This document shows positions 1 to 64,000 of a stretch of DNA of 64,000 bases, in pieces. A model generated the notes under the pieces. The model did no database searches and was not told the origin of the DNA. It saw nothing but the letters and a program-made list of their open reading frames with translations. Origin of the DNA: Mucilaginibacter gossypiicola (GTDB taxonomy: Bacteria; Bacteroidota; Bacteroidia; Sphingobacteriales; Sphingobacteriaceae). A program made the position numbers and the translations under genes. The stretch lies in contig NZ_FOCL01000006.1 of assembly GCF_900110105.1 (NCBI RefSeq), forward strand, positions 186,001 through 250,000, given 5' to 3'. How positions within the stretch are numbered: position 1 is the stretch's first letter; every line of letters begins with the position of its first letter.

Positions 1-329
1 CCTTTAAAAATATCGGCAAAGAAGCTGCTTACCACGGCATCAAAGCCATAATCGGCAATGGCCCAGGCAGCATGCTCGCGACTACTGCCGCAACCGAAGT
101 TTTTACCGGCAACCAGGATCTTACCGCTGTAGTTGGGATTGTTAAGCACGAAATCCTGTTTAGGATTATCATCGCCATCAAAACGCCAATCGCGGAATAA
201 GTTATTACCAAAACCGTCGCGTGTAGTGGCTTTCAAAAACCTTGCAGGGATAATTTGATCCGTATCGATGTTTTCGATAGGCAAAGGCACTACGCTGGTT
301 TGAATGTGTTTAAATATTTTAGTTGCCAT
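1..329 (-). CDS. leuD: 3-isopropylmalate dehydratase small subunit, partial (3' end outside window)
   Basis: Small subunit of isopropylmalate isomerase, which pairs with LeuC to convert 2-isopropylmalate to 3-isopropylmalate in cytosolic leucine synthesis. The window edge cuts the gene, so only about 109 codons are present, read from an ATG at 329. The visible part begins [10 protein letters not shown] and carries the LeuD hallmarks [12 protein letters not shown] (residues 20-31) and the GCGSSREHA loop (79-87) of the swivelling domain. It lies downstream of leuC in the same direction, but a small extra gene separates the two, whereas leuC and leuD usually adjoin. The protein identity is secure; the C-terminus cannot be judged. 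Confidence 0.95.
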
Positions 330-335
330 AATATT

Positions 336-352
336 GTCTGAACTCGAATTTT
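336..352. repeat. 17-bp inverted repeat, arm 1 (pairs with 827-843)
   Basis: GTCTGAACTCGAATTTT on the plus strand, an exact reverse complement of 827-843. It sits just upstream of the leuD start and, with its partner, encloses the GxxExxY gene. No target-site duplication is visible outside the two arms (331-335 ATATT against 844-848 CAATT). Confidence 0.85.
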
Positions 353-388
353 TTGAATTAATGGAATTTTTCGAATCGAATAAATTCC

Positions 389-802
389 TTAATTCAAGTT
401 TGGGATATATTTTTTATTCAATAATCTTTTAAGCTCCATGCTTAAGCTGCCGAAGTTTATAAGTAAACCTGTTTGGATGTTATAAGCCTCAAGGTAATTG
501 ATGGCTTGAGCTAAATGAACGTTTTCTAACTGAGCAATAGCTTTCAATTCAACCATTATTTCCCCTTCAACAAAGAAATCCACTCTTCTTGTTCCGATTT
601 GTTCGTTACGGTAAAAGATAGGCATCTCCATTTCCCGGACAAATCCAAGTCCTTCCAAACCCATTTCTATTTCTAAGGCTCGTTGATAAATTACTTCCTG
701 GAAACCGTTTCCCAAAGCAGAATGCACGCGCATGGCACAGCCAATTATTTTGCTGGTACAATCTTTAAATTCTTCAGGTGTTCGTTTTCTATTAACTTCC
801 AT
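389..802 (-). CDS. GxxExxY family protein (PD-(D/E)XK nuclease-like)
   Basis: A 137-residue protein of the GxxExxY family, which has a PD-(D/E)XK nuclease-like fold; its cellular role is not established. The signature is visible as G33-F-Q-E36-V-I-Y39. It is followed by a VDF segment with D75 and by E85-L-K87, matching the D...ExK arrangement of the nuclease core. No signal peptide or membrane segment is seen. The gene lies between leuC (stop at 838) and leuD (start at 329), in the same direction as both, and is bounded by perfect 17-bp inverted repeats. That suggests it entered the leucine operon as a unit. Nothing links it to leucine synthesis. The family call is firm; nuclease activity is inferred. 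Confidence 0.85.
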
Positions 803-826
803 TCTGTTAATTCATTCAATTCCTCT

Positions 827-843
827 AAAATTCGAGTTCAGAC
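827..843. repeat. 17-bp inverted repeat, arm 2 (pairs with 336-352)
   Basis: AAAATTCGAGTTCAGAC on the plus strand, an exact reverse complement of 336-352. Read on the minus strand, this arm contains the last leuC codon (GTC) and its TGA stop, so the boundary of the unit coincides with the leuC stop codon. Confidence 0.85.
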
Positions 844-2253
844 CAATTCCTCTTCCTTCAAGAAAGTGCGTATATCTGTAACCACACCCGTAATAGCACT
901 TGCTGCCGCAGTTAGCGGGCTGGCAAGGAAAGTACGGCTGTTTGGTCCCTGGCGGCCTTCAAAGTTGCGGTTTGAAGTTGATACGCAGTATTTACCTGCC
1001 GGGATCTTGTCTTCGTTCATACCAAGGCATGCGCTGCAGCCTGGCTCTCTTAGCGGGAAACCGGCTTCGTTAAATATCTTGTCGAGTCCTTCGGCTATGG
1101 CTTGCTGCTGTACTTGTTTTGAGCCGGGAACTACCCATACGGTAACATTATCAGCTTTGTGCTTGCCTTTTACAAACTCAGCTACCTGGCGCAGGTCTTC
1201 AATACGCGAGTTGGTACAGCTGCCGATGAATACGTAATCAATTGGCTTACCCAATAATGTTTCATCGTCATGCAGGCCCATGTAATCAAGGGCTTTTTTA
1301 TATGATCCCTGCTCTTTTGCTTCAAACGAAGCAGTTTCAGGAACATGCTGTGTAACACCGATGCCCATACCCGGATTGGTTCCGTAGGTGATCATCGGTT
1401 CAATATCTTCGGCTTTAAAGGATAATACTTCATCAAAAGATGCATCAGCATCAGAGTATAAAGTTTTCCAGTAAGCTACAGCCTTATCCCAGTCTTCGCC
1501 TTTAGGGGCAAACTCGCGGCCTTTTACGTATTCAATAGTTGTTTCATCAGGAGCGATCAGTCCGCAACGGGCACCCATTTCGATGCTCATATTACAGATG
1601 GTCATGCGGCCTTCCATGCTTAGTGAGCGGATGGTATCGCCGGCGTATTCAACAGCATAACCGGTACCACCGGCAGCCGAGATCTGTGAGATGATGTAAA
1701 GGATGATGTCCTTTGCACCAACGCCTTTTTGTAATTTGCCGTTCACTTCAATTTTCATGCGTTTTGGGCGTGATTGAAGTAAACATTGGGTAGCCAACAC
1801 CTGCTCAACCTGCGATGTACCAATACCAAAGGCAATAGCACCAAAAGCGCCGTGGGTTGAAGTATGGCTGTCGCCGCAAACATAAGTACCACCCGGACGG
1901 GTGATGCCCAGTTCGGGGCCTATAACGTGAACGATACCCTGGTACGGGTGGCCTAAGCCATATAGCTCAACACCAAACTCTTTACAGTTTTTGGTGAGCA
2001 TATCTACCTGGTAGCGTGAAAGTTCTTCTTTAATGGGTAAGTGCTGATTAATAGTTGGAACGTTGTGATCGGCGGTGGCCACAGTTTGTTTTGGCCTGAA
2101 AACGGGTAAACCTCTCTGACGCAAACCATCAAATGCCTGCGGACTGGTTACCTCGTGAATGAAATGTGTATCGATATACAAAATATCCGGGAACCCCTCG
2201 CTGCTGCTGACGACGTGCGCATCCCAGATCTTATCAAATAATGTTTGTCCCAT
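838..2253 (-). CDS. leuC: 3-isopropylmalate dehydratase large subunit
   Basis: Large, iron-sulfur subunit of isopropylmalate isomerase in leucine synthesis; aconitase family. The three cysteines that bind the [4Fe-4S] cluster are present, one in GSCTNSR (C346) and two in [10 protein letters not shown] (C406, C409). The [13 protein letters not shown] active-site segment is intact. I place the start at the ATG at 2253, giving [11 protein letters not shown] and 471 residues, which matches the family. A longer reading frame opens at 2280, but that ATG lies inside a palindromic repeat and the extra nine residues are not family-like. It follows ilvC after 161 bases that hold that repeat. Confidence 0.95.
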
Positions 2254-2274
2254 TTTATTATTTTTCTTTAGTAA

Positions 2275-2355
2275 CGTCATTGCGAGGTACGAAGCAATCC
2301 CCGATTAGCAGATCCGATCTGTAAGTTTGGAATTGCTTCGTGTCTCGCAATGACG
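2275..2355. repeat. REP-like palindrome, family A copy 1
   Basis: An 81-base imperfect palindrome between ilvC and leuC. The outer arms are CGTCATTGCGAGGTACGAAG... (2275-2299) and its near-complement ending CTCGCAATGACG (2331-2355). An inner perfect hairpin, CAGATC-C-GATCTG, lies in the middle. The same layout recurs at 17728-17810, and a diverged form at 18030-18144. It is transcribed within the ilv-leu operon. Confidence 0.85.
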
Positions 2356-2414
2356 TGTTGGTGAGTTTATTTTAAGGCCTTTCGCCTTTTACCTTTCGGC
2401 TTTCACCTAAATTA

Positions 2415-3473
2415 TTACGCTTCTACAACCTGATTTTCAGGACGTAAGCTGCGTACGGTTTTGCCTGCTTGCCATAATTCGCTTTCGCGTAATTCTTTCA
2501 GTTCGGCATCCAGTTTTTCGCGGTAATCCGGCTGGCTGTTTGAATCGATAGAACGTTGAGACTCTTTACCAGTTGCAACGCTTTCGTAAAGCTCTTCAAA
2601 TACCGGTTTAGTAGCGTCACGGAATTTTTTCCACCAATCAAGTGCACCACGCTGAGCAGTAGTTGAACAGTTTGCATACATCCAGTCCATACCGTTTTCA
2701 GCAACAAGTGGCATTAATGATTGGGTAAGCTCTTCAACAGTTTCGTTAAATGCTTCAGATGGAGAGTGACCATGGCTACGCAATACATCGTACTGAGCAG
2801 CGAAGATACCTTGAACACAACCCATCAAAGTACCGCGCTCGCCGGTTAAATCGCTGTATACTTCTTTTTTGAAGTTAGTTTCGAATAAGTAACCGCTACC
2901 TACAGCGATACCTAAAGCGATAACACGGTCAAATGCTTTACCTGTAGCATCCTGGAAGATAGCGTAGCTTGAGTTTAAGCCACGGCCTTGCAGGAACATA
3001 CGGCGTAATGAAGTGCCTGAACCTTTAGGAGCAACCAGGAACACGTCAACATCAGCAGGAGGCACGATGCCTGTTTGCTCGTTGAAAGTGATACCAAAGC
3101 CGTGAGAGAAATAAAGGGCTTTGCCCGGAGTTAAGTGTTTTTTAACAGTTGGCCATAACGCTATCTGGGCTGCATCGCTCAATAAGTAGCAAATTACAGT
3201 TCCTTTTTCTAAAGCTTCTTCAATTTCAAAAAGGGTTTCGCCCGGTACAAAGCCATCGCTGATAGCTTTATCCCATGTTTTGGTGCCTTTACGCTGACCA
3301 ACAATTACGTTGATACCGTTATCTTTTTGGTTCAGGGCCTGACCAGGACCTTGTACGCCATAGCCAATTACCGCTACTACTTCATCTTTTAATACTTCCT
3401 GAGCTTTTGATAAAGGGAACTCTTCGCGGGTTACTACGTTTTCTTCAGTTCCGCCGAAATTTAGTTTTGCCAT
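2415..3473 (-). CDS. ilvC: Ketol-acid reductoisomerase (NADP+)
   Basis: Converts 2-acetolactate and 2-aceto-2-hydroxybutyrate to the dihydroxy acids by Mg-dependent alkyl migration and NADPH reduction; second common step of valine and isoleucine synthesis, cytosolic. The N-terminal Rossmann domain shows VIGYGVQGPGQA (residues 35-46). The catalytic-loop histidine is H124 in FSHGF. The metal-binding acidic residues D208 and E212 lie in DLTGERGTLMG, and the C-terminal knotted helical domain follows. At 352 residues it is a compact enzyme. It sits between ilvN and leuC in the operon. The 119-base gap upstream holds two 14-bp direct repeats. Confidence 0.96.
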   Translation of the reverse strand: MAKLNFGGTEENVVTREEFPLSKAQEVLKDEVVAVIGYGVQGPGQALNQKDNGINVIVGQRKGTKTWDKAISDGFVPGETLFEIEEALEKGTVICYLLSDAAQIALWPTVKKHLTPGKALYFSHGFGITFNEQTGIVPPADVDVFLVAPKGSGTSLRRMFLQGRGLNSSYAIFQDATGKAFDRVIALGIAVGSGYLFETNFKKEVYSDLTGERGTLMGCVQGIFAAQYDVLRSHGHSPSEAFNETVEELTQSLMPLVAENGMDWMYANCSTTAQRGALDWWKKFRDATKPVFEELYESVATGKESQRSIDSNSQPDYREKLDAELKELRESELWQAGKTVRSLRPENQVVEA

Positions 3474-3489
3474 TGTTTTTTGATTTTTG

Positions 3490-3522
3490 TGATTTCACCG
3501 ATTAGTGGTGATTTCACCGATT
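3490..3522. repeat. Two 14-bp direct repeats between ilvN and ilvC
   Basis: TGATTTCACCGATT occurs at 3490-3503 and again at 3509-3522, with centres 19 bases apart. The second copy is part of a small dyad GGTG-ATTT-CACC (3507-3518). The function is unknown; it may be slippage-derived or a weak mRNA hairpin ahead of ilvC. Confidence 0.6.
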
Positions 3523-3592
3523 TTATTTGTATTGAGTAATTTAAGTTTTTGTTTTTTATAAGTTTTCGGCTTTCAGCCTTAAGCTTTGTGCT

Positions 3593-4195
3593 TTACATTG
3601 TAAACACCTTCTCGCCCTGGTTAAGGTATTCGTTTTCGATTACTTCTTCGCCTGGTTCAAGCCTTTCAAATTCGCGCAGTTTGCTGTTAAAGCCTTCGCT
3701 ATCCTTAATGATAGCAACGCGGGCACTGCGTACAAACTCTATCAGGCCATAAGGTTGTAGTATGTTGATCAGGTTATCGGTTTCCTCGCGATGACCTGTG
3801 GTTTCAAACACGGTGTAGTCCTTACGGATCACTACCGCGCGTGCACCGTTTTCGCGCAATAAACGCTCAACGCTAACCTTTTCTGCAATTACATCGGTTG
3901 ATACCTTATATAACGCTAATTCCTGCCAAATCACATCTTCGTTGGTGTGATAATATGCTTTTAACACCTCAACCTGTTTTTCTATCTGGCGGGTAAGTTT
4001 ACGCACTACTTCTTCATACTCGTTAATTACAATATTGAAGCGGTGAATACTGTCAATCTCCGACGGAGAAGTGTTCAGGCTGTCGATATTGATTTTACGG
4101 CGTGTAAATATAATAGCTATCCTGCTTAATAAACCAATTTGGTTCTCGGTATATATGGTGATGTTAAATTCCTGTTTTTTTTCTGCTTCGCTCAT
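3593..4195 (-). CDS. ilvN: Acetolactate synthase small (regulatory) subunit
   Basis: Regulatory subunit that gives acetolactate synthase its valine feedback control and raises catalytic activity. An ACT domain occupies about residues 8-80, starting NITIYTENQIGLLSRIAIIFTRR, with the usual ligand-site glycine in the first loop. A C-terminal regulatory domain follows, ending near residue 170, and then an acidic tail. At 200 residues it is slightly longer than the 160-180 common elsewhere. It begins 21 bases after the ilvB stop, so the two subunits are very likely co-translated from one message. Confidence 0.93.
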   Translation of the reverse strand: MSEAEKKQEFNITIYTENQIGLLSRIAIIFTRRKINIDSLNTSPSEIDSIHRFNIVINEYEEVVRKLTRQIEKQVEVLKAYYHTNEDVIWQELALYKVSTDVIAEKVSVERLLRENGARAVVIRKDYTVFETTGHREETDNLINILQPYGLIEFVRSARVAIIKDSEGFNSKLREFERLEPGEEVIENEYLNQGEKVFTM

Positions 4196-4216
4196 GATTC
4201 TGTTTTTTTAGAGGGC

Positions 4217-5974
4217 TTACTTTAACCTGATCTCGCTTACACTGCATCCTTGTGGTACCATTGGGAATACGTTATTCTCTTTGGTAACCATTACTTCTAA
4301 AAGGAATGATCCAGGAGTGGCAAGCATTTCTTTTAATGCAGTAATTAAATCGGCACGGTCATCAACCAGTTTGCCGGGGATACGGTATGCAGCAGCTAAT
4401 GCCACAAAATCCGGGCTTTGAATATCAACAAATGAGTAACGGCGTTGGTTAAACAATTCCTGCCATTGCCTTACCATGCCAAGGAAACGGTTATTAAGGA
4501 TAATTACTTTAACATCAACCCCGCTTTGCATAATAGTACCTAACTCCTGGCAGGTCATCTGGAAGCCACCATCGCCAATAATTGCTACTACAGTGCGGTT
4601 TGGTGCACCAAATTTAGCTCCTATTGCGGCAGGTAATGCAAAGCCCATGGTACCTAAGCCACCGCTGGTAACGTTGCTGCGGGTACTGTTAAACTTAGCG
4701 TAACGGCAAGCAACCATCTGGTGCTGACCTACGTCGGTTACAATAACAGCATCACCATTGGTTAATTCGTTTAGGTGCTTAACAACTTCGCCCATGGTCA
4801 TCTCTGGAGTTGTTGGGTTAAGCTCGTTATGGATAACGGCTTCAACTTCCTGGCGGGTATAGTCGTTAAATTTAGCTAACCACTCAGTATGTTCTTTCTT
4901 TTCGATGGCTTTGGTCAGCAAAGGAAGTGTTTCCTTACAGTCGCCCCAAACCGGTACGGTTGATTTTACGTTCTTGTCGATCTCGGCAGGGTCAATATCC
5001 AAATGAACAACTTTTGCCTGTTTAGCATATTTATCCAGGCGACCGGTTACACGGTCGTCAAAACGCATGCCTATCGCGATCAATACATCACACTCGTTAG
5101 TTAAAACGTTAGGGCCGTAGTTGCCATGCATACCCAACATACCTACGTTTAACGGATGGTCTGAAGGGATAGCGCCGGCACCAAGTACTGTCCAGGCTGC
5201 AGGTATACCGCTTTTTTCAACAAAAGCTTTAAACTCCTGCTCGGCACCGCCCAAAATAACACCCTGACCAAACAGGATGAATGGTTTTTGAGCACTATTA
5301 ATCAGTTCAGCAGCCTGCTGAATGTATTGCGGGCGAACAATTGGTTTCGGCCTGTAGCTGCGGATATGATCGCATGGTTTGTAACCTGCGAAATCAAACA
5401 GCTGGATCTGTGCGTTTTTAGTGATGTCGATCAATACCGGGCCGGGCCTGCCGCTGCGGGCAATGTAAAATGCCTTGGCAATAACTTCCGGGATTTCGGT
5501 GGCATCAGTTACCTGGTAGTTCCATTTGGTAACCGGGGTGGTGATGTTGATCACATCAGTTTCCTGGAAAGCATCGGTACCTAAAAGGTGCGCGAATACC
5601 TGGCCGGTGATACAAACAAGCGGAGTACTATCGATCTGGGCATCGGCCAAACCTGTTACCAGGTTAGTGGCACCCGGGCCGCTGGTAGCAAATACTACGC
5701 CCACTTTGCCCGAAGTACGTGCATAGCCCTGGCCGGCGTGAATGCCACCTTGCTCGTGGCGTACCAGTATGTGGTTCAGTTTATCATTATAATCAAACAA
5801 AGCATCATAAATGGGCATGATGGCGCCGCCCGGGTAACCAAAAATGGTATCGGTACCTTCGGCTATCAATGCTTCCAATAATGCTACCGATCCTGAAACG
5901 TTTACGGTTTCGGTGGCGGCTGGCGCGGTTAAGGTTTCTTGTGCAGTTTCCATACCTGTATTTTTTATATTCAT
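4217..5974 (-). CDS. ilvB: Acetolactate synthase large (catalytic) subunit
   Basis: Thiamine-diphosphate enzyme that condenses two pyruvates to acetolactate, or pyruvate with 2-oxobutyrate; first common step of branched-chain synthesis. The N-terminal pyrimidine-binding domain carries FGYPGGAIMP and the catalytic glutamate in RHEQGG. A central FAD-type domain follows. The C-terminal domain carries the diphosphate-binding motif that begins GDGG and ends LNN about 28 residues later. At 585 residues the length is normal. The ATG at 5974 is used here; a second ATG at 5953 would also give an acceptable N-terminus. It follows ilvD by 117 bases. Confidence 0.96.
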   Translation of the reverse strand: MNIKNTGMETAQETLTAPAATETVNVSGSVALLEALIAEGTDTIFGYPGGAIMPIYDALFDYNDKLNHILVRHEQGGIHAGQGYARTSGKVGVVFATSGPGATNLVTGLADAQIDSTPLVCITGQVFAHLLGTDAFQETDVINITTPVTKWNYQVTDATEIPEVIAKAFYIARSGRPGPVLIDITKNAQIQLFDFAGYKPCDHIRSYRPKPIVRPQYIQQAAELINSAQKPFILFGQGVILGGAEQEFKAFVEKSGIPAAWTVLGAGAIPSDHPLNVGMLGMHGNYGPNVLTNECDVLIAIGMRFDDRVTGRLDKYAKQAKVVHLDIDPAEIDKNVKSTVPVWGDCKETLPLLTKAIEKKEHTEWLAKFNDYTRQEVEAVIHNELNPTTPEMTMGEVVKHLNELTNGDAVIVTDVGQHQMVACRYAKFNSTRSNVTSGGLGTMGFALPAAIGAKFGAPNRTVVAIIGDGGFQMTCQELGTIMQSGVDVKVIILNNRFLGMVRQWQELFNQRRYSFVDIQSPDFVALAAAYRIPGKLVDDRADLITALKEMLATPGSFLLEVMVTKENNVFPMVPQGCSVSEIRLK

Positions 5975-6091
5975 AGCACTTTTTGGTGCTAAACTGATTT
6001 ATTCTATCTGTCTCTAATTTGCTAAAATGAACGGGCTTAGTTTGTGTTCACTTTATTCATGGCTTTTATAATAAGCCATTTTGTTCATTAA

Positions 6092-7798
6092 TTATTCGTC
6101 GGTAACACAGCCTTCGGCAGCGGTAGTTACGTTTTTAGCGTAACGATATAACACACCCTTGGTAACCTTCAGCGCCGGTTTTTGCCATGCGGCACGGCGT
6201 GCGGCTATTTCTTCTTGCGGTAGCGAAACGTTTATCTTGTTTGCAATGGCATCAATCTCAATTATATCATCATCTTTTACCATCGCTATAAACCCACCAT
6301 CGTAAGCCTCGGGTGTGATGTGACCGACGACGAAGCCATGTGTACCGCCACTAAAACGTCCATCGGTAATTAACGCTACTGAGCTACCTAAACCGGCACC
6401 AAATATGGCCGAGGTTGGTTTCAGCATTTCCGGCATGCCCGGCGCACCTTTAGGACCTACGTTGCGGATCACCACAACATCGCCTTTTTTAACACGACCG
6501 CTTTGAATACCAGCTATCAGTTCAAACTCGCCATCAAATACACGGGCTGGGCCAGTGAAACGCTCACCCTCTTTACCGCTGATTTTAGCAACACTACCAC
6601 CTTCGGCAAGGTTTCCGTACAAAATTTGTAAGTGACCGGTAGCTTTGATCGGGTTTTCAACAGGTTTGATGATTTTTTGGGTTTCAAACTCCAGTGCCGG
6701 TACATCTGCAAGGTTTTCGGCAATGGTTTTACCGGTAACGGTAAGGCAACTGCCATCTAACCAACCTTGTTCCAAACAGTATTTCATTACAGCCGGAACA
6801 CCACCAATGTTGTGCAGGTCTTCCATCATGTATTTACCGCTTGGTTTCATATCAGCCAGTACCGGGATACGGTTACTTACTGCCTGGAAATCATCCTGGG
6901 TTAATTTAACGTCAACGCTTTTTGCCATTGCAATAAGGTGTAATACCGCGTTGGTTGAGCCGCCCAGTACCATGATCACAACAATAGCATTTTCAAATGC
7001 CTCGCGGGTCATGATATCTGACGGTTTGATATCTTTTTCTAACAGTACCTTGATAGCTTTTCCGGCTGCAAGGCATTCTGCTTTTTTCTCGGCGCTTAAT
7101 GCAGGGTTTGATGATGAATATGGCAAGCTCATACCCAAGGCTTCAATAGCGGCAGCCATAGTATTAGCGGTATAAATACCACCGCAGGCACCCGCGCTTG
7201 GGCAGGCATTTTTAATAACACCCATGAAATCAACATCATCAATCTGGCCGGCAATCTTTTTGCCTAAAGCTTCAAATGCCGATACGATGTTCAGGTCTTC
7301 GCCTTTCCAGTGGCCTGGTTTAATAGTACCACCGTATACCATGATTGAAGGGCGGTTTAAGCGGCCCATAGCCATGATTGAGCCGGGCATGTTTTTATCG
7401 CAACCAGGCAGGGTAATTAAGCCATCATAATATTGAGCGCCGGTTACAGCTTCAATGGAATCGGCAATGATATCGCGACTTACCAATGAATAACGCATAC
7501 CTTCAGTACCGTTGCTCATACCATCACTTACACCAATGGTGTGGAATATCAGGCCTACCATATCTTCATCCCAGATACCTTGTTTAACCAGTTTAGCCAG
7601 GTCGTTCAGGTGCATATTGCAGGTGTTACCATCGTAACCCATGCTGGCCACGCCGACCTGTGCTTTGCGCATATCGTCGTCGGTTAAGCCAATTCCGTAT
7701 AGCATGGCCTGTGCGGCAGGCTGCGTTGGGTCCTGGGTAAAGGTTTTGCTATACTTGTTCAATTCTATAGCCCTGGTGGTATCTGATGATGAACTCAT
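6092..7798 (-). CDS. ilvD: Dihydroxy-acid dehydratase
   Basis: Iron-sulfur enzyme that dehydrates 2,3-dihydroxy acids to the 2-oxo acids of valine and isoleucine. The cysteines expected to bind the cluster are C60 (TCNMHLN), C133 (PGCDKNMPG) and C205 (CPSAGACGG), the pattern of the IlvD/Edd family. At 568 residues the length is typical. It appears to be the first gene of the ilv-leu operon, since the region upstream is about 550 bases without a gene and holds a possible promoter. Two very short reading frames rich in Ile, Leu and Val precede it. Confidence 0.96.
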
Positions 7799-7850
7799 TT
7801 TATTAGATATGTAGACAGTGTTAGTATTTAATTTTGTTGATGATACTGGT

Positions 7851-7889
7851 TTACTTGGTATCGAAAATCAATATATGTAAGGTAGCCAT
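7851..7889 (-). other. Possible leader peptide reading frame upstream of ilvD
   Basis: An ATG-started 12-codon frame, [12 protein letters not shown], has four Leu/Ile codons including a rare ATA and ends 52 bases before ilvD. A second frame just upstream (7894-7917, GTG start, VATIAIT) has two more Ile codons. Such peptides drive attenuation of ilv operons elsewhere. I see no terminator-antiterminator pair between the frame and ilvD, so this is a weak call. Confidence 0.25.
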
Positions 7890-7989
7890 CGCGTCAGGTA
7901 ATAGCAATAGTCGCCACTGATTTTTTGAAATAAGTATTTTATTTTAACTATTTGTATTTTATAAAATTTAATTCTGTAAAATTTATTTA

Positions 7990-8023
7990 TAAAGATATAA
8001 AATTTTTAATGAAATATACCAAA
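7990..8023 (-). promoter_or_regulatory. Possible ilvD promoter, Bacteroidota type
   Basis: On the minus strand TTTG (8020-8023) is followed after 22 bases by TATCTTTA (7990-7997), close to the Bacteroidota consensus TTTG-N19-21-TAnnTTTG. One base of the -7 element is off and the spacing is slightly long. It would give a leader of nearly 190 bases. Confidence 0.35.
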
Positions 8024-8164
8024 GTTCAAAACGGTATTCGGTATGTTTTTTATGCATGCATAGTAAGTTGTCGATTTTCTGCCTGAAATAGAGAGAAGGG
8101 CGGTTGCGATTGAAAAATAGAGGCTCAATTATGAAGTTTAAAATTTGATTTAAGGTTAAAGCTC

Positions 8165-8265
8165 GTGGTCGGTGTTTTCACCGCACCGCCTTTATGCCAT
8201 GCGGCGAACGCTCAAGATTAAACATTTACTATCTGATCATATGCTACGGTGAAAACACCAGCCAC
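8165..8265. repeat. Long inverted repeat, family B copy 1
   Basis: The arms are GTGGTCGGTGTTTTCACCG (8165-8183) and CGGTGAAAACACCAGCCAC (8247-8265), pairing at 17 of 19 positions, with 63 bases between. Each arm also contains its own small dyad, GGTG-TTTT-CACC. Related GGTGTTGTCACC / GGTGAGAACACC arms occur at 18196-18293. Confidence 0.75.
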
Positions 8266-8283
8266 AGGCTAAAAGAAATATGC

Positions 8284-8323
8284 CCACAAAAAAAGCGCCC
8301 GGATAATGATACCCGGGCGCTTT
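8284..8323 (-). terminator. Rho-independent terminator of the atpD-atpC operon
   Basis: An 11-bp perfect stem, AAAGCGCCCGG (8292-8302) with CCGGGCGCTTT (8313-8323) and a 10-base loop. On the minus strand it is followed by a run of T residues. It lies just after the atpC stop. Confidence 0.9.
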
Positions 8324-8345
8324 ATGTAAGTTTATAAAGTAGCGC

Positions 8346-8597
8346 CTATTTGTGCTGAATACCTTCGGCCAAAACAGTTACTTTATTGTTTAATGCTTCA
8401 ACAACACCGCCTTTAATAAAAAACACTTCTTCTTTAGCTGCACCACCGCGTACGGTAAGTTTGCCATCCTGAAGGGTGGAAATGATAGGGGCGTGGTTGT
8501 TCAGTATTTCAAATAATCCCAAAGCACCAGGCAGGGTTACCGAGGTGGCCTCGCCTTCGTAAACTTTTTTATCGGGAGTAAGAATTTCTAATGTCAT
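8346..8597 (-). CDS. atpC: F1Fo ATP synthase epsilon subunit
   Basis: Epsilon subunit of the F1 part of ATP synthase, on the central stalk at the cytoplasmic face, where it couples rotation and inhibits ATP hydrolysis. At 83 residues it consists only of the N-terminal beta-sandwich (MTLEILTPDKKVYEGEA, GALGLFEILNNHAPIIS). The C-terminal helical hairpin of longer homologues is missing, as is usual in Bacteroidota. It follows atpD by 83 bases that hold a small inverted repeat, and it is closed by a strong terminator. The rest of the ATP synthase genes are not in the window, consistent with the split arrangement in this phylum. Confidence 0.93.
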   Translation of the reverse strand: MTLEILTPDKKVYEGEATSVTLPGALGLFEILNNHAPIISTLQDGKLTVRGGAAKEEVFFIKGGVVEALNNKVTVLAEGIQHK

Positions 8598-8606
8598 GCT
8601 TTTTGA

Positions 8607-8662
8607 GATTCAAGACTTAAGAACCAAGAGTCAGTGTTTTTCCTGATCTTGATTCTTGAATC
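8607..8662. repeat. Inverted repeat between atpD and atpC
   Basis: GATTCAAGA (8607-8615) and TCTTGAATC (8654-8662) pair exactly, with related AAGAACCAAGA / TCTTGAT words between them. It forms a possible hairpin in the atpD-atpC message. Confidence 0.55.
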
Positions 8663-8680
8663 TTATTTTCTTGCTTCTTA

Positions 8681-10216
<1,536 letters not shown>

Positions 10217-10277
10217 TTACTGAACAGCAACATACATCATTTGTAACAGGAATGTATAAGATGCTATTTCAGAGGCG

Positions 10278-10320
10278 CAAAGTTAAGATTTCTATCCAAT
10301 TATTTAAATAGTGTACCAAG
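10278..10320 (-). promoter_or_regulatory. Candidate atpD promoter
   Basis: On the minus strand, TAACTTTG (10278-10285) is a perfect match to the Bacteroidota -7 element TAnnTTTG and is followed by GCGCC. TTG-containing sequence lies upstream toward 10320, without a clear -33 match at the ideal spacing. The leader to atpD would be about 90 bases. Confidence 0.55.
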
Positions 10321-10360
10321 TTTTTTAAAGGATAATTTCAACATTGTTAATTGTTTGCCT

Positions 10361-11347
10361 TTATTGCGCGAAAGTCAATACAATTTTGCCTGTATGAGTG
10401 CTACTTTCCATCAGTTTATGAGCTTCGGCAGCCTCGCGTGCGTCGAAAGTTTTATACACTATGGGCTTGATTTTTCCTGATGATAACAATGGCCATATTT
10501 TTTGCTCGAGGTTTTGGGCGATAGCGGCTTTGAATGCAACCTCACGGCTCCTTAACATGGAGCCCGTAATGATGAGTCTTTTGGCCATGACTTTAGCCAA
10601 ATCAAGCTTCACTTCTCGGCCATTCATAGCGTTGATCATCACCAGTCGGCCTTCAATAGCCAACGAATCGATGTTACCGGGCATATAGTCGCCGCCAATC
10701 ATATCCAGAATCACGTTAACGCCAATGCTATGGGTAAGCAATTTGATCGTATCTTTAAAGTCAGTTGTTTTATAATTGATGGCCTTGTCCGCGCCAAGCT
10801 GTTCGCAGAAGCCGCACTTTTCATCAGAACCAGCTGTTACATAAACTGTGCTGCCCAAAGCTTTGGCCATTTGAATAGCCGTAACACCGATGCCGCTCGA
10901 TCCGCCATGTACCAGCAGCGATTGACCGGGTTGCAGATTGCCACGATCAAATACATTGCTCCACACAGTAAAAAATGTTTCGGGCAGTGAAGCAGCCTCG
11001 GTGAAGCTAAGGTTGGCAGGCACGGGCAGGCATTGGCCTTCGGGTGCTTTGCAATATTCGGCATAGCCACCGCCGGCAACTAACGCGCAAACCTTATCGC
11101 CGGGTTTCCATTGGATAACAGCGTCGCCTACTTCGACAATTATGCCGGCTACTTCCAGTCCGGGGATATCTGCAGGTGCGCTGGTAGGTGGAGGGTAGTT
11201 TCCCTTGCGCTGAAAAACATCGGGCCGGTTAATACCTGCCGCCATTACTTTTATCAGTACTTCATCGGCTCCGTATTGAGGCTTGGGCCTGTCGGCAAGC
11301 TGCAAAACTTCAGGCCCGCCGGGTTGGGTGATCACTATTGCTTTCAT
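10361..11347 (-). CDS. NAD(P)H quinone oxidoreductase, PIG3 (TP53I3) family
   Basis: Zinc-independent medium-chain dehydrogenase/reductase expected to reduce quinones or enones with NADPH in the cytosol. The N-terminal GroES-like domain contains GINRPDVFQRKGNYPPP, the pattern that distinguishes the PIG3 branch. The Rossmann domain has VHGGSSGIGVTA as its nucleotide-binding loop. At 328 residues the length fits. No structural-zinc cysteine cluster is present. The gene stands alone between atpD and the divergent diguanylate cyclase gene. The true substrate cannot be told from sequence. Confidence 0.88.
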   Translation of the reverse strand: MKAIVITQPGGPEVLQLADRPKPQYGADEVLIKVMAAGINRPDVFQRKGNYPPPTSAPADIPGLEVAGIIVEVGDAVIQWKPGDKVCALVAGGGYAEYCKAPEGQCLPVPANLSFTEAASLPETFFTVWSNVFDRGNLQPGQSLLVHGGSSGIGVTAIQMAKALGSTVYVTAGSDEKCGFCEQLGADKAINYKTTDFKDTIKLLTHSIGVNVILDMIGGDYMPGNIDSLAIEGRLVMINAMNGREVKLDLAKVMAKRLIITGSMLRSREVAFKAAIAQNLEQKIWPLLSSGKIKPIVYKTFDAREAAEAHKLMESSTHTGKIVLTFAQ

Positions 11348-11470
11348 AGGTATGACGTTGAAAGCTAAGTTAAGATGAAAATGTCATGTAAGGAAAAGCC
11401 TCTGCGTATTGGCTTCAGATTAAAACTAATTGTATAAATTTATATCATCCTAAATATCAATTTAATTATT

Positions 11471-12340
11471 GTGGAGCCCCGTAAACTTATAACCTCGCTT
11501 GGCGTAATACTGACAACTATTACCGGTATAATTTTATTTTTTACGGAGTTTGATAAGATCAAGGCATTCTTTTTTCCTGCCGGGATAGCTATCAGCGTTC
11601 CGTTATATGTGTTTTCGTTATTAGGCATTGGTTTATTGGTGTTTTATAGTGTTTATATTTTTTATTTCAAAGAAGTTACCAGTCACAAGAAAACTAAAAC
11701 AGAACTGGAAAACGTGAAAGCATTATTATTAGATTCTGAAAGGATGCGTTTGATAGACTTTGTGACCGGTATTGCCAATCAGGAGAAATTTAAAATAGAT
11801 ATTCAAAACAGACCTAAAGAGTTATTTCATCTAATACTGATTGATTTAGACGGTTTTGGTGAGATAAATAAAAAACAAGGGTTTCAAAAAGGCGATGAAG
11901 TGATCAGGACAATTGCCCAGGAGTTGTTTGGCAGGATGAGAAGGGATGAGGAGATTTACAAGCGGGATTATAAACTTGAAAATAACTTCATGAAACGCAT
12001 CTACCGAAAATACACAGGTGGAGATGAATTTATTTTTCTGATAAAAGGCCCCCAGTATGAGGCAGTCGGTTTTTTAGCGAGGATCCAAAAGCAGCTGGAA
12101 GAACTGAACGCTGAATCTCCTGTTTTTTCAAATTACAAAATTACTTTTCACGGTGCTATCGTACCCTTATATCCATCAGATACCTTTGAACAGGCTTATG
12201 ATAAGTTGCAAAGAGGATTTGTGCAGGCAGCCGAAGAAAGTAATGGGCTACGGGTTTATTGGGATAAAACAGAAGAAGATACATTTGTGAAATATAAATC
12301 CTTATATGATAACGCAAGAAGGATTTTTAAGATCCAATGA
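11471..12340 (+). CDS. Membrane-anchored GGDEF protein, probable diguanylate cyclase
   Basis: Probably makes cyclic di-GMP from two GTP at the inner membrane. Two hydrophobic segments (about residues 8-26 and 34-66) anchor it, a short coiled linker follows, and the GGDEF domain starts at DFVTGIANQEKF (about 96-107). The metal and GTP residues are seen in ILIDLDGFGEINKKQGF, and the catalytic GGDEF is intact at 183-187. The upstream RxxD inhibitory site is missing, and about 15 extra charged residues precede GGDEF. The start is a GTG at 11471; no ATG fits. Degenerate or non-cyclase function cannot be excluded, but all key residues are present. Confidence 0.85.
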   Translation: MEPRKLITSLGVILTTITGIILFFTEFDKIKAFFFPAGIAISVPLYVFSLLGIGLLVFYSVYIFYFKEVTSHKKTKTELENVKALLLDSERMRLIDFVTGIANQEKFKIDIQNRPKELFHLILIDLDGFGEINKKQGFQKGDEVIRTIAQELFGRMRRDEEIYKRDYKLENNFMKRIYRKYTGGDEFIFLIKGPQYEAVGFLARIQKQLEELNAESPVFSNYKITFHGAIVPLYPSDTFEQAYDKLQRGFVQAAEESNGLRVYWDKTEEDTFVKYKSLYDNARRIFKIQ

Positions 12341-12698
12341 TCTGAAGATAAAGGCTACTTATACCGTTGCTAAAGGCACAAGTAGCGATTGCCCTCCATT
12401 CCCGCCCTTCATACTTGCGCCGGTCGAGGGTTTGTTTTAGAATGCGGACGGTAAGTAATACGCTTTTAAAATCAACAGTAAATACGAGACACCTACGGAG
12501 CCTAAAGGTTTTCGTTTTATTTTCTATAAACACGGTACCTCTCTGGGGTATTCGGCGTTAAATTAAAACTCCGTTAGGAGTACCGTGTTTATAGCAACTT
12601 ATAAAGTGACTTTTTGGCTCCGTAGGTACCTCGTGTTTAAAAGTGCTATATGTTAACAGAAATTACAAGGCAATCACCGGCATAGTAGCTCCCAACCT
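12341..12698. other. Gene-free region with nested inverted repeats
   Basis: About 360 bases between two convergent genes (diguanylate cyclase on plus, permease on minus). The only structure seen is the nested palindrome at 12484-12634. Short reading frames here are by-products of that repeat and are not supported as genes. Confidence 0.7.
12484..12634. repeat. Nested palindromic repeat, family D
   Basis: The outer arms ACGAGACACCTACGGAGCC (12484-12502) and GGCTCCGTAGGTACCTCGT (12616-12634) pair almost fully. The inner arms CTATAAACACGGTAC (12524-12538) and GTACCGTGTTTATAG (12580-12594) pair perfectly. It lies between convergent genes and could serve as a two-way terminator or be a mobile miniature element. 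Confidence 0.8.
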
Positions 12699-15101
12699 CT
12701 AATCGCTAACCCGCAAACTCTCAACCGGATTAGCCGCTGCAGCCCTGAAAGATTGTAGACTGATAGTAACAAACGCGATAACCACAGCCCCCGCGCCTGC
12801 TAATATCACCACCCACCATTGTATATCTTGCCGGTAAGCAAAACCCTGCAGCCATTTGTTCATAGTTAACCAGGCCAATGGCGCTGCAATTAAAAATGAC
12901 ATAGCCACTAACCTCACAAAATCTTTCGATAACATGGTTACAATAGCCGCTATGCTTGCACCCAATACCTTGCGGATGCCTATCTCCCGGTTACGTTGCT
13001 CGGCAGCATAAGCGGCAAGGCCAAATAAACCAAGGCAGGCAATAGCTATAGCTAAGCCCGTAAAAATGATAAATAGTTGCCCCATGCGTTGCTCGGTGCG
13101 GTACAGGGCATCAAAATCGGCGTCCATGAACGAATATTCAAAATGCTCATTTGGGGCGATGGTTTTCCAGGTTTTCTCTATTCCGGTCATCAGGATGGGC
13201 AGGTTATGGGTATTTATGCGGATGCTTAAACGCGCCAGCCAATCGTTGTCGAGCACCATTACCAGCGGGGTGACATTATCGTGCAACGAACTAAAGTTGA
13301 AATCCTTTACTACGCCTATCACATGATATTTTTTTAGGTCCTTAGCAGTGCCCGTGTTGATGGTTTTGCCAATGGCATCATTGCCATAGCCAAATACTTT
13401 TGCCGCTGTTTCATTGATAACCATCGCTGTTGAATCGGTCCTGAACTCCCCGGAAAAACCGCGGCCATTCTTTATTTGCATACCCATGGTACTGATGTAA
13501 TCTTCATCAATTTTCCAGAATTGGGTAGACTGGCCTTCTTTTCCACCCGGCGACACATAGTTTAACACTTTGTTATTGGCTGTTGGTAAAAAGCTGGTAA
13601 GCGTAGCGTTAATAACACCGGGTAGCTTTTTAATCTCCTGTTTCAACAGTTCGGGGTGTTCAAGCGTATTAACGTTGTTGAGGATAAGTACCTGGTTTCG
13701 GTTAAAGCCGAGGTTCTTATTTTGAATATAGTTGAGTTGGTTATAGATCACCAAAGTGCCTATCACCAAAAAAATAGAAATGGAAAACTGGAAAACCACC
13801 AGCGTGCTCCGGAATGTACCACCTTTAAAGCCTGTTGAGATCTTCCCTTTTAAAACATTAATGGGTTGAAATGCCGAAAGGAAAAATGCGGGATAGGAGC
13901 CTGCCAAAACACCCACTATAACAACAATGCTTAATAATGCAGGCAATAGCCAGGTTGCAGTTTGCGCATTTATGACTAATTGTTTGTTTGAAAGATGATT
14001 GAATAAAGGTAGCAAGGCCCACGCGGCAAACACCGCAATAACGGCAGCTACGAAAGTTATGATCAATGACTCGGCAAGGAACTGGAAAATAAGATGCTTG
14101 CGCGATGAGCCTAATACCTTGCGTACCCCAACTTCGCGTGCCCGACTGGCCGAGCGGGCTGTGGACAAGTTCATGAAATTAATACAGGCCAGTAATAAAA
14201 TAAATATAGCCACCGCCGAAAAAATATAAACATACTGGCTGTTGCCATTAGCACCCAACTCCATTATCCGGTTTGATTTAAGGTGTATATCTGTTACCGG
14301 CATCAGGCTAAGTTTGAAGTAGTTGCCGCCGGACCTGAACTTGCTGTAATTCATAGTGCTTGAACCTTTAAGTCCCTCTTGCATTTCTGCATTGAGTTTT
14401 GATTCAAGGCGGTTGATATTTGCGTTAGGTTTGAGCAGTACGTAAGTGGCAAAGGCGGTTAACCTGTTCCATGGAGCATCATTATTGATTGGGTGGTCTG
14501 TTGCCAGTAAAAAGTTGGCCCTGAAATGCGATTGTACCGGCATATCTTTCATGACGCCGGTTATTTTGAGTGATGTACCGCTTGTTACTAAAAACAAAGT
14601 TTGCCCAATCACATTGCTGCGATTAAAATATTTTTTTGCCATCGACTCAGCAATCACTACCGTGTTAGGTTCTTTTAAAGCCGTTTTGGCATCGCCGGAG
14701 AGTAGGGGGAGGGTAAATACATCAAAGATATTTGGTTCGCTGTAAAAGGTTGTGCCATCTTCCCGCACAATTTCATCGCCTTTTTTAAAGCGGATGTTTA
14801 ATGCCGGTGTTACACGTACAGCTGTTTCAACTTCGGGGCATTCTGTTTTTAAAACATTGGCAACCGGAATAGCTGTTATGGCATATTCAGTAAGCGTTCC
14901 GCTAAATTTTAGGTCGGTATTAACCCGGTAGATCCTTTCGTGTTTGACATTATATTGATCGTAACTCAATTCATCTGTCACATAAAATGTAATGAGCAGG
15001 CAAATGGCCAACCCTAATGCTAAACCTATAATATTAATAAAAGTAAAGCCTTTGTTTTTTAATAAGCTTCGCAGCGCGGTTTTAAAGTAGTTCCTGAGCA
15101 T
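12699..15101 (-). CDS. FtsX/MacB-type ABC transporter permease
   Basis: Large integral-membrane permease of the MacB/FtsX type (800 residues). It carries an N-terminal transmembrane helix near residues 20-42 and a MacB-like periplasmic core domain of about 240 residues. A first FtsX block of three helices follows (about 285-420), then a second periplasmic domain and a final FtsX block (about 680-790). The duplicated motifs AREVGVRKVLGSS and NREIGIRKVLGAS mark the two halves. It lacks an ATPase domain and no ATPase gene is adjacent, so it must use one encoded elsewhere. The substrate is unknown; relatives move lipoproteins, antibiotics or peptides. Two tandem dyads lie immediately upstream. 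Confidence 0.88.
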   Translation of the reverse strand: MLRNYFKTALRSLLKNKGFTFINIIGLALGLAICLLITFYVTDELSYDQYNVKHERIYRVNTDLKFSGTLTEYAITAIPVANVLKTECPEVETAVRVTPALNIRFKKGDEIVREDGTTFYSEPNIFDVFTLPLLSGDAKTALKEPNTVVIAESMAKKYFNRSNVIGQTLFLVTSGTSLKITGVMKDMPVQSHFRANFLLATDHPINNDAPWNRLTAFATYVLLKPNANINRLESKLNAEMQEGLKGSSTMNYSKFRSGGNYFKLSLMPVTDIHLKSNRIMELGANGNSQYVYIFSAVAIFILLLACINFMNLSTARSASRAREVGVRKVLGSSRKHLIFQFLAESLIITFVAAVIAVFAAWALLPLFNHLSNKQLVINAQTATWLLPALLSIVVIVGVLAGSYPAFFLSAFQPINVLKGKISTGFKGGTFRSTLVVFQFSISIFLVIGTLVIYNQLNYIQNKNLGFNRNQVLILNNVNTLEHPELLKQEIKKLPGVINATLTSFLPTANNKVLNYVSPGGKEGQSTQFWKIDEDYISTMGMQIKNGRGFSGEFRTDSTAMVINETAAKVFGYGNDAIGKTINTGTAKDLKKYHVIGVVKDFNFSSLHDNVTPLVMVLDNDWLARLSIRINTHNLPILMTGIEKTWKTIAPNEHFEYSFMDADFDALYRTEQRMGQLFIIFTGLAIAIACLGLFGLAAYAAEQRNREIGIRKVLGASIAAIVTMLSKDFVRLVAMSFLIAAPLAWLTMNKWLQGFAYRQDIQWWVVILAGAGAVVIAFVTISLQSFRAAAANPVESLRVSD

Positions 15102-15129
15102 AGCATAAAAGGTTTATGTTATAAAGATA

Positions 15130-15176
15130 TAACTAAGTTTTTAGTTAATTGATAATAATAACTAATTTTTTAGTTT
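15130..15176. promoter_or_regulatory. Two tandem operator-like dyads upstream of the permease gene
   Basis: TAACTAA-GTTT-TTAGTTA (15130-15147) and TAACTAA-TTTT-TTAGTTT (15159-15176) are near-identical dyads with centres 29 bases apart, starting 29 bases upstream of the permease start. This spacing and symmetry suggest binding of a dimeric repressor. The regulator is not in the window. Confidence 0.55.
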
Positions 15177-15302
15177 TTGTGTTATTTGATCGGCCTTTTA
15201 TATAAAGCAGGCATTCATTTAAACATCTTAATGTTAAAAAAGGAGGTGTGCTTATTTAACTCATTTTATTTTCATTCATTTGCTTAAAACAAACAACACC
15301 AT

Positions 15303-15764
15303 ATGTCATTACAGATCGGCCAGCCGGCTCCTCAGTTTATTTTGATTTCATCGGCCTTAAAAAGCGTTTCATTGGCCGATTTTAAGGGCCGTAAAGTAGT
15401 TATCCATTTTTTTCCTTTGGCCTTTACAGGCGTTTGTACTACGCAGCTATGTACCATGCGCGACAGCTTTGGTTATTATGATGGCCTAAATGCTACTATA
15501 TTGGGTATCTCTGTCGATTCGCCTTTTACCCTGGCTAAGTTTAAAGAAGAGAACAATTATCAGTTTGATCTGCTGTCTGATTTTAATAAGGAAGTATCTA
15601 CTGCTTATGGCGCTATTTATGACCAATTTGTTATGGGACTTAAAGGCGTAGCCAAGCGCGCTGCCTTTGTAATTGACGAAGAGCAGAATGTCATTTACGC
15701 CGAGGTTTTGGAGGATGCAGGACAGCTGCCTAATTTTGAGGCTATTGCGGAAATTGTAAAATAA
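15303..15764 (+). CDS. Peroxiredoxin (AhpC/TSA family, AhpE/BCP-like)
   Basis: Thiol peroxidase of the thioredoxin fold that reduces hydrogen peroxide and organic hydroperoxides in the cytosol. The active-site pattern PLAFTGVC gives P38, T42 and the peroxidatic C45. A second cysteine, C50, lies five residues on, the spacing used by two-cysteine BCP/PrxQ enzymes. The surrounding TGVCTTQLCTMRD also resembles AhpE, so the exact subclass is open. At 153 residues the length is right. A perfect AGGAGGTG stands 55 bases upstream of the ATG, too far to act on this start. Confidence 0.9.
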   Translation: MSLQIGQPAPQFILISSALKSVSLADFKGRKVVIHFFPLAFTGVCTTQLCTMRDSFGYYDGLNATILGISVDSPFTLAKFKEENNYQFDLLSDFNKEVSTAYGAIYDQFVMGLKGVAKRAAFVIDEEQNVIYAEVLEDAGQLPNFEAIAEIVK

Positions 15765-15777
15765 TTTTGAATAAAAA

Positions 15778-15808
15778 TTTGCAACGGGTTATTTAAATCC
15801 TATCTTTG
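15778..15808 (+). promoter_or_regulatory. tRNA-Arg promoter, Bacteroidota consensus
   Basis: TTTG (15778-15781), exactly 19 bases, then TATCTTTG (15801-15808): a full match to the Bacteroidota -33/-7 promoter, placed 18 bases before the tRNA. It supports the phylum assignment. Confidence 0.85.
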
Positions 15809-15826
15809 CATTCCATTTCGGAACAG

Positions 15827-15900
15827 GCACTCGTAGCTCAATTGGATAGAGCATCTGACTACGGATCAGAAGGTTAGGGGTTCGACTCCCTTCGAGTGCA
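15827..15900 (+). tRNA. tRNA-Arg, anticodon ACG
   Basis: A 74-base cloverleaf. The acceptor stem is GCACTCG / CGAGTGC with discriminator A. The D arm is AGCTCAATTGGATAGAGCA, the anticodon stem TCTGA / TCAGA closes the loop CTACGGA (anticodon ACG, bound for inosine at the wobble base), and the T arm is GGGGTTCGACTCCC. The 3' CCA is not encoded. It reads CGU, CGC and CGA codons. Confidence 0.96.
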
Positions 15901-15954
15901 CAAACGCACTGCAATTACAGGGTTTTCTACCCAAGGTGCACAAAACTAACTGAT

Positions 15955-15990
15955 AAGCCTTTCTGTTGTATTACCGAAAGGCTTTTAATT
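15955..15990 (+). terminator. Hairpin terminator after tRNA-Arg
   Basis: AAGCCTTTC (15955-15963) pairs with GAAAGGCTT (15976-15984) around a 12-base loop, followed by TTAATTT. It is placed between the tRNA and adk and would end the tRNA transcript. Confidence 0.7.
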
Positions 15991-16000
15991 TATCAAGAGC

Positions 16001-16579
16001 ATGCTAAATCTGGTTTTGTTTGGCCCTCCCGGTGCCGGGAAAGGTACTCAGTCGAAAAAACTTATTGACAAATACGATTTGATCCATCTTTCAACTGGGG
16101 ATTTATTGCGCGGCGAAATTGCACAAGGTACAGAATTGGGTTTGGAAGCCAAAAAACTAATGGACGACGGAAAACTTGTTCCGGATGCCGTAGTTATTGG
16201 AATGATAAGCAATAAGCTTGATGCTAATAAGGATGCCAAAGGTTTTATTTTTGATGGCTTTCCGCGTACTGTTGCGCAGGCAGAAGCTTTGGATCAATTA
16301 TTAGAATCAAAGCAATCGGCAATTTCAGGCATGACAGCGCTTGAGGTTAACGATGACGAGCTTGAGCGCCGTTTGTTGGATAGAGGTAAAGAATCTGGCA
16401 GGGCAGATGATGCTAATCCCGAGGTTATCCGCAAACGCATTAAAGAATACAATGATAAAACTGCTCCTGTAGCCGGTTTCTATCAAAATCAAAATAAATT
16501 TAAAAACATTAACGGCGTAGGTTCGGTAGATGATATCTTCGGTGCTTTAGTTGATGTTATAGAAGAGTATAATAAATAG
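16001..16579 (+). CDS. adk: Adenylate kinase
   Basis: Interconverts AMP plus ATP and two ADP in the cytosol. The P-loop is GPPGAGKGTQ (residues 8-17), the AMP-binding part follows as LIHLSTGDLLRGEI, and FDGFPRT is intact. The LID is short (about 126-140) and lacks zinc-binding cysteines, so this is the short-form enzyme with 192 residues, as in other Bacteroidota. It sits 113 bases upstream of obgE in the same direction, with a strong hairpin between them. Confidence 0.96.
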   Translation: MLNLVLFGPPGAGKGTQSKKLIDKYDLIHLSTGDLLRGEIAQGTELGLEAKKLMDDGKLVPDAVVIGMISNKLDANKDAKGFIFDGFPRTVAQAEALDQLLESKQSAISGMTALEVNDDELERRLLDRGKESGRADDANPEVIRKRIKEYNDKTAPVAGFYQNQNKFKNINGVGSVDDIFGALVDVIEEYNK

Positions 16580-16595
16580 TCGTTCGGAAGTCTTT

Positions 16596-16671
16596 AGTCC
16601 GAAAGTCGGTAAAGTCCGCAGGTTGGGAACATTAATATTCTTAACTTTCGGACTTTACTAACTTTCGGACT
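16596..16671. repeat. Inverted repeat between adk and obgE
   Basis: Two 23-base arms (16596-16618 and 16649-16671) are complementary at 21 positions, built from AGTCCGAAAGTC / AAAGTCCG words. The loop is 30 bases. Adk stops 17 bases before it and obgE starts 21 bases after it, so it may act as a partial terminator or RNA-stability element. Confidence 0.75.
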
Positions 16672-16692
16672 TTCCGTCTAAATAAAAAAATT

Positions 16693-17700
16693 ATGTCGCA
16701 GGGTTCCAATTTTGTTGATTATGTAAAAATCTGTTGCCGTTCGGGCCACGGAGGTGCCGGTTCTGCCCATTTGCACCGTGATATATTAACTTCAAAAGGT
16801 GGTCCTGATGGTGGCGATGGCGGCAGGGGAGGCCATGTTATTGTAAAAGGTAACGCCCAACTGTGGACCATGCTGCACCTAAAATACCGCAAACATGTTA
16901 TTGCCGGCGATGGCGATTCGGGCGGTAGCTCATTACGTACAGGCAAAACCGGTCGCGATGAAATATTAGAAGTACCCCTTGGTACAACCGTAAAAAATGC
17001 CGAAACCGGCGAAGTACTTTTTGAGATAACTCAAGACGGCGAAACCAAGATCCTTACTCCAGGTGGCCGTGGCGGCCTGGGTAACTGGCATTTTAAAACA
17101 TCAATCCAACAAACCCCACGTTTTGCCCAACCTGGCGAAGACGGTCGGGAGGATTGGAATATCCTCGAACTTAAAGTATTGGCCGATGTTGGCCTTGTTG
17201 GTTTCCCTAATGCAGGTAAATCAACCCTGCTTTCGGTAGTATCAGCTGCCAAGCCGGAAATTGCCGACTACGCATTTACCACACTTGTGCCTAATTTAGG
17301 TATCGTATCGTACCGTGGTGGGCGCTCATTTGTAATGGCCGATATTCCGGGTATTATTGAAGGTGCATCGCAGGGAAAAGGATTAGGGCTTCGGTTTTTG
17401 AGGCATATCGAGCGTAACTCGGTATTGTTGTTTATGGTACCTGCTGATACATCGCGCAGCATAAAAGAAGAATACGAAATATTATTGCGTGAGCTGGAAG
17501 AATACAATCCCGAACTGATGCACAAGCCCCGTGTGCTGGCAGTTACTAAAACTGATATGCTTGACGACGAACTGCAGGCCGAAATGAAAAAGGAGATCCC
17601 GGATGGCATCCCCTCTATATTTATATCGTCTGTGGCTCAGAAAAATATCGATCAGCTAAAGGACCTGCTCTGGAAAGAGATCAATGCGAGTGTGATTTAA
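16693..17700 (+). CDS. obgE: Obg-family GTPase (CgtA)
   Basis: Ribosome-associated GTPase needed for large-subunit maturation and stress control. The glycine-rich Obg fold fills about residues 1-158 (repeats such as GGDGGRGG and GGRGGLGN). The G domain then shows G1 [10 protein letters not shown]3 [10 protein letters not shown] and G4 TKTD, with a final SSV as G5. The protein ends at 335 residues, directly after the G domain, and so lacks the C-terminal OCT domain found in Firmicutes. The gene is followed by a repeat-filled region. Confidence 0.96.
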
Positions 17701-17727
17701 ATAAGCTAAAGAATAGTATAAAAGAGG

Positions 17728-17810
17728 CGTCATTGCGAGGTACGAAGCCAATCTCCGATTAGCAGGTTCTCCCTGTAATTTTTGGGATTGCTTCGTACCT
17801 CGCAATGACG
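17728..17810. repeat. REP-like palindrome, family A copy 2
   Basis: Arms CGTCATTGCGAGGTACGAAG... (17728-17753) and its complement ending CTCGCAATGACG (17786-17810). It shares with 2275-2355 the centre CGATTAGCAG...CTGTAA...TTTGG. The inner pairing here is CAGG / CCTG where copy 1 has CAGATC / GATCTG. Confidence 0.9.
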
Positions 17811-17832
17811 TTTTTATTATAGATTTGTTTCT

Positions 17833-17996
17833 CTGCCCCCTTGTTGGTGTTGTCACCATAAGCGTTTGGAAGAAAATAAAAAGTTCGGGATTGTGCGATT
17901 CCCTCCCCTGGGAGGGTGTAGGGAGGGGTTTATTCGCTTAAAATAGCGCATAAACTCTGCCCCTTGTTGGTGTTGTCACAATAGGTGTTCGGAAGA
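17833..17996. repeat. Pair of about 40-base direct repeats
   Basis: TCTGCCCCCTTGTTGGTGTT...GGAAGA (17833-17872) recurs at 17956-17996 with a few changes. Both contain the GGTGTTGTCAC word of family B. Confidence 0.75.
17901..17929. repeat. GC-rich palindrome, family C
   Basis: CCCTCCCCTGGGAGGG followed by TGTAGGGAGGGG can form alternative hairpins of C and G runs. This word type is common between genes in Bacteroidota. Confidence 0.65.
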
Positions 17997-18193
17997 TGAA
18001 ATTATCTCTACTTTTTAAATAAAAAAATATGTCATTGCGAGCGTAGCGCGGCAATCTCGTAGCCAATGCATATCCGCCCTGTATAGTTACGGGATTGCCA
18101 CGTCGCCCCAAGTGCTCTTGCCCTCGCCGCTCCTCGCAATGACATGGCTTTTTTAACCAGCATTCCCAACCGATCTGAATCTTCCGAACACCT
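17983..18193. repeat. 15-bp inverted repeat enclosing a family A element
   Basis: AGGTGTTCGGAAGAT (17983-17997) is exactly complementary to ATCTTCCGAACACCT (18179-18193). The family A copy 3 at 18030-18144 lies between the arms, giving a nested palindrome. Confidence 0.75.
18030..18144. repeat. REP-like palindrome, family A copy 3 (diverged)
   Basis: TGTCATTGCGAG at 18030-18041 and CTCGCAATGACA ending at 18144 are complementary ends. The interior differs from copies 1 and 2 (GCGTAGCGCGGCAATCTCGT...GGGATTGCCACGTCGCC) and is longer. Confidence 0.8.
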
Positions 18194-18195
18194 GT

Positions 18196-18293
18196 GGTGT
18201 TGTCACCGACAACTCTATACGCCCTGCTTTCGAGTAATGCTTTCCGTGTATTGCAAGAGCCTTAGAGTGCGAAAATATTTTGGTGAGAACACC
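18196..18293. repeat. Inverted repeat, family B copy 2
   Basis: GGTGTTGTCACC (18196-18207) and GGTGAGAACACC (18282-18293) pair at 11 of 12 positions over about 100 bases, the same geometry as 8165-8265. A further CTTCCGAACACC word follows at 18311. Confidence 0.65.
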
Positions 18294-18357
18294 AACAATG
18301 ACGAGGGAATTAAAAAATCTTCCGAACACCAACAATGGCGCGGAATGTGCTCTTTGC

Positions 18358-19929
18358 CTACTTCGCCTCCCACAAAATATATGAGTTACTAAGCATCGTC
18401 ATCTTAAAGCCCTTATAACCCGGAAAACATTTGCGCATGATAGTTGATTTTGGGCCGATATAATCGGAAGGCAAAACTATGTACAGCGGACCGGCGTGAC
18501 CTTTATATACGTAATCTTCATAATCAATAGCTACATCGGGGCCAATTTCATCAACCGTTATGGTACGGTTATGTTCAATCTCCAGGCTCAGATCGGGACT
18601 TGTAACTACAAAAATGGCGTTGGTATTTTGCCTGTCCAGGTTGCGGATATAGTTTAACGACGGCTGATCAATAAATAACTGTGCTATCCCCGAATAGCCG
18701 TGTGCACTTGTGTTTTTATTTTGAAAATAGCTTGGTACAAAATATTTATAGCTTGAATAGGCGATAACGAAGCACACAAAATAAAACAGGTATTTGTAAC
18801 CGGTTTGCAGTCCGCTTATCAAATAAATGATGCCCGGGGCAACGATAAGCCCAATGAGCCTTAAATGCCTTGCCTCGTACGAGATATTAGCCTGCCTCAA
18901 AAACGATTGCCCGAAAAACAATACCATCACCACATAAAAAACGAGCAGTAGCAGTACGTAATTTTTGTAGGGAACTTTTTTTACGATAAACCAGATGAGT
19001 AAAATACTTAATATGGCACAAACAAGCACAATTACCACGCCCCAAAAATAGGTAAACATAGGAGGGTCGTCATGAAATAACAGGCCGTTGGTTAAATCAT
19101 CTATCGAAAAAGCTGTCAATATTGGTGATGCCAGCGGAAAACCGAAAGTTTCCCAGGCCAGCTTTATACTGCCATGCACGGTTGATGGATTACCTCCTTT
19201 AGAAAGATAAAAGTGACTGATGGTAAGTAGTGAAAGTATTGCCGGAATACCTATCCACAAGCCATTTTTTATCCAGCCGGAGATAGCCTTTGTACCTAAT
19301 GAAAGCCTGAACCATAAAAAACAGCAGCCGGCGGCAAGCATCCACAAAAAGGATGATTTACAGATAAAACCAATGATACCGGCAACAAAAATGAATACAG
19401 CCAGTTTCCAACTAACTTTTTCGAACGCTATACAGCCGTATAAAAACCAGCCGGTATAGCCAAAAAGCAATACTTCGCCGCCATTGTAAAATACGTACGG
19501 CGTAGAAAATGATAGTTGAATTATGATGAACAGCACGCTTAAAGCCGAGATCATTGGCGTAAATCCAGCCTTTTTAAAGAAATAGTAAAAGCCGAAAATG
19601 CCAGATAACGAAAATAGCAGGGTTACTATGGAAGAGGCCTGACCGGTATTAACGCCAAAAATCAGTTTGAAAAAGTAAGGCACCAGGTATTGCCCCGGCG
19701 ACCACCAAGCAAGAAATTCTGATGTGTTTTTGCTGATATCATTCTGGTCGGGTTTTACGACGATGTTGAACGCCGAGCCCAACTCCATAGAGCGCATTAC
19801 CTGGAACCCTTTACTCGGGTCGGGATAAATGGCTGCCGGGGCTATGATCAGCATAATACCCATAATGAAAACAATCCCGCTCATAACCAATAAAATGATT
19901 TGATGGGTTTGTAGTTTTTGTTTTAGCAT
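18358..19929 (-). CDS. Polytopic membrane protein, possible GT-C type transferase
   Basis: I do not recognise a named family. The 523-residue protein has about eleven hydrophobic segments, starting near residue 12, with a longer extracytoplasmic loop (about 38-75) after the first. It ends in a soluble domain of about 120 residues that contains DRQNTNAIFVVTSPDLSLEIEHN. This layout resembles GT-C lipid-linked sugar transferases, but a clear catalytic acidic motif is not evident. It is the last gene of the polysaccharide locus, 30 bases after the hexapeptide acyltransferase gene, next to the exosortase. Transfer of a glycan or another modification at the outer face of the inner membrane is possible but inferred from context only. 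Confidence 0.6.
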   Translation of the reverse strand: MLKQKLQTHQIILLVMSGIVFIMGIMLIIAPAAIYPDPSKGFQVMRSMELGSAFNIVVKPDQNDISKNTSEFLAWWSPGQYLVPYFFKLIFGVNTGQASSIVTLLFSLSGIFGFYYFFKKAGFTPMISALSVLFIIIQLSFSTPYVFYNGGEVLLFGYTGWFLYGCIAFEKVSWKLAVFIFVAGIIGFICKSSFLWMLAAGCCFLWFRLSLGTKAISGWIKNGLWIGIPAILSLLTISHFYLSKGGNPSTVHGSIKLAWETFGFPLASPILTAFSIDDLTNGLLFHDDPPMFTYFWGVVIVLVCAILSILLIWFIVKKVPYKNYVLLLLVFYVVMVLFFGQSFLRQANISYEARHLRLIGLIVAPGIIYLISGLQTGYKYLFYFVCFVIAYSSYKYFVPSYFQNKNTSAHGYSGIAQLFIDQPSLNYIRNLDRQNTNAIFVVTSPDLSLEIEHNRTITVDEIGPDVAIDYEDYVYKGHAGPLYIVLPSDYIGPKSTIMRKCFPGYKGFKMTMLSNSYILWEAK

Positions 19930-19959
19930 AGTGTTACTTTAAGCAGATGATGTAAATTT

Positions 19960-20511
19960 TTAACTGATCTCCCGTTCCCGGATCTTTACTGCAGGGTTAC
20001 CCTGGTAAACGCCATAGGCCTCCATATTTTTCGTGGCAATAGAACCGCTGGTTAATACCGCATGTGAAGCCGCGGTTACGCCTGGGGTAACCATTGCCCC
20101 TGCACAAATCCATACCCCATCCTCCAAAATTATACCTTTGGTGATCAAATCAAACGATGTTTTTTTGTAATTGTGACTGCCCGTTAACAACACCGCCCCC
20201 TGCGACAGGCACACATGTGCGCCTATTTGGATCAGCACCAGGCTATCTATCCATACGTTTTCGCCTATCCAGCTTTCGTTGCCTATATGCAGGTTCCATG
20301 GATATTTGATGTTTACACAAGGCTTGATAGTTACGTTTTTACCAATTTTTGCGCCAAACAGCCTCAAAAAAAATACTTTAAATGCGCTTGATGGTATAAA
20401 GCTTGTTTTAAAAAACAAGGCATTAAAGTAATACCAAAAAATACGCTTCAATGCGTTGCCGCCCGGATTATAAGGATGATTGTTGTAAGTGGAAAGATCA
20501 GTTCTTGACAT
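19960..20511 (-). CDS. WcaF-like hexapeptide-repeat O-acetyltransferase
   Basis: Left-handed beta-helix acetyltransferase of the WcaF type, expected to acetylate a sugar of the exported polysaccharide in the cytoplasm. I choose the ATG at 20511 (MSRTDLSTYNNHPYNPGG, the usual WcaF opening). The frame stays open to 20607, which would add 32 atypical residues inside the exosortase gene. Hexapeptide repeats run from about residue 55 (GAKIGKNVTIKPCVNI, IGNESWIGENVWIDS) to 150, with the catalytic histidine in TGSHNYK. It overlaps the exosortase stop by 14 bases. Confidence 0.85.
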   Translation of the reverse strand: MSRTDLSTYNNHPYNPGGNALKRIFWYYFNALFFKTSFIPSSAFKVFFLRLFGAKIGKNVTIKPCVNIKYPWNLHIGNESWIGENVWIDSLVLIQIGAHVCLSQGAVLLTGSHNYKKTSFDLITKGIILEDGVWICAGAMVTPGVTAASHAVLTSGSIATKNMEAYGVYQGNPAVKIREREIS

Positions 20512-21064
20512 CGGTACCGGCAAGCTTATCGTTACGTTTAACCCAAATATAAAGGCTAAACGCAATAATGATGTAAAGTATAATATTGAAAATGGTGTGA
20601 TGGTCAATTATCCGGTTGGCCTTTTTTGACCAAAAAATAGCCAGTAAAACAAAACGCAATACGTTTAAAAGCTGGATAACTAAAATCCCCGAAATGAGGA
20701 ATACCAATTTTGATCGGAGCGGAGATGGATAGGCCAGCACAAAGGCCGAAAAAAAGCTAATCAATCCTAATCCCAGGCAGCTGTAAACCACGGCCAACGT
20801 ACCTTTACCTGCAACCAATAATTCAGAGTTGTTATCAATTGCGGCATAGCCAAGCCACTTCAGGACCGTTACGCTGCAATCTAATAAGAGTTGTCTTAAG
20901 GCTGCGATGTAGTTTAGATGCTCGGCTAAAAATGGACTGTAATTTCCGCCGGGACTGGTAATGCCGAAAAAGAAAATGTTTAAATTGTAAAAAATAGCAA
21001 ACAGCAATATGAACAACAGCATAAACCGTGTTGCCGGATTATTTAAAAAAGCGGGGCGCTTCAT
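20498..21064 (-). CDS. Exosortase family transpeptidase, probably XrtY type
   Basis: Polytopic membrane cysteine protease/transpeptidase of the exosortase/archaeosortase family, which cleaves C-terminal sorting signals and may attach the protein to a surface glycan. About five to six hydrophobic segments fill 188 residues. The catalytic triad is visible: C96 in YSCLGLG, R137 in NVLR and H155/H156 in DHH. Bacteroidota have exosortase types tied to polysaccharide loci. The Wzy-like gene at 22626 and the glycosyltransferases around it suggest the XrtY type, from memory of that family and not from a search. It overlaps the GT2 gene upstream by one base (TAATG). No substrate with a recognisable sorting tail is in the window. 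Confidence 0.85.
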   Translation of the reverse strand: MKRPAFLNNPATRFMLLFILLFAIFYNLNIFFFGITSPGGNYSPFLAEHLNYIAALRQLLLDCSVTVLKWLGYAAIDNNSELLVAGKGTLAVVYSCLGLGLISFFSAFVLAYPSPLRSKLVFLISGILVIQLLNVLRFVLLAIFWSKKANRIIDHHTIFNIILYIIIAFSLYIWVKRNDKLAGTDVKN

Positions 21065-21924
21065 TATTTTTTGTTCTCCTTTCGTAACTCATAAATTTTA
21101 GCATCGATCAAAAACCTAAACCAAAAACCCTGTAAAAAATGGAATACCAGCCCGGTTTTTCCATCTAAAAAACCAAGCTTTATAAAATATCTTATCGTGA
21201 AATAAATTACAGGCCTTACAAATAAAGGGAACGCTTCGTACCTTTTTTTCATGTACCGGCGGCGTTCCATCGGGTTACCAAATAAGCGTGGATGTACCAA
21301 CTTGCCGTTATCGTCAACTAAAGGAGCGTTTTGCTGCTCAACAAGATACTGTGCTTCCAGTGTTGCCCAATGGTTATGACGTGCAATGAAACTGGTAAGG
21401 GAATCGGTTATGACATCAATAATATCTGTTTTTAGTACCTGTGTGTTGCCGGTAACCTTAAAATGCTGGTCGTACAGTTTTTCCTCACAGTGTCCGAAAC
21501 CCTGCCTGAACAGATTGGCGTGATAAGTAGGGTAGTGGCCACCATGTTTTATCCATTTACCCATAAACATGGTACGCCTGCTGATGAGGAAACCATTGAT
21601 TTCCGGATCTACAGACTTACTGAAAATATCATTCAATTGTGCCGCAAGTTCTGGTGTAACCCGATGGTCGGCATCAAGATTAAGGATCCATGTACCTGTT
21701 AAAGGCAGGTTATCCAACGCCCAGTTACGCTGGGCTGCATAATTTTCAAATGGGTGATTGAAAATGTTTTGAGTATACAGCCTGCAAATATCCAAAGTGT
21801 TATCGGTTGAGCCGGAATCAACAATGTAAATATTGGCTTTAAGTAGCGCTGCACTTTGCAGGCAGTCGCCGATGTTTTTTGCTTCGTTAAAAGTTAAAAT
21901 AATAATGTCCAGGCTTTCGCTCAC
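21064..21924 (-). CDS. Glycosyltransferase family 2 (WaaE/KdtX-like)
   Basis: Inverting GT-A glycosyltransferase, probably adding a sugar to the lipid-linked intermediate. It shows LTFNEAKNIGDCL near the start, the nucleotide-binding VDSGSTDNT and the metal-binding NLDADHR. The later PMERRRYMKKR and membrane-apposed tail resemble the WaaE/KdtX group. I choose the GTG at 21924, which overlaps the methyltransferase stop by four bases (GTGA). An ATG at 21978 would overlap by 58 bases and add 18 residues rich in Asp. The acceptor is unknown. Confidence 0.85.
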   Translation of the reverse strand: MSESLDIIILTFNEAKNIGDCLQSAALLKANIYIVDSGSTDNTLDICRLYTQNIFNHPFENYAAQRNWALDNLPLTGTWILNLDADHRVTPELAAQLNDIFSKSVDPEINGFLISRRTMFMGKWIKHGGHYPTYHANLFRQGFGHCEEKLYDQHFKVTGNTQVLKTDIIDVITDSLTSFIARHNHWATLEAQYLVEQQNAPLVDDNGKLVHPRLFGNPMERRRYMKKRYEAFPLFVRPVIYFTIRYFIKLGFLDGKTGLVFHFLQGFWFRFLIDAKIYELRKENKK

Positions 21925-22544
21925 TTGAATTTGGCTTTTATGATCATCGTCATCCAAAAATAAGAGAACCTGCCGCAACCCCTGAATGCGGTTACTTCAA
22001 ACCCATGCTCGTTGAGAATTTGTGTAAGCGTTTTAACCGACCAGAATTTAATATGTCCGCCTTGCCACAAAGGGCTTATATGGTTATCCCATTTATTGAA
22101 GATACTTAAAAATAAGTTTTTTAAATAGCCATGATAGGGCGTGGATATGATAAGCTCTCCTTTTGATTCGCTTAAAACATCCCGACAGAGGCGTATAAAG
22201 GCATAAGGGTCATACAGATGCTCAATAACCTCGGTTGATATTATGGTATTAAATTGGACACCTTTCAATGGTGCCGGTAAACCTTCAACAGAAAGGTCAT
22301 GGACAAAAAACCTGCCGGGGTTTATTTTTTCGGCAATGGCAATGCCGGGTTTAGATGCATCAATACCGTAGGCGTTAAATCCCTTTGCCAGCAAATAATT
22401 TACCAGGTGACCGTTACCGCAGCCAAGATCAAGGATACTGCTGTTAGCATCTTTATTTAATAAGGACATCAGTGGCTTCTCCAGCTCCTTAAATACATGG
22501 CAGGGACTTGCGTCGGGATAATCGTAATCTTTATAAGCGCTCAT
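21921..22544 (-). CDS. Class I SAM-dependent methyltransferase
   Basis: Methyltransferase of 207 residues. The SAM-binding motif I is LDLGCGNGHLVNYLL (about residues 38-52), followed by the acidic end of strand 2 at YGIDASKPG. STEVIEHLYDP is a motif seen in Ubi/Coq5-like sugar methyltransferases. It most likely methylates a sugar or the growing chain end. Its place between the Wzy-like gene and the GT2 gene, with a four-base overlap to the latter, supports a role in this polysaccharide. The target atom cannot be told. Confidence 0.85.
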   Translation of the reverse strand: MSAYKDYDYPDASPCHVFKELEKPLMSLLNKDANSSILDLGCGNGHLVNYLLAKGFNAYGIDASKPGIAIAEKINPGRFFVHDLSVEGLPAPLKGVQFNTIISTEVIEHLYDPYAFIRLCRDVLSESKGELIISTPYHGYLKNLFLSIFNKWDNHISPLWQGGHIKFWSVKTLTQILNEHGFEVTAFRGCGRFSYFWMTMIIKAKFK

Positions 22545-22625
22545 GCATTTGTTATTTGCAGATACATACTTTTATATTTTTATTCCGCAGCTGTTTTATG
22601 ATGATTGGTGACCGGCTGTGGATAT

Positions 22626-24035
22626 TTAAACCTCTTTTAAAATGTTGGAATTTACCAGTATTTTATGGATGAGCAACATGCTGATATAGCTCCAGAAAAC
22701 GGTGTTGAACAAAAACTCAAAGCTAATGCCCCGCCACATGATCTGAAACAGCCCCGAAAATATAAGCGCTGTTCCTAATATATATCCTCCAAATAGTTTT
22801 TCGGCTTTAACGGCTATGAGTTGCGCAATAGCGCCGTAGCCAAAAAGGAAGATGAAGATCCCGAAATCCCCTCCCGAAAGGTAGGCATCAACAATATAGG
22901 CTGGTTTGGCCGATACGGAAGAATTACGGTTAACTACCCCGGCATCGTAAACGCGCTGCATAATCAGGTCTTCGGTAATAGGTTTGGACGGCCATAGTAT
23001 TCGCGGTACTAATGCAATGGCCGATTGTTTAACGAGATCCAGCCCATAAAAATCAACATTTTTGGGTGTAGACTGTACAAAGCGGGTAAACATATCGATT
23101 TCGCTTAAGCGATAAACTAAAAAATCCCAGTTAGTTTCTTTAACATCTTCATCATCTACATTTAATGCAGCATCAAGCGCAAGTTGTGAGGCCTGGTCGC
23201 TATTGGTATCGCCATTCCAGGCATTGGCCCGGTAAATATGGTTATAGGTTGGCAATACAGTAAATAATAAAATAATAATAGGAACAAAGGTGATGGTTAC
23301 CAGTTTTTTATAGGTAGGGTACAAAAAGATACCTAAAACAAGTACGCTGATGATGATTGGCTCTTTAAATCCGGAAGTGAGGGCCTGGTAAAAGTTAAAA
23401 CCGTACAGTAAAAAACAGATGAGCGTATTGCCGGCTTTTTTTAATGGTATGGCGAAGGCTAATGCCAGTGTGCCGGCGATAAAACTTAATGAACTAAACT
23501 GGAAATAAAATTGCGAAAGCCCCGGAACCTTAAGAAACAGCAATGAAACCGGAAAGCTGATAATAGCCGACATCATAAGCAAATTGGCCAGTTTTTCTGT
23601 TTCGATGTGGTATTTTTTAACTACCGGATAGTTCATGAAAATAAGTACGCCCATTATAAAGGAAGCGTGCCCAAGGCAGTAATAGCGCTGACATTGGGCA
23701 ATTAGCCCCAGGGTATCTTTATCATTTAAAGTATGAATAAATACATGCCTGAAATTTTCATAGCCGAGGGTATTCATAAAATAAAAGATGGACGTACTGC
23801 ACATGTACCCGGCAAAAATTATCTGGATGATAAATAAGGGCCTCATCAATTGTTCGGCCATGGGGCGATCATTGGGAATAGGGCGCACCCAACCTGTAAG
23901 TGTTATCAGGAATATAAAAAATGAGCCGCCCCACGCAATAAAGTATGAAAGCACGCTATCACTTTTACATGCCAGTGCCAGCAGCCACGGTATAAACAAT
24001 ACAATATACCGCTCTATCGATTTGCTTTGCTGCAT
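22626..24035 (-). CDS. Wzy-like polytopic membrane protein (probably exosortase-associated)
   Basis: A 469-residue membrane protein with about eleven hydrophobic segments and a large extracytoplasmic loop (about 265-385). The loop contains RLSEIDMFTRFVQ and ALVPRILWPSKP, a layout seen in O-antigen polymerase/ligase-like proteins. Bacteroidota exosortase loci carry such a Wzy-like protein, and here it lies two genes from the exosortase. It may polymerise repeat units or ligate glycan to an acceptor in the periplasm. Its start overlaps the GT4 gene upstream by 22 bases. The family call rests on topology, loop motifs and context. Confidence 0.75.
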   Translation of the reverse strand: MQQSKSIERYIVLFIPWLLALACKSDSVLSYFIAWGGSFFIFLITLTGWVRPIPNDRPMAEQLMRPLFIIQIIFAGYMCSTSIFYFMNTLGYENFRHVFIHTLNDKDTLGLIAQCQRYYCLGHASFIMGVLIFMNYPVVKKYHIETEKLANLLMMSAIISFPVSLLFLKVPGLSQFYFQFSSLSFIAGTLALAFAIPLKKAGNTLICFLLYGFNFYQALTSGFKEPIIISVLVLGIFLYPTYKKLVTITFVPIIILLFTVLPTYNHIYRANAWNGDTNSDQASQLALDAALNVDDEDVKETNWDFLVYRLSEIDMFTRFVQSTPKNVDFYGLDLVKQSAIALVPRILWPSKPITEDLIMQRVYDAGVVNRNSSVSAKPAYIVDAYLSGGDFGIFIFLFGYGAIAQLIAVKAEKLFGGYILGTALIFSGLFQIMWRGISFEFLFNTVFWSYISMLLIHKILVNSNILKEV

Positions 24036-25186
24036 TTATTAATTAATTGTTCTATCGCTTCCACTTGTTTGTCAAAGCTCCAACCTTCAATAATTTTTCC
24101 GGATTGATGCCCCATTGTAAATAAAGCGGTTTTATTATACAGAAGCAATGTTTTTAGTGTGCTTTTTAAATCGGTAAGGTCGCCGGCATTAAAGATCATG
24201 CCATTTTCATGATCCTTTACCAAATCGGAGCCTGCGCCAACCTTGTTTGATATAAGTATGGCTTTGCTGCACGCCATAGCTTCGTTTACGGCCAGACCCC
24301 AGGTTTCACCGGGGCCTTTTGATGGCAGGCAAAAAATATCACATGCCTGGTAAACTACAGGCATATAAAGCTGGTTTTGGAAATCAATAAAGTGTACATT
24401 TTTATGCAGGCTGGCCTTATTTTTCAGTTCTATTTCTAAAATGCCGTTCCCGGCAAACAGTAAGTGGGTATCCGGTAAGTTTACATCAGTAAAAGCTTCA
24501 AGCAGCAATAATGGGTCTTTTTTATTTTCAAACTTACCCGCAAAAAGCAGGAGCTTTTCATCGTTAGCTATTCCCAACTGATTGCGCAAGACGGAGGCTT
24601 CGTCTGCTCTGTCGACTGCGAAACGGGCATTATCTACTGCGTGCGGCGCAAAAAATAGCTGCGTTTCTTTTAATCCGAATTTTTTAAAATAGGCCTTATT
24701 GTTTGAACCAGTGTACAGTGCGTAATCAATATTTCGGTAAACCCGTTTTAAAAACAAGCTTCGTAATAATGATTTAATCCCACCGGTATCGTCAAGTAAA
24801 GTTGAATCGCCCCGGAAAATGACAGGGACTTTACCTTTAAAATATTTAAGGGTTTTGAGGTGGCTTTTATAAAACCAGCCATAAACCAATACTGCATCAG
24901 GCTGCCACGTGTTTATCTGACTGATAAGATCAGGATTGTCGATCCCTTTTGAGTGATGTGAACCCGGATTTGCCGAGATATTTTTCATCCATTGGTAAGG
25001 ATAGCCCTCAAGCAGCGGAAGGTCCCAGCTGATATTTTTGCCGAATCCCGGATCAAATTTTTGCATGGCACCCTCGCCCCAGGTATAGAATACCATGATA
25101 CCTATTTTTTGCCGTTGATGCAGCAGCTTAAATACCGGAGCATAGTACTGTATAGGATGGGTGATAACAATGGCTAATTTCTTCAT
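24014..25186 (-). CDS. Glycosyltransferase family 4
   Basis: Retaining GT-B glycosyltransferase of 390 residues. The N-terminal domain starts MKKLAIVITHPIQYYAPVF. The C-terminal nucleotide-sugar domain begins with FAGKFENKKDPLLLLEAF and contains the EX7E motif as ETWGLAVNE. The sugar and acceptor are unknown. The start is an ATG at 25186. Five bases upstream lies a 16-base element (25191-25206) shared, with one change, with the region upstream of the asparagine synthase gene. It precedes the Wzy-like gene with a 22-base overlap. Confidence 0.9.
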   Translation of the reverse strand: MKKLAIVITHPIQYYAPVFKLLHQRQKIGIMVFYTWGEGAMQKFDPGFGKNISWDLPLLEGYPYQWMKNISANPGSHHSKGIDNPDLISQINTWQPDAVLVYGWFYKSHLKTLKYFKGKVPVIFRGDSTLLDDTGGIKSLLRSLFLKRVYRNIDYALYTGSNNKAYFKKFGLKETQLFFAPHAVDNARFAVDRADEASVLRNQLGIANDEKLLLFAGKFENKKDPLLLLEAFTDVNLPDTHLLFAGNGILEIELKNKASLHKNVHFIDFQNQLYMPVVYQACDIFCLPSKGPGETWGLAVNEAMACSKAILISNKVGAGSDLVKDHENGMIFNAGDLTDLKSTLKTLLLYNKTALFTMGHQSGKIIEGWSFDKQVEAIEQLINKCSKANR

Positions 25187-25190
25187 TTAA

Positions 25191-25206
25191 ATAGTTTCGC
25201 CCCGTA
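25191..25206 (-). promoter_or_regulatory. Shared 16-base element, copy 1
   Basis: TACGGGGCGAAACTAT on the minus strand, five bases before the GT4 start. The same word with one change (TACGGGGCGAAGCTAT) lies at 56245-56260, upstream of asnB. Both are in two of the longer gaps of an otherwise packed operon. It is a candidate pause or recruitment site for the locus antiterminator. Confidence 0.4.
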
Positions 25207-25245
25207 TTTTGCCAAGATTGCTTTCGGCATAAAACTCCAATTTAT

Positions 25246-26529
25246 TTAACGGCCCGTACAAATGATTTTATCAAATAAGCGGCACTGTGCCAGTGTCATT
25301 TCCTGCGCAGAGTATTTTTTTACTACATCAGCGTTATATTCAACCGGTTTTAAACTGTGCTGAATTAGCTGACCGAAAAATGTGAATACATTTTCATTGG
25401 TAATATTATCGTAGTTGTAAACATGTTCTACACCATATTGCTGCATGATAGGTATAGCAGAACTTGCAGCATTAAATATGGCTAATACCGGATTTTTTGT
25501 AAGCAGGTACGGGAATATTTTTGATGCCGTATATTTTGGATCGTCAGATCCCGGGATAAACAGTGCATCGGCTTGTTGAAGTGTGAGCAGTGTTTGATAG
25601 TAGCTGATCCTGTCGGTAATTTCAACAACGTGGTCCTCAATGCCATATTGCTTCGCCAGAGGTTGTATAGTTGCTGTTCCCTGCCCGGCAGGGGCATAGC
25701 TGGTACCGATGAAGTAGAGTTTTATTTTAATGTATTGCTCCCTGTCTTCCTTTAACCCGGTTTGCAATGCTTCAAACACAGGGCTTATAGCCCTGTGCAT
25801 ATCCTTACCCCCGCGACCGATGTACACTACATTGATTAAGTTCTCATTAAGCAAACCAGTAAAAAGCTTTTGATTATCTGTCGCTATTTGCAAATCCGGT
25901 TCAAAAGCGCCGAAGGTTATGGTTGCCGCCGGGATATTCTGAATTACAGGATAGCGCGATTTAAGCTCGTCGATATAGGCGGATGATACGCTGATCAGTC
26001 CAGCTACGTTTTTTATGGCGATGGGCTCCAGGTATTTGTTTAAGCGATAGGAAAACCAATATTTAGGTGGCTGTTCGTTTTTGGGTTTATTGATATAATA
26101 ATCGGAATGCCAGGGGTCCTGCATGTCAATAACATAGGGAACCTCGAAACGTTTTTTCCAATATGCCCCCAAAATACAAACCGGGAACTGTGTTGTCGAA
26201 AAATAAATGAGGTCAAACTTGTTATTCTTCAGTAAGCGGTTAACCGTTTTACGGTAATACCATAATGAGCGGATAGCAATACTACCCAGCCCTACTTTTG
26301 AAGTCAATTTCTTGCTTAAAGCTTTTACTTTGTGAATTTTAATGCCCGAAGGCAGGCTTTGCAGCAATAGCTCATCTTTGGCCAGGTCGGCATATTGCTC
26401 ATCAATAGTAACTACTTCTGCATCCCAGCCACAGGCCGCAAAATAAGGCAGGCTCATCCTTACGCGCTGCATATCGGCCGCATTTACAGGCGGGAAGTAT
26501 GGCGAAATAATGAGGAGCTTTTTATTCAA
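25246..26529 (-). CDS. GT-B fold glycosyltransferase (GT4-like)
   Basis: A 427-residue glycosyltransferase-like protein. The N-terminal part opens KKLLIISPYFPPVNAADMQR, typical of GT4 donor-side folds, and IDMQDPWHSDYY is characteristic of one Bacteroidota subgroup. The C-terminal domain has VVYIGRGGKDMH and DPKYTASKIFPYLLTKNP in place of a normal EX7E motif, so catalysis may use variant residues. It starts with TTG at 26529, three bases after the upstream stop. It acts presumably on the lipid-linked glycan at the cytoplasmic membrane; the sugar is unknown. Confidence 0.8.
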   Translation of the reverse strand: MNKKLLIISPYFPPVNAADMQRVRMSLPYFAACGWDAEVVTIDEQYADLAKDELLLQSLPSGIKIHKVKALSKKLTSKVGLGSIAIRSLWYYRKTVNRLLKNNKFDLIYFSTTQFPVCILGAYWKKRFEVPYVIDMQDPWHSDYYINKPKNEQPPKYWFSYRLNKYLEPIAIKNVAGLISVSSAYIDELKSRYPVIQNIPAATITFGAFEPDLQIATDNQKLFTGLLNENLINVVYIGRGGKDMHRAISPVFEALQTGLKEDREQYIKIKLYFIGTSYAPAGQGTATIQPLAKQYGIEDHVVEITDRISYYQTLLTLQQADALFIPGSDDPKYTASKIFPYLLTKNPVLAIFNAASSAIPIMQQYGVEHVYNYDNITNENVFTFFGQLIQHSLKPVEYNADVVKKYSAQEMTLAQCRLFDKIICTGR

Positions 26530-26532
26530 GGG

Positions 26533-27750
26533 TTATAGGTTTTGAACGAGATTTAAAAACACCCGGCTTTCAGTTTCCCAGTTCAATGATGTTTGCCCTA
26601 ATTGGTAGTTTTGAAGGCGTGTTTGATATAAAACATCCGGGTTCTCAATATAAAAACAGATAGAATCCGTTAGCGATTGCAAATTGTCTTTTTGATATAA
26701 TTTTCCGGTAGCCGGATGTTGTTCCATAAACAGTTTTTGTGCCTGTGTATTGCTTGCTATCATGGCAAGGCCGCATTGTATATAAGTAAAGATCTTATTG
26801 GTGAGGCAGATATCCCTGTTTAAAGGTACACCGGTTTCGGTGGCCATGCCGATATCAAAGCGGCTCGCAAAACTGAAGATCTCATCAGCAGCAATAGGCT
26901 CATGGAACTGAAGTTGATCCGCGTTTAATTGAAGTGCATGGCCGAGGTTTAACAATGCGAATCTGTGGTTTTTACTGCAATTGCCCAGCAGATGTAATTG
27001 TACATTACCTTTAGTAGCTGCCATTGCTTTGATAACATCTTCCAATCCTCTTTCGGGGCCTATCGTTTGCGAAAACCAAAATAGTTTTAGCGGCTCATCG
27101 GCTTTATAATTTGGCCTGATGTTGAGCGCTGTTTTAGGGAACACGTTGTTTATTACAACAGGGTTTAGATAACTGTGTTCGCGTTTATAATATTGAGCTA
27201 TGAGCGGGCTTGCTGCTGTAAAATAACCAACCTGGCTAAAATATCTTTCTTCAATGTATTTATTGAGGCGATAGTTTTCGTCATGGGTTGAAGTGAACTG
27301 TCCCGAATGCATGTCCTCTGCATCGTAACCAACTTTGGCACCATTGCGTTTTGCCGCTAATACTGCAGCCGGCAGCGCACCAAGGTTATGGGCTATGTAA
27401 AGGTCTGTTTTTATTTTTTTTGCGATAGCCAAGGCCTCAGTATGGCTGCGGCTGATGGCGTTTTCCGGGATGCCGAAATTTCGGGTATATTTAAATAGCA
27501 GCGTACTTAGCTTTTGGCGGATACGGGTTTTAAAATAAGTAACCTTTTTCGCAACAGGATCTCCGCCACAATAAATATACATGTTAGGATACTTGTCAGT
27601 TAAAGCTTTATCGGCTTTTTGTGCCCATTGCTGGTAAAAGCAACAAATAACTTTAACGCTATAGCCAAGCTTATGCAATGTTTCGGCCTCTTTAACCAGG
27701 CGCGGATTGGTAGTAGGCTGACCGGTAGTTATGAAAGTAACGTTCTTCAA
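26533..27750 (-). CDS. GT-B fold glycosyltransferase (GT4-like)
   Basis: A 405-residue glycosyltransferase with MKNVTFITTGQPTTNPRLVK at the N-terminus and DAEDMHSG in the acceptor domain. The donor domain contains KLFWFSQTIGPERGLEDVI and a variant catalytic region ETGVPLNRDICLTNKIFTY. The subgroup recurs in Bacteroidota exopolysaccharide loci. The start codon is TTG at 27750, forming a four-base TTGA overlap with the stop of the upstream GT4 gene. Specificity is unknown. Confidence 0.82.
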   Translation of the reverse strand: MKNVTFITTGQPTTNPRLVKEAETLHKLGYSVKVICCFYQQWAQKADKALTDKYPNMYIYCGGDPVAKKVTYFKTRIRQKLSTLLFKYTRNFGIPENAISRSHTEALAIAKKIKTDLYIAHNLGALPAAVLAAKRNGAKVGYDAEDMHSGQFTSTHDENYRLNKYIEERYFSQVGYFTAASPLIAQYYKREHSYLNPVVINNVFPKTALNIRPNYKADEPLKLFWFSQTIGPERGLEDVIKAMAATKGNVQLHLLGNCSKNHRFALLNLGHALQLNADQLQFHEPIAADEIFSFASRFDIGMATETGVPLNRDICLTNKIFTYIQCGLAMIASNTQAQKLFMEQHPATGKLYQKDNLQSLTDSICFYIENPDVLYQTRLQNYQLGQTSLNWETESRVFLNLVQNL

Positions 27751-28775
27751 TTCTTACGTGTTGCCAGTTGGTATAATTCCTCGTACTGTTTGGCCAGTAC
27801 ACCGGCGCTGAATTTTTGTTCGGCAATCTGTCGGCAGGTTATTCTGTTAATACTGTCAATGTTGCTGATTGCCTTGGTTAGGTCTGCCTTGGTATCGCAA
27901 ACAAAGCCATTTATGCCATGACTTACAACCTCTGGTACTGCCCCCCGCCTAAGACCTATAACCGGCGTGCCGCAGGCCAGCGCCTCGGCCATAACGATAC
28001 CAAAGGGTTCGTCCCAGGTTACAGGCATCAGGAAGGCTTTTGAGTTACGCAGCAATTGGTTTTTCTGCCTGTTGTTAACAGGGCCTATGTATTTAATCTG
28101 TTCACCATCAATATAGGGTTTTACCTGTTCTTCAAAATATTGCTGGTGTTTTGGCTCATTGGGTACATTGCCAGCTATTACCAATTTTTGATTAGTTTTT
28201 TTTGCTGCATGTATGGCAATAGCTGTTCCTTTTTCGTGCTGGATCCTGCCTAAAAAGGTAAGAGGCGCATCAGGGGCAACATCGGCATTGAAATCGTAAT
28301 CGTTGATGTCAACCCCGTTATAAATAGTGGTTACATCAGCAAAAGTATTGATCTGGTTAGCTATGTAATTACTGCATGCTATAAATCTCAATGAGTTTTT
28401 ATGAGCGATGCTTACTGCCTTTTTTACCTGCGATATAGTGGGTGGTAATTGATAGGATACAATTTTGGGAATCCGGCTTAACATGAGTAAAGCTATATTG
28501 CTCATACGGCCGAAGGTATGTACAATATCAAAATGCTGAAAAGCAATTTTTGAAGTAAGCCGGTTGATCTTCACCAAATCTTTTATCCCATAATGCGCTG
28601 ATTCGCGGTAACCAACCAGTTTGCAGCCCGGCTGCGAATGTTCGTTGGCATACAGGGTAACATCGTGCCCGTTTTTTTTAAGCTCCTGGATCAGCATAAA
28701 AACAATGCGTTCAATACCACCGTATTGCTCAGGAGGTACAGGGATCAGCGGATTTACTATAATGGCTATTTTCAA
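27747..28775 (-). CDS. Glycosyltransferase family 4
   Basis: Retaining GT-B glycosyltransferase. The glycine-rich acceptor loop PPEQYGGIERIV and the EX7E motif EPFGIVMAE are intact, with FLGRIQHEKGTAIAI opening the donor domain. I choose a TTG at 28775, so the protein begins with KIAIIVNPLIPVPP after the initiator. The frame stays open to another TTG at 28826, which would add 17 residues unlike the family and overlap the upstream gene. No ATG is available near either site. It is related in layout to mannosyl- or glucosyltransferases. Confidence 0.85.
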   Translation of the reverse strand: MKIAIIVNPLIPVPPEQYGGIERIVFMLIQELKKNGHDVTLYANEHSQPGCKLVGYRESAHYGIKDLVKINRLTSKIAFQHFDIVHTFGRMSNIALLMLSRIPKIVSYQLPPTISQVKKAVSIAHKNSLRFIACSNYIANQINTFADVTTIYNGVDINDYDFNADVAPDAPLTFLGRIQHEKGTAIAIHAAKKTNQKLVIAGNVPNEPKHQQYFEEQVKPYIDGEQIKYIGPVNNRQKNQLLRNSKAFLMPVTWDEPFGIVMAEALACGTPVIGLRRGAVPEVVSHGINGFVCDTKADLTKAISNIDSINRITCRQIAEQKFSAGVLAKQYEELYQLATRKN

Positions 28776-28815
28776 TTTAAATACTGTTTGATGAGTGCGC
28801 TGGCATAATGTATGC

Positions 28816-29976
28816 TTAGCGCCCAAAAATGACCCTCTTTATTTTTTTTAACGATGATGGGATAGCGTGGTCGTGCAAGGCTCTTTGTTGTCCGTTGATC
28901 CTTAGTTTATCCCTCTTTTCTTTGTTGTTGAGCAGTTCCGTTGCTTTTTGTACCAGTTCATCAACCGTGCGGTAAACGTTAATTTCATTATCGGTATCGT
29001 AAAGCTGCCCGATGCCTTCACAGTATTCGGTAAGGTAGCACGCGGCAAGCATCGGCGCTTCTATATCACGTAACCGGGAATAGGTTAGCGGCTTGTTGTG
29101 GGTACGTTTAAATGTTGGTACCCGGTTAATTCCCAAAGTAACCATGCTCCTTTGAGTGATGTTGATATACTCATCAAAATCCGGGCTCGGGAATATATGG
29201 TTGTCGGCGACGGGGATTATAGGAAGCTTGTTTAATTGCTGAAGCCCTTTAATTGCCAGGCCGGAAAAACCCTGCTGTTTTACAAAGGTAACCTGGTTGA
29301 TAAGTTTTTGATAAACAGAACCAGGAACAAATGCCGGGGCTGTGCTCTGTCCTAACCAGCCAGCCCCGCGAATGCTTAGGGGCAGGCCTTTTTGAATAGC
29401 CTGGCCTAACAGATTTTCCCGCAGCATATCTTTTGATCCGATAAATGATACACCCGGTTGCTCATGAAGTGAGGTATACTGCCTTAGTTCGGGCTCAACC
29501 CACATAGGCATTGGCAGATTGATATACTTTACGCCCGCTTTGTTATACATTGCTAATGCCTCGTATTCAGGCACCCAAATCAAATCAAAGATCCTGAACG
29601 TTGCCGGTACAGTTTTAAATTCCCTGATGTTATCGCAATAAAAGTTAACACAGGGGATTCCCATTTTCCTGATCTGCGCTATCGCATCAGTATTTATTTG
29701 CTTTGGATACAGATATGTTAAAAAAATATCGATGTTTTGTTGGTTAGCTTTGATATAATTGATAGTGGCCTGCCAGCTCCGTTCCTGCCAGTTTTGTAAT
29801 GTGGCCGAACCTTCGTCGTATACCAATCCTTCGGCCCAATCAACCTCCGGTACTTCAATGTAGCTCATACCAGCTTCTCCGATACCGTTTTTGATATAAT
29901 GCTGCCAAAAGCGGTAGGAGGGCACAGGGTGAGGTTTGCTTACCTTATCCTGTAAAAATGAAAGCAGTATGCGCAT
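28816..29976 (-). CDS. CgeB-like glycosyltransferase
   Basis: A GT-B protein of the CgeB/DUF3880 type, about 386 residues. It has VNFYCDNIREFKTVP and DLIWVPEYEALAMY in the N-terminal domain, and PGVSFIGSKDMLRENLL and LRDIEAPMLAACYLTEYCEG in the donor domain. The last motif is the usual RxxEAxxxG-like end of this group. The ATG at 29976 (MRILLSFLQDK) is preferred over an in-frame TTG at 29994. It likely adds one sugar to the repeat unit; specificity is unknown. Confidence 0.82.
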   Translation of the reverse strand: MRILLSFLQDKVSKPHPVPSYRFWQHYIKNGIGEAGMSYIEVPEVDWAEGLVYDEGSATLQNWQERSWQATINYIKANQQNIDIFLTYLYPKQINTDAIAQIRKMGIPCVNFYCDNIREFKTVPATFRIFDLIWVPEYEALAMYNKAGVKYINLPMPMWVEPELRQYTSLHEQPGVSFIGSKDMLRENLLGQAIQKGLPLSIRGAGWLGQSTAPAFVPGSVYQKLINQVTFVKQQGFSGLAIKGLQQLNKLPIIPVADNHIFPSPDFDEYINITQRSMVTLGINRVPTFKRTHNKPLTYSRLRDIEAPMLAACYLTEYCEGIGQLYDTDNEINVYRTVDELVQKATELLNNKEKRDKLRINGQQRALHDHAIPSSLKKIKRVIFGR

Positions 29977-29983
29977 AGATATA

Positions 29984-30937
29984 TTACCTGCCAAACAAGG
30001 CTTTAAATTTTTGTGTTAATTTCCAACCGATGATTTGGTTTAACAGCTTTGTATAACCACCGGCCGGAAACCTGGCTTTTGAACCGCCTAACTCGTTAAT
30101 ACGCTGTTGGGCTTTGTTCATAATATCGGGATAGTGGGGATAATACGCATAAACAAAATTTTGCAGGCAATCGGCAACTGCGGTTCTGACCCTCGGGCTG
30201 TTTTCGTACAGCAGCATGTATGCTGTGCCTTCATAGATGGATGTAAAAGCCGACTCAATCCCCCGCCTGGACGTTAATGCAGACAGCGAATTGCCGATAC
30301 CGCTCCGGTAATATAAAACAGCATTTTGGGCGAAACGAATTTCATTAGCCTGCAACAATACGCGTGTGATAAATTCAAAATCATTCACCAGGCTTAACCG
30401 CTCATCCCATAACCCCGATTTTTCAAGCACAGCCCTTGGGATTAGCCATAAGGCGCATTGCATCATGGCTTGTTTGCCATCCATGGATGATACCAGCCAG
30501 TCGATAGGTTTGCAATCTTCTTTAATAAACTCTTCGTTCAGTTTAAAGGTGCCGATATCATCGTTATAGAAACGGCCCCAGGCGGCTGAAGCTACTGCAT
30601 CTTCGCTATTGCCCACCCGTTTAACTTGTTCGGCAATATAACCGGGCGTGATCATATCGTCAGCATCCATAAATTTAATAAGCCTGCCTTTTGAAAGATT
30701 GAAGGCTTTATTTGCAGCTGCACACTGGCCGCTGTTTTTTTGCTGATGAATGCTGATGCGCGGGTCGGTAAACCGATTAAGAACAACGGCAGTATCATCC
30801 GTAGAACCATCATTAATAATGATGAGCTCCCAGTTGGTATAGGTTTGCTCAAGTATTGAACGAACAGCCTCGCCAATATATTTGCCCGCGTTATAGGCGG
30901 GCATGCAAATAGATACTAACGGGTTACTTTTTTCCAC
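29984..30937 (-). CDS. Glycosyltransferase family 2
   Basis: Inverting GT-A glycosyltransferase of 317 residues. It shows SICMPAYNAGKYIGEAV, the nucleotide-binding INDGSTDDTA and metal-binding KFMDADDMITP. The acceptor half has LVNDFEFITRVLL, the ED-like catalytic region of the family. It begins with a GTG at 30937 that overlaps the upstream gene by 22 bases. It is one of about seven GT2 enzymes in the locus; the transferred sugar cannot be predicted. Confidence 0.88.
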   Translation of the reverse strand: MEKSNPLVSICMPAYNAGKYIGEAVRSILEQTYTNWELIIINDGSTDDTAVVLNRFTDPRISIHQQKNSGQCAAANKAFNLSKGRLIKFMDADDMITPGYIAEQVKRVGNSEDAVASAAWGRFYNDDIGTFKLNEEFIKEDCKPIDWLVSSMDGKQAMMQCALWLIPRAVLEKSGLWDERLSLVNDFEFITRVLLQANEIRFAQNAVLYYRSGIGNSLSALTSRRGIESAFTSIYEGTAYMLLYENSPRVRTAVADCLQNFVYAYYPHYPDIMNKAQQRINELGGSKARFPAGGYTKLLNQIIGWKLTQKFKALFGR

Positions 30938-31848
30938 TCGGTAGTAAAATAGGGCAGTTTAGCTTTGAAAATATAATGGCGTACGATGCTTTGACTTTTA
31001 AAGCCAGGTTTATTATCGTAAAAGATACTATATGATTTTTCGTCAAGCGCTTCGGCATTTTGATGATACAGCAAATAGCTCATCAAGGTTTGTTCAACCT
31101 GGGCTGGCCCTGCATGAGGATAGTGTTGTAGCAGTAGCCTGGCTTTTTCTTCAAGGTGGGCATAGTCAATTTTATCATTGTCATAAGCTATGATGCCGCC
31201 GTTAACGCTCTTTATACAGTTGATGCCATGTTTATCGCTGAGTATATCCTCGTTATCGACAAAGTAGGAGCTTGCCAGCTGCTCCCTCATATAAACGGCT
31301 GTTTTTTGTTGATATGCCTCCAGTATTTGATCGGGTTTGCCAAAAAAGATCATGTCGCTATCCATATGGATTGCCCATGAGGACGAGGTATGAATATCTA
31401 TCAACCGTCGAAAAAAGGGGTGCCAATTACGCAAATACCTTAATGTTGGGAAATGATGCTGTGGTAAAACAACGTCGAGATGTTGTAACACCTGCTGCTC
31501 GGATATGGCTTCAATACCCGGCAATACCTGGTTTACAAAACCGATATGTTCATCGGTAAGTGTTCCGTCCGAATATAGCTTGATCCCTAACCGGCCATCC
31601 AGGTGACGAGCCAATGTATAAGCACAAAAAATAGTTTGGTGCCAGTATTTTGCCCCGGTCAGGAAACTTACTTCGAGTATTTTATCTGTTAAAAGCTTAA
31701 CCGGCGGCAACTTCAGCGCTGCTTTTTTCATTTGCTGTTCGCCTCGCTGCATGTTTAGCCAGCCCCTCAGCCCGAAATGACTGATATGGTATCTTACCGA
31801 AAAGGTAGGCTTAAAAAGGTATTTGTATGCTATTTTACCTAAGGTCAC
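30916..31848 (-). CDS. GT-A type glycosyltransferase (GT8-like), paralogue 1
   Basis: A 310-residue protein that I place in a GT8-like, retaining GT-A group because of the DxD-type AIHMDSDMIFFGKP and a separate SVNGGIIAYDND that resembles the GT8 NxGxxxxN region. SFLTGAKYWHQTIFCAY precedes it. It shares layout and several motifs (ELPPV/KLPPV, FLTGKNYLYQT/FLTGAKYWHQT, LDSDM/MDSDM) with the next gene upstream, so the two are diverged tandem copies. It starts with a GTG at 31848. The donor and acceptor are unknown. Confidence 0.7.
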   Translation of the reverse strand: MTLGKIAYKYLFKPTFSVRYHISHFGLRGWLNMQRGEQQMKKAALKLPPVKLLTDKILEVSFLTGAKYWHQTIFCAYTLARHLDGRLGIKLYSDGTLTDEHIGFVNQVLPGIEAISEQQVLQHLDVVLPQHHFPTLRYLRNWHPFFRRLIDIHTSSSWAIHMDSDMIFFGKPDQILEAYQQKTAVYMREQLASSYFVDNEDILSDKHGINCIKSVNGGIIAYDNDKIDYAHLEEKARLLLQHYPHAGPAQVEQTLMSYLLYHQNAEALDEKSYSIFYDNKPGFKSQSIVRHYIFKAKLPYFTTEWKKVTR

Positions 31849-31851
31849 GAG

Positions 31852-32769
31852 CTATAAAAAATGTTTCCAGGCGTGTTTAAAATAACCTTCTTTTGAAAGG
31901 TCGACATAATGGTGGAGTCTGCCTGTTTTGTTTTTGATCTGATCCGGGCCTGGGTTAACAATATATTCTTCGGCTTTCAAAACTGTGGCATTGTCATTCC
32001 CTATAAGCATGGCCGAAAGTGCCTGCTCTAAATAGTAAGAAGTACCTTCCTGCCCTTCGAGTGTTTTAACCCAGTTTTCAAGTTTGTCCCAATCAATGGC
32101 ATCGCTTTTTAAACCAATAGCACCCACATTAAGTAGTGGTTTTATGGGTGAACCTGCCAGTTGTGTCATCAGCTGTTGCGAGTAACCATAAGCTTCTGTA
32201 CAATCAATCATGTGAAGAGGCTGTTGCGGGTTGTTAAGCCAGTTAACCAAATCTGCCGGCTCATCCCAAAAAAGCATGTCCGAATCCAGTACCAGTTTCC
32301 AGTCATCGCCGGGAATGGTGTGCACATCGGTTAGTTTTTTGATGTGTGGATAAACCGCCCTTTTTTTATGAAGATAGGGATAGTGGGTTTCTGGCAATGT
32401 GTTTTGCAGGTTTTCGCTGATCTTGTTTTGCGTGATAACCTGTGCGCCGGGCAACTGTTTTTCTACTCGCTTAAGCAGCTCGAGATTAAAACTGCCATCG
32501 TCGACCAAGATGAATTTAAATTGCACTCCGGATGATTTAACCAATGACTGGATGCAATAAAGCGTTTGGTACAGGTAATTTTTACCGGTTAAAAAGTAAA
32601 CCGGTAACCCATTTGCATGTGAAATTACCGGGGGCAATTCAACCGAGCGCTGTTCCATCTCCTTACGTCCGTTCATCATACGGAGGTAATTGAAGTAGCC
32701 GCCAAAACGCCTGAACTTTTGCAGTTGTGAACGCGGGTTACGATATAAAAAATTAATAAGCGATTGCAT
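31852..32769 (-). CDS. GT-A type glycosyltransferase (GT8-like), paralogue 2
   Basis: A 305-residue relative of the protein encoded at 30916-31848, with the same order of motifs: VELPPV, YFLTGKNYLYQTLYC, LVDDGSFN, KLVLDSDMLFWDEP and LLNVGAIGLKSD. The conserved DSD is the expected metal-binding site of a nucleotide-sugar transferase. The two genes are separated by three bases. This arrangement points to duplication followed by divergence of donor or acceptor choice. The family call is by motif, not by search. Confidence 0.7.
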   Translation of the reverse strand: MQSLINFLYRNPRSQLQKFRRFGGYFNYLRMMNGRKEMEQRSVELPPVISHANGLPVYFLTGKNYLYQTLYCIQSLVKSSGVQFKFILVDDGSFNLELLKRVEKQLPGAQVITQNKISENLQNTLPETHYPYLHKKRAVYPHIKKLTDVHTIPGDDWKLVLDSDMLFWDEPADLVNWLNNPQQPLHMIDCTEAYGYSQQLMTQLAGSPIKPLLNVGAIGLKSDAIDWDKLENWVKTLEGQEGTSYYLEQALSAMLIGNDNATVLKAEEYIVNPGPDQIKNKTGRLHHYVDLSKEGYFKHAWKHFL

Positions 32770-32771
32770 TG

Positions 32772-33692
32772 CTATTTATGGGGTAAGGATGCCAGGCCAT
32801 CAAACGTGCCGCATGCTCCCTGCCATTTGATATAATCGGGCTTACTTTTCCAGGCCTTGTAGGAAAACCAGGCTTTTGTCTTCCGCAATAAAGCACCTGT
32901 TTTTGTTACTTGTTGCCAGGGATTTATATCATGGTTTTGCAGTAACTGTATCCATGATTTATTCGTGCTACTAAGCAGGCGGGCCAGGTAATCTGCCTCC
33001 ATGCGTTGGGCCGGAATGATATGCTGTAACATCAGCTCCGGGAAATAACCAACCTGCCAGCTGCTTTTGAGGATTTCGAGCACCATATCATTATCTCCGC
33101 CCGAACTTAGGGAATTACCTGTGCGGTCGCTGATGCTGTTTTTGCCGAAAGTGATTTTTTTGATATAAGATGTAATAGCTTCCCGCCTTATTGCCATTCC
33201 GGCACCGATGGGTGCGGCGTTTGGGTATTCGTTGTTCCACGTTGCAGTAATAGGCTCATCACCCAGATCGCGTAACGCCAGGCTTCCGTAAAACTCACCC
33301 AGCCATTTGGGCGGAGTAGTTTCAAACAAGGGAACAGATTTACCGCCGATTGCTCCCATTTTTGGATTTTGGCCAAAAATGTTCGATGCTTTTTCAAAGT
33401 AAGCGGAATCAAGGATATTATCATCATCGGCCATTACAATGATATCTCCTGTTGATTCATTAAAACCTTTGAGGCGCGCATAGGTAAGGCCCTGTTTTGT
33501 TTCCCTTATAATTTTTGCAGCAGGGTGCCAGCTTAAATTAATTTGCTGCTCAAAATTGTTGGTAGAATTATTGTCGATGATAACCAATTCCCATTCATCA
33601 GCAGGCAGCGATTGGTTTTTTAAAGCCAAAAGCGTTTGCTGCAATCTCGCAGCATCAGGATTGTAAGTAGGAATAATTACCGAAAGCTGCAT
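32772..33692 (-). CDS. Glycosyltransferase family 2
   Basis: Inverting GT-A glycosyltransferase of 306 residues. SVIIPTYNPDAARLQQTL opens the fold, IDNNSTNN and VMADDDNILD supply nucleotide and metal binding, and SSGGDNDMVLEIL provides the acidic catalytic region. GLTYARLKGFNES is typical of the subgroup that includes many capsular enzymes. It overlaps the upstream GT4 gene by one base (TGATG), so translation is likely coupled. The sugar is unknown. Confidence 0.88.
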   Translation of the reverse strand: MQLSVIIPTYNPDAARLQQTLLALKNQSLPADEWELVIIDNNSTNNFEQQINLSWHPAAKIIRETKQGLTYARLKGFNESTGDIIVMADDDNILDSAYFEKASNIFGQNPKMGAIGGKSVPLFETTPPKWLGEFYGSLALRDLGDEPITATWNNEYPNAAPIGAGMAIRREAITSYIKKITFGKNSISDRTGNSLSSGGDNDMVLEILKSSWQVGYFPELMLQHIIPAQRMEADYLARLLSSTNKSWIQLLQNHDINPWQQVTKTGALLRKTKAWFSYKAWKSKPDYIKWQGACGTFDGLASLPHK

Positions 33693-34903
33693 CAGTTAAA
33701 ATCCTTGATCATCTTGGTGTAATAGGTCAATGAATTAGCGGCTAACCTATCGCCGGTAAATTTATCTTCAATGGTTTTGCGGGCATTCAAACCGAGTCGC
33801 TTTCTTAAATCATAATCATCAACTAAACTGATAATTTTATCGGCAAGGCTTTGCGCATTGCCTGCTTCGGCAAATAAACCGTTATAGTTATCAGTGATGA
33901 TTTCAGGAACACCACCAACGTTACAGCCAATAGCAGGTTTGCCGTAACTCATAGCTTCAATAAATATCAAACCGAATGACTCGTACCGTGATGGGGCGAC
34001 AAAAATATCACACGACTGATAGGCTTGTGATAATGCATCATGATCAACCTTCCCGCCGAAAGCAACTTTTTGTAAAACAGCATCAGGGTTATCATTCTTA
34101 AATCTGTTCTGGTAATCGTTACCGGTATCGCTGCCAATTAGCTGAAATACAACATTTGGAGTTTTCTGTAACACAAGTGGAATTGCCGCAAGCAAAACAT
34201 CAGTGCCTTTGCGGTACTCAAACCGGCCTGCGTATAATATTTTAATTACTTCACCGGCAGTAGTGTCATCAGCTATAAGGGGTAGATCAATGCCATGCGG
34301 AATAATTTCAAATTGCTTAGCATCGATATTATAAAGACGTTCCAATTCCAGTGCATGGCTTTGTGCGTGGGTTAGTATATACCTGCTCCTTTTAATGAAG
34401 GTTATCTCCATTTTGGCTATCAGATCCATTCCCCTTGACTTAAAAGGGTAATGCTCGTTCATGATCTGCGAAAAGGTAGTGCTTACCCTTACGGCTACCG
34501 GAGCTTTGAGTTTTTTGTATGGCAAAAAATAGCACAGCGAAAAATAGCTGGTGGTTTCAATTACCTCAATGCCATATTGCTGAATAAGCTTCCTTAAAAC
34601 CTGCGATGTAACACGCATGGATCTGATCTTCAATGCAAAATCAATGATAGCCCATTTATGCTTAAAAAGCTTATTGATAACAACAGGTACTTTACTTTTA
34701 TAGGTAAGTACAATGATCCCTTCTGCAAGCGTATGTTTACTAAAATTATCCGGCTCATTTTTATGGCGCGGCCTTACGTGTACCACGATAACCTTATTCC
34801 CTTTTGCTGCTAAACTTTGTGCCAGCAGCAGGTAATGATTAGCTATGCCGCTATCAATGGTATGCTCATCTGGGAAGTATGGTGTTACCAGCGCTATTGT
34901 CAT
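33692..34903 (-). CDS. Glycosyltransferase family 4
   Basis: Retaining GT-B glycosyltransferase of 403 residues. The donor domain begins ILYAGRFEYRKGTDVLLAAI and contains the EX7E motif ESFGLIFIE followed by AMSYGKPAIG. The acceptor domain opens MTIALVTPYFPDEHTIDSG. It starts with an ATG in a four-base ATGA overlap with the upstream GT2 gene. The complete motif set suggests an active enzyme; specificity is unknown. Confidence 0.9.
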   Translation of the reverse strand: MTIALVTPYFPDEHTIDSGIANHYLLLAQSLAAKGNKVIVVHVRPRHKNEPDNFSKHTLAEGIIVLTYKSKVPVVINKLFKHKWAIIDFALKIRSMRVTSQVLRKLIQQYGIEVIETTSYFSLCYFLPYKKLKAPVAVRVSTTFSQIMNEHYPFKSRGMDLIAKMEITFIKRSRYILTHAQSHALELERLYNIDAKQFEIIPHGIDLPLIADDTTAGEVIKILYAGRFEYRKGTDVLLAAIPLVLQKTPNVVFQLIGSDTGNDYQNRFKNDNPDAVLQKVAFGGKVDHDALSQAYQSCDIFVAPSRYESFGLIFIEAMSYGKPAIGCNVGGVPEIITDNYNGLFAEAGNAQSLADKIISLVDDYDLRKRLGLNARKTIEDKFTGDRLAANSLTYYTKMIKDFN

Positions 34904-35766
34904 GGTTTGGGTTTCAGGCTCCAGTAAACCATCCTTAAAAAAGTTTTAAGCCTGAATGAGATGCCAAGCCCGTTGGTGCCGGTTATGTAATACAAGATAT
35001 TTGCCCAGGCAAAAGTCATGCTTTGCTTTTCCTTTACTAACCAAAGGCTGCAGTATATGGATTGCTGCAGGAGGGTTGTTCTGTCCTCAATTTTATTTAA
35101 TGCTTTATTTATCGACAGGAATTTGTAATGATAACTGTAAAAACGGTAGTCGTAAACTGACGAACTCAAACCTGCTTCCCCAAAGCGTGCAATATCCAGA
35201 TCGATGTATTTGGTTTTAAATGCCGGGTTACAAAATACCTTCAATGTTAAATGATAGTCGGCAGCCACCCTGAACTTTAGATTGTACTTGCCTGTATCGT
35301 TAAACACTTCGCGTTTGTAAAAAATGCCCTGGTGGTGAATGCCGCGCGATAACACTTTGTTAATATTATCGTCAGCGTATTTGGTATTTGATACGGTACC
35401 CGTTACATTGCCATATATGAGGTCGACAGGTTCGTTTTGAATAGCGTTATAAATCTGATCTAATATTGCAGGACTATTTAAAATATCATCGCCCCCCATA
35501 AAATAAAGGCATTGCCCGGTTGCCATGTCAATGCCTTTGTTCATGGCATCGTAAATCCCCCTATCAGGCTCGGAGATGAACTGGATATGGTGATTTCCTG
35601 CTTTTTTGAAATTGCTGATGATAAATTGTGTATTATCATTTGAACCACCATCAACTAAAATCAGCTCGTAGTTTTTAAAACCCTGGCTGGTAATGCTATT
35701 TAATGCCTGCTGTAAGGTGCTTTCGCAATTATACAGCGGTATGATGATGGAAAAAAACGGGTTCAA
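34900..35766 (-). CDS. Glycosyltransferase family 2 (WcaE-like)
   Basis: A 288-residue GT-A enzyme of the WcaE-like subgroup, recognised by ISEPDRGIYDAMNKGIDMATG together with VDGGSNDNT and the metal-binding FMGGDDIL. HHQGIFYKR is the acceptor-side motif of that subgroup. The start codon is TTG at 35766, overlapping the stop of the SGNH gene by four bases (TTGA). A second protein of the same subgroup is encoded on the plus strand at 60235. WcaE itself adds fucose in colanic acid, but specificity does not carry over safely. Confidence 0.86.
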   Translation of the reverse strand: MNPFFSIIIPLYNCESTLQQALNSITSQGFKNYELILVDGGSNDNTQFIISNFKKAGNHHIQFISEPDRGIYDAMNKGIDMATGQCLYFMGGDDILNSPAILDQIYNAIQNEPVDLIYGNVTGTVSNTKYADDNINKVLSRGIHHQGIFYKREVFNDTGKYNLKFRVAADYHLTLKVFCNPAFKTKYIDLDIARFGEAGLSSSVYDYRFYSYHYKFLSINKALNKIEDRTTLLQQSIYCSLWLVKEKQSMTFAWANILYYITGTNGLGISFRLKTFLRMVYWSLKPKP

Positions 35767-36875
35767 TTAACGCTTGATGTTAAAACTTTGTTGGCTTCAT
35801 TTACCCAAGTGTCTAAACCTTGCGGGTTCCAGTGCGAATCGCTGCGGTAGAATAGATTGCGATTGTCGGCTTTGAAAATATTATATAGTGGAATTACTGT
35901 AAGATCGGTTTTTTGCTCCACTCTTTCCAATAGGTGGTTATAAGGCATTCGTTTATCATCATAAACAGAAACCGGGTTGGGGATCACTGAAAGGAAAACT
36001 TTTTTGAAGCCGATGCTCAAATAATAATTTTTTGCGATATCCAGGTTGTTAATAATAGAGTCTATTCCATGCTCAGTCTTTGGCCTGAAGGCCGACTGCA
36101 CGCTGCTGGTATCAATAGTTGTATTAAAAAGCAACCTCTTTTTATCGGTACTTACCACTACCTCATTGGCTACGCGATCAAAAAGTTGATAGTTTAGTGA
36201 TGCTTTAGCTTCTTTAAAAGGAGTTGCCAGTTTATTATCGAAAAGAATTAATTCGAGGTTACGGCTTAAATCTTTATGAAAGATGATCCTGCCCAATCGT
36301 TCAAAAATAGACTCATGTGGAAGCGGCGGGCCCCCTGGTAGCGGTTTATTACTAACGTTTACAGCACTTCTGATGTCGTTGGTTGTCCACCTGATTTCAA
36401 AAGTCTTATCAATATCATAGCCATTAAGGTTACGTTCAGAAAACTCCATTATCAGGTAGTTTTGTTTAGTAGTATCCAGTTTAATAGGGCCGAAACCGAA
36501 GCGGCGATCAAGAAAGATTACATTATCGAATGCGTCAAAAGCCCCGGAAAGTGTTTTATCGGCCAAATAGCTATCGCCTATTATATATAATACTTTGTTG
36601 GTGCTTTTTCTACCGGGTTTGTAAGGGTATTCCTTAAACGGTTCGAGTTTAAATTTGTACTGTGGCAGAAAAGAAACCCCGTAGAGGTCACCGTAATCCC
36701 ACTTGTCTGAATGAACAAAAGCCGCTTTAAATAAAGCGCTTTCCTGCACCGATTGCGGGTTCAGGTGGTCAAAATACTTTTCAAATTTTATTTTAGTAAC
36801 GAACGACTGGTTCATGGAACTGCCCAGTAGCACAATACTAACGATCAAAATAAGCAGAGCGGTAATTTTACGCAT
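35763..36875 (-). CDS. AlgJ/AlgX-like SGNH-type acetyltransferase partner
   Basis: A 370-residue protein with one N-terminal membrane anchor (about residues 5-20) and a periplasmic SGNH/DHHW-like domain. The nucleophile block is IIGDSYLA (serine near 102) and the catalytic Asp-His pair is in RSDSHWNPQG near the C-terminus. Such proteins transfer acetyl groups to polysaccharide after an MBOAT protein carries them across the membrane. The MBOAT gene lies directly upstream with a one-base TGATG overlap, a strong functional link. I use the ATG at 36875 and not the TTG at 36878. Confidence 0.8.
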   Translation of the reverse strand: MRKITALLILIVSIVLLGSSMNQSFVTKIKFEKYFDHLNPQSVQESALFKAAFVHSDKWDYGDLYGVSFLPQYKFKLEPFKEYPYKPGRKSTNKVLYIIGDSYLADKTLSGAFDAFDNVIFLDRRFGFGPIKLDTTKQNYLIMEFSERNLNGYDIDKTFEIRWTTNDIRSAVNVSNKPLPGGPPLPHESIFERLGRIIFHKDLSRNLELILFDNKLATPFKEAKASLNYQLFDRVANEVVVSTDKKRLLFNTTIDTSSVQSAFRPKTEHGIDSIINNLDIAKNYYLSIGFKKVFLSVIPNPVSVYDDKRMPYNHLLERVEQKTDLTVIPLYNIFKADNRNLFYRSDSHWNPQGLDTWVNEANKVLTSSVN

Positions 36876-38263
36876 CAAAACTGGAAATAAATAAACTGTG
36901 CTTCATTAAAGATTCCCAAAAAATAACAGGCAAGCACTAAGCCGCCTATAAGAAGTAACTTGCCGGCGTTTGAATAATCCTTCGCTTTTCGTAAGTGGCG
37001 TTCACCTAACAGCAGTGCTATAATGATGAAAGTACAATACCAAAGTTCATGTACCGACATGAGGTTACCTGCCGAATAGGTAAAACTACCACCGCTAAAT
37101 ATTTTATTTAAGATATAAAGAGCATCGGTTACCGTACCCGCCCTAAAAAATACCCAGGCCAGGCAAACCAGGTTAAAAGTGATAAGCCATTTTAAAAAGG
37201 TAAAGCCCTTGATACGGATATTAAACTTATTGAACAACTGATAAGCGACAAGCAGCAGGCCATGAATTAGCCCCCAAATAAGGTACTTCCAGTTAGCACC
37301 ATGCCAAAGACCGCTTATCATAAACACAATGAGCAGGTTAATGCAGGTTACCTGGAAATTAACCCTGCTGCCACCCAATGGAATGTACAGGTAATCCCGA
37401 AACCACGTAGAAAGCGAAATATGCCAGCGTTTCCAAAAATCGGATACGTTGGAAGCGAGATAAGGGAAGTTAAAGTTCTGCATCAGCTCGATACCTAAAA
37501 CCAGGGCCGTGCCGATGGCGATATCTGAATAGCCGCTAAAATCACAATAGATTTGGAACGCAAAAAAATAGGTGGCTACAAGTAATTCAAGTGCCGAGTG
37601 ATTGTGCGGATAATTAAAAACCGGGTCGACGTAAAGGCCCAGCCTATCGGCAATTACTACTTTTTTAAACAAGCCCATCGCCATAAAAAACAAGCCAGTT
37701 ATAAAAGCCTTGCTTTTAAATGTATTAACCCGGTGCAATTGAGGCAGGATGTGTTGAGGGCGCTCAATAGGGCCTGCTACCATTTGAGGGTAAAACATTA
37801 CATATAAGGCATACAGGCCAAAGTGCCGCTCGGCAGGCTGATTGCTCCGGTAAACCTCGATGGTATAACTCATAGCCTGGAACGTGTGGAATGACAGGCC
37901 AATTGGCAATATAAAATCAAGTAATGGTATTTGTGGACTATGAAATGAGCCGGATAGCAAATTCAGGTTCCCCGCTAAAAAGTTGAAGTATTTATAAAAT
38001 GCAAGTACACCGATATTGGTTACTAAACTCAAAATGAGGTAAAACCTGCGGGTTTTGCCTGTTGCTTTTTCAATCAGGATGCCGGCACAATAATCAACAA
38101 TGATGGTAAAAAGAATAATGAGGATGTATACCGGCTTAAAATACATGTAAAAATAGCTGCTTGCGGCTAAAAGCCACATCCACCTTAATTTATGCGGTAG
38201 CAGGTAATAAGTAATAGTTACAATTACAAAAAATAAAAGGAACAGCAGGGAATTAAAAAGCAT
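36875..38263 (-). CDS. MBOAT family O-acyltransferase (AlgI-like)
   Basis: Polytopic inner-membrane acyltransferase of 462 residues that passes acetyl groups from cytoplasmic acetyl-CoA to a periplasmic partner for polysaccharide O-acetylation. About ten to twelve hydrophobic segments are seen. AlgI hallmarks include IGLSFHTFQAMSYTIEVYR, FYPQMVAGPIERP, FWKRWHISLSTWFRDYLYIP and the catalytic histidine in GLWHGANWKY. It is coupled to the SGNH partner gene downstream by a one-base overlap and follows the GT2 gene with stop and start codons adjacent. Confidence 0.93.
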   Translation of the reverse strand: MLFNSLLFLLFFVIVTITYYLLPHKLRWMWLLAASSYFYMYFKPVYILIILFTIIVDYCAGILIEKATGKTRRFYLILSLVTNIGVLAFYKYFNFLAGNLNLLSGSFHSPQIPLLDFILPIGLSFHTFQAMSYTIEVYRSNQPAERHFGLYALYVMFYPQMVAGPIERPQHILPQLHRVNTFKSKAFITGLFFMAMGLFKKVVIADRLGLYVDPVFNYPHNHSALELLVATYFFAFQIYCDFSGYSDIAIGTALVLGIELMQNFNFPYLASNVSDFWKRWHISLSTWFRDYLYIPLGGSRVNFQVTCINLLIVFMISGLWHGANWKYLIWGLIHGLLLVAYQLFNKFNIRIKGFTFLKWLITFNLVCLAWVFFRAGTVTDALYILNKIFSGGSFTYSAGNLMSVHELWYCTFIIIALLLGERHLRKAKDYSNAGKLLLIGGLVLACYFLGIFNEAQFIYFQF

Positions 38264-39067
38264 TTAGGAGGTGAAATTATTTTTTTCGGCAGAACGTTGA
38301 TAGTTGTAGTTTTTTATTTGTGCGGTACACTCGTACCACGCCCAAAACACAGAAAGAAGCAGCCCCGTGAAGCCATCTTTATATCCTTGCCTGGATTTAT
38401 AACTGTATTTAAATGAACGGAAAGGCTCGGTTATAATACCTTTTAGGGTTGCCCGCCTTCCTGTTTTATAACGGGCCTCACCTTCGTTTCTTAAATATCT
38501 CAGGTGTTTCTCCAATAGCTTCTTATAGCCCGACATCCAATAGTGATGGATGAAATTTTTGCCGGTGTACTCAATGTTAAAGGTCGAGTAACCCTGCAAA
38601 ACTTTCCGACCAACGTGAATTAGTGGTTTAAACTCAAAACGTTTATTATGCACCAGTAAAGTTCTGCGGCTAATGCCTCCCCAGTGGGTTCCGGTTAGCT
38701 TTTTATTTTTGAAGTAAAATATCCACGGAGCGGTAATTTCACCTACGTTCCTAAGCTTATCAGGCTCGTTAAACAGCATCGAAATCTCATCAGTCAATTC
38801 CTGGCTTAATATCTCATCCGGATCGGTGATCAGAAGCCACTCATATTGGGTACTATTGGCAAATTTTGCATGGATCCATTCACAACTGTCAACCTTTTCA
38901 TGAATTGTAACCCTTGCTCCTAAACTTTCCGCAACTTCTCTTGATCCATCTTTGGAGCCTAAATCAAAATACAAGATCTCTTTGCAAAAGGCCAGTTTAG
39001 GCAGTGAATTTTTCAGCAAGTGAGCTTCATTATAGCCAACAATTATAGCTGATATAGGAAGTTGCAT
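38264..39067 (-). CDS. Glycosyltransferase family 2 (WaaE/KdtX-like)
   Basis: A 267-residue GT-A enzyme that opens ISAIIVGYNEAHLLKNSL and shows FDLGSKDGS and the metal-binding ITDPDEIL. The C-terminal part has KHLRYLRNEGEARYKTGRR, a basic amphipathic segment that probably contacts the membrane. The subgroup resembles WaaE/KdtX glucosyltransferases. It is packed head to tail with the MBOAT gene. The sugar and position are not predictable. Confidence 0.85.
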   Translation of the reverse strand: MQLPISAIIVGYNEAHLLKNSLPKLAFCKEILYFDLGSKDGSREVAESLGARVTIHEKVDSCEWIHAKFANSTQYEWLLITDPDEILSQELTDEISMLFNEPDKLRNVGEITAPWIFYFKNKKLTGTHWGGISRRTLLVHNKRFEFKPLIHVGRKVLQGYSTFNIEYTGKNFIHHYWMSGYKKLLEKHLRYLRNEGEARYKTGRRATLKGIITEPFRSFKYSYKSRQGYKDGFTGLLLSVFWAWYECTAQIKNYNYQRSAEKNNFTS

Positions 39068-39997
39068 TTATTTTTTAGTAAAAAGGCTATAAAGCTTTAT
39101 CCTGATCCGGTTTAAAAAAACAATCTTTTTCCATTCATGTACGGTGCCATGTGCATCGGCGGCCCATATTTTTTGATGATCGGCTTCCCACTGAGCCTTC
39201 ATTTTTGGCGAATGGGTTTTGGCCTGATCGTGTACGTTTGCTACAGAAAGCGGCTCTTTGATCAGTACCCTGCTATGCCCTTTTACCAGCCTGAGCCATA
39301 GTTCAAAATCAAGGGAACAATGAAGCTCCTCCCAAATGGGCTCATGAATGGCGGCACTCCAAAAGGTAGAGGGCTGCACAAGGCCGGGGATCTTGATGAA
39401 ATAATCGATAAAAGGCAATATCCTGGTTGTTGTTGTTTTGCCGGATAGCACATTATAGTCGTTGCCGTAGCCATATATAAAATCGACCTTGGCACTCATG
39501 AATTTGCTTATCACTTTATGAAAAACGCCTTTAAGGTAGTAATCGTCGCTATTGATCCATGCATGGTACCTGCCCGACGAAAGGCTGAACCCCATATTAA
39601 TGGCGTGACTTTGCCCGTTATCCTTTTCGCTTTGATAATAGCTAAGCCAGGAGGCATATTTTTCAATGATCTGTTTGGACTGGTCATTGCTGCCGCCATC
39701 AATAATGATATACTCCAGGTTGGGATAATTTTGTAGGAGCACAGTCCTGATGGTTTGCTCCAGAAAATCAGCCTGGTTATAGGACGGGGTTACGATTGTA
39801 AGCTTAGGCCAGTTTATTTTATGATCATAAACAGCTGGTTCCACCTGTTCGTTCCAGGGCCAGCCGGTTTTGCCGGATGGAGGTGAAGGTAACTGTTTCA
39901 ACAATCCGTTATCGGTACCGGCTATTACGGGCAAGGGCAGCTCAACACCTTTACTGATAAAGTTTGAACGGTATGACTGAAGATCAGGAAGGTTCAT
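39068..39997 (-). CDS. Glycosyltransferase family 2
   Basis: Inverting GT-A enzyme of 309 residues. An extended N-terminal part of about 60 residues precedes the fold, which opens TIVTPSYNQADFLEQTI. IDGGSNDQS and the metal-binding WINSDDYYLKG follow, with VQPSTFWSAA as acceptor-side motif. FELWLRLVKG supplies the catalytic acidic region. Such enzymes with WPW near residue 46-48 are frequent in exopolysaccharide loci. It is followed directly by the next GT2 gene. Confidence 0.87.
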   Translation of the reverse strand: MNLPDLQSYRSNFISKGVELPLPVIAGTDNGLLKQLPSPPSGKTGWPWNEQVEPAVYDHKINWPKLTIVTPSYNQADFLEQTIRTVLLQNYPNLEYIIIDGGSNDQSKQIIEKYASWLSYYQSEKDNGQSHAINMGFSLSSGRYHAWINSDDYYLKGVFHKVISKFMSAKVDFIYGYGNDYNVLSGKTTTTRILPFIDYFIKIPGLVQPSTFWSAAIHEPIWEELHCSLDFELWLRLVKGHSRVLIKEPLSVANVHDQAKTHSPKMKAQWEADHQKIWAADAHGTVHEWKKIVFLNRIRIKLYSLFTKK

Positions 39998-40006
39998 GTT
40001 TGTTGT

Positions 40007-41152
40007 TTAGCCTGTGATCTGTAAAAAAGTACGACCAACTTTTTCAACGCTTTCCTGATAGGTGTGTTTTTCAAATAGTGGTGGCGCAGCCTGCTGTTCG
40101 CTGGCTTGTTGAAGCAGTTGCACCAACTGACCGGTATTATGCGGATCAAAAAAACGAGCCGAACTGTTAACCAACTGTTCCCTGTGGATCTCAATATCTG
40201 AAACCAGCAAAAATTTATTCATGAGCTTGGCATCCTCTACAACAGTGCTCCAGCCCTCAAATAACGATGGCTGTATAATAGCAATAGCATTGTTCATCAG
40301 CTGAAGCTGGTCCCGCCGGTCAATAAAACCAAGGAATTTAATGTTACTGCCTATGTTGTTTTGTTCAACAAATTCCTTCAGTTCCATAAAATAATGGGGG
40401 TTCCGGTAATCGTTGGTATTGCCGGTAAATGCTATCGTAATTTCAATACCTCTGTCTTTTAATTCTTTAACAGCCTTTAGTACTACCAATTGGTTTTTAT
40501 GTTTCCAGAACTGGTTGGGGCAAATAAAATAACGCGCAGGTAATTGATATTTTTCGAGCAGTAATTTGATATCTAAATCCTGGTAGGGGGGATGTGCTAC
40601 CGCAAAAGGTAGCACGTTTACATGAACTGTATGCGCCGGAAAAATGGATTTGAAATGCCCAAGTGCGGTGTTGCTGCTTACAATCAAATGCTCGGCAGAT
40701 GCCTGAATTTCCTGCTGATTTTGTAAACGGGAGGCAATATCATCTTTACTGAAAAACTCGGGTGCAAAATGCTCCTGGAAGTCAGCTACCCAATATATTT
40801 TCTTTTTTGCTGCCGATTGCTGCTCGCTTTTATAATACGGAAAAACGGCATCAAGTCCCTTTATTTTTTGGCTAAAAAGGCGCGTTTTAAACAATCGGTT
40901 TGTTACCCTGTTCAAAAATTGAAATGCTTTATTGGCTTCACCCGAGCCGAGCTGAAAGCTGATATAGGGGTAATTGAATTTTTGCTCGGCCACCCTAAAA
41001 CTTTCGTAACTATCGGTAAGTAAAACAATGTGCGGCTTTTCCTCATCATTGAGCGAGTTTAACGCATTGATAAGGTTTTCGATATAATAGGTGCCGCCTA
41101 TCCAGTTTTCGTTGTAGGCGTAGCTTAACCCTATTCTTTTCCTTTTAGCCAT
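40007..41152 (-). CDS. Glycosyltransferase family 4
   Basis: GT-B glycosyltransferase of 381 residues. The N-terminal domain opens [23 protein letters not shown], and the donor domain contains FICPNQFWKHKNQLVVLKAV and SLFEGWSTVVEDAKLMNK. The last is a variant of the catalytic motif that has six residues between the two glutamates and is typical of one GT4 branch. I take the ATG at 41152; a TTG two codons earlier also keeps the frame open. It overlaps the epimerase stop by 22 bases. Confidence 0.88.
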   Translation of the reverse strand: MAKRKRIGLSYAYNENWIGGTYYIENLINALNSLNDEEKPHIVLLTDSYESFRVAEQKFNYPYISFQLGSGEANKAFQFLNRVTNRLFKTRLFSQKIKGLDAVFPYYKSEQQSAAKKKIYWVADFQEHFAPEFFSKDDIASRLQNQQEIQASAEHLIVSSNTALGHFKSIFPAHTVHVNVLPFAVAHPPYQDLDIKLLLEKYQLPARYFICPNQFWKHKNQLVVLKAVKELKDRGIEITIAFTGNTNDYRNPHYFMELKEFVEQNNIGSNIKFLGFIDRRDQLQLMNNAIAIIQPSLFEGWSTVVEDAKLMNKFLLVSDIEIHREQLVNSSARFFDPHNTGQLVQLLQQASEQQAAPPLFEKHTYQESVEKVGRTFLQITG

Positions 41153-42030
41153 TTGCAATAGTTATTTATACCGTTGTCAAAGCTCACTTTTTGCTGATAA
41201 CCCATGCTCAGCAGCTGGCTGTTATCGGCCTGCCAGTACAAGGGATCGCCGACGCGGTTGGTGCCTGTGAACGATAATGCACCGGCAAAGCCGATATACG
41301 TTAAAAATGTTTCGGCTGCTGTTGCTATAGTAATCGTATTATTATTGGCAATATTTGTAATACTAAATCCTGGTTTATTCGCACCGATAAACAGGCTCAT
41401 GGCCTTTACAATATCAGTAACATGAATAAACTCCCTCGTTTCGGCACCAGTACCAAACAACGTGATATTGTCCTGGCATTGCGATTTTTTGTAAAGGTCC
41501 CAAAACAGTTGTTTTTTTAAACCTTCCCCATACGCCGAGAACACGCGAAGTATATGAACGCTTAATCCAAAATGATCATGATACAAACGGCAAAGTTCCT
41601 CGGCCTGTTTTTTATGAATACCGTAAGGGGAAAGGGGGGCAAGCGTATGAGTTTCTTTAATTGGTTGTACTTGCGGATTGCCATAAACTGCCGCGCTCGA
41701 CATTTGAATGAGTCTGCAATTACTGTTGCTCTCCTTTATAGCATTAAGGATACTTACCAGGTGATGAACATTTAGCAGATAGTCGCGCTCTGGGTTATTG
41801 AATGATTCTGGCACAGATGCTGCCCCGGCGCAGTTGATACACCAGTTAAACCGATGATCGCTGAATACTTTTTTAAAATCGGCATTGGTAGCATCAATCA
41901 AAAAGTAGTTAGGATCGTCATATTCTACCATTACATCGGCACCATAAACTTCATGACCTGGCTGGCTTTTAAAGTAGCTATAGCAAGCAGAACCAATAAA
42001 TCCTTTAGAGCCTATGACAAGTATTTTCAT
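41131..42030 (-). CDS. NAD-dependent epimerase/dehydratase (extended SDR)
   Basis: Nucleotide-sugar epimerase, dehydratase or reductase of the extended short-chain dehydrogenase family (299 residues). The NAD-binding loop is [11 protein letters not shown]. The catalytic serine lies in [10 protein letters not shown], and the YxxxK pair is in [12 protein letters not shown]. It probably makes or interconverts a nucleotide sugar used by the neighbouring transferases. The substrate is not clear; it does not show the RmlB or GalE diagnostic regions strongly. It overlaps the acyltransferase gene upstream by four bases (ATGA). Confidence 0.87.
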
Positions 42031-42653
42031 TGCTGAGGTAGTGTTTTGATAAATTGTGCCGGATTACCGGCAACCATAGTAAACGGTTCAACATCTTTAG
42101 TAACTACTGCTCCGGCTGCAACAATAGCACCTTTACCAATGGTGACGCCTTTTAAAATTACAGCGTTAAGGCTGATCCAGGCATAATCGTCAATGATGAT
42201 TGGGGCAGTAAGTACGTTGCCTTTATCGGCCCAATGCCCGTTGCGTAAAAGGTCCATCCATCTATCTGCTCTTTCAATGGCTTCAAGTTCGTGGGCGTTG
42301 GTATCCATGATATTTACATTGTGCGATATCTGCACAAAATTGCCGATGGTTATACTTTCGCCCGACCAGATCCTGCTATGATCGCCAATGTAGCAGTTTT
42401 CGCCAATTGTAATTTTGCCGCCGTATTTAAATATGTTAAGCATTCCGCGGATATGTGTGCCTTTGCCTACTACTATCCTTGATTTATCGAGCGAATTTGA
42501 TACTACCGCCTCCGGGTAAAAGGTAGCGCCAAGGTCGGTAATGCTTAATTGGATATTGCGTTTGCTTTGTTTTTCCTGAAGCAGGTGAATTAAATGAACA
42601 AGGTTGATCTTTTCAAAAAAAGCAAGCAGTATTCTTTTTACTAACTGTTTCAT
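42027..42653 (-). CDS. Hexapeptide-repeat acyltransferase (left-handed beta-helix)
   Basis: A 208-residue O- or N-acyltransferase with a left-handed beta-helix. Repeats run from about residue 45 through [50 protein letters not shown] and [23 protein letters not shown]. The catalytic histidine is probably the one in DTNAHE. It presumably acetylates a sugar of the repeat unit in the cytoplasm. It starts with an ATG that overlaps the upstream stop by one base (TAATG) and is coupled to the epimerase gene. Confidence 0.88.
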
Positions 42654-43561
42654 TATTTTATTTTCAATAACCTCAGTGCCTTGTTCAAGATAGAACTTTT
42701 GTATCTTTTGTTAAGATGTGTATAAACCTGCTTCAAATAATCGATATCCAAAAGCATTTTTTTTGGGTGGATCAACGGAAAGTTCATTGCGTTTAATGAC
42801 AAACCGGCAATGGCATCATCTGCCGAATGTGTATGGGTGCCGTTTCCGTAACCTATGTTTTTTACAAGATTTACGGACGGGTTAATGGCCATACCATTGT
42901 TAATTAAGATACTGTAAAACCATTGAATATCCCAGGTATTTAATGATTTATTGAAAGATGATTCAAGCATACCATAATAGCTGTTATACCATTCCGGAGT
43001 ACCAAGCTGGGTTTTGATCTTAGCTTTTGTTTTCTGTTCAGGCCAGCTTTTCATTTCTATATCATAAAGCTCCCAGGCACGTTTCCATGTAGCCCAGCCC
43101 CAAATGCCGCCGTGTGCCCAATGATATGATTGTGTGTTTTTTTTCCAGCCCTCAGGTAATAAGTTTGAACCTGATATCGACATTACCTTATTGTCAAAGC
43201 GATATTCTTCCAGTAACTCAGCACAAAAAGGGAAAAATGTTTGGTCGGGCAGGCAGTCATCTTCTAAAATAACACCTTCGCTTACGTTTTCAAAAAACCA
43301 GCTGATAGCTTCACTAACTGCCGATCTGCATCCCAGGTTTTTATCTCTTAGCAACGTTTTAACTTCACAGTTCCAGTTTATTCGTTCAATTACCGAACGT
43401 GTTTTAGCGCATAGCTCAATGTCATCAGGTTTATCCGGCCTTGGGCCGTCGGCAGCTATATACAGGTATTGAGGTTTAATTTCGGCTATTGCTTCAAAAA
43501 CCATATCTGTAAAATCCGGGCGGTTAAATATTAAAAATAGTACGGGTACAGAATAGCCCAT
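42653..43561 (-). CDS. GT-A type nucleotide-diphospho-sugar transferase
   Basis: A 302-residue glycosyltransferase-like protein. [18 protein letters not shown] opens a nucleotide-diphospho-sugar fold, [16 protein letters not shown] and the metal-binding [14 protein letters not shown] follow, and [16 protein letters not shown] completes a pattern common in Bacteroidota surface-glycan loci. The EDD motif and its setting resemble GnT-I-type folds (GT13-like). It is four bases after the TTG-started GT2 gene. Donor and acceptor are unknown. Confidence 0.8.
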
Positions 43562-43565
43562 GATT

Positions 43566-44591
43566 TCAATGGCCGGTTAAAGCCCGGGATGTTTTTACAG
43601 TATTTAATATTTGTTTTACATGCTGATACTGATCTTTTATCAGCGCCCTGTTAGTTAGTAATGATTTGAGCTGACCACATTTTTGATAGTATGAAATTTT
43701 TTGTTCAACGCTTATTGGACGGAATTTAACTGCTTTTTGATAAGACAGGCTAACTATAACCCGGGCCAGCGATTTAGCTACCAAAATCAGGTCATGCTTT
43801 ATGCTTTGCTCAATAGTCCGTTTATTATTAACCAGGGTAAAATACCCATTGAGTAAAACGCTGCTGTAGTTTAGCCAAAATGCCGCCTTTAACACATAGG
43901 CGATGTTTTGCCTGTCGAGCGGAACAAAGTGCTTAAACTTCAGGCTATCATCGGCTACTATCTTATAGCCCATTAAATAATTCATCAAGCACATTTCAAC
44001 GTCCTCGCCCGAAAGCAGTTTTTTACCTATGCGGCCGGTTGTTACCTGGTGCCAGTTAGCCTTTTTTAATTCAAGCAATATACTTTTGCGGTAAACAGAC
44101 CCGGCACCATAAACCCAGTGACTATCGGCAGCCCATGTTTGTGGCCCCCAAACTGTAGTGGATTTTAGTAGTTTTTCAGAAAGCGCCACCGGTTGTTCTG
44201 CCTCTATCAATCCGCATCCTCCCAATACACCTATCTGGCTATCTTTGCTCATTATTTGAAACACACGCTCAACATAATTATCAAAGAGCCAGTTATCATC
44301 ATCGCAAAAAAGGAGGTATTCATATTTTGCATGGCTTAAACCCATATCCCGTGCGTGGCTTAAACCGGCAACGGGCTGGTTCACGACGGTAAAAGGGGGA
44401 TTGGTTAACCCGTATTTCTCCCATTCGGTTTTTGCTATAGCTGCGGTATCATCTGTCGAAGCGTTATCAACAATAATAACTTCCCATTTAACAGATGCAG
44501 GCACCTTTTGTAAGGCCAGGTGTTTAATGGTTTCGGGAAGCCGTTTGCTGCTATTATAACAACACACAATAACTGATACTCCGCTATTCAA
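43566..44591 (-). CDS. Glycosyltransferase family 2
   Basis: Inverting GT-A enzyme of 341 residues with SVIVCCYNSSKRLPETI, IVDNASTDDTA and metal-binding LLFCDDDNWL. VYGAGSVYRKSILLEL and LLSGEDVEMCLM form the acceptor side with the catalytic Glu-Asp. A C-terminal extension of about 90 residues carries hydrophobic and basic stretches. The start is a TTG at 44591, five bases after the stop of the C-terminal half of the split GT4; no ATG fits. Specificity is unknown. Confidence 0.87.
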   Translation of the reverse strand: MNSGVSVIVCCYNSSKRLPETIKHLALQKVPASVKWEVIIVDNASTDDTAAIAKTEWEKYGLTNPPFTVVNQPVAGLSHARDMGLSHAKYEYLLFCDDDNWLFDNYVERVFQIMSKDSQIGVLGGCGLIEAEQPVALSEKLLKSTTVWGPQTWAADSHWVYGAGSVYRKSILLELKKANWHQVTTGRIGKKLLSGEDVEMCLMNYLMGYKIVADDSLKFKHFVPLDRQNIAYVLKAAFWLNYSSVLLNGYFTLVNNKRTIEQSIKHDLILVAKSLARVIVSLSYQKAVKFRPISVEQKISYYQKCGQLKSLLTNRALIKDQYQHVKQILNTVKTSRALTGH

Positions 44592-44596
44592 TTTTT

Positions 44597-45154
44597 CTAA
44601 TTAACCGATTTGTCCGGGAGCATTATATCCAATAACTTTTTTGACGACGAAGGATCGAGGGTAAATTTGTTTATCAATTCCTGGTTGGAGGATTTAATTT
44701 CCTCGTCGAGTTTAGTTTGATTTGCCCTGATTGCCTTTATTAAAGCGGTAAGTTCGGCGGTGGTCCGGCAATAAGCAATTGAGTTCGAAAGCTCATTTTC
44801 CCATGTGCTATCAACATTGTAAAGGATGGTTTTGAGGCCATGCCTGATCCCCTCCAGCCCCGAAAACCCGGTAAATTGGGCAATGGTAAAATTTATAAAA
44901 TATCCATTTTTTACTTCATCAGTTAAGTCATGTAAAGGAATTGAAGTTTCAGTAAAGGAGATGTTTGAAGAAACCCCCAATTCATGGGCAAGGTTAAGTG
45001 TGTTTTGATAAACCTGCCGGCTATAAATTGCACCTATAAAAAGTATCTGAACATCATTAATCCCTTCATTTTTTAGTGTGTGAAGCACTTCAATAAGGTT
45101 GGGGAACGAGTTTTTGTCTTCCGCAATCCGTGATACCACATTTAAGTTAATCAT
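44597..45154 (-). CDS. Split GT4 glycosyltransferase, C-terminal (donor) half
   Basis: 185 residues that correspond to the C-terminal nucleotide-sugar domain of a GT4 enzyme. [23 protein letters not shown] matches the start of that domain, and FTGFSGLEGIRHGLKTILYN corresponds to the catalytic region with one glutamate kept. Its ATG lies inside the stop region of the N-terminal half, sharing the eight bases ATGATTAA. In this frame a TAA stands directly before the ATG, so it cannot be read as a simple extension of the upstream frame. The two halves add up to about 360 residues, a normal GT4 size. Confidence 0.78.
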   Translation of the reverse strand: MINLNVVSRIAEDKNSFPNLIEVLHTLKNEGINDVQILFIGAIYSRQVYQNTLNLAHELGVSSNISFTETSIPLHDLTDEVKNGYFINFTIAQFTGFSGLEGIRHGLKTILYNVDSTWENELSNSIAYCRTTAELTALIKAIRANQTKLDEEIKSSNQELINKFTLDPSSSKKLLDIMLPDKSVN

Positions 45155-45677
45155 TTAAAAAAAGCTTAAATAGTACCTTTTTGCATTTTACAGGAATGCT
45201 TTTTTCGTAATTGTTGAATTCTGCTTCCTGGTACGGATTGATGTATACTATTGTGTCATTGGCATTATCAAAATAGCTTTCAGGGAAATTATAGGCTCCC
45301 TGAATAGCGTTGGTGATGTGCCAAAAAAAACGGTGATTGTGAATGATGGTATCCTTTGCCCGATAAATATTGTATAAGCCTATAACATGAATACTTTCAT
45401 ATATGGCGCTGGCAAAGAATTTCAATTTGAACGACCAGTATAATGACCTGCACATTCTTAAAGGCGACCGGAAGTTTTTGATCCCCGTAAGCCTGGTCCT
45501 CACAACTTTAATTTTTTTTTGCTTAAATATATCGTCGTAGTATTCCTTTTGGTAGTTTTCCAAAATTAATATGGTAGGTTCGATGTTGTTTTTTTGTGCA
45601 AACGTGGCCAGTTCGTACATAAGCTTCTCAGCACCGCCAAGAACCAGCTGACCATTTACAATTAAAATTTTACGCAT
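45147..45677 (-). CDS. Split GT4 glycosyltransferase, N-terminal (acceptor) half
   Basis: 176 residues from the ATG at 45677 ([23 protein letters not shown]), matching the acceptor domain of GT4 enzymes, with the glycine-rich loop GGAEKL. It ends at the interdomain boundary (KLFLND) where the C-terminal half begins in another frame. The frame is open to 45710, but that part lies in the aminotransferase gene. The start overlaps the aminotransferase stop by eight bases (ATGCGTAA). It either works together with the downstream half as a two-chain enzyme or represents a GT4 gene broken at the linker. Confidence 0.78.
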
Positions 45678-46773
45678 AAAACTTTTTGATGGTTTTACAT
45701 ACGTATTCAATTTCCTCGTCGCTCATTCCGGGGTTCAGCGGTAAGCTCAGGCAGGTTTCTGCAAGCTCTTCCGCTATCGGGAAATCGCCTTTTTGATAAC
45801 CGAGGTGGCTATATGCTTTTTGTAGATGGGCTGGAACAGGGTAGTGGATCCCGGTACCTATCCCGTGGTTATTTAAATGTTTTTCCAATGCATCGCGTTT
45901 GCTGCTGCGGACAACGTATAAATGGTACACGTGCATTGCTCCCGATGCGATGGCTGGCAATATAAGCTCGCTGATACCGTCAAGCTGCTCATCATAAGCT
46001 TCGGCTATTTTTCTTCTCTCATCGATCCATCCATTCAGATATTTCAACTTTACCGAAAGAAAAGCGGCCTGTAACTCATCAAGCCTTGAGTTTAGGCCGA
46101 TAACCTCGTTATAGTATTTTTTTTCCGAACCATAATTGCGCAGCAGGTTTACTTTGTGAGCCAAGTTAGCATCGCTGGTGGTTAATGCCCCTGCATCGCC
46201 ATAGGCACCCAGGTTTTTTGTTGGATAAAAGCTGGTGGCATTGATGTGGCCAAAACTGCCGGTGAGTTGTTCGTTATAAGCGCAGCCCTGTGCCTGGGCA
46301 TTATCTTCAATAACAAAAAGATTGTGTTTGCCTGCAATTTGCATAATGGCATCCATTTGGCAAGCCTGCCCATACAAATGCACCGGCATTATCGCCTTTG
46401 TTTTAGGGGTGATAGCCGCTTCGATCAAATGCGGATCTAAATTATAAGTAAGCCTATCCGGTTCAACCGGTACTATGGTTGCCTTTACCTGCGATATGGC
46501 CAGCCAGGTAGCTATAAATGTATTTGAGGGTACAATAACTTCATCACCTTCGCCTATATCAAGTGCCTTCAGGGCTAAATGCAATGCGTCAAGGCCATTG
46601 CCTACGCCAATGCAATGTTGAACCTTATTATAGGTAGCATAAGCTTTTTCAAAATCGCTGACTTCCTTGCCAAGTATGTACCATTTATTCTGAAAAACGC
46701 GCTCAAATGCCGCACGGATTTCTTCCTCAACTAAGTTATTCTGGCCGGTAAAAGATAAAAAGGGGATGTTCAT
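45670..46773 (-). CDS. DegT/DnrJ/EryC1 family sugar aminotransferase (QdtB/FdtB-like)
   Basis: PLP enzyme that puts an amino group on a 3- or 4-keto nucleotide sugar. The lysine that binds PLP is K186 in [41 protein letters not shown] and EDNAQAQG are family landmarks, and the last two are typical of the QdtB/FdtB branch that makes dTDP-3-amino-3,6-dideoxyhexoses. The two ketoisomerase-like cupin genes in the same operon support that pathway. No rmlA or rmlB gene is in the window, so the dTDP-4-keto-6-deoxyglucose must come from elsewhere. Confidence 0.9.
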
Positions 46774-46817
46774 TGATTCAGCTTTCAGCTTTAGGCATTT
46801 TGCTTTGAGCTTTTATT

Positions 46818-47822
46818 CTATATAAATGTTATGACCGTACCGGCCCATGAGTAACCAACGCCAAAACCGGCCAGCAGCCATTTTGCCTGTGGTTGCACAG
46901 GTTTTTCTTTCATGGCCTCGTATAATGCAATAGGTACTGATGATGATACGGTATTACCTACATTGGCCATGTAGATATAAAAGTTTTCGGGGGCGATGTC
47001 CATCTTTTTACGCAGGTGTTCCAGCATGTATTGGTTGGCCTGATGCAGGATAAATTGCCCGATATCGGCCTTGCTCACCCCGTTTTTTTTAAGGGTATCG
47101 GTTATTAATGCAGGAATTTCTTTTGAGGTAAAAGCAAATATTTCGGGTCCATCCATGTGTAAGTTGCCCGGCGATTGCTCGTTGCCGTAGCCGTCTTGTA
47201 CGGTATCAGCGCTTTTTTCGGGATAACGGATAGCACCCTGCTTTACCATCAGGTTCCCGGCACCTTTGCCATCGGTACCCAGTTCAAAGTTACCTATGGC
47301 TGCAAAGCCTTCGGTACTAACAAGAGTAGCTGCCGCAGCATCGCCAAAGATGGTGAGGTTGCCTTTATCTTTAGGGTGTATAAATTTTGAATATGTTTCG
47401 GATGTAAGCAGCAGGATATTGGTGGCTATGCCGGCCGCAATCAAGCCTTTGGCTAATGCAAGTCCGTAAACGTAGCCAGAACAGCCCAGATTAAAATCAA
47501 GTGCGCCAGCTTTAACCGGGATACCGAGTTTATCCTGGATAATACAGGCCGTTGTAGGCAAAAAATAATCCGGACTTTGGGTACAGTACAATATAAAATT
47601 AATTTCTGCCGGATTAACGTTATGCTCTTCAAAAAGCTGCTGAGCGGCTGCTATCGCCATATCTGACGCAAATTGATCACCGGCGGCTATATGGCGGGTA
47701 TCGATACCTATTTTGTTAGCTATTTTTTCAACCCCCCATTCTGGAAACAGGGCCGACAATTCAGCATTGGTTAGCTTATTCTCCGGCAAATAGTACGAAA
47801 CAGCTTTGATAAAGGCCTGCAT
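46818..47822 (-). CDS. 3-oxoacyl-ACP synthase III (KAS III family), copy 1
   Basis: Condensing enzyme of the FabH family, joining an acyl starter with malonyl-ACP. The catalytic triad is complete: C114 in NLGCSGYVYG, H260 in LHQANQYM and N290 in NVGNTVSSS. At 334 residues the length is normal. It lies in a cassette with a carrier protein, a ketoreductase and a second KAS III gene, directly after the ketoreductase (stop and start adjacent). The setting implies a dedicated short acyl chain for sugar modification in place of bulk fatty acid synthesis. Starter preference is unknown. Confidence 0.9.
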   Translation of the reverse strand: MQAFIKAVSYYLPENKLTNAELSALFPEWGVEKIANKIGIDTRHIAAGDQFASDMAIAAAQQLFEEHNVNPAEINFILYCTQSPDYFLPTTACIIQDKLGIPVKAGALDFNLGCSGYVYGLALAKGLIAAGIATNILLLTSETYSKFIHPKDKGNLTIFGDAAAATLVSTEGFAAIGNFELGTDGKGAGNLMVKQGAIRYPEKSADTVQDGYGNEQSPGNLHMDGPEIFAFTSKEIPALITDTLKKNGVSKADIGQFILHQANQYMLEHLRKKMDIAPENFYIYMANVGNTVSSSVPIALYEAMKEKPVQPQAKWLLAGFGVGYSWAGTVITFI

Positions 47823-48563
47823 CTATCGTATTATAAAACCGCCGTCAACTACCAAAGTACTCCCGGTTACCCATTTGCTGGCATCAGATAATAAGTAAAC
47901 CGCCGCATTGGCAACGTCAGTAGGTTCGCCATACCCCAAAGGATATTTTTCTTCATCTTTTTTCATCTGCTCCTCGGTAAAGGTGGGGTCATTAATGAGC
48001 TCGGTCCTTATCATTCCCGGCGAAATATTGTTAACCCTGATTTTTTGCATGGAGAGTTCTATGGCCAATACCTTTTGAAGAGCATTTATCGCCCCTTTTG
48101 AAGCACTGTACATAGAGTTACCTGGTGAGCCAATATAGTTGCCGGCGATGGAGGATATAAATATTACCGACCCTTTTTTATTTAACTTTTTAGTTTTTAA
48201 TAGCTTATTAACTAAAAAGGCTGGCGAGAAAAAGTTTGTTTGGAAAATGGCATCCATATCGTTCCTGTTTACAAACTTAAATGGTAATGCCTTTATAATG
48301 CCTGCAGACAGTACTATGCCATCTAAATTTGGCATTAACTGAGTCAGGTTCTCCAGTTCTTCTTCTATCGCCAAATCGGCAATATATTTACCACCGGGTA
48401 CTTCAAGCAGATCAAAAGTTTCTGATAGCCTTTGTTCATTCCTACCTGTGATATAGGTTTCTGCACCCATTCCTGAAGCGCTTATAGCAATTTGCCTTCC
48501 TATACCAGATGAGGCACCTGTAACTAAGATTTTTTTACCTTTTAAAGAGAACGGATTATCCAT
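47823..48563 (-). CDS. Short-chain dehydrogenase, 3-oxoacyl-ACP reductase type
   Basis: FabG-like reductase of 246 residues. TGASSGIG (16-23) binds NADP(H), the catalytic residues are S137/S138, Y152 and K156 (MYSASKGA), and ISPGMIRTELI is the usual post-catalytic motif. In the cassette it would reduce the 3-oxoacyl-ACP made by the KAS III enzymes to 3-hydroxyacyl-ACP. It shares eight bases (ATGGATAA) with the stop of KAS III copy 2 upstream. No dehydratase or enoyl reductase gene is near, so the chain likely keeps its hydroxyl. Confidence 0.88.
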   Translation of the reverse strand: MDNPFSLKGKKILVTGASSGIGRQIAISASGMGAETYITGRNEQRLSETFDLLEVPGGKYIADLAIEEELENLTQLMPNLDGIVLSAGIIKALPFKFVNRNDMDAIFQTNFFSPAFLVNKLLKTKKLNKKGSVIFISSIAGNYIGSPGNSMYSASKGAINALQKVLAIELSMQKIRVNNISPGMIRTELINDPTFTEEQMKKDEEKYPLGYGEPTDVANAAVYLLSDASKWVTGSTLVVDGGFIIR

Positions 48564-49614
48564 AATATATTAAATCGGGGATTACCAGGTTAGTAGTAGT
48601 GCACTGCATTGTTGCCCATGATAAGCCCACTCCAAAGCCGCAGGCTATTATGCTGGCTTGCCCATTTTTTAACTCACCGGCACTTTCGGTAACCATGGTT
48701 AGGGGGATACTGGCACTACTGGTATTGCCAAAGTTTTTTAACGAATAGGGTACTTTATTTTCGGGCAGTTGTAATTTTTTCCTGATACGTTCATTCATCA
48801 TCAGGTTAGCCTGGTGAAAATAGAAATGATCAACAGAATCTTTATCTATCGCGAATTTGTTTAACAGCTGATTTACAGTTTCCGGAGCTTTTGAAATACC
48901 AAAAGAAAATACGTCCATACCATCTAACCACAACTCGATATTGTTACGGCTAATGCCCTGGTCAATCACGTGTTCCTGTAATGATGATTCAGAAAAGCGG
49001 TTACGGTGCCCTCCGTCGGGTATCATAATTGCTTTATAACCGCTTCCATCACTTGAAAGATGAAACTTCATTCCTTCATCGCCTTCGCAATATTCCAGCG
49101 CAGTTACGGTACCGGCGTCACCAAACAAAGGGTATGTACTTTTATCCTGTTTTGAGCAGGATACCGAGGATACATCGCCAACGCAAAGCAGGGCTTTCTT
49201 TATCATACCGCTTTGCATATAACTGGCCAACGTGCTTAATCCATAAATATAGCCGGAGCAGCCCAGGGAGATATCAATTGTAAAACAATTTTGCGATAGG
49301 CCTAACCTGTGCTGTAATGATGGCGAGGTTGCGGGTACAAGATAATCGGGCGATTGGGTTACCATGATCAGCCCTTCAATTTCATCTTTGTTCCAGTTTA
49401 ACTCTTCCAGCAGTTTTTCGGCTGCTGCAAAACACATATCAGATGTACAGATGCCCGGTGTTGCCACATGCCGGCGTTCAACGCCGGTGGTTTTAATTAA
49501 TTTGTCGATATCCATACTCGGGACATCGGCAATTTCCAGGTTTTCTTCAACGTACGCGGGGACGCACGCTGATATGCCTTTTATGGCAACATTTTTTATG
49601 CTTAAAAATGCCAT
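48556..49614 (-). CDS. 3-oxoacyl-ACP synthase III (KAS III family), copy 2
   Basis: A 352-residue FabH-family condensing enzyme with a complete triad: C119 in SLGCSGYIYG, H267 in FHQANLMM and N297 in FGNTSSAS. It differs from copy 1 over most of its length but keeps the same motif order, so the two are paralogues with distinct roles, possibly different starters or successive extensions. Its start follows the carrier-protein stop without a gap. The protein has an N-terminal extension of about ten residues relative to copy 1. Confidence 0.9.
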   Translation of the reverse strand: MAFLSIKNVAIKGISACVPAYVEENLEIADVPSMDIDKLIKTTGVERRHVATPGICTSDMCFAAAEKLLEELNWNKDEIEGLIMVTQSPDYLVPATSPSLQHRLGLSQNCFTIDISLGCSGYIYGLSTLASYMQSGMIKKALLCVGDVSSVSCSKQDKSTYPLFGDAGTVTALEYCEGDEGMKFHLSSDGSGYKAIMIPDGGHRNRFSESSLQEHVIDQGISRNNIELWLDGMDVFSFGISKAPETVNQLLNKFAIDKDSVDHFYFHQANLMMNERIRKKLQLPENKVPYSLKNFGNTSSASIPLTMVTESAGELKNGQASIIACGFGVGLSWATMQCTTTNLVIPDLIYYG

Positions 49615-49848
49615 TTAGTTTGATTTAGCCAATACGATATCGTAGATCTGTTGTATTGTTTTAGAGTTTCTGATATCATCGCCGGTTAACCTCACTGCAT
49701 AGCTATCATCAACCATTGCAATAACTGAAAGGGCTGTCATCGAGCTCCATTCGTCATTCTCTTTAAATAAAGTTTCGGGGGTAAAAGCACTCGTATCTAA
49801 ATCGTCAAACTGATCAGCAAATTCACTTACAAATTTTTCAATATTCAT
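49615..49848 (-). CDS. Acyl carrier protein
   Basis: A 77-residue acidic four-helix carrier protein that would hold the growing acyl chain on phosphopantetheine. The attachment serine is S36 in NDEWSSMTALSVIAM; the usual Asp-Ser-Leu is replaced by Ser-Ser-Met, which is a distinct form. The second helix after it (MVDDSYAVRLTGDDI) fits the family recognition helix. It sits between the GNAT gene and KAS III copy 2 and is dedicated to this cassette. It is not the housekeeping AcpP, which usually has DSLD. Confidence 0.88.
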   Translation of the reverse strand: MNIEKFVSEFADQFDDLDTSAFTPETLFKENDEWSSMTALSVIAMVDDSYAVRLTGDDIRNSKTIQQIYDIVLAKSN

Positions 49849-49863
49849 AGCTTGTGTGTTAGG

Positions 49864-50385
49864 TTATATTATACTTGTTAAAAATTCATTTTTTCGTTTA
49901 GCGCCATCTTCATCTATTGTAAAATAATAGTTGAGCTCATCTTCGCCGGTTACCCGTGCAAACATTTTATGAAACCGCAGGGCTTTTTTGTTGTCTTTCC
50001 TTACATCAAACACGCACCTTTTATTTTTCAATTCGGTGGCTGCAAATTCTGAAAGAAACAGATCTGATTTGATGCTGATAAACTCGTCGCATCCGGGTTT
50101 TACGATCCAGCTGCCGTTGGTGTATGTATCATCTTTAATATCATACACCCTTACAACGCCAACGGGCTCATTATCCTCATTGGCAAATAAAAAGTAAAAT
50201 TCCTCCCGTTTTTCTTCCCGCTTTTTGTATTCCCTTATCCAATCAATTTGTTTTTGCAAATCATTGTCGGTAGGTGACAGGTACCGGGCGTGGACTTTGT
50301 CGGTTCGCAGGCTTAAAATAAATTCGGCATCGCCTTCCTCAACCAATCTAAATATTAAGCCAAATTTATGAAACGGGAACTGCAT
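49864..50385 (-). CDS. GNAT family acyltransferase
   Basis: N-acyltransferase of the GNAT superfamily, 173 residues. FRLVEEGDAEFILSLRTD is the N-terminal strand and helix, PVGVVRVYDI the central strand, and CVFDVRKDNKKALRFHKMF the C-terminal signature where acyl donor and product are held. It most probably transfers the acyl group from the neighbouring carrier protein onto the 3-amino group of the sugar made by the aminotransferase. Homologues in this position can use acetyl-CoA instead; the cassette favours acyl-ACP. It follows the ketoisomerase gene with adjacent stop and start. Confidence 0.85.
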   Translation of the reverse strand: MQFPFHKFGLIFRLVEEGDAEFILSLRTDKVHARYLSPTDNDLQKQIDWIREYKKREEKREEFYFLFANEDNEPVGVVRVYDIKDDTYTNGSWIVKPGCDEFISIKSDLFLSEFAATELKNKRCVFDVRKDNKKALRFHKMFARVTGEDELNYYFTIDEDGAKRKNEFLTSII

Positions 50386-50808
50386 TTATAATGATTTGTA
50401 TTCTTTGAATTGATTGTATTCTCTTAAATAGTCTTCTTCTGTGTACAACATGGAAGCCAGTACAAGACAAATGGCCCCCGACGAAAAATTTGAAATATCG
50501 CGCCAAATACCGGGCTTAATATGCAGCCCCATGTACGGACGGTTTAGCTGTACTGTTTTTTTATTAATTCCATCGTCAATGGTGATGTCAAAACTGCCGC
50601 TGGCCGCAACTATAAATTGCTCCAGTTGCATATGCCCATGCGCCGCACGTGATTCGCCCCCTGGTATATCATATAAATAATATACCCGTTTAACAGCAAA
50701 CGGAATATGGATATTGTTTTCGACAGGAGTAATATTACCCGCACGGTTATGGATGCGGCGCAGATGAATGATACTGCAATCAAAAACGGTCGACGATTTA
50801 CCTTCCAT
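50386..50808 (-). CDS. dTDP-4-keto-6-deoxyglucose 3,4-ketoisomerase-like cupin (WxcM/FdtA/QdtA), canonical
   Basis: A 140-residue cupin of the FdtA/QdtA sugar 3,4-ketoisomerase family, which shifts the keto group of dTDP-4-keto-6-deoxyhexose from C4 to C3 ahead of the aminotransferase. The catalytic histidine pair is intact as H57 and H59 in SRAAHGHMQ. YDIPGGES, AASGSFDITIDDG and LHIKPGIWRDI are the other family landmarks, and the tail LREYNQF is typical. It overlaps the second, variant copy by 11 bases. Whether it makes the gluco or galacto product cannot be read here. Confidence 0.88.
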   Translation of the reverse strand: MEGKSSTVFDCSIIHLRRIHNRAGNITPVENNIHIPFAVKRVYYLYDIPGGESRAAHGHMQLEQFIVAASGSFDITIDDGINKKTVQLNRPYMGLHIKPGIWRDISNFSSGAICLVLASMLYTEEDYLREYNQFKEYKSL

Positions 50809-51202
50809 ACTTGCTGCTTATAAATTGATCAAAGTCCCTGATGTATTCTTTTTCATCATATTTATCATCGGCCAGGATCAGCGCAAGTGAATTGGTAGAG
50901 AAGTTCTCAATTTCGCGCCACATCATTTTGGGTACATATAGCCCGTAGTATGAACGGTTAAGACTAAACCGCATTTCCTTTTCGCCGTCGTGCAGTATCA
51001 CATCAAAGCTGCCGCTTATGGCTACAATGAATTCCTGAAGGTTTAAATATGCATGACCACCGCGCCGTTCGCCGCCGGGCACGTCATAAATCCAGTAAGT
51101 GCGCTCAATTTTAAACGGAATATGATTGTTTTCTTCGATGAAGGAAAGGTTCCCACGGTCGTCTAAAAATTTGGGCAATTGTATGATGTGCGGGCCTTCC
51201 AT
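50798..51202 (-). CDS. Sugar 3,4-ketoisomerase-like cupin, variant copy
   Basis: A 134-residue paralogue of the 50386-50808 protein with the same layout (DRGNLSFIEENNHIPF, YDVPGGERRG, AISGSFDVILHDG, LYVPKMMWREI). The second catalytic histidine is replaced: H50-A-Y52 stands where the canonical copy has H57-G-H59. It may therefore be inactive, act as a partner subunit, or catalyse another isomerisation. It lies just downstream of wzt and upstream of the canonical copy, with an 11-base overlap. The family assignment is firm; function is not. Confidence 0.82.
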   Translation of the reverse strand: MEGPHIIQLPKFLDDRGNLSFIEENNHIPFKIERTYWIYDVPGGERRGGHAYLNLQEFIVAISGSFDVILHDGEKEMRFSLNRSYYGLYVPKMMWREIENFSTNSLALILADDKYDEKEYIRDFDQFISSKYGR

Positions 51203-51208
51203 ATATAA

Positions 51209-52474
51209 TTATGACTGGTAACTAACAGTAAAATCGAGGTTAGGATGAATTACACCCGGAGCTAAAGAGCTGTTACTACCCTTGCTCTCATTTTCCACTT
51301 CAAAACCGATAAAATCATCGGCTCCAAATAACAGGTAACGCTGGTTTTCGCCAAAGATAAGCTTGAACGAATAATTGCCGGCGTTTAACAGGTTAGGCGG
51401 AATAGTACACTTAATAGTATAAAACCCGGTTTTTGAATTGTTGTTTGTTGAGATAAGCACACCATTATGAAATACAGGGATTTCATCGCTGTTTCTTAAC
51501 TCAAATGTAGCGTCGAGATTAATGCCTGCCTTTTGATTAAAAAACACCATCTCAAAGCAAACACCTGTCGACATGGAAATACTTTCGCCTGTAAGTGGCT
51601 GGATAATAAACTTAAGCACCCTGATGTTTTCGTTACCGGGGGCGGAGCTTAAATCATCATGATGTTCAAAAGTTGAGCGGGTATTATTATTGGTTTGATA
51701 AAAGCTAACGGCTTCAAGCTGTTTGTTTTCATATATCAGCTGTCCGTTTGCAAGTACGATGCCGCGTGTACACAATGTTTTAACAGCAGCCATATTGTGG
51801 CTTACAAATAACACCGTACGCCCTTCGTTCCTGCTTACCTGCCCCATTTTACCGAGGCATTTTTTCTGAAACTCGGCATCGCCAACGGCCAAAACCTCAT
51901 CTACTATCAGTATTTCGCTTTCAAGGTGGGCGGCCACTGCAAAGGCCAGGCGCACATACATTCCTGACGAGTATCGTTTAACAGGTGTATCAATATATCT
52001 TTCGACACCCGAAAAACTCACAATTTCATCAAATTTTCGTTTGATCTCGGCCTTACGCATCCCGAGGATAGCGCCGTTGAGGTAAATGTTTTCCCGGCCG
52101 CTTAACTCAGGATGAAAACCAGTGCCTACTTCAAGTAAGCTGGCTATCCTGCCCCGTAGTTTTACTGAACCCGTAGTAGGGGAGGTAACGCGACTTAATA
52201 CTTTGAGCAATGTACTTTTACCCGCGCCATTGCGGCCTATAATACCAACGGCATCGCCTTGCTCAACTTCAAAATTAATATCATTTAAGCTCCATACCAC
52301 ATCGCTTTCGCCTTTGGTGGTACGGTCATTTATTTCGCCTATTTTTAAAAAAGGATCTTCCTTACCACGCATGCGCGCCCAAAAACGTTCCAGGTCGCGC
52401 GAGATGGTGCCTGTGCCAAAATCGCCTAACTGGTAGGCTTTTGACAGGTTTTCAACTTTTATTGCTTTGCTCAT
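51209..52474 (-). CDS. wzt: Polysaccharide ABC transporter ATP-binding protein with C-terminal glycan-binding domain
   Basis: ATPase of an ABC-2 exporter that moves lipid-linked polysaccharide across the inner membrane. Walker A is GRNGAGKST (80-88), the signature is YSSGMYVRLA (168-177), Walker B ILIVDEVLAVGD (188-199), and the H-loop is SHNMAA. After about residue 265 a beta-rich domain follows (to 421), like the Wzt carbohydrate-binding domain that reads the chain end in O-antigen export. That domain suggests recognition of a modified, perhaps acylated, non-reducing end. It follows wzm with adjacent stop and start. Confidence 0.92.
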   Translation of the reverse strand: MSKAIKVENLSKAYQLGDFGTGTISRDLERFWARMRGKEDPFLKIGEINDRTTKGESDVVWSLNDINFEVEQGDAVGIIGRNGAGKSTLLKVLSRVTSPTTGSVKLRGRIASLLEVGTGFHPELSGRENIYLNGAILGMRKAEIKRKFDEIVSFSGVERYIDTPVKRYSSGMYVRLAFAVAAHLESEILIVDEVLAVGDAEFQKKCLGKMGQVSRNEGRTVLFVSHNMAAVKTLCTRGIVLANGQLIYENKQLEAVSFYQTNNNTRSTFEHHDDLSSAPGNENIRVLKFIIQPLTGESISMSTGVCFEMVFFNQKAGINLDATFELRNSDEIPVFHNGVLISTNNNSKTGFYTIKCTIPPNLLNAGNYSFKLIFGENQRYLLFGADDFIGFEVENESKGSNSSLAPGVIHPNLDFTVSYQS

Positions 52475-53338
52475 TTATACGGTATCAACAAAAGTTTTTT
52501 CAACCTTATTAAATATCACTATCCCAACCAAGAGTATTAAAATAGTACTTATGATGCTGTAGGTAAGTAATTCCCAGCTAAAGCTGCCTTTGCCCAATAA
52601 GCCGTACCTAAACGTTTCAATTACTGCTGTAATAGGGTTAAACTTAATAAGCCAGCTGTATTTCGGGTATTTGGTTTGCGCTACCGATAGTGGGTATATT
52701 ACTGTTGTAGCATACATTAAAAGCGGTACACCAAAGGCTACTACAAAAGCTATATCCCGGTATTTGGTAGTAACTGCCGATATGATCATGCCCAGCCCCA
52801 GGCCCAAAGATGCAATCATGACAATAAGCAGTGGTAAAAGCAGGGCTGCTGCATTGGGCACAATATGTTCCCCCTTTAAAACAAATATAATGTACAGGAT
52901 AATGAAAAGCAGGAACTGAACCGCAAAACGGATCAGGTTTGATAGCACGATACTAAGCGGCATAATAAGCCTCGGAAAATATACCTTGCCCAATATTCCG
53001 GCATTGTCTTTAAAAACAGTTGAGGTTTTGTTGAGGCAATCAGCAAAATAGTTCCAGATGATAGTGCCGGCCAGATAAAAGAGGGGTTTGGGCAAGCCAT
53101 CAACCGGGATACCCGCAAGATTGCCAAATATCAGGGTGTAAAACAGGATAGTAATAACCGGCTGAACAAAAAACCATACCGGCCCTAAAATAGTCTGTTT
53201 ATAAAACGAAATGAAATCACGCCTAACCAGTAGCACAAGCAGATCGCGATAATGCCATATATCTTTAAACTTAAGGTCGAGCAGGCTGCTTTTGGCATTT
53301 ATTTCAATGTCCCACTTTTCCGGGTGCAAATCACTCAT
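52475..53338 (-). CDS. wzm: Polysaccharide ABC-2 transporter permease
   Basis: Membrane component of the exporter, 287 residues with six hydrophobic segments (about residues 55-75, 84-100, 125-150, 163-185, 200-215 and 257-280). LLVRRDFISFYKQTILGPVWFFVQP at the start is the usual Wzm/TagG opening helix. It forms the channel with Wzt. The start overlaps the GT4 stop upstream by eight bases (ATGAGTGA). The presence of this exporter is notable because the same locus has a Wzy-like protein. Confidence 0.93.
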   Translation of the reverse strand: MSDLHPEKWDIEINAKSSLLDLKFKDIWHYRDLLVLLVRRDFISFYKQTILGPVWFFVQPVITILFYTLIFGNLAGIPVDGLPKPLFYLAGTIIWNYFADCLNKTSTVFKDNAGILGKVYFPRLIMPLSIVLSNLIRFAVQFLLFIILYIIFVLKGEHIVPNAAALLLPLLIVMIASLGLGLGMIISAVTTKYRDIAFVVAFGVPLLMYATTVIYPLSVAQTKYPKYSWLIKFNPITAVIETFRYGLLGKGSFSWELLTYSIISTILILLVGIVIFNKVEKTFVDTV

Positions 53339-54449
53339 TTATTAACTGCTCAAGTTTGGTCATATAATCGTGTTCGTTAAAATGGCTTACGCATTTTTTC
53401 TGTAAATTTTTGCGGCTATCGGCAGTTATATGTTTTTGCATATGCCTGATGATGGCTTCATTAAGTTCATTGAGATTGTCAGGATCGATGGCTTCTCCCA
53501 GTTCCCCATTGCGTATGGCATCAATACTGCCATCTGCATTCCCGCAAATAACCGGTAAACCGCAGGCAAGGGCTTCGATAAATACAATGCCGAAACCTTC
53601 TTTTTTGCTTGGCAAAACAAACAGATCGGCAAGCAGGAAATGTTCTGTAAGTTCGGCTTCGTTAATAAAGCCTGTTAAAATTACGTTATCACTTACATTA
53701 TGCTCAGTAATCATTTTTTTTATGCGAATGTATTCCTGGCTGTCATATTTTCCCGAGAGCACGTATTTTATTTGCGGGAATTTTGATTTAAGGCTTTCCA
53801 GTACGCTAATTACGTGGTCGTATCCTTTGTATTGCTCTGTAGACGCCAGACGGGTTAACGAAAACAGAATAAAATCATCATCATTTAAGCCGTAACGCTT
53901 CAACAAATTTTGTGGTTTTGCAAAAGTGTTGGGCAAGCGCATAAATGGGTCGATAGCATTATTTAATACTATGCATTTACCGGCATTTAGGTTATGCCTG
54001 CTTATCATCTGTTGTTTGGTGTAATTGCTTACACAAATTACGTTGTCGCAACGTTTAAGCATTAAGCGTTGAAGAAACGAAAGTGGCCGCCAAACCTCGA
54101 TACCATGGGCTACAAGCCATAGCCGGCATTTAGGGTTAATAAACTTTATTATAAGACCAATAACGGCCAGGTTGATATGGCTTAATATAGCAACATCGGG
54201 GTTTGCGGTATTCCCTGCAGTTTTTAACACAAAATTTATCCTGTTTATACCAAATGCTTTAAAATTTGCAGCAGGCAAATACTGCTCCATCAGGTCATGT
54301 TGCTTATCATAAGCCGACCAAAGTTCAAAGTCCCATTTATTTATTTTGGAAGCACGATGTAAAGAATGCCCAAGTGTGCGGGTCATTTTTTGAATGCCTC
54401 CGGTAGTACTGAATGTTTGTAAGGTAAAAAGAATTACTTTTTTAGCCAT
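53331..54449 (-). CDS. Glycosyltransferase family 4
   Basis: Retaining GT-B enzyme of 372 residues from the ATG at 54449 (MAKKVILFTLQTFSTTGGIQK). The donor domain shows LFSLTRLASTEQYKGYDHVI, and the EX7E motif is EGFGIVFIE followed by ALACGLPVI. The start overlaps the asparagine synthase stop by eight bases (ATGGCTAA). Being next to the ABC exporter and the amidotransferase, it may add an early or chain-end sugar. The frame remains open to 54461, giving four extra residues. Confidence 0.9.
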   Translation of the reverse strand: MAKKVILFTLQTFSTTGGIQKMTRTLGHSLHRASKINKWDFELWSAYDKQHDLMEQYLPAANFKAFGINRINFVLKTAGNTANPDVAILSHINLAVIGLIIKFINPKCRLWLVAHGIEVWRPLSFLQRLMLKRCDNVICVSNYTKQQMISRHNLNAGKCIVLNNAIDPFMRLPNTFAKPQNLLKRYGLNDDDFILFSLTRLASTEQYKGYDHVISVLESLKSKFPQIKYVLSGKYDSQEYIRIKKMITEHNVSDNVILTGFINEAELTEHFLLADLFVLPSKKEGFGIVFIEALACGLPVICGNADGSIDAIRNGELGEAIDPDNLNELNEAIIRHMQKHITADSRKNLQKKCVSHFNEHDYMTKLEQLINE

Positions 54450-56229
54450 TATTTTGAACAAGGTATAAAGCGAAAGCCTTTGACCAATGGGTCCTGTTAT
54501 TTTTAAACTGCTTTATAATATTTTGCGCCGCTTTACCTTTATAGTTATCAGTATTGCTTATCTGTTGATGCTCATTCATCCATTTTTGTAAAGGGAATGT
54601 GAAACCCATTTTTGGCCTGTTCCAAATTTCAAGAGGGATAAGGCTGTTGAAACTATCAATAAGAATTTTTTTTGGCTGAATTTTGTTAAATCTGATTTCT
54701 GGCACAACGCTTTGCGCTGTTTGGTTGAAATCTTCATCCAAAAAGGGTACCCTAACTTCGAGGCCGTGGCTCATGCTCATCACATCAGTATCCCGAAGCA
54801 ATTGGTTCTGCATATAAAAATGCGTTTCAAACCAGCTTGCGTGTTCATAATCATAACTGTGTGGGGGCTGGGCAGGTACAGTGCCAAATAGCACCTTATT
54901 GATATGGTCAATACCTGTATCAAGTAAATTGGATATATCGGCCACCGAAAAAAAGCCCCGCAAGGCCATGTAGTCGGCGGCAGGATGATCAGTAGCCATG
55001 GATGTTAACCGTTTATAATTGCCGGGAAAAAAATTGACGGACATTTTTAATAACCATGAAGGCAGCTTGCGCAAATAGCCCAGGTATTTGATACGGTTAA
55101 ATGATGGATAGCCCCCAAAAAGTTCATCGGCACCAACTCCGGATAACACAGCTTTCAGTCCGCTGTCATGGGCATACTTGCTTATAAACCAGCTGTTAAT
55201 TCCATCGGTGGTAGGCATGTCCATGGCATTAACTATCTGTGGAAAAAAGGTATCGAAATCTGATTGCTTTACGAGGTGTGAGAAATTTTGGCCGTTTATT
55301 TTATTGTTGATGATGTTTTGATAACTGCGCTCGTCGTAATTTTTTTCATCAAAAAATATAGAGATGGTTTTAAGCTGTTCTTTTTTTTGCTGATCGGCCA
55401 GCAGGGTAATCAGGCTTGAATCTATGCCTCCGCTTAAAAATACGCCTATGGGTGCATCGGCAATCAATTGCCTGTTTACACTTTGGTTAAGCATATCATG
55501 GATCAGCCGCTGGGCTTCGTCAGCACTGATTACGGTATTTTTCAAATTATCAGCGTAGTACCGGTTTAATGTGTAGCCTGCACTTTTGTGGTTCCAACAT
55601 AAAAAATGCCCCTTTGGTAAGCTGAAAACATTTTTTAGTGTTGTATACGGCTCAGGAATATGACCAAATGCCAGTAACCTTATCGGCCAGTCGGGGTCTT
55701 TTTCGGTAACCAGTCCTGATTCTTTAAATGCCCGTACTTCAGATGCAAAACCCAGTTCGGCGTCGTTAACTGAATAATACAGCGGTTTGATGCCTGCAGT
55801 ATCACGTACCAGGTACGTAAGGGCCTTGCCAGTATCATACAATGCAAAAGCAAACATTCCTCTTAGCCTTGCAAATGCAGCGGTGCCCCAGTTAAGATAG
55901 GCTTGCAGGATTACTTCAGTATCGGTAGCCGATTTAAATTGTGCTCCCAACCGGAGCAGCTCAGCTTTAAGTTCGGGGTAATTGTAGATTTCGCCGTTAA
56001 AGGTGATCCATACATTATTCCCGGCATCAGTCATTGGCTGATGTCCATTACTGCTAAGATCAATAATGGATAACCTGCGGTGGCCAAAGGCAACGTGGGC
56101 ATTTGCATCTTCAAATATCCCCTCGTCGTCCGGCCCGCCGTGCTGTAAGGCCCGGCACATCAGTTTTACCTTGTCCCTGATCTCGTTTTGAGATAGCTTT
56201 TCAGAAATGATCCCTGCTATACGGCACAT
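54442..56229 (-). CDS. asnB: Asparagine synthase (glutamine-hydrolysing) family amidotransferase
   Basis: Two-domain enzyme of 595 residues. The N-terminal glutaminase domain starts MCRIAGI with the nucleophile C2 exposed after Met removal. RALQHGGPDDEG, FGHRRLSIIDLS and FNGEIYNY follow. The ATP-pyrophosphatase domain has the PP-loop FLSGGIDSS (265-273). In free-standing form it makes asparagine from aspartate; in polysaccharide loci the same family is thought to amidate sugar acids or other groups. Here its position between the antiterminator and a GT4 gene favours the second. It begins a dense set of overlapping genes. Confidence 0.9.
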   Translation of the reverse strand: MCRIAGIISEKLSQNEIRDKVKLMCRALQHGGPDDEGIFEDANAHVAFGHRRLSIIDLSSNGHQPMTDAGNNVWITFNGEIYNYPELKAELLRLGAQFKSATDTEVILQAYLNWGTAAFARLRGMFAFALYDTGKALTYLVRDTAGIKPLYYSVNDAELGFASEVRAFKESGLVTEKDPDWPIRLLAFGHIPEPYTTLKNVFSLPKGHFLCWNHKSAGYTLNRYYADNLKNTVISADEAQRLIHDMLNQSVNRQLIADAPIGVFLSGGIDSSLITLLADQQKKEQLKTISIFFDEKNYDERSYQNIINNKINGQNFSHLVKQSDFDTFFPQIVNAMDMPTTDGINSWFISKYAHDSGLKAVLSGVGADELFGGYPSFNRIKYLGYLRKLPSWLLKMSVNFFPGNYKRLTSMATDHPAADYMALRGFFSVADISNLLDTGIDHINKVLFGTVPAQPPHSYDYEHASWFETHFYMQNQLLRDTDVMSMSHGLEVRVPFLDEDFNQTAQSVVPEIRFNKIQPKKILIDSFNSLIPLEIWNRPKMGFTFPLQKWMNEHQQISNTDNYKGKAAQNIIKQFKNNRTHWSKAFALYLVQNNG

Positions 56230-56244
56230 CGTTCGTTAAATTTC

Positions 56245-56260
56245 ATAGCTTCGCCCCGTA
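56245..56260 (-). promoter_or_regulatory. Shared 16-base element, copy 2
   Basis: TACGGGGCGAAGCTAT on the minus strand, 16 bases before asnB. It matches 25191-25206 at 15 of 16 positions. It lies in the gap just after the antiterminator gene, where ops-like recruitment sites could be expected. Confidence 0.4.
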
Positions 56261-56345
56261 AGTTACATTGTTTGGTTGTAACTAATTAATTATTAATGGT
56301 TTATGTTACAGGGCATAAACCTGCTATTTATTGAACTTTCGAGCG

Positions 56346-56366
56346 CAAATAATAAAATATTATTTG
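56346..56366. promoter_or_regulatory. AT-rich perfect palindrome after the antiterminator gene
   Basis: CAAATAATA-AAA-TATTATTTG, a perfect 9-bp dyad 23 bases after the UpxY-like stop. It could be a weak hairpin or a protein site; the GTAAC...GTTAC words at 56261-56305 lie nearby. Confidence 0.4.
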
Positions 56367-56388
56367 TTGCCTAAAAGATTTCTTCATG

Positions 56389-56886
56389 TTAAAACCGCTC
56401 AATAAGCGATGCTGCAACATTAACAATAATGGAGCACCCAATACTTTCCAGGCGCAAAATCAGCTGCTTTTGCGATCTGCGCGACACAACTTCACCAGTC
56501 ATCCCTTTTAATGCCCCTGCTTTGATAATGATCTTTTCGCCCGGTTGAAGATCTTCTTCAGTTATCTCCAGTTCATACGGGCTTGCCATGAGTAACTTAA
56601 GTTCATGGATTTGTTTATCAGGCATAACAGCAGGTTTCCCCGAAAAATAAAGGAACCGCGAAATGCCTTTGGTCATTAGTACTTCGGCCAGTTCTTGTTC
56701 AGCAATATTTACAAACAAGTATGATTTTAAAAACGGCTCTTCAACCCATTTCCTGCGGTCGCTCCATTGTTTTAACTGGCGGTGCAGGGGCAGATAAACA
56801 TTAATGCCTTTGCTCATTAATGCCTCATAAGCCTTTTTTTCGGCTCGTGGATTGGTGTAAACCGGGTACCATCTGTTTACTGCCAT
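56389..56886 (-). CDS. NusG/RfaH/UpxY-type transcription antiterminator
   Basis: A 165-residue specialised NusG paralogue expected to bind RNA polymerase and let it read through a long polysaccharide operon. The NGN domain starts RWYPVYTNPRAEKKAYEAL, with PFLKSYLFVNI and KGISRFLYFSGKPAVMP (UpxY-like). The C-terminal KOW domain begins about residue 120 with GEKIIIKAGALKGMTGEVV. In Bacteroides each capsule locus carries its own UpxY near the start, a position matched here (third gene of 43). It lies 36 bases after wzc. Confidence 0.9.
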   Translation of the reverse strand: MAVNRWYPVYTNPRAEKKAYEALMSKGINVYLPLHRQLKQWSDRRKWVEEPFLKSYLFVNIAEQELAEVLMTKGISRFLYFSGKPAVMPDKQIHELKLLMASPYELEITEEDLQPGEKIIIKAGALKGMTGEVVSRRSQKQLILRLESIGCSIIVNVAASLIERF

Positions 56887-56922
56887 ATTAATTTCAGTAA
56901 CAATTTTTTTAAGTAAACAGGT

Positions 56923-59343
56923 TTATTTAAACCATCGTTTTAAATTCCACCATTTTTTCTTTTCATCATCAAGATAATAGCCAGATCCTTCATAACCGCT
57001 GTAATCTGAATAATAATAATAACGCGAACCTGCGTTTTCGCCGGTAAACTTGGTGGTGTAATATCTTGAATGCAGCAAATCCTCCTCAAAGGCATTTAAA
57101 ACTATCACCGTATTATCCAGGTGGTACTCCTGAGCTATACGTTGAGGCACAGTTGCGGCATAATATTTTGATTTGCCCGAGCGGATCACGAAAACATTGA
57201 TATCACTTATCCTGATAAGCGGTATAGCATCTGATACCAGCCCGATAGGGGCGGTATCAATCATTACTACATCATATCTCGTTTTAAGTATTTCAATTAA
57301 AGTACTCATCCGTTTGCTGTGTAACAATTCTGACGGATTAGGAGGCACCGGGCCCGAAACTATAAAATCAAGATTTTCCTGTCCCGAATGGCGAATGATA
57401 TCATCAATTTCTGTTTGGTGGGCCAGGTAATTGGTTAAGCCAATGTCATTGGCTACGTGAAAAGTTTTATGCAGTCTTGAGCGCCTTAAATCGGCTCCGA
57501 TTAGTATTACTTTTTTATCAATAAGCGAAAGGGTACTTGATAAATTTACTGCTACGAATGATTTACCTTCACCTGCCACTTCAGAGGTTATACAAATAAC
57601 TTTACTCGCTTTTTCTGAAGAAAGGAAGCTGAGATTGGTACGTACAGACCTAACCGATTCGGCGAAAATTGATTTGGGTTTACTGATGGCAAGGATTTGC
57701 TCGCTACCTTCATCAATATCTTCAGGGAATTTTCTGATAACGCCCAGGATAGGTATAGTGGTAAGGCTTTCAATTGTTTCCTTGTCATAGATATAGGGGT
57801 TTAATACCCTGATGAGGATGATAAGGCCAAGGCCTATAGCCAACCCTAAGATGGTTGCCGTACGATGTATGTTATGTTCGTTGGGTGAAACCGGGTTAAA
57901 ATTTGGTTGGGCAAGCTCGATGATAGTAGCACCCGGTAAAATTCCGGCGCGGCTGATCTGAGCTTCCAACTTTTTTTCAGACAAGAAGGAGTACACTTTA
58001 TCATTAATATCAAAATCGCGCTGTAAGCTTACCATATCGCGTTGAGCAGCGGGTAAGGCTTCGATTGTTGAATTAACCTGTCCGAGCTGACCATCAAGAA
58101 ACTGTAGGTTTTTTTCAATGCCGGATCTGATCTGTTTTATATTATTTAAAGCAGTGGTTTTAATTTGGATAATGCTTTGATTAATGTTTTGAACAGGCTG
58201 CGAATCGGCATTGTAAGTGGTTAATAAACTTGCCCTTTCCGTTATCAGGTTATCCAAACGGCCTACCAAAATCTCCAACGATGGAAGATTAGCACCGCCA
58301 ACATTAAAGTTTAGGGTTACATTATTTTTTTCCTTGGTTATTTGAGTGCTTAGCTGATCAAGCGCTATTAATTGTATTTTTAATAATGATTTGTTTGATT
58401 CAAGCTCGGCTGCTTTTGTTGCTGAAGTGGTTGAAGCCGATGCTACATCAAGGATCTTAGATTTTTTCTTGTACTTCTCTATCGAACTTTCAGAGCCCTT
58501 TACTTCAGACGACAGATAGGCCAGCTGGCTGTCAATAAAGTCGATCATTTGTGAGGCCGACTGTGCTTTTTGGTTTCTGTCAAAAATCACATATTCGTTC
58601 ATCACAGCATTGAGCGCATCTGCAGCAAACTGCGGATTTGAATCTGTTTGCTGAATGGCAATTATATTTGAGTTTTTTGCTGTTTCACCAGCATATAGGT
58701 TGCCCTGTATGCGACCAACAAAATCTTCGGGAATGTTGAATTTAAACAGATAAATTGTTTTGGAAGGAATTACACCCGGGTATTTGATCCGGAAACTTGT
58801 ATTACCAATGCTTACAGCACTTCCGTAATTATAGTTGTTCTGAACCTCCTTTCCATTTAAGGTATAGGTAAGATTGAAACTTTGCGGGTTAACAGGTTTA
58901 AAAGTTATCAGGCTATGGAAAAAGTTAAGACTATCAAATTTTACCAGGGTAATATCAAGAGGCTTTTGAGGGTAAGTTTCTGATGTGCGTACCCTTCCCG
59001 AAATATAAAAGCTGATGCGATAATCAAGATCTTTTATAGCCGTAAGGATAAGGGTACGGCTGGTTAATACCGAAGTTATGCTTTGAATTTTTGACGGCCC
59101 GCGCTCGGGCGTGGTCATTACGCTGATAATGTCAGAGATCTCTGATTTTTTTTCTTCTACCTTAAGTGTACCGCCGGTGGCATATGTTTTAGGTGTATAC
59201 CACAAATAGGCATAGGAAATAGCAGATGTAATAGCAACCGATGCCAATATCCAGTACCACCGGCTGAATAGTATTTTACCGATCTTAAAATAATCAATCT
59301 CCTGGTTGGGCAGCTTTCTTTGTACTTTTTCTAACTCTTCCAT
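56923..59343 (-). CDS. Polysaccharide co-polymerase / tyrosine autokinase (Wzc-like)
   Basis: Inner-membrane chain-length regulator and BY-kinase of 806 residues. A Wzz domain follows the first transmembrane helix (about 34-53), and a long coiled-coil periplasmic region runs to about 480. A second helix lies near 500-520. The cytoplasmic kinase domain has Walker A SEVAGEGKS, Walker A' ILIGADLRR and Walker B VVMIDTAPIG. The C-terminus is a tyrosine-rich tail (SRYYYYSDYSGYEGSGYY) that takes phosphates. It is coupled directly to the wza-like gene (adjacent stop and start). It controls Wza gating and polymer length. Confidence 0.94.
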   Translation of the reverse strand: MEELEKVQRKLPNQEIDYFKIGKILFSRWYWILASVAITSAISYAYLWYTPKTYATGGTLKVEEKKSEISDIISVMTTPERGPSKIQSITSVLTSRTLILTAIKDLDYRISFYISGRVRTSETYPQKPLDITLVKFDSLNFFHSLITFKPVNPQSFNLTYTLNGKEVQNNYNYGSAVSIGNTSFRIKYPGVIPSKTIYLFKFNIPEDFVGRIQGNLYAGETAKNSNIIAIQQTDSNPQFAADALNAVMNEYVIFDRNQKAQSASQMIDFIDSQLAYLSSEVKGSESSIEKYKKKSKILDVASASTTSATKAAELESNKSLLKIQLIALDQLSTQITKEKNNVTLNFNVGGANLPSLEILVGRLDNLITERASLLTTYNADSQPVQNINQSIIQIKTTALNNIKQIRSGIEKNLQFLDGQLGQVNSTIEALPAAQRDMVSLQRDFDINDKVYSFLSEKKLEAQISRAGILPGATIIELAQPNFNPVSPNEHNIHRTATILGLAIGLGLIILIRVLNPYIYDKETIESLTTIPILGVIRKFPEDIDEGSEQILAISKPKSIFAESVRSVRTNLSFLSSEKASKVICITSEVAGEGKSFVAVNLSSTLSLIDKKVILIGADLRRSRLHKTFHVANDIGLTNYLAHQTEIDDIIRHSGQENLDFIVSGPVPPNPSELLHSKRMSTLIEILKTRYDVVMIDTAPIGLVSDAIPLIRISDINVFVIRSGKSKYYAATVPQRIAQEYHLDNTVIVLNAFEEDLLHSRYYTTKFTGENAGSRYYYYSDYSGYEGSGYYLDDEKKKWWNLKRWFK

Positions 59344-60129
59344 TTACCGATGAGAAAGCGTAAAAATAATTAAGGCAGTATTAAGCAGCAGTAACACCGG
59401 TTGTGTTATTACCGACAGGTTCTGCAATTTGTCGTTGCGTACGGCACGCTTGCTTTGTGCTATGTAAATAACATCGCCGCTTTGAAGTACGGCGCGGGGA
59501 TCATTTATTGATTGAATATCCCGAAGGTTAATTTCAGTAACCTGTGGATTTTTCTGATTGCCCCTTATTATTTTTACGTTTGCTTCATTAGCCTTATCTG
59601 TCAGGCCACCTGCTTCACCAATTAATTCAACCAAAGTGGTCCTGTCTTTTGTTAGTGGATAGTTTCCCTGCCCTTTTATTTCGCCGAGTATAGTAACCTT
59701 AAGGTTAACAATTTTCAACTCGATTATGGGGTCTTTCAACAGGTTTTTACGGTAAAGTTCCTCAATTTGTTTTGCTGCTTCGGGCCTGGTAAGCCCCTCA
59801 ACTTTTACATGGCCGATAGCAGGCAGGGCAACAGTGCCGTCGTCTTCAACCAGAAATGTCTGCCCTGTAGTGCCGCCCCCGCCTCCTCCTCCGCCGGCAT
59901 TAGCAGAAGGTGCTTCATCAACAATATACTTTATACTTTGCAGGTTCCTGATCTGCAGTATATCCTGGGGTTTGATGCGGTACGGGCCTGCTGCTGCATC
60001 GCTTCCTTTCGATGCGGTATCAGTAACATTATACTTTTGTTCAAAAAGATATTGATATTGTTTGCTTGAGCAGGAGGTTAACAAAAAAAATATTCCAATA
60101 ATCAGGCAAGTAGGTATATAATTGCGCAT
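59344..60129 (-). CDS. Polysaccharide export outer-membrane lipoprotein (Wza-like)
   Basis: A 261-residue lipoprotein of the poly-export family. The signal peptide ends in the lipobox LLTSC (lipidated Cys near 20), followed by the export domain (YRIKPQDILQIRN) and one SLBB domain (VTILGEIKGQGNYPL, VELIGEAGGLTDKAN). An unusual run of eight glycines (about 79-86) separates strands in the first domain. A C-terminal hydrophobic segment (VLLLLNTALIIF) follows, as in other Bacteroidota homologues that end at the outer membrane. It is the first gene of the minus-strand locus. Confidence 0.92.
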   Translation of the reverse strand: MRNYIPTCLIIGIFFLLTSCSSKQYQYLFEQKYNVTDTASKGSDAAAGPYRIKPQDILQIRNLQSIKYIVDEAPSANAGGGGGGGGTTGQTFLVEDDGTVALPAIGHVKVEGLTRPEAAKQIEELYRKNLLKDPIIELKIVNLKVTILGEIKGQGNYPLTKDRTTLVELIGEAGGLTDKANEANVKIIRGNQKNPQVTEINLRDIQSINDPRAVLQSGDVIYIAQSKRAVRNDKLQNLSVITQPVLLLLNTALIIFTLSHR

Positions 60130-60234
60130 GTTCAGCTATAAAGTTCCACGTTATATTTAATATAATTAGGCCTCAAAGTCAAAATTACATAATTTCGGCT
60201 ATTAATACGTTGTATTTTTCCCAAAGTTGCAAGA

Positions 60235-60972
60235 TTGAAGATCTCGGTTGTCACTATTATTTATAATACCAAGGATACTATAAAAAGATGTATTGAATCC
60301 GTCATTAGCCAGGATTACAATAACATTGAGTATATTATAATTGATGGCGGCTCAACAGATGGTTCCCTGCAAATAATTAACCAATATAAATCGCATATTC
60401 AGGTTTTGGTATCCGAACCCGATCAGGGTATTTATGATGCCATGAATAAAGGCATCCGTTTGGCAACAGGCGAAATTGTAGGTACACTCAATGCCGACGA
60501 TTTTTTTGCTGATCAGGGAGTTATATCGGAAGTGGCGCAAGCCTTTTCTGATAATGTAGCCGACATCATTTACGGAAACCTTGATTATATAAATTCTGCC
60601 AATAAAATTATCCGTAAATGGAAAAGCCACAAATGTGGAAAAAATTCCTTTAACCGTGGTTTTATGCCCCCGCACCCTACCTTTTACTGTAAGCGCTATT
60701 TGTTTGAAAAACACGGTTTTTACAGCCTTGACTACGGTTCTGCTGCCGATTATGAATTAATGGCGCGCTTTATGCATAAATGGCAGATAAGCAGCTTACA
60801 TCTTAACAAGGTTATGGTTAACATGCAGGTAGGGGGTGTAAGTAACAGCAATTTAATAAACCGGATTAAGGCGTGGTCATTTGATTTAAAGGCAATGCGT
60901 GAAAACAATGTGTTTTTGCCTGTTTTAGCCATAGTACTTAAACCTCTTAGGAAAATTTTTCAATTTCTTTAA
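60235..60972 (+). CDS. Glycosyltransferase family 2 (WcaE-like)
   Basis: A 245-residue GT-A enzyme with TIIYNTKDTIKRCI, IDGGSTDGS, VSEPDQGIYDAMNKGIRLATG and metal-binding LNADDFFADQ. HPTFYCKRYLFEKHG is the acceptor-side motif of the WcaE subgroup. The start codon is TTG at 60235, as no ATG lies nearby. It is transcribed away from the wza gene, from the same 105-base gap. With the next gene it forms a small plus-strand unit that probably adds the second sugar to the lipid carrier, since it sits beside the initiating transferase. Confidence 0.85.
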   Translation: MKISVVTIIYNTKDTIKRCIESVISQDYNNIEYIIIDGGSTDGSLQIINQYKSHIQVLVSEPDQGIYDAMNKGIRLATGEIVGTLNADDFFADQGVISEVAQAFSDNVADIIYGNLDYINSANKIIRKWKSHKCGKNSFNRGFMPPHPTFYCKRYLFEKHGFYSLDYGSAADYELMARFMHKWQISSLHLNKVMVNMQVGGVSNSNLINRIKAWSFDLKAMRENNVFLPVLAIVLKPLRKIFQFL

Positions 60973-61049
60973 TTTTTAGTTAACCTTTTATATTGTCTGC
61001 CGTATAAATATTTAAATGAATAAGCCGGTCACTAACACATTTATAGCAT

Positions 61050-62153
61050 ATGCTTGAATTTCTACGCTCTTATCATTTTGTTTATAATGTGCTGATAGTT
61101 GTATTTTCAACCCTGGTAACATTATTATGTATCCCTTCAATTTTACATGTTGCCCGTGCACGCCATTTATATGATGATGTTGGCCATTTCAGAAAGCAAC
61201 ATGACCATGGTATTCCCCGGTTGGGTGGTGTGGCTATTTTTGTAAGCTTTACCATTACTGTTTTGTTGTTCGGTATTATTGACAAATCACTGCCTATTAG
61301 TTATTTGCTTACAGCATGTATCATGTTGTTTGCCATGGGTTTAAAGGATGATCTTTCCGGGGTTAATTCCAGCACTAAGTTCATGATTCAGTTTGTGGTC
61401 GCCGCCATTTTGGTTATACCCGGAGATATCCGCATCAGCAGCATGTATGGGGTTTTTGATATTGCGGCACTACCATATATTCCCAGTGTAATATTGTCAA
61501 TACTGGTTATTATGCTCATCATCAATTCGTTTAATCTCATTGATGGTATTGATGGCCTGGCCGCAACTACCGGTATCATTGCAAATAGCACTTTTGCTGC
61601 ACTTTTTATTTATATGAAGCAGTATGAGCTTGCGGCAATTTCGCTTGCTATGGCTGGGGCTGTAGTTGGGTTTTTGCGTTTTAACATAACTCCTGCTAAA
61701 ATATTTATGGGCGATACCGGCGCTCTGCTCATTGGCCTCGTAACGGCAGTAATGGCTATTAAGTTTATTGAACTGAGTAAAATATCCACGGTTAAACTGC
61801 CTTTTATATATACAGCACCCGCGCTAATTGTAGCCATACTGATAGGTCCTGTTTTTGATACGCTAAGGGTTTTCACTATCCGTATCTTAAATGGAAAATC
61901 GCCTTTTGATGCCGACAGGAACCATATTCACCATCGCATATTAAAAATTGGATTAACGCATTTGCAAACTACCCTTGTTTTGTCTTGCTTAAACCTGATA
62001 TCTATAATAATGGTGCTAACTTTAAATGGCTTGAATAACTCATTGCTTATTGTGCTTATATTTTTACTGTCAATATCGTTTAACGGAGCAATAACTTATT
62101 TTATCCGTTCAAAAAAACGCGGGTTTTTGATGTTCAGAAATTTTGGTGATTGA
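61050..62153 (+). CDS. Undecaprenyl-phosphate sugar-1-phosphate transferase (WecA/MraY family)
   Basis: Polytopic enzyme of 367 residues that moves a sugar 1-phosphate, usually GlcNAc-1-P, from a UDP-sugar to undecaprenyl phosphate and so starts the glycan. About eleven hydrophobic segments are seen. Family motifs are GIPRLGGVAIF, GLKDDLSG (D100, D101), NLIDGIDGLA, IFMGDTGALLIG and the basic loop DRNHIHHRI. These are the WecA/TagO type and not MraY proper. It is the only initiating enzyme in the window and is the likely partner of the minus-strand locus. Confidence 0.92.
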   Translation: MLEFLRSYHFVYNVLIVVFSTLVTLLCIPSILHVARARHLYDDVGHFRKQHDHGIPRLGGVAIFVSFTITVLLFGIIDKSLPISYLLTACIMLFAMGLKDDLSGVNSSTKFMIQFVVAAILVIPGDIRISSMYGVFDIAALPYIPSVILSILVIMLIINSFNLIDGIDGLAATTGIIANSTFAALFIYMKQYELAAISLAMAGAVVGFLRFNITPAKIFMGDTGALLIGLVTAVMAIKFIELSKISTVKLPFIYTAPALIVAILIGPVFDTLRVFTIRILNGKSPFDADRNHIHHRILKIGLTHLQTTLVLSCLNLISIIMVLTLNGLNNSLLIVLIFLLSISFNGAITYFIRSKKRGFLMFRNFGD

Positions 62154-62243
62154 AAGCCAATTGTAACCTGCAGGTAGTAATAAAGTAAATAATCAAATTA
62201 ACCATCCAGCTTCATTAACTTTGATGCTTAATTACAGCATGCA

Positions 62244-63251
62244 ATGAAGATAGCTATAAACGGATTTGGCCGCATTGGCCGCATTTTTTTAAGGAATATT
62301 TCATCGCACCCCGAAATACAGGTGGTAGCTATAAATGACCTTACCGATACGCAAACTCTTGCTCATTTATTCAAGTATGATTCCGTTCACCGCGGATTTA
62401 GGGGCGAGGTTAGCTTTGATGACAGTAGCCTTATTATAAATGGCAACCGCATCCAGGTACTTGCCGAACGCGACCCACTTAAACTGCCATGGAAAGCTCT
62501 TGATATCGATGTCGTAATAGAATCTACCGGTAAGTTTACCTCCAGGGAGGGGGCCGAAGCGCACTTAACCGCCGGGGCCCGGCAGGTTATTATATCTGCA
62601 CCATCATCAGATAAAAACGTACCAACAGTAGTACTCGCTGTTAACGATAGACAGGTTGACTTGCAGGCGCCAATTCTTTCAAATGCTTCATGTACAACTA
62701 ATAATGTTGCTGCAATGGTGAAAATATTAGATGAAAACTGGGGCATTATTGATGGCTACATTACTACAGTACACTCCATGACCGGTGATCAAAATCTTCA
62801 TGATGCACCCCATAAAGATTTGAGAAGGGCAAGGGCAGCATCAGCCTCTATTATACCAACCACTACGGGTGCCGCCAAGGCCATCACCTCTATATTTCCG
62901 CATTTGGAAGGGAGGTTAGGTGGAGCCGGGATTCGTGTGCCGGTGCTTAACGGCTCATTAACTGATTTTACCTGCAGCCTTAAAAAGCAACCTACCATAA
63001 CTCAAATTAATGAAGCCTTTAAGCAAGCTGCCAACGGGCCAATGAAAAATGTATTGGAGTATACCGAAGATCCTATTGTATCAACCGATATCTTGGATAA
63101 CCCGCACAGCTGCATTTTTGATGCGCAGCTAACCTCAATTGTTGGTGGGCTTGTGAAAGTTGTTGGCTGGTACGACAATGAAATGGGTTACAGCAGCAGG
63201 CTGGCCGATTTGGTTGTTCAAATAGCCGAACTTAAAAAACAGCCGGCCTAA
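62244..63251 (+). CDS. gap: Glyceraldehyde-3-phosphate dehydrogenase, type I
   Basis: Oxidises glyceraldehyde 3-phosphate to 1,3-bisphosphoglycerate with NAD. GFGRIGRIFLRN (8-19) binds the cofactor, and D32 in INDLTD favours NAD over NADP. The nucleophile C150 is in SNASCTTN and the catalytic H177 in TTVHSMTGDQ. WYDNEMGYSSRLADLV closes the fold. At 335 residues it is normal in length. The residue after the nucleophile motif is NVAAM where many enzymes have LAP. The gene is next to polysaccharide genes by position only; a paralogue elsewhere in the genome is likely. Confidence 0.94.
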   Translation: MKIAINGFGRIGRIFLRNISSHPEIQVVAINDLTDTQTLAHLFKYDSVHRGFRGEVSFDDSSLIINGNRIQVLAERDPLKLPWKALDIDVVIESTGKFTSREGAEAHLTAGARQVIISAPSSDKNVPTVVLAVNDRQVDLQAPILSNASCTTNNVAAMVKILDENWGIIDGYITTVHSMTGDQNLHDAPHKDLRRARAASASIIPTTTGAAKAITSIFPHLEGRLGGAGIRVPVLNGSLTDFTCSLKKQPTITQINEAFKQAANGPMKNVLEYTEDPIVSTDILDNPHSCIFDAQLTSIVGGLVKVVGWYDNEMGYSSRLADLVVQIAELKKQPA

Positions 63252-63261
63252 GCTGGCTGCT
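63241..63261. terminator. Possible shared terminator hairpin
   Basis: CAGCCGGC and GCTGGCTG flank the gap between the convergent gap and lipoprotein genes and can pair with one mismatch. There is no long T run, so the call is weak. Confidence 0.35.
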
Positions 63262-63265
63262 CAAG

Positions 63266-63907
63266 TTATTTTGTATATACAACAGTAGCCGTCACCGTTG
63301 TGGTATCCAGATTTTTACCGTTAGTATAATAGTATGCAGCAAAGCTGATTACATCTTTGGTTTGCTTTAGAATATCATTTTGTGCCTCAACAGCAAGATC
63401 ATGTTGTTTGTACGCTTTTGAAAACTTCACAAGCCGTTCCAATACCAGTTTGGTGTACTGTTTACCATTGACGGTAGATGTAGAGGCCGATTTAATGGCA
63501 ACATTATTTAAGTTATCATCAAGATAATTTGTTGCTGTTTGATTATCCTTATTGACAGTGGTAAAATTGAAATTACTGAGGCTTGACTTTGAAAAATCTT
63601 CTTTAAAATGTACAGCTGATGATTTTTGATAATCATCAGCGTTTAATATCAAATTTGCGGTTTCAGTGTAATTTAAATAGAGTGTGTCATTGCTTACTTT
63701 GGTAAGCACAACCTGGTTGGCAATGTCAAGCTTTACGGTACCCGATGTTATGCCAGTGTTTGTACCTGTATTTGTGCCGGTATTGGTATCTGTATTGGTA
63801 CCTGTATTTGTGTTGGTTGATCCTTTAATTACTTCGGAAACTATATCTGTTTTTTTACAGCCGAAAAGTACGGTTGCGATAAGGATGCAGGTAAAATATT
63901 TTTTCAT
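63266..63907 (-). CDS. Predicted lipoprotein with Thr-Asn-Thr-Gly repeats
   Basis: A 213-residue protein not matched to a known family. A lipoprotein signal (MKKYFTCILIATVLFGC) ends in the lipobox LFGC, with C17 the lipidated residue. It is followed by a low-complexity spacer of TNTGTNTD-type repeats (about 31-53) that would extend the domain from the membrane. The rest (about 58-213) is rich in beta-strand-like hydrophilic sequence. No enzyme motif is visible. It faces the gap gene with 14 bases between stops and is not part of the polysaccharide locus. Its location on the outer or inner membrane is not clear. Confidence 0.75.
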   Translation of the reverse strand: MKKYFTCILIATVLFGCKKTDIVSEVIKGSTNTNTGTNTDTNTGTNTGTNTGITSGTVKLDIANQVVLTKVSNDTLYLNYTETANLILNADDYQKSSAVHFKEDFSKSSLSNFNFTTVNKDNQTATNYLDDNLNNVAIKSASTSTVNGKQYTKLVLERLVKFSKAYKQHDLAVEAQNDILKQTKDVISFAAYYYTNGKNLDTTTVTATVVYTK

Positions 63908-64000
63908 TTTAATCTCAGGTGTTTTCTCTCTTTTGGCAACAACTGTGCCTTACTCCTTATTTGTTTAATAGTAAGTAATAAGAAAATCCTTTTAATTGGT

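Follow-up and report, generated by a model that had tools for sequence, protein, structure and literature searches.

The 64,000-nucleotide stretch of the Mucilaginibacter gossypiicola genome analysed here (the window) contains, between positions 45670 and 51202, eight tightly spaced genes, all of them ORFs of the minus strand: two FdtA-type ketoisomerases (FdtAa and FdtAb), a GNAT acyltransferase, an acyl carrier protein (ACP), two KAS III enzymes (KASA and KASB), one FabG-type reductase (SDR) and an FdtB/QdtB-type aminotransferase (Table 1). ORFs and family assignments bear out this inventory as given in a preliminary description of the sequence, including the remark that a dehydratase and an enoyl reductase are missing: every minus-strand ORF of the block has been assigned, and neither enzyme is among them. 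Adjacent genes overlap (FdtAa/FdtAb by 11 bp, KASB/SDR by 8 bp), abut at 0 bp (FdtAb/GNAT, ACP/KASB and SDR/KASA) or are separated by 15 bp (GNAT/ACP) and 44 bp (KASA/FdtB). The shared genes occur in the same order in 12 further genomes of the genus, which argues that the arrangement is not due to chance. Among the papers listed by literature searches, in which subscription journals are covered only in small part, none deals with this gene block according to its title or abstract.

Table 1. Genes of the block and its immediate neighbours, in order of transcription (positions in the window).
Feature	Position	Strand	Evidence
Wzt and Wzm ABC exporter	51209..53338	-	directly upstream of the block, same locus
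FdtAa, FdtA-type 3,4-ketoisomerase paralogue (first in the block)	50798..51202	-	PF05523 1e-50; best PDB matches 5tpu, 2pa7
FdtAb, FdtA/QdtA-type dTDP-4-keto-6-deoxyglucose 3,4-ketoisomerase	50386..50808	-	PF05523 4.1e-49; 5tpu 2.3e-33, 2pa7 4.8e-32; HxH intact
GNAT, putative FdhC-like sugar N-acyltransferase	49864..50385	-	PF13302 2.7e-9; FdhC 5kta 2.5e-27
ACP, dedicated, predicted phosphopantetheine site Ser36	49615..49848	-	NCBIfam acyl carrier protein 4e-4 (weak)
KASB, KAS III	48556..49614	-	PF08541 (KAS III C-terminal domain) 7.5e-22; triad C119/H267/N297
SDR, FabG-type 3-ketoacyl-ACP reductase	47823..48563	-	PF13561/PF00106, SDR 2.9e-47; aligns with E. coli FabG
KASA, KAS III	46818..47822	-	PF08541 3.2e-28; triad C114/H260/N290
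FdtB/QdtB-type PLP aminotransferase, predicted to aminate C-3	45670..46773	-	PF01041 (DegT_DnrJ_EryC1) 1.2e-120; best PDB match QdtB 3frk 4.2e-127
Two successive half-size glycosyltransferase-like genes	44597..45710	-	directly downstream; label from reading of the sequence

The block sits in a surface-polysaccharide locus. A Wzt match lies immediately upstream of FdtAa in all 12 other loci of the genus that carry the GNAT. The two downstream genes, for which Pfam gave no match at 0.001, might have been one frameshifted glycosyltransferase (45147-45710 and 44597-45154); this was dismissed, since the two-gene arrangement is kept in the same 12 loci and in L139.

The outer genes of the block belong to families used for 3-amino sugars. 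The FdtA/FdtB/FdtC and QdtA/QdtB/QdtC pathways lead to dTDP-Fuc3NAc and dTDP-Qui3NAc, and the block shares their ketoisomerase and aminotransferase families, with RmlA and RmlB found elsewhere in the genome at scores above curated cut-offs. It differs in having a GNAT and a private acyl line in place of the acetyltransferase step, and in carrying two ketoisomerases. The aminotransferase, a DegT family member, matches QdtB with 427 bits, its SFYPTKNLG aligning with SFYPAKNLG, presumably the PLP-lysine segment. The two cupins described beforehand as ketoisomerase-like indeed both belong to the FdtA family; however, they are not equivalent. FdtAb keeps both histidines of the HxH motif, whereas FdtAa reads HAY for the HAH of solved FdtA, the first histidine being retained and the second replaced by tyrosine. 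This difference is conserved, with H-x-Y in 19 of 19 FdtAa orthologues, each directly before FdtAb, and HxH in 19 of 19 FdtAb orthologues. Campylobacter jejuni likewise has two ketoisomerases, WlaRA (5tpv) and WlaRB (5tpu), which share one sugar transaminase and yield Fuc3N and Qui3N. Here, by comparison, the pair is adjacent and unequal, HxY beside HxH; 5tpu itself has HAH.

The GNAT has a single PDB sequence match at E <= 0.001, FdhC (5kta; 2.5e-27), which spans the GNAT domain (residues 11-161) at moderate similarity (99 bits). FdhC (5kta, 5ktc, 5ktd) is a GNAT N-acyltransferase that places 3-hydroxybutyrate on dTDP-Fuc3N, i.e. it acts on a dTDP-3-amino-3,6-dideoxyhexose. At E <= 1e-10 the GNAT is found in 13 of 149 genomes of the genus, the window included, and in all 13 it lies inside the block at the same locus. 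Among 395 genomes of the same class, the only match besides the window is G160, from outside the genus (34% identity), whose locus shows an aminotransferase together with a weak match for KAS, and no ACP or FdtA match.

The four genes between GNAT and aminotransferase share the KAS III triad, the FabG-type reductase and the ACP serine with type II fatty acid synthesis (FabH, FabG, AcpP), but a dehydratase and an enoyl reductase are absent and the output is presumably a sugar amide. The ACP has no Pfam match at 0.001; Ser36, as first described, aligns with AcpP Ser37, and serine occupies this column in 106 of 106 rows, with E. coli and the window counted, as well as a few duplicated loci (L055 and L079 among them). 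Alignment to E. coli FabH (C112/H244/N274) likewise upholds the earlier reading that both C-H-N triads are complete. All 51 KASA-lineage rows conserve the three columns; in the KASB lineage C is present in 112, H in 111 and N in 111 of 112 rows, the remaining rows being gapped; at the genus locus they are intact in 13/13 KASA and 10/10 KASB. KASA and KASB form separate tree lineages (supports 0.986 and 0.992), the KASB tallies (locus tally and alignment columns) being based on a 112-leaf node (0.688) that takes in one leaf more than the 111-leaf node with support 0.992. Pocket residues, compared by alignment at the FabH positions, reveal no clear size difference between the two. The SDR carries GASSGIG and YSASK motifs. 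Its best Pfam model, PF13561, is named for enoyl reductases, and the FabI motif is Y-x6-K; we rule out this function based on the YxxxK motif, the alignment with FabG and the lack of a dehydratase in the block. The HMG-CoA synthase triad is C-H-E, and branching by an enzyme of this type is disfavoured by C-H-N. A 3-hydroxy-3-methylbutyrate is described as the acyl group of Qui4N in a Shewanella polysaccharide (PMC3210612).

The closest precedent is the O-polysaccharide of Flavobacterium psychrophilum, for which a 2019 study (PMC6519341; sequence accession MK214917) proposes that the R1 genes wfpC-wfpG encode an ACP, two 3-ketoacyl-ACP synthases, a ketoreductase and an N-acyltransferase, reports a 3,5-dihydroxyhexanoyl amide by NMR, and describes strains that vary in their R-group genes. 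The block holds the same inventory in a surface-polysaccharide locus, i.e. a private ACP, two KAS, one ketoreductase and one N-acyltransferase, the likeness being one of gene content. The target sugar and the transferase differ: in F. psychrophilum they are UDP-Qui2NAc4N, from PglE/PglF, and a PglD-like enzyme (PMC6519341), whereas here FdtA/FdtB-type genes and a GNAT take their place. The KASA-ACP-KASB-SDR order was considered as the wfp order with an adjoining PglD, and no such locus was found; a divergent GNAT is present there instead.

Relatives of KASB occur in 69 of the 395 same-class genomes examined. In a tally of 92 loci, which leaves out the window, L036 and L037, the two lineages are found together in 44; in another 44, of which 17 have short flanks, KASB stands without a KASA-lineage partner, and scores point to the same in three further single-KAS loci. 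KAS ORFs below 250 aa and SDR matches below 60 bits were not counted, and L055 (the block as carried by M. gilvus, overlapping the coordinates of L036) and L079 (taken as a duplicate of L039) were dropped here and from the neighbour counts below. Hence, a general rule that KASB always needs KASA is ruled out, and KASB is not tied to a second step; it is the genus locus that suggests the order KASA then KASB. At least three KAS are present in L061, L064, L105 and L107, which a simple KAS count does not explain unless two cassettes or longer chains are assumed. Of the 60 cassettes whose two flanks each measure 4 kb or more, 53 have a gene for an N-acyltransferase no further than 4 kb away, as do 20 of 32 with shorter flanks. 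As a control, among 30 cassettes with 8 kb or more on either side, such a gene is found at 0-4 kb in 25 and at 4-8 kb in 2, the GNAT model behind these counts having been built from matches in the same loci.

Within the genus, related loci differ in the slot between FdtAb and FdtB. The 13 GNAT loci carry KASB-SDR-KASA (10), SDR-KASA (2) or KASA only (1), so that KASA is present in every genus version with this GNAT (12/12 other loci). KASB is absent from the locus in G026, G468 and G453, and a search there for a second copy found none. In the tree, the partner of each of the two SDR-KASA loci is a locus with two KAS (local supports 0.994 and 1.0). In L173 the module has neither KASB nor reductase; a reductase must therefore act in trans, or the acyl group differs. 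In G048 a hexapeptide acyltransferase occupies the place of the cassette. Since shorter versions stand at the same place in related strains, acyl length may depend on how many condensing enzymes are encoded, and we predict a C6 dihydroxyacyl amide for two KAS and a C4 hydroxyacyl amide for one.

Based on these comparisons, we consider it probable that the block is a polysaccharide-locus cassette for an N-hydroxyacyl 3-amino-3,6-dideoxyhexose. The individual reactions and their order, the chain length and the stereochemistry of the sugar are what we infer from the gene content, as follows. Housekeeping RmlA and RmlB would supply dTDP-4-keto-6-deoxyglucose, the FdtA pair would shift the keto group to C-3, and the FdtB/QdtB-type enzyme would aminate this position, Qui3N being a slightly better candidate for the product than Fuc3N. 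Meanwhile, KASA would condense acetyl-CoA with malonyl-ACP to acetoacetyl on the private ACP, which the SDR would reduce to 3-hydroxybutyryl-ACP. KASB may then add a second malonyl unit (C4 to C6), and renewed reduction by the SDR would give 3,5-dihydroxyhexanoyl-ACP, the hydroxyls likely being retained as the block has no dehydratase or enoyl reductase. The FdhC-like GNAT would finally acylate the 3-amino group from the ACP, and Wzm/Wzt would export the polymer into which the sugar is built. The (di)hydroxyacyl amide on Fuc3N or Qui3N anticipated in the preliminary description is thus the best inference from the FdhC and QdtB matches, RmlA/RmlB, the wfp precedent and the swap series. That description left the two KAS III to serve either two chain steps or two starters; we favour chain steps, because KASB is missing in place in three genomes that retain the Fdt, GNAT, ACP and KASA set.

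The same cassette could make a 3-hydroxybutyryl (C4) or another single-condensation group, the second KAS III being redundant, using a different starter or transferring acyl groups. We judge this rather unlikely, even though the GNAT matches FdhC, a 3-hydroxybutyryl transferase, single-KAS cassettes exist with either lineage, and triads do not reveal by themselves what is condensed. Against it, 10 of the 13 GNAT loci have KASB, each time with C-H-N, and two KAS with one reductase are the inventory assigned to the C6 dihydroxy group of F. psychrophilum (PMC6519341). It is improbable, in turn, that both KAS III are subunits of a single heteromeric condensing enzyme, in which case their number would not count chain steps. 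PqsB and PqsC are such a pair, PqsB lacking a full triad, and the two lineages do co-occur in 44/92 loci and 10/13 GNAT loci; unlike PqsB, however, both proteins here keep C-H-N, and three genomes have KASA but no KASB at this locus.

An equally slim chance is that the KAS, ACP and SDR genes serve another polymer or lipid while the sugar is N-acetylated, for example by the hexapeptide transferase at 42027-42653 of the window. The hexapeptide enzyme found in G048 where the cassette would be is compatible with this. Yet the GNAT, ACP, KAS and SDR genes are enclosed by the FdtA and FdtB genes, with neighbours overlapping or no more than 44 bp apart, and it is the FdtAb-FdtB slot in which related loci differ.

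In conclusion, a private ACP/KAS/reductase line that serves a glycan amide has, as a general idea, been on record since 2019. New are its predicted coupling to a 3-amino-3,6-dideoxyhexose via a GNAT, the series of modules swapped in place at a single locus, and the conserved pair of FdtA proteins, the first of which is missing one histidine of the motif; the unequal pair represents a separate question of enzymology. Tentatively, we regard it as possible that the slot between ketoisomerase pair and aminotransferase is an interchangeable acyl ruler, taking a one-gene N-acetyl, a one-KAS hydroxybutyryl or a two-KAS dihydroxyhexanoyl module, with the presence of KASB setting acyl length, a 3-(3,5-dihydroxyhexanamido)-3,6-dideoxyhexose as product and HxY and HxH subunits forming a two-component ketoisomerase. 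If true, the acyl length of glycans in these bacteria would follow from a gene count readable from genomes, and a fatty-acid-like line would be joined to dTDP-3-amino sugars through a GNAT. Given how widespread KASB relatives are in the class, and that most fetched cassettes adjoin an N-acyltransferase gene, many unread surface glycans may bear hydroxyacyl amides.

The tight block of eight genes claimed in the preliminary description is borne out by its ORFs and by families assigned with Pfam and NCBIfam. Neighbouring ORFs overlap by at most 11 bp or stand at most 44 bp apart, transcribed in the order FdtAa and FdtAb (FdtA-type ketoisomerase cupins), GNAT (sugar N-acyltransferase), ACP, KASB (KAS III), SDR (reductase), KASA (KAS III) and FdtB (aminotransferase). 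The ACP is the weakest family call (NCBIfam 4e-4, without a Pfam match); its serine falls on AcpP Ser37, a column occupied by Ser in all 106 aligned rows. The triads of both KAS match the columns of E. coli FabH C112, H244 and N274, with C-H-N in 13/13 KASA and 10/10 KASB at the Mucilaginibacter locus, and SDR carries a FabG-type YxxxK motif. Alignment to FabH and AcpP thus upholds the complete triads and the ACP serine described earlier, and, as also described, there is no dehydratase or enoyl-reductase gene among the genes of the block.

Coordinates of the features discussed (window positions unless a comparison locus is named)
Feature	Position	Strand
Eight-gene block	45670-51202	minus
FdtAa	50798-51202	minus
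FdtAb	50386-50808	minus
KASB	48556-49614	minus
SDR	47823-48563	minus
KASA	46818-47822	minus
Wzt	51209-52474	
Half-size glycosyltransferase-like gene	45147-45710	
Half-size glycosyltransferase-like gene	44597-45154	
ACP-KAS-SDR, GT2, divergent GNAT cassette	L082:11780-13413	
ACP-KAS-SDR, GT2, divergent GNAT cassette	L102:11908-13487	
Rieske-type oxygenase match	L063:11053-12153	

Directly upstream, Wzm and Wzt mark an export locus (Pfam/NCBIfam scan), beyond which ORFs were read by eye as Wza, Wzc, a NusG-like protein, AsnB and a glycosyltransferase; glycosyltransferases, two of them scanned, also lie downstream. The matched ABC domain of Wzt covers only 63-194 of 421 residues, and the C-terminal part, directly adjoining the acyl-sugar block, may recognise some polymer feature. 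Two half-size genes, read by eye as encoding one glycosyltransferase-like protein and neither giving a match in a Pfam scan, recur as a split pair in all 12 other GNAT loci and in L139, a locus with paired FdtA genes.

The sole PDB match of GNAT at E up to 0.001 is FdhC (5kta, 2.5e-27), which transfers 3-hydroxybutyrate to dTDP-Fuc3N. The simplest account of the gene content is that two condensations and two reductions would occur on the private ACP, and that the acyl group would then be transferred as an amide onto a 3-amino sugar. KASA is proposed to act before KASB, the one ground for this order being that KASA is the KAS retained in three reduced loci of the genus; elsewhere, KASB-lineage enzymes can stand without a KASA-lineage partner.

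Regarding the sugar, the aminotransferase best matches QdtB (3frk, 427 bits), and both cupins match the solved 3,4-ketoisomerases 5tpu and 2pa7. RmlB (467.8 bits) and RmlA (468.1 bits) exceed curated cut-offs elsewhere in the genome, and dTDP-4-keto-6-deoxyglucose should therefore be on hand. Where 2pa7 (FdtA) has a His at chain index 97, all 19 FdtAa have Arg, as do 16 of 19 FdtAb (Ala in two, Cys in one); five of the six unpaired FdtA homologues examined have His. As Arg at this position presumably marks QdtA (Qui3N) and His FdtA (Fuc3N), Qui3N would be weakly favoured.

FdtAa immediately precedes FdtAb in 19 of 19 loci, the window and a Dysgonamonadaceae contig (L060) included, and throughout these the former carries H-x-Y and the latter H-x-H, the motif also of the six unpaired homologues. 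In the deposited FdtA variants 2pae, 2pak and 2pam, Asn replaces one or both motif histidines, which suggests that these residues matter. That the pair is unequal and yet conserved may reflect a heteromer or, alternatively, a second reaction. The pair occurs both with and without KAS genes, a KAS match being absent from all five paired loci L139-L143.

A GNAT search of the genus (E up to 1e-10, 149 genomes) returned 13 genomes, the window's own counted, all sharing the order Wzt, FdtAa, FdtAb, GNAT, ACP, module, FdtB, half-GT, half-GT, GT2, with GT2 about 1.1 kb further along in L037 and L173. The module between ACP and FdtB is KASB-SDR-KASA in ten (window, G500, G467, G483, G042, G057, G478, G518, G454, G459), G500 being nearly identical to the window (KASB 99% identity), and SDR-KASA in two (G026, G468). 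One genome, G453 (locus L173), holds GNAT, ACP and KASA without KASB, and no SDR match of at least 60 bits lies in 20 kb of its locus; housekeeping FabG might step in there. G048 has a single hexapeptide acyltransferase in the slot that separates FdtAb from FdtB. Its best PDB matches are the N-acetyltransferase 7s43 (186.8 bits) and 4mzu, a WxcM-like protein matched in its N-terminal half (186.4 bits), against 68.5 bits for QdtC.

When six families were joined in one tree, G468 (0.994) and G026 (1.0) each paired with a different two-KAS locus, so at least two events of KASB loss or module replacement took place; support is weak (0.198 to 0.891) for the deeper nodes holding G453 and G048. Whole-genome searches of G468, G453 and G026 gave no second KASB-like enzyme, the best matches being their own KASA (32-34% identity) and next FabH-level enzymes (27-31%), while G048 gave FabH-level enzymes only (28-30%).

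Across loci, the KASA lineage (51 leaves, 0.986) is distinct from the KASB lineage (111 leaves, 0.992) in a tree of 171 sequences, including 7 of a FabH-type outgroup. Among 92 loci, many cut by contig ends and fetched mainly by KASB queries, hence KASB-biased, 44 hold both lineages, 44 KASB only and 4 KASA only. Four loci (L061, L064, L105, L107) each carry three or more KAS III, which a simple count of one KAS per step fails to explain. Searched with an F. johnsoniae query at an E-value limit of 1e-60, 69 of 395 Bacteroidia genomes hold KASB relatives; at 1e-70, KASA relatives occur in 44 of the 398 genomes in the genus to which the F. johnsoniae genome belongs. A GNAT search of the class (395 genomes) gave, besides the window, a single relative outside the genus (G160, 34% identity); its locus has an aminotransferase and a match to KAS that is weak, with neither an ACP nor an FdtA match. 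The short contig L060 reads FdtAa-FdtAb-GNAT-ACP-KASB up to its end.

The principle of a private acyl line for a glycan is already known from Flavobacterium psychrophilum. There, according to a 2019 account, a 3,5-dihydroxyhexanoyl group was observed by NMR; wfpC-G were proposed as its source on Qui2NAc4N, with wfpC and wfpE as ketoacyl-ACP synthases, wfpF as reductase, wfpD as ACP and wfpG as PglD-like transferase, and two strains without R1 genes had other pglD homologues (PMC6519341). As far as the literature surveyed shows, what is new is the FdtA/FdtB coupling through GNAT, the in-place series of module swaps and the unequal ketoisomerase pair.

An N-acyltransferase gene lies within 4 kb in 53 of the 60 cassette loci whose flanks each extend 4 kb or more (31 GNAT, 22 PglD or other hexapeptide type), and in 20/32 with shorter flanks. 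Where both flanks reach 8 kb or more (n=30), it lies at 0-4 kb in 25 and at 4-8 kb in two, the GNAT model being derived from matches in these very loci and thus biased toward the near zone. An FdtB-like match within 9 kb accompanies only 6 of the 31 full-flank GNAT loci, L049 among them. A second kind of cassette, seen in L082, L102 and similar loci, has ACP-KAS-SDR followed by GT2 and a divergent GNAT. Finally, in nine Flavobacterium loci (L063 and, at a comparable spot, L057-L059, L062, L066, L070, L080 and L108), a Rieske-type oxygenase match, one confirmed by Pfam, sits beside KAS genes inside ACP/KAS/SDR/PglD cassettes. This suggests extra hydroxylation of the acyl chain, and further kinds of acyl modification are therefore likely.
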